This document shows, one piece after another, positions 1 to 7,442 of a stretch of DNA of 7,442 nt (position 1 is the first letter of the stretch; every line of letters starts with the position of its first letter). The stretch is from Caryophanales bacterium UBA3668. Lineage in GTDB: Bacteria; Bacillota_I; Bacilli_A; RFN20; CAG-826. Under the pieces are notes generated by a model. The model was not told where the DNA came from. It saw only the letters and a list, made by a program, of their open reading frames with translations, and made no database searches. The stretch spans positions 1 to 7,442 of the forward strand of contig DFJP01000044.1 in assembly GCA_002373085.1 (NCBI GenBank). Direction: 5' to 3'. The position numbers and the translations under genes were made by a program.

Positions 1-75
1 TATACTGGCAAACAAAGATATGTCCAAGCAGACGGACGTGTCGACAGATTCAACCGTAAATACGGACTTAAATAA
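1..75 (+). CDS. rpmE: Ribosomal protein bL31, C-terminal end (5' part outside window)
   Basis: Frame 1 is open from the first base to a TAA at 73-75 and gives a 24-residue tail beginning YTGKQRYVQADGRVDRFN and ending KYGLK. The YTGKQ...GRV(D/E)(R/K)F...KYGLK pattern is the characteristic C-terminus of bacterial bL31, a small protein of the large ribosomal subunit that sits at the subunit interface. The start, and any zinc-binding CxxC that would separate the zinc form from the zinc-free paralogue, lie upstream and cannot be seen. A hairpin terminator follows 6 nt after the stop. Identification rests on this short but distinctive tail. Confidence 0.82.
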   Translation, partial: YTGKQRYVQADGRVDRFNRKYGLK

Positions 76-81
76 GAAATT

Positions 82-110
82 AACCGGCCTGTCCGGTTTC
101 TTTTAATTTT
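82..110 (+). terminator. Intrinsic terminator of rpmE
   Basis: AACCGG (82-87), loop CCTGT, CCGGTT (93-98), then an interrupted T-tract TCTTTTAATTTT (99-110). The 6-bp GC-containing stem followed by U-rich RNA is a normal Rho-independent terminator. It lies directly against the metG start codon at 111, leaving no leader between the two, so either metG depends on partial read-through or its promoter lies inside this stretch. Confidence 0.72.
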
Positions 111-1703
111 ATGAAGAAGAAATTTTATATCACCACCCCAATTTATTATCCAAGCGCTAAGCTTCATATCGGTCATGCATACTGCACAACCTTGACTGAT
201 GTTTTTGCACGTTCCAAAAGAGAAAGAGGCTATGAATGCTATTTCCTTACCGGAGCAGATGAACACGGTCTTAAAATTCAAAAGAACGCTGAAGCAGCTG
301 GAGTTACTCCTCAACAATTTGTTGATAATATTGTTGAAGGATTCTACAAACTTTGGGATTTATTAAAAATCACTAACGACGACTTTATTAGAACTACACA
401 AGATAGACACATTAAAGTTGTTCAAGACGCATTTAGTAAGATGCTAGAAAAAGGAGATATCTACCTTGGTAAATATGAAGGTTGGTATTGTCGCTTCTGT
501 GAAGCTTTCTGGACTGATACACAAGTTGGAAAAGAACATATCTGCCCTGACTGTGGTCGACCAGTAGAAAAAGCAGAAGAAGAAGCTTACTTCTTTAAGA
601 CAAGTAAATATGTTGATTCTCTTCTTAAGTTCTATGATGAGAATCCACGCTTCTTAACTCCTGAAAGTCGTAAGAATGAAATGATTAATACATTCATTAA
701 ACCAGGCTTAGAGGATTTATGTGTTTCTAGAACTTCGTTCTCTTGGGGAATCCCTGTTAGAGAAAATAATAAACACGTTGTCTATGTTTGGTTAGATGCA
801 TTAACTAACTACATCTCCGCGTTAGGTTACGGTAGTGATAATCCAGAACTTTATAAAAAGTACTGGGAAGATGAAAATACTGAAATCATCCATATCTTAG
901 GCGCTGACATCACACGTTTCCACGCGATTTATTGGCCAATGTTCCTTGAATCACTTGGTTTAAGAAAGCCAGACCGTGAATTCGTTCATGGATTACTTAT
1001 GATGAAAGATAGCAAAATGTCTAAATCAAAAGGTAATGTCGTCGATCCATATCCACTCGTGGAAAAATATGGAGTTGATGCTGTTAGATATTATCTAACT
1101 AGAGAAGTTAACTTTGGAAGTGATGGAAGCTTCTCTCCAGAACAATTTGTTGAAAGAATTAACGCTGACTTAGCCAATTCCTATGGAAACTTATTAAATA
1201 GAACCATTGGAATGATGAGCAAATATTTTGGTGGAACAATTCCAGAATATAAAGGTCAAGTTACTGAATTTGATGGTAGCCTTGAAAGTGTTATTACGAC
1301 CACTATTGCAAATTATGAAAACGCAATGGATGACTTAAGAATCACCGAAGCTATTACATATGTAAACGAGCTCGTTAATAGAGCAAATAAATACATCGAC
1401 GAAACAATGCCTTGGGCATTAGCGAAAGATGAAGCAAACAAAGATCAATTAGCAAGCGTTATGAATCACCTTGCCTACGCAATCTACGTTGCTAGTAGAC
1501 TTTATCACCCAGTCTTAGTTACTGCCGCTGATAAAGCGTTTGATGCCTTAGGATTATCTGAAGAAGAAAGAAAATATGAAAATATCTCTAATCCAAAACT
1601 TCTTGATAATCATCAAGTCGTCAAAGGTGATCCACTATTCCCAAGATTAGACGCCACAATTGAAGTTCCATTCATTAATGGCTTAATGAGTGGTAATAAA
1701 TAA
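111..1703 (+). CDS. metG: Methionyl-tRNA synthetase (short, Bacillus-type core)
   Basis: Charges tRNA-Met with methionine in the cytoplasm (class Ia synthetase). Rossmann HIGH motif H19-I20-G21-H22, one zinc knuckle with two CxxC pairs (C127/C130 and C145/C148), and the KMSKS loop at residues 302-306 followed by KGNVVDPY. The helical anticodon-binding domain covers about residues 350-500 and the core ends near GDPLFPRLD. The 530-residue protein stops there. Bacillus-type MetRS is usually about 650-670 residues, so the C-terminal EMAP/Trbp111-like tRNA-binding domain is absent. The start is fixed by the conserved N-terminus (KKKFYITTPIYY) and an in-frame stop at 81-83. There is no Shine-Dalgarno sequence: the bases before the ATG are the T-tract of the rpmE terminator. 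The PH-domain gene follows after 3 nt, so the two are probably cotranscribed. Confidence 0.97.
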   Translation: MKKKFYITTPIYYPSAKLHIGHAYCTTLTDVFARSKRERGYECYFLTGADEHGLKIQKNAEAAGVTPQQFVDNIVEGFYKLWDLLKITNDDFIRTTQDRHIKVVQDAFSKMLEKGDIYLGKYEGWYCRFCEAFWTDTQVGKEHICPDCGRPVEKAEEEAYFFKTSKYVDSLLKFYDENPRFLTPESRKNEMINTFIKPGLEDLCVSRTSFSWGIPVRENNKHVVYVWLDALTNYISALGYGSDNPELYKKYWEDENTEIIHILGADITRFHAIYWPMFLESLGLRKPDREFVHGLLMMKDSKMSKSKGNVVDPYPLVEKYGVDAVRYYLTREVNFGSDGSFSPEQFVERINADLANSYGNLLNRTIGMMSKYFGGTIPEYKGQVTEFDGSLESVITTTIANYENAMDDLRITEAITYVNELVNRANKYIDETMPWALAKDEANKDQLASVMNHLAYAIYVASRLYHPVLVTAADKAFDALGLSEEERKYENISNPKLLDNHQVVKGDPLFPRLDATIEVPFINGLMSGNK

Positions 1704-1706
1704 GTT

Positions 1707-2300
1707 ATGGATAATATTGATATCAAAGATATCCAAGCCATGCTTGCACCTAACGAGACTATTGAACTCGTTACTCGACCAAATAAAGTAAGATGGCTTA
1801 TTATCGATAACATCGTCAAAACAATTACTCTCTTATTCTTTGGAGCGATATTCTTCACAGTTGGATTACTTATTCTAGTTGGAATAATAATCCCGGTTGA
1901 TAGCGAGGCTACTAAGATGCCTGCCATAATGTTTATGGTCTTCGGTGGAATACCAATCCTTCTAGCGGTCTGTGGATTAATCTCAAGATTTGCGAGATAT
2001 AAAAATATCGCCTATATCGTCACCGACAATAGACTCATCATTAGAAGCGGACTTCTTGGAGTGGATTATCAAGAAATTAGAAGAGATTCAATTCTCTCAA
2101 TAAACGTTAACGTTACTCCGTTTGATAAATTGATGCAGCCAAACACTGGTACATTGATATTTGGAACCGCTAGTAACCCAATAATCGTTAACACTCAAAA
2201 TAATAGAGGTACAAATCAAAACGCATTCAAGTTTGAATGTATTGATAACCCTTACGATTTGTATAAAAAGTTATATCAACAAAATATCTCGGTCATGTAA
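1707..2300 (+). CDS. Two-helix membrane protein with bacterial PH domain (bPH2/DUF304-like)
   Basis: A 197-residue protein with a short N-terminal cytoplasmic segment (P15-N16-E17-T18 then I19-E20, typical of the family), two hydrophobic segments at about 38-63 and 70-93, then a PH-like domain at about 99-162. That domain shows the family pattern Y103-I-V-T-D-N-R-L-I-I, a GLLG turn and a buried LIFGTASNP strand. Relatives include the B. subtilis YdbS/YdbT type, membrane proteins of poorly defined role, so no specific function is assigned. The start lies 3 nt after the metG stop with only a weak GAG/TGG run upstream, which suggests translational coupling to metG. The stop codon lies in the loop of a strong terminator hairpin. 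Confidence 0.85.
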   Translation: MDNIDIKDIQAMLAPNETIELVTRPNKVRWLIIDNIVKTITLLFFGAIFFTVGLLILVGIIIPVDSEATKMPAIMFMVFGGIPILLAVCGLISRFARYKNIAYIVTDNRLIIRSGLLGVDYQEIRRDSILSINVNVTPFDKLMQPNTGTLIFGTASNPIIVNTQNNRGTNQNAFKFECIDNPYDLYKKLYQQNISVM

Positions 2301-2319
2301 CCGAGATATTTTTTTATTC
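2281..2319. terminator. Strong terminator between convergent genes, probably bidirectional
   Basis: A 13-bp perfect stem: arms 2281-2293 (AAAATATCTCGGT) and 2300-2312, loop CATGTA at 2294-2299. On the + strand it runs into a T-rich tract (2309-2318) and ends the metG-PH unit. The PH gene's TAA (2298-2300) lies in the loop and the first paired base of the 3' arm. On the - strand the same stem is followed by TTTTG, so it can also end the lipoprotein/O-antigen-ligase operon, whose stop codon is at 2314-2316. Confidence 0.88.
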
Positions 2320-3756
2320 TTTTTGAGTTTCTACTTGAGGTATTTCCTCTTTTTGTTTTGCGTTTGAGAAATAGATAACAAAGATTGGGAAGAGGAATAT
2401 ATACATTAAATAATGGATTGTTTCGATAAAGGAATATAAGAAGAAACATAACACTCCTAAACCGACCGCAAAGGTGAATTCAGGGGATTTCTTATATGAT
2501 TTATAGATTACGTAACCAATATAGACTAAGAATCCTAAATACGCTAAGAAGGTGATAATTCCACCTGAGCAAAGCATGTTGAGGAATGCACTATGAGTTG
2601 GGAAAACTTTCTCTCCATGACTCACCATATTCATTGGCATGAGTTGCAAGCAAATAGAGCCAAATCCTCTGCCGATAAGCCACCAACCATTTCTTAATAG
2701 TTGATAACAGTTATCCCAAATATAACTTCTAGTAGTTAAGGTAAGACTGTTTCCAGAGAAAGATTCGATTAATTGATATACTTTTCCAAATATTTTTCCT
2801 TTTGTGACATAAGGAACTCCAACAAAGATAATTCCTAATCCCACTAATACTCCTAAGACAATAAAGGTGATTTTGTTTCTCTTTTGATGGTCTTTATATG
2901 TGACGATAAGACGATAGACAAGATAAATAAAGCCAATAACTGCGGTGATTAATAAGCCAGTCTTACAGAATGTGAAGATCATTTGAATAAAGAAGAAGAC
3001 TGCTAGTGGGTAGTACCACTTCCTTTGTCTGATGCTTTGGTTAATAAAACAGAAGACAATACCAAGCATTAAAATCATTCCGAATGCGTTCTTATGAATA
3101 ACAAATGATTGAACCGCATAGGTATTAGATATCTCACTAAAAGTGTGTTCTTTGTCGATTCTTAAGAAGAACATGAATATATGCTTATATGAATCAAATT
3201 CAACGATATAGCTATAAATGCATATCACTCCAATAAGAATAAATAATGCATAGCCTAAGTATTCAATAAAGCTGACATTTGTAATTCTCTTTGAGAATAC
3301 AAACATCGCGATATAAATAAACATACCCGCACCAGTGAGTTCGCTAATAAAGATAAATTTATGCATATCACTGACGCTTAATAAGACTGTCTCTTTCGTG
3401 TTCACTATTGATGGATCAGTAGAACTCCATCTAATATTCACTACTTCTGAACTATGAGAAGGTTGAATGACGATAGCGATGATATTAATCATCAATAAAA
3501 CAACAAAAGTAATCGCTATATATGGATTAAAAGAGACTTTTCTTACATATAGTTCGTAATAAAGGTAATAACTCCAGCAGCCAATCATAATAACAAAGCA
3601 AGGGATAGCGGCCCATAATGGGAAACTTACTTGATTAGGATCTTGGAACTGCATAAAGAGTTGACCAAAGATTAAAAACATCGCAAAAGCAACAAATCCT
3701 ACTAGAAGTAGAAGATCACTAATACGAAGCTCTAAAGACTTGATAAATTTCTTCAT
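2314..3756 (-). CDS. O-antigen ligase / Wzy polymerase-like membrane protein
   Basis: 480 residues and strongly hydrophobic, with about 11-12 predicted membrane helices (roughly 13-35, 46-70, 78-97, 138-155, 163-185, 218-238, 248-266, 268-286, 297-318, 388-418, 428-444, 446-464). Between the ninth and tenth lies the large outer loop typical of the PF04932 family, containing TTRSYIW (Arg343), an IGRGFGS turn (361-367) and a PTHSAFLNMLCSGGI segment with His388. An Arg and a His in these positions are the conserved pair of WaaL/Wzy-type glycan ligases and polymerases. In a monoderm it most likely polymerises or transfers a lipid-linked surface glycan; the substrate cannot be read from sequence. 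The C-terminal tail is charged and cytoplasmic. The start lies 7 nt after the lipoprotein stop, with no recognisable Shine-Dalgarno (AATTAATAT before ATG), so coupled translation is likely. No glycosyltransferase genes are nearby. Confidence 0.82.
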   Translation of the reverse strand: MKKFIKSLELRISDLLLLVGFVAFAMFLIFGQLFMQFQDPNQVSFPLWAAIPCFVIMIGCWSYYLYYELYVRKVSFNPYIAITFVVLLMINIIAIVIQPSHSSEVVNIRWSSTDPSIVNTKETVLLSVSDMHKFIFISELTGAGMFIYIAMFVFSKRITNVSFIEYLGYALFILIGVICIYSYIVEFDSYKHIFMFFLRIDKEHTFSEISNTYAVQSFVIHKNAFGMILMLGIVFCFINQSIRQRKWYYPLAVFFFIQMIFTFCKTGLLITAVIGFIYLVYRLIVTYKDHQKRNKITFIVLGVLVGLGIIFVGVPYVTKGKIFGKVYQLIESFSGNSLTLTTRSYIWDNCYQLLRNGWWLIGRGFGSICLQLMPMNMVSHGEKVFPTHSAFLNMLCSGGIITFLAYLGFLVYIGYVIYKSYKKSPEFTFAVGLGVLCFFLYSFIETIHYLMYIFLFPIFVIYFSNAKQKEEIPQVETQKE

Positions 3757-3763
3757 ATATTAA

Positions 3764-4420
3764 TTATTTTTGAAATGTTAATTTAATGGAGTGGATAAAG
3801 AATCTTCCTAAATTCTCATCATCACTGATAGTGAATGATTTTTCAGCAACTTCAAAAGTTCTAGTTGCCTTATCTGGCATATGATATTCAGCCTTTGCTT
3901 CATCATAATATGCTTCTGGAAGAGTCCAAGCTTCATCTCCGACTTTAACTGAAGTGTCTAAATCAATTGAATAGACAGGGTATGGTTCTTCTCCGTCTTC
4001 TAAATTATATGTTTTCATATATTCCTTGAAATATGCTTGAGCAGTGACTTCAATAGAGACTACTTCCTTATTGAAATGGAATGTAATTGATCCATCAGCT
4101 GAACCACTACAAATTTGAAGAGCGTTAAACATTGTTTCTGGATAATCATATTTTTTAAATCCAACATATGGAACTGCATCAACTTTTCTATATAAACCCT
4201 CTTCAGTGTTAGAGGTAACAAAAGCACCCATTGCTTCAATAAACTTATTGCCCGATGAGCTGGTGCTAATTTCTTTTGTGGTACTTTCAAATTGGAAATC
4301 ACCAAAGTTAAGTGTGTATTCTACTGTTTCAGGTTTGTCAGGAGTTGTTTCTCCTCTATTTCCACAGCCCACTAAAAGCATAGAAGTAAGTAATAATGGT
4401 AATAAATAATTTCTTTTCAT
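3764..4420 (-). CDS. Predicted surface lipoprotein with a C-terminal beta-sandwich-like region
   Basis: 218 residues. It has a type II signal peptide: positively charged MKRNY, hydrophobic core 6-17, and lipobox L16-V17-G18-C19, so Cys19 is the probable lipidated residue on the outer face of the membrane. A Thr/Pro/Lys-rich linker follows. The rest is rich in alternating hydrophobic/polar strands (for example SITFHFNKEVVSIEVTA and RFFIHSIKLTFQ), a pattern seen in small all-beta adhesion or carbohydrate-binding-like modules of low-GC gut bacteria. I do not recognise a named family and no catalytic motif is visible. A strong start context supports the ATG: GAGGT at 4427-4431, 6 nt upstream. It is first in an operon with the O-antigen-ligase-like gene 7 nt downstream, so the pair may act together at the cell surface (inference). 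Confidence 0.8.
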   Translation of the reverse strand: MKRNYLLPLLLTSMLLVGCGNRGETTPDKPETVEYTLNFGDFQFESTTKEISTSSSGNKFIEAMGAFVTSNTEEGLYRKVDAVPYVGFKKYDYPETMFNALQICSGSADGSITFHFNKEVVSIEVTAQAYFKEYMKTYNLEDGEEPYPVYSIDLDTSVKVGDEAWTLPEAYYDEAKAEYHMPDKATRTFEVAEKSFTISDDENLGRFFIHSIKLTFQK

Positions 4421-4426
4421 ATCTGA

Positions 4427-4450
4427 ACCTCAACGGTTAGATTATATCAC
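4427..4450 (-). promoter_or_regulatory. Promoter (extended -10) and ribosome binding site of the lipoprotein operon
   Basis: Reading the - strand, GTGATATAAT (4450-4441) contains a consensus TATAAT with the extended TGn element. No good -35 box lies at 16-18 bp, which is tolerated by extended -10 promoters. Expected transcript start is near 4434, giving a leader of about 14 nt that contains GAGGT (4431-4427) 6 nt before the ATG. The identical 10-mer GTGATATAAT occurs in the Fic promoter at 5923-5932. Confidence 0.68.
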
Positions 4451-4463
4451 TTATAACGAATAA

Positions 4464-4492
4464 TAGAAAAAACAATATGTTTTTATTATAAT
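4464..4492 (+). promoter_or_regulatory. rlmD promoter implying a leaderless mRNA
   Basis: A perfect TATAAT is at 4487-4492 with TAGAAA (4 of 6 to TTGACA) at 4464-4469, spacing 17 bp. The usual start about 7 bp downstream falls on 4498-4500, which is the rlmD ATG itself or one base before it. No Shine-Dalgarno precedes the ATG, and TGA at 4494-4496 blocks an upstream in-frame start. It shares 40 bp with the divergent lipoprotein promoter (-10 boxes at 4441-4446 and 4487-4492). Confidence 0.62.
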
Positions 4493-4499
4493 GTGAGAA

Positions 4500-5834
4500 A
4501 TGAAAAATATTATCAAAGGTAAGTGTGTTGATATATCTAGCGAAGGCAAAGGAGTCATCAAGACTGTTTACGGAGTAATTTTCGTTGACGCTTTACTTTT
4601 AGGAGAAGAAGCAGAGATAGAAGTTACCTACGCTAGAAAAGGTGTCGCATACGGTAAGATTGTTAAATTATTAACTAAATCTAAAGACCGTATTCAACCA
4701 AAATGTCCAGTGTCCACTAGCTGTGGAGGATGCACTTTTCAAAATGCCACATACGAATACGAATTAAGATATAAAAAGCATAAAATAGAAGAAGACTTAA
4801 AACGCATTGGTCACCTTGAAAACATTAAGGTCAACGATGTCCTTGGAATGGATAATCCAGAGCATTATAGAAACAAGATCCAAGTACCATTTGGAAGAGA
4901 AAATAAGCGGGTTGTTTATGGGTTTTACAAATCTAACACTCACAAAATTATTCCAATTAAAGAATGTAATATTGAGGATAAAAAGGCTTCTCCAATCTTA
5001 AAAAATATCGCCTCTTTAATGGAAGAATATCATATTGATCCATATAACGAAGATTATCGCACTGGCATCATCCGCCATGTATTAATTAGAACTAGTTTAT
5101 CCACTAACGAAATAATGGTGGTTTTCGTATCTAACGTTGATACTTTCCCAGGAAGAAATAATTTCATTAAAGAACTTGTGAAGCGTTCTCCAGAAATCTC
5201 CACGATTATTTTTAATGTTAACAAAAGAGACACAAATGTCATCTTAGGAGAATCAGAGAAAGTATTATATGGAAAAGGTTTTATCACTGATGAAATCTTA
5301 GGACTTAAATTTAACATCTCCTCAAAGAGTTTCTTCCAAGTTAATCCTATCCAAGTTCAAAAGTTATATGGTGAGGCTCTTAGACTCGCTAACATCACTA
5401 AAAACGATACCGTGCTTGATGCCTATGCAGGTGTATGCACTATTGGCTTATTAGCGGCTAAACACGCAAAACAAGTCACAAGTGTAGAACTAGTCAAATC
5501 TGCAGTTATCAATGGAAGAAATAACGCAAAACTAAACAACATTGAAAACATTGATATCATTGAAGATGACTGCACTCTTTATATTAATAAAAAGCTTCCA
5601 AAATTTGATGTAGTTATTATGGATCCGCCAAGAAAAGGAAGCACACCAGAATTTTTAAATGCTTTATTAAAAATAAAACCATCTAGAATTATCTATATCT
5701 CTTGTGAACCATCAACCTTAGCAAGAGATCTTGAATATTTAAAGCAAGACTACGATATAAACACCGTGCAACCAGTAGATATGTTCCCTAGAAGTTTTCA
5801 CGTCGAAACTATAGTAGGGCTATGTCGAAAATAA
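4500..5834 (+). CDS. rlmD: 23S rRNA (uracil-C5)-methyltransferase, RumA/RlmCD family
   Basis: Methylates C5 of uridine in 23S rRNA using S-adenosylmethionine. In Bacillota the single RlmCD enzyme (YefA type) modifies both U747 and U1939, and this 444-residue protein probably plays that part. Domain order: N-terminal TRAM RNA-binding barrel (about 4-58); [4Fe-4S] ligands C69, C75, C78 and C156; then the methyltransferase domain with FFQVNP (278-283), SAM motif D307-AYAGVCT, motif IV D375-P-P-R-K-G, nucleophile C402 in SCEPSTLARD, and general base E436 in FHVET. All key residues are present, so it should be active. tRNA m5U54 methylation (TrmA) is less likely because TrmA lacks the TRAM domain and cluster cysteines. 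Start: first Met before the TRAM domain, with an in-frame TGA just upstream. It is divergent from the lipoprotein operon. No convincing terminator is seen after the stop. Confidence 0.93.
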   Translation: MKNIIKGKCVDISSEGKGVIKTVYGVIFVDALLLGEEAEIEVTYARKGVAYGKIVKLLTKSKDRIQPKCPVSTSCGGCTFQNATYEYELRYKKHKIEEDLKRIGHLENIKVNDVLGMDNPEHYRNKIQVPFGRENKRVVYGFYKSNTHKIIPIKECNIEDKKASPILKNIASLMEEYHIDPYNEDYRTGIIRHVLIRTSLSTNEIMVVFVSNVDTFPGRNNFIKELVKRSPEISTIIFNVNKRDTNVILGESEKVLYGKGFITDEILGLKFNISSKSFFQVNPIQVQKLYGEALRLANITKNDTVLDAYAGVCTIGLLAAKHAKQVTSVELVKSAVINGRNNAKLNNIENIDIIEDDCTLYINKKLPKFDVVIMDPPRKGSTPEFLNALLKIKPSRIIYISCEPSTLARDLEYLKQDYDINTVQPVDMFPRSFHVETIVGLCRK

Positions 5835-5835
5835 G

Positions 5836-5889
5836 TGGCAAGTTTTGTAAATCTATATTGCCAAAATGGCAAGAAATAAAATATTGCCA
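5836..5889. repeat. Cluster of four TGGCAA/TTGCCA hexamers in alternating orientation
   Basis: TGGCAA at 5836-5841, TTGCCA at 5858-5863, TGGCAA at 5867-5872, TTGCCA at 5884-5889. The middle pair forms TTGCCA-AAA-TGGCAA. The outer members can pair in competing ways. ATATTGCCA is repeated exactly at 5855-5863 and 5881-5889. No T-tract follows, so a terminator is unlikely. The cluster lies about 15-70 bp upstream of the Fic promoter's -35 box, where regulator-binding sites would be expected. Confidence 0.6.
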
Positions 5890-5904
5890 TGGAACTAAAA
5901 AAGA

Positions 5905-5940
5905 TTGTTTACTGCATAAAATGTGATATAATTTATGCAG
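5905..5940 (+). promoter_or_regulatory. Fic gene promoter overlaid by a perfect inverted repeat (probable operator)
   Basis: TTGTTT (5905-5910), 16-bp spacer, TATAAT (5927-5932) with extended TG at 5924-5925. Expected transcript start is near 5939. A perfect 9-bp inverted repeat, CTGCATAAA (5912-5920) and TTTATGCAG (5932-5940), 11 bp apart, is centred on the -10 region: the left arm fills the spacer and the right arm covers the end of the -10 box and the start site. Half-site centres are 20 bp apart, about two helical turns, as for a dimeric repressor bound on one face. AGAG at 5944-5947 is the only ribosome-binding candidate. Confidence 0.66.
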
Positions 5941-5956
5941 AAAAGAGCAATCATTG

Positions 5957-6997
5957 ATGAGAAAATTCGACTATTCGTTTTTAGAAAAGCAGGTGCCAGC
6001 TAGATTATTAAATCTCACGGCTATTATTTATGATATAAAAGGCAAGGAAAGCGTTCGTTTACACGATAATCCAAGACTTTTTAAAAAGTTAAAAGAAAAA
6101 GCTATTAGAGATTCAATTAAAGGTAGCAACGCTATTGAAAATATTCACACCACAGAAAAACGTATTGATGAAATAGCCGCTGGTGATAATAAAGCTTTTA
6201 ATCACCCAGAAAAGGAAATCATTGGTTATAGAAATGCTCTTAACAACATTCACAAATACAACGAAAATATCATTTTTGATAAAGTAAGCATTTTATCACT
6301 TCACAAACAATTATTAGATGTCGCCGAGAGCGAAAATAGGGGCCATTTTAAAAAAGAACCAAACTTTATTAGCGAGACTAGAAACGGCAAAAAAAACATT
6401 ATCTTTGTGCCTACAGCACCCAAAGATGTTGAAGAGTCAATTGATCAAATGTTAATTGCGTTTTATGAAGCAAATCATAACCCAAACATAAATCCGTTAT
6501 TGCTGATCTCGTGCTTTATCTTGGACTTTCTTTGCGTTCACCCATTTGATGATGGAAATGGAAGAATGTCTAGACTATTAACATTGTTGTTGCTTTATAA
6601 AAGTGGTTTTGATATTGGAAGATTCATTTCAATAGAAAATATGATTAATGAGAACAAGGGCGAGTATTATCGAACGCTTCAAGAATCATCTGTAAATTGG
6701 CGGGATGGCAAAAACACATATGAACCCTTCATGTTGTACATGATTCAGATTCTATATGAGTGTTATATAAAATTAGATGAGAATGTTTTCTCTCAAATTG
6801 ATAAAAAGTTAACAAAAACAGAAAGAATAGAAAGACTTCTTTTAAATGCTTTTGTTCCTATTTCTAAAAGATCTATTCAAGATCAACTTCCGGACATCAG
6901 CGAACAATTGATTGAAATGGTTCTCTCAAAATTAACCAAAGAAGATAAAATTATTAAAATTGGTTCTTATAAAGATGCAATGTATTATCGCAAATAG
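5957..6997 (+). CDS. Fic family protein (class II, AMP-transferase type) with C-terminal winged-helix-like region
   Basis: 346 residues from ATG 5957. A TTG at 5954, one codon earlier and 6 nt after AGAG, is an equally possible start. The catalytic motif H195-PFDDGNGRMSR-206 is complete (catalytic His195, acidic D199, phosphate-binding GNGR), so it should transfer AMP from ATP to hydroxyl side chains of a target protein. The inhibitory helix motif (S/T)xxxE(G/N) is present N-terminally as S57-NAI-E61-N62, making it a class II, self-inhibited Fic protein. A flap with FVP lies near 150-152. Residues about 286-343 contain ERIERLLLNAF...SKRSIQDQLPDIS...VLSKLTKEDKIIKIG, a typical winged helix-turn-helix pattern that could bind DNA. 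The target is unknown. With an operator-like palindrome on its own promoter, autoregulation is plausible (inference). No antitoxin partner gene is visible, consistent with a built-in inhibitory helix. Confidence 0.92.
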   Translation: MRKFDYSFLEKQVPARLLNLTAIIYDIKGKESVRLHDNPRLFKKLKEKAIRDSIKGSNAIENIHTTEKRIDEIAAGDNKAFNHPEKEIIGYRNALNNIHKYNENIIFDKVSILSLHKQLLDVAESENRGHFKKEPNFISETRNGKKNIIFVPTAPKDVEESIDQMLIAFYEANHNPNINPLLLISCFILDFLCVHPFDDGNGRMSRLLTLLLLYKSGFDIGRFISIENMINENKGEYYRTLQESSVNWRDGKNTYEPFMLYMIQILYECYIKLDENVFSQIDKKLTKTERIERLLLNAFVPISKRSIQDQLPDISEQLIEMVLSKLTKEDKIIKIGSYKDAMYYRK

Positions 6998-7104
6998 TGT
7001 TAATCACCTGAAAAGGCTCGTCATACTTTGCTTCGGGTACTAAAATAGTAATAGGTTCTATCACTTATTATGCAAATATAATAAATATAAATATCAAGAA
7101 GAAT

Positions 7105-7134
7105 AGGTGATGACAGTATGTCACCTGAGTTTTT
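7105..7134 (+). terminator. Probable terminator downstream of the Fic gene
   Basis: AGGTGA (7105-7110) pairs with TCACCT (7121-7126), extendable by two G-U pairs to a hexamer loop ACAGTA, then GAG and five T's (7130-7134). The 3-nt gap between stem and T-tract makes it a modest terminator. TCACCTGA also occurs at 7004-7011, just after the Fic stop, so the 5' arm could pair with that copy instead. Confidence 0.5.
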
Positions 7135-7160
7135 AAGCCAATATTCATATCAAAATAGTC

Positions 7161-7211
7161 ACATTTATCATAGTTTTGTTTTTTTATCATTTTTTGAAAA
7201 AGGATAAATGT
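7161..7211. repeat. Perfect 9-bp inverted repeat with A/T-rich 33-nt loop
   Basis: ACATTTATC (7161-7169) and GATAAATGT (7203-7211) are exact reverse complements. Between them TTTATCAT repeats (the second copy at 7183-7190, the first at 7164-7171). It lies between the transposase terminator and the Fic terminator. It could be an RNA stem with a large loop, or sub-terminal repeats of the insertion sequence end. Confidence 0.45.
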
Positions 7212-7226
7212 TTTCTAAAATACGCT

Positions 7227-7248
7227 TATAATGATTAGTAATTAGGAG
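7227..7248 (+). promoter_or_regulatory. Possible promoter with an orphan ribosome-binding-like site
   Basis: TATAAT at 7227-7232 is a perfect -10 box and AGGAG follows at 7244-7248. No good -35 box lies at 16-18 bp (nearest TAAATG) and no ATG, GTG or TTG start follows at usable spacing. If active it would give an RNA running antisense to the transposase 3' end and carrying its stem-loops. Chance is a real alternative in DNA this AT-rich. Confidence 0.28.
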
Positions 7249-7289
7249 TTTAACTATTAAGAATCAAGCAAAATAATTGAGCTCACGTC

Positions 7290-7313
7290 AAAAAGATTCA
7301 CCACGTAGTGAAT
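7290..7313 (-). terminator. Terminator of the IS110-family transposase gene
   Basis: Reading the - strand, ATTCAC (7313-7308), loop TACGTG, GTGAAT (7301-7296), C, then five T's (7294-7290). It is a short Rho-independent type hairpin 25 nt after the transposase stop. The + strand has no T-tract after the stem. Confidence 0.55.
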
Positions 7314-7434
7314 TTCTAAAACTTCACATCAAAATCGTTACTGATGTTGCGAATTAAAAACTGATAAGTCGAAATGAGTGTGACTCGTTTCTAACTTATA
7401 AATCAATCTCACTAGTTTCCTGGCTAAGTGAGAT
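7290..7434. other. Four tandem stem-loops spanning the transposase 3' end (candidate structured RNA)
   Basis: Stem 1: ATCTCAC (7406-7412) with GTGAGAT (7428-7434), extended by TAG/CTA with one bulged A. Stem 2: ATAAGT (7364-7369) with ACTTAT (7394-7399), enclosing GAAATGAGT (7371-7379) with ACTCGTTTC (7383-7391), loop GTG. Stem 3: ACATCA (7326-7331) with TGATGT (7342-7347). Stem 4: ATTCAC with GTGAAT (7296-7313). On the - strand the series ends in a T5 tract. On the + strand the non-Watson-Crick positions are G-U rather than A-C, which favours a + strand RNA. Strand and function are undecided. Confidence 0.4.
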
Positions 7435-7442
7435 AAAGCTAC
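7338..7442 (-). CDS. IS110-family transposase, C-terminal 34 residues (rest outside window)
   Basis: The - strand frame is open from the window edge (7442) to a TAA at 7340-7338. It begins VALSHLARKLVRLIYKLE, continues through a FDL segment and ends in NSQHQ. The (A)LSHxARKLxRxIxxL helix just before the stop is what I recognise from the C-terminus of IS110/IS1111-family transposases (Transposase_20 domain) in low-GC bacteria. These DEDD/serine recombinases are guided by an RNA from the element's own non-coding end. The catalytic residues lie outside the window, so intactness cannot be judged. A terminator follows 25 nt after the stop. A chance open frame of 34 codons is possible, but the match is too family-like for me to prefer that. 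Confidence 0.6.
   Translation of the reverse strand, partial: VALSHLARKLVRLIYKLETSHTHFDLSVFNSQHQ

Follow-up and report, generated by a model that had tools for sequence, protein, structure and literature searches.

An IS110-group element behind a Shine-Dalgarno-like host sequence and the hairpins at the 3′ end of its transposase gene

The window, which is the whole 7,442-nt stretch of DNA analyzed here, breaks off inside a transposase gene, and hairpins lie closely packed across the 3′ end of that gene. Do they form an RNA of the mobile element, either a guide or an antisense RNA as a sequence-only reading had proposed, or are they accounted for in other ways? The packing is real: the predicted fold of 7280-7442 reaches −39.8 kcal/mol on the + strand (z −3.85, 0 of 200 shuffles as good) and −40.7 kcal/mol on the − strand (z −2.55, 4 of 200 shuffles as good). 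It comprises stems of 7 to 8 bp at 7294-7315, a weak stem at about 7324-7346, stems of 6 and 9 bp at 7364-7399, and stems of 8 and 4 bp with a bulge at 7406-7434. Other details of the sequence-only reading also hold: five T's follow the last hairpin on the − strand, with one C between; TATAAT is read directly at 7227-7232; and the G-U asymmetry is there, for the 27 pairs of the two coding hairpins all form on the + strand, compared with 24 on the − strand.

We regard it as probable that an IS110-group element lies behind a host Shine-Dalgarno sequence, that 7296-7313 is its terminator, that 7324-7346 arose by chance, and that the two hairpins within codons mostly reflect conservation of the protein. 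The cluster would then be explained without a new RNA.

Identity of the transposase gene

The open frame at 7341-7442 (− strand), closed by a TAA stop codon at 7338-7340 (− strand), is the final stretch, 34 codons long, of an IS110-family transposase gene, the remainder of which lies beyond the window and is seen in full relatives (L081/L111, L112, L113). L111 and L112 stop one codon before the window's stop, with TAG in place of the window's CAG. Taken alone, the 34-aa tail matched none of the Pfam and NCBIfam models, and a plasmid search returned only four weak places (best E 0.3), three of them annotated as IS110 transposases. Its identity follows from the DNA: when 7000-7442 (− strand) was compared with 20 related genomes, window positions 7442-7244 matched a contig of genome G002 with 92% identity (E 8.9e-80), and this contig carries a complete 396-aa transposase ORF whose terminal residues are nearly those of the window tail. 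G002 was the single strong match across the element, most other places listed being weak or in the host flank.

With the 396-aa transposase as query, matches at E ≤ 1e-20 came from 48 of 224 genomes belonging to the family, and matches at E ≤ 1e-85 from 24 of 279 belonging to the order. Both DEDD_Tnp_IS110 (PF01548) and Transposase_20 (PF02371) are present in all four full relatives tested, to which the last 34 codons in the window are linked by DNA identity. Among solved structures, E ≤ 1e-3 was reached only by IS621 (8wt6, E 4.4e-22) and ISCro4 (9t56, E 3.4e-24). The element in the window thus belongs to the IS110 family, IS110 group, and the 92% match to a complete relative bears out the earlier assignment of an IS110-like transposase 3′ end.

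Element ends and insertion sites

The copies found in G002, G084, and G219 have in common a left end that begins CTCGTATTATCTAATCG and a right end closing with TAATAGTTAAA, then CTCC; their flanks beyond these ends are unrelated. This common right end places the end of the window's element at 7249. Its right non-coding end, delimited by comparison with relatives, spans 7249-7337 (− strand), with the tip TAATAGTTAAA at 7259-7249; right non-coding ends measure 84 to 118 nt among relatives. The dinucleotide CT at 7247-7248 (− strand), common to the left end of L111 to L113, is probably the core by analogy with IS621. It overlaps a Shine-Dalgarno-like TTAGGAG at 7242-7248 (+ strand), so that the element ends immediately behind the host AGGAG (7244-7248), and stops in three frames come directly after the Shine-Dalgarno sequence. 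Since the element ends at 7249 and the Shine-Dalgarno sequence occupies 7242-7248, the TATAAT is host DNA upstream of it. The window's end cuts the element, and its left end and guide lie outside the window.

TTGATT at 7262-7267 (− strand) would supply the −35 half of a promoter created by joining of the right and left ends in the circle, the left half being known from relatives only. Virtual right-left junctions of the relatives gave a clean TTGA[CT]T, 17-18 nt, TATTAT promoter in 8 of 16 cases, a possible likeness to IS621; the eight elements with a left end beginning TTGTATT have no such promoter in that register. The pattern TAATAGTTAAACTCC occurs at 10 places, spread over 9 of the 279 genomes searched; four of these places (L185, L186, L188, and L189) had no right-end context and were left out, and three are repeat copies already in the set. 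The left-end tip is tandemly duplicated in L118 (1242-1290), as is the right-end tip in L128 (2776-2800), perhaps through repeated use of the same site.

The relatives insert between a Shine-Dalgarno sequence and a start codon, with the transposase gene antisense to the host gene. After exclusion of 5 of 27 left ends (short flank or duplication), 19 of 22 have, at a distance of 3 to 10 nt, a start codon (18 ATG, 1 GTG) that opens an opposite-strand ORF of at least 40 codons; at random control points, any start was found at 1244 of 6300 and ATG at 582 of 6300. Only short ORFs stand beside the left end in L128, L136, and L161. On the other side, 21 of 27 elements, the window among them, have a Shine-Dalgarno 4-mer no more than 8 nt from the right end, versus 1076 of 34965 8-mers further out; the flanks of L112 and L194, both from G084, start identically, so that a single copy may have entered the 27 twice. 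No 4-mer of AGGAGG is found at the right ends of L116, L118, L121, L123, L124, and L126. Uninterrupted metK genes in relatives have AGAAGG about 8 nt before ATG, where L123 has the element; the upstream flank of L123 agrees with the empty relative for no more than about 5 nt, which leaves just one of the two metK junctions confirmed. In a second genome (L204, G015:C24), a left-end-like sequence stands directly before metK, at the same position as in L123.

The proposed mechanism follows this pattern: the window's element would have landed directly behind the host Shine-Dalgarno sequence, with its transposase gene and the host gene running in opposite directions. The window itself displays the Shine-Dalgarno side only of such a target choice, and its missing left end presumably follows the relatives.

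The arrangement has a precedent in IS900, which reportedly targets translation initiation signals, to judge by the title of a 1997 report by Doran. IS900 belongs to Mycobacterium avium subsp. paratuberculosis, a host of a phylum other than the window's. Passages of PMC8141618 give the IS900 target motif as CATGNNNNNNTCTCCTT, which resembles the sites of our relatives in having a start codon on one side and a reverse-complement Shine-Dalgarno sequence on the other. The same passages describe an ORF, hed, opposite the IS900 transposase, whereas L081 has a single ORF of at least 60 aa among those listed, and the window's right end has the three-frame stops noted above. Since IS900 has the same arrangement, such target choice is already known; the new point is that guide and target vary together in these elements.

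Guide RNAs in the left ends of relatives

The left end of the relatives, about 240 nt ahead of the transposase, has a conserved RNA structure, made up of an outer stem (CTGTG/CACAG), an internal loop, an apical hairpin, and then a second structured part, which by eye may be the donor loop. RNAalifold on 11 left-end sequences gave 28 consensus pairs, 17 of them with two-sided change. The first loop is a target loop that fits the relatives' own insertion sites: left guides against their own flanks (n = 19) scored a sum of 117 versus 107.1 when permuted (12 of 20000 permutations as good), and right guides (n = 12) a sum of 73 versus 65.1 (79 of 20000), in both cases among elements that are kin, so that the permutation counts are not independent. 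For 6 of 19 left guides the fit to the own flank was no better than the average of the others, and L126 did worse on the right.

Passages of PMC11208160 and PMC11187229 place the bridge RNA of the IS110 group in the left (5′) end. The relatives have this IS110-group layout, with a long left non-coding end that contains the bridge RNA and a short right end. They also resemble IS621 in their DEDD_Tnp_IS110 and Transposase_20 domains, left-end guide, probable CT core, and recombinase match; IS621 targets REP elements according to a portion of PMC11208160, whereas the window's relatives target gene starts. In these relatives the target loop of the bridge RNA fits their own insertion sites on both sides, toward the start codon and toward the Shine-Dalgarno sequence, and the window copy would work likewise. 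Its target loop 3′ strand is expected to contain AATTAGGAG or a close variant and to fit CTCCTAATT, with a start codon within about 10 nt.

Because the bridge RNA is in the left end of the relatives, absent from the window, the 3′ hairpins are probably not a guide. The earlier suggestion of a guide RNA overlapping the coding 3′ end therefore finds no support. It was set aside in favor of the left end, where both the fit of own guide to own target and covariation are found. Right-end RNAs do have precedents, since excerpts of PMC11187229, PMC11208160, and PMC8450116 describe right-end guides in the IS1111 group and a sense small RNA downstream in ISPpu9, an IS110-family element with small RNAs, Asr9 and Ssr9, near both ends (PMC8450116, in part). 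An IS1111-type guide or a second right-end small RNA like Ssr9 is nevertheless a very improbable reading of the hairpins: the left end of the relatives already has an RNA that covaries and whose loops fit the targets, the right end is short, the stems past the terminator are not conserved, and, unlike ISPpu9, the window's element has no sign of a right-end small RNA. Rfam gave no match at E ≤ 5 near the hairpin region of the window. Subterminal inverted repeats of 7 to 17 bp are a further mark of the IS1111 group.

Related elements inserted the opposite way round, in sense orientation, were also found (L131 to L135, L137 to L140, L149, L150, and L152). Their right ends are followed by TATG or CATG in all 12 listed, and where the flank extends for 130 nt or more, 6 of 7 lead into an ORF of at least 40 codons. 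In 7 of 10 left flanks a −10-like hexamer (5 or 6 matches) lies 7 to 9 nt off, compared with 4.1% of control positions, and the guides of these sister elements fit their own flanks with a score of 69 versus 59.0 (1 of 20000 permutations). For the sirtuin gene at the L152 site, 3 of 14 uninterrupted orthologues (L208, L218, and L221) have TATAAT 6 to 9 nt before ATG, while the remaining 11 have no clear TATAAT. These sister elements likely insert between the −10 box and the start codon of leaderless genes, as far as the sequences at ten left ends tell.

It is tempting to join these observations in a broader scheme, in which bridge RNAs of IS110 elements in the order are tuned to gene starts as an address of general use (Shine-Dalgarno sequence plus start codon in antisense, −10 box plus ATG of leaderless genes in sense) and, in the antisense version, the transposase tail is selected for structure in the host-driven antisense transcript that would arise from each insertion; as a whole we hold this scheme to be rather unlikely. 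Guides of either kind would offer a site before almost any gene, leave codons uncut, and allow guide-to-target rules to be tested on natural insertions. The findings link two published facts, the insertion at translation starts typified by IS900 and the choice of targets by a guide RNA. Among titles and abstracts we found none that joins the two, and none that treats IS900 together with start codons and ribosome binding sites; the portion of PMC12892987 consulted contains nothing on target choice.

Terminator, coding hairpins, and host flank

The stem-loop at 7296-7313, followed on the − strand by the C and the five T's (7295-7290), makes 7290-7313 the probable transposase terminator. MAFFT alignments shifted the stems, and the arms were therefore counted at hand-set coordinates in 15 of 16 rows, L125 being left out. 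Five distinct stem sequences occur among these 15 elements, and pairs 2 to 6 each have a two-sided change, pair 6 being open in 6 of the 15. These two-sided changes favor a terminator. The stem is A+T-rich, whereas an intrinsic terminator has a stable G+C-rich stem ahead of its T-run. Shuffling is not convincing on its own: a terminator was found in 17 of 24 elements (none in the other 7) versus 12.4 in shuffles, and 6 of 60 shuffles of the window end gave one as good. A consensus terminator scan of the window did not have 7296-7313 among its sites; the sole site listed, on both strands, was a terminator-like hairpin at 7104-7127 in the host flank (+ strand).

That AT-rich shuffles yield terminator-like hairpins so often lends some weight to the view that none of the four hairpins is more than an accident or a by-product of coding, with transcription stopping elsewhere. 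We consider this view quite improbable, given that the position, the T-run, and the two-sided changes are common to three groups of elements with differing stems. Position, T-run, and covariation point to 7296-7313 with its T-run most likely ending transcription of the transposase gene. The weak stem over the stop codon (7324-7346) behaves otherwise: CATCAG...TTGATG in the window is CATTAG...TTGCTG in L111 and L112, and pairs break in these two and in L190. It was rejected as a functional stem, pairs being broken in the nearest copies, and would be due to chance.

The hairpins within codons have a narrow distribution. At 7364-7399, 14 to 16 of 16 counted antisense pairs are kept in 12 of 33 aligned elements (the two nearest groups), versus about 10 to 12 under synonymous randomization, and 2 to 110 of 1000 randomizations were as good; the remaining 21 elements are at or near chance. 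At 7406-7434, 9 to 11 of 11 counted pairs are kept in 7 of 33 elements, all of the window's own group, the next group being at chance (7 of 11). The 16 pairs include the outer pair of the next hairpin, hence 11 and not 12 for the latter, and all counts use the window-derived structure, which biases them toward the window's nearest relatives.

Could these hairpins be selected in RNA read into the element from a host promoter, antisense to the transposase? Such structure might, for example, slow or stop read-in transcription or guard the element's own expression. Antisense insertion does set host promoters upstream of the element, and the TATAAT (7227-7232, + strand) lies beyond the element end, pointing inward, so that a host-driven antisense RNA is possible and host transcription may enter the element. 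A weak promoter-like pair, TTGAAA (7194-7199) and TAAAAT (7216-7221) on the + strand, just upstream of the TATAAT, also points into the element and was the best-scoring site of a promoter scan; the scan gave 4 promoter-like sites versus a mean of 3.0 in shuffles, and such sites are therefore not significant.

For 12 of the 14 elements examined, the antisense fold of the last 34 codons surpassed that of synonymous versions (12 or fewer of 300 randomizations as good), the exceptions being L114 (30 of 300) and L118 (202 of 300), while the sense strand ranged from 0 to 296 of 300. In L115, two TTA-to-CTA changes break sense pairs (11 of 16 left) and spare antisense pairs through G-U (15 of 16). 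The last block of the gene has the lowest mean antisense z, −1.75 in 12 elements and −1.32 in 22, and in the other orientation class it averages −0.42 (10 elements), although the two classes are also of different lineage. Its excess is modest, because other blocks average down to −1.58 (12 elements) and −1.21 (22 elements). The z of L119 drops from −4.09 with pooled codon usage to −1.05 with its own, the stems of 7364-7434 do not rise above chance in most of the elements further removed, and on the + strand no T-run follows the hairpins. Selection on the antisense structure of the transposase tail is thus suggestive only, and selected structure in read-in RNA is an unlikely account of the coding hairpins; conserved protein sequence would mostly explain them.

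The contig that makes up the window is chromosomal and belongs to an uncultured Bacilli relative, whose MetG gene (111-1703) has a best identity of 92% to MAGs labeled uncultured Erysipelotrichaceae, and rumen or other forestomach samples are named in several other records among the MetG matches listed. A gene for a Fic-domain protein (5954-6997) lies between rlmD and a repeated sequence; the DNA at the end of this gene is 94% identical in L084. The repeated sequence, 7039-7120, is found again in relatives (L083, L084, L101, and L102), immediately 3′ of the rlmD homologue in L083 and elsewhere 3′ or 5′ of accessory genes (Fic, AAA ATPase), a pattern that suggests a point of cassette integration where rlmD ends.
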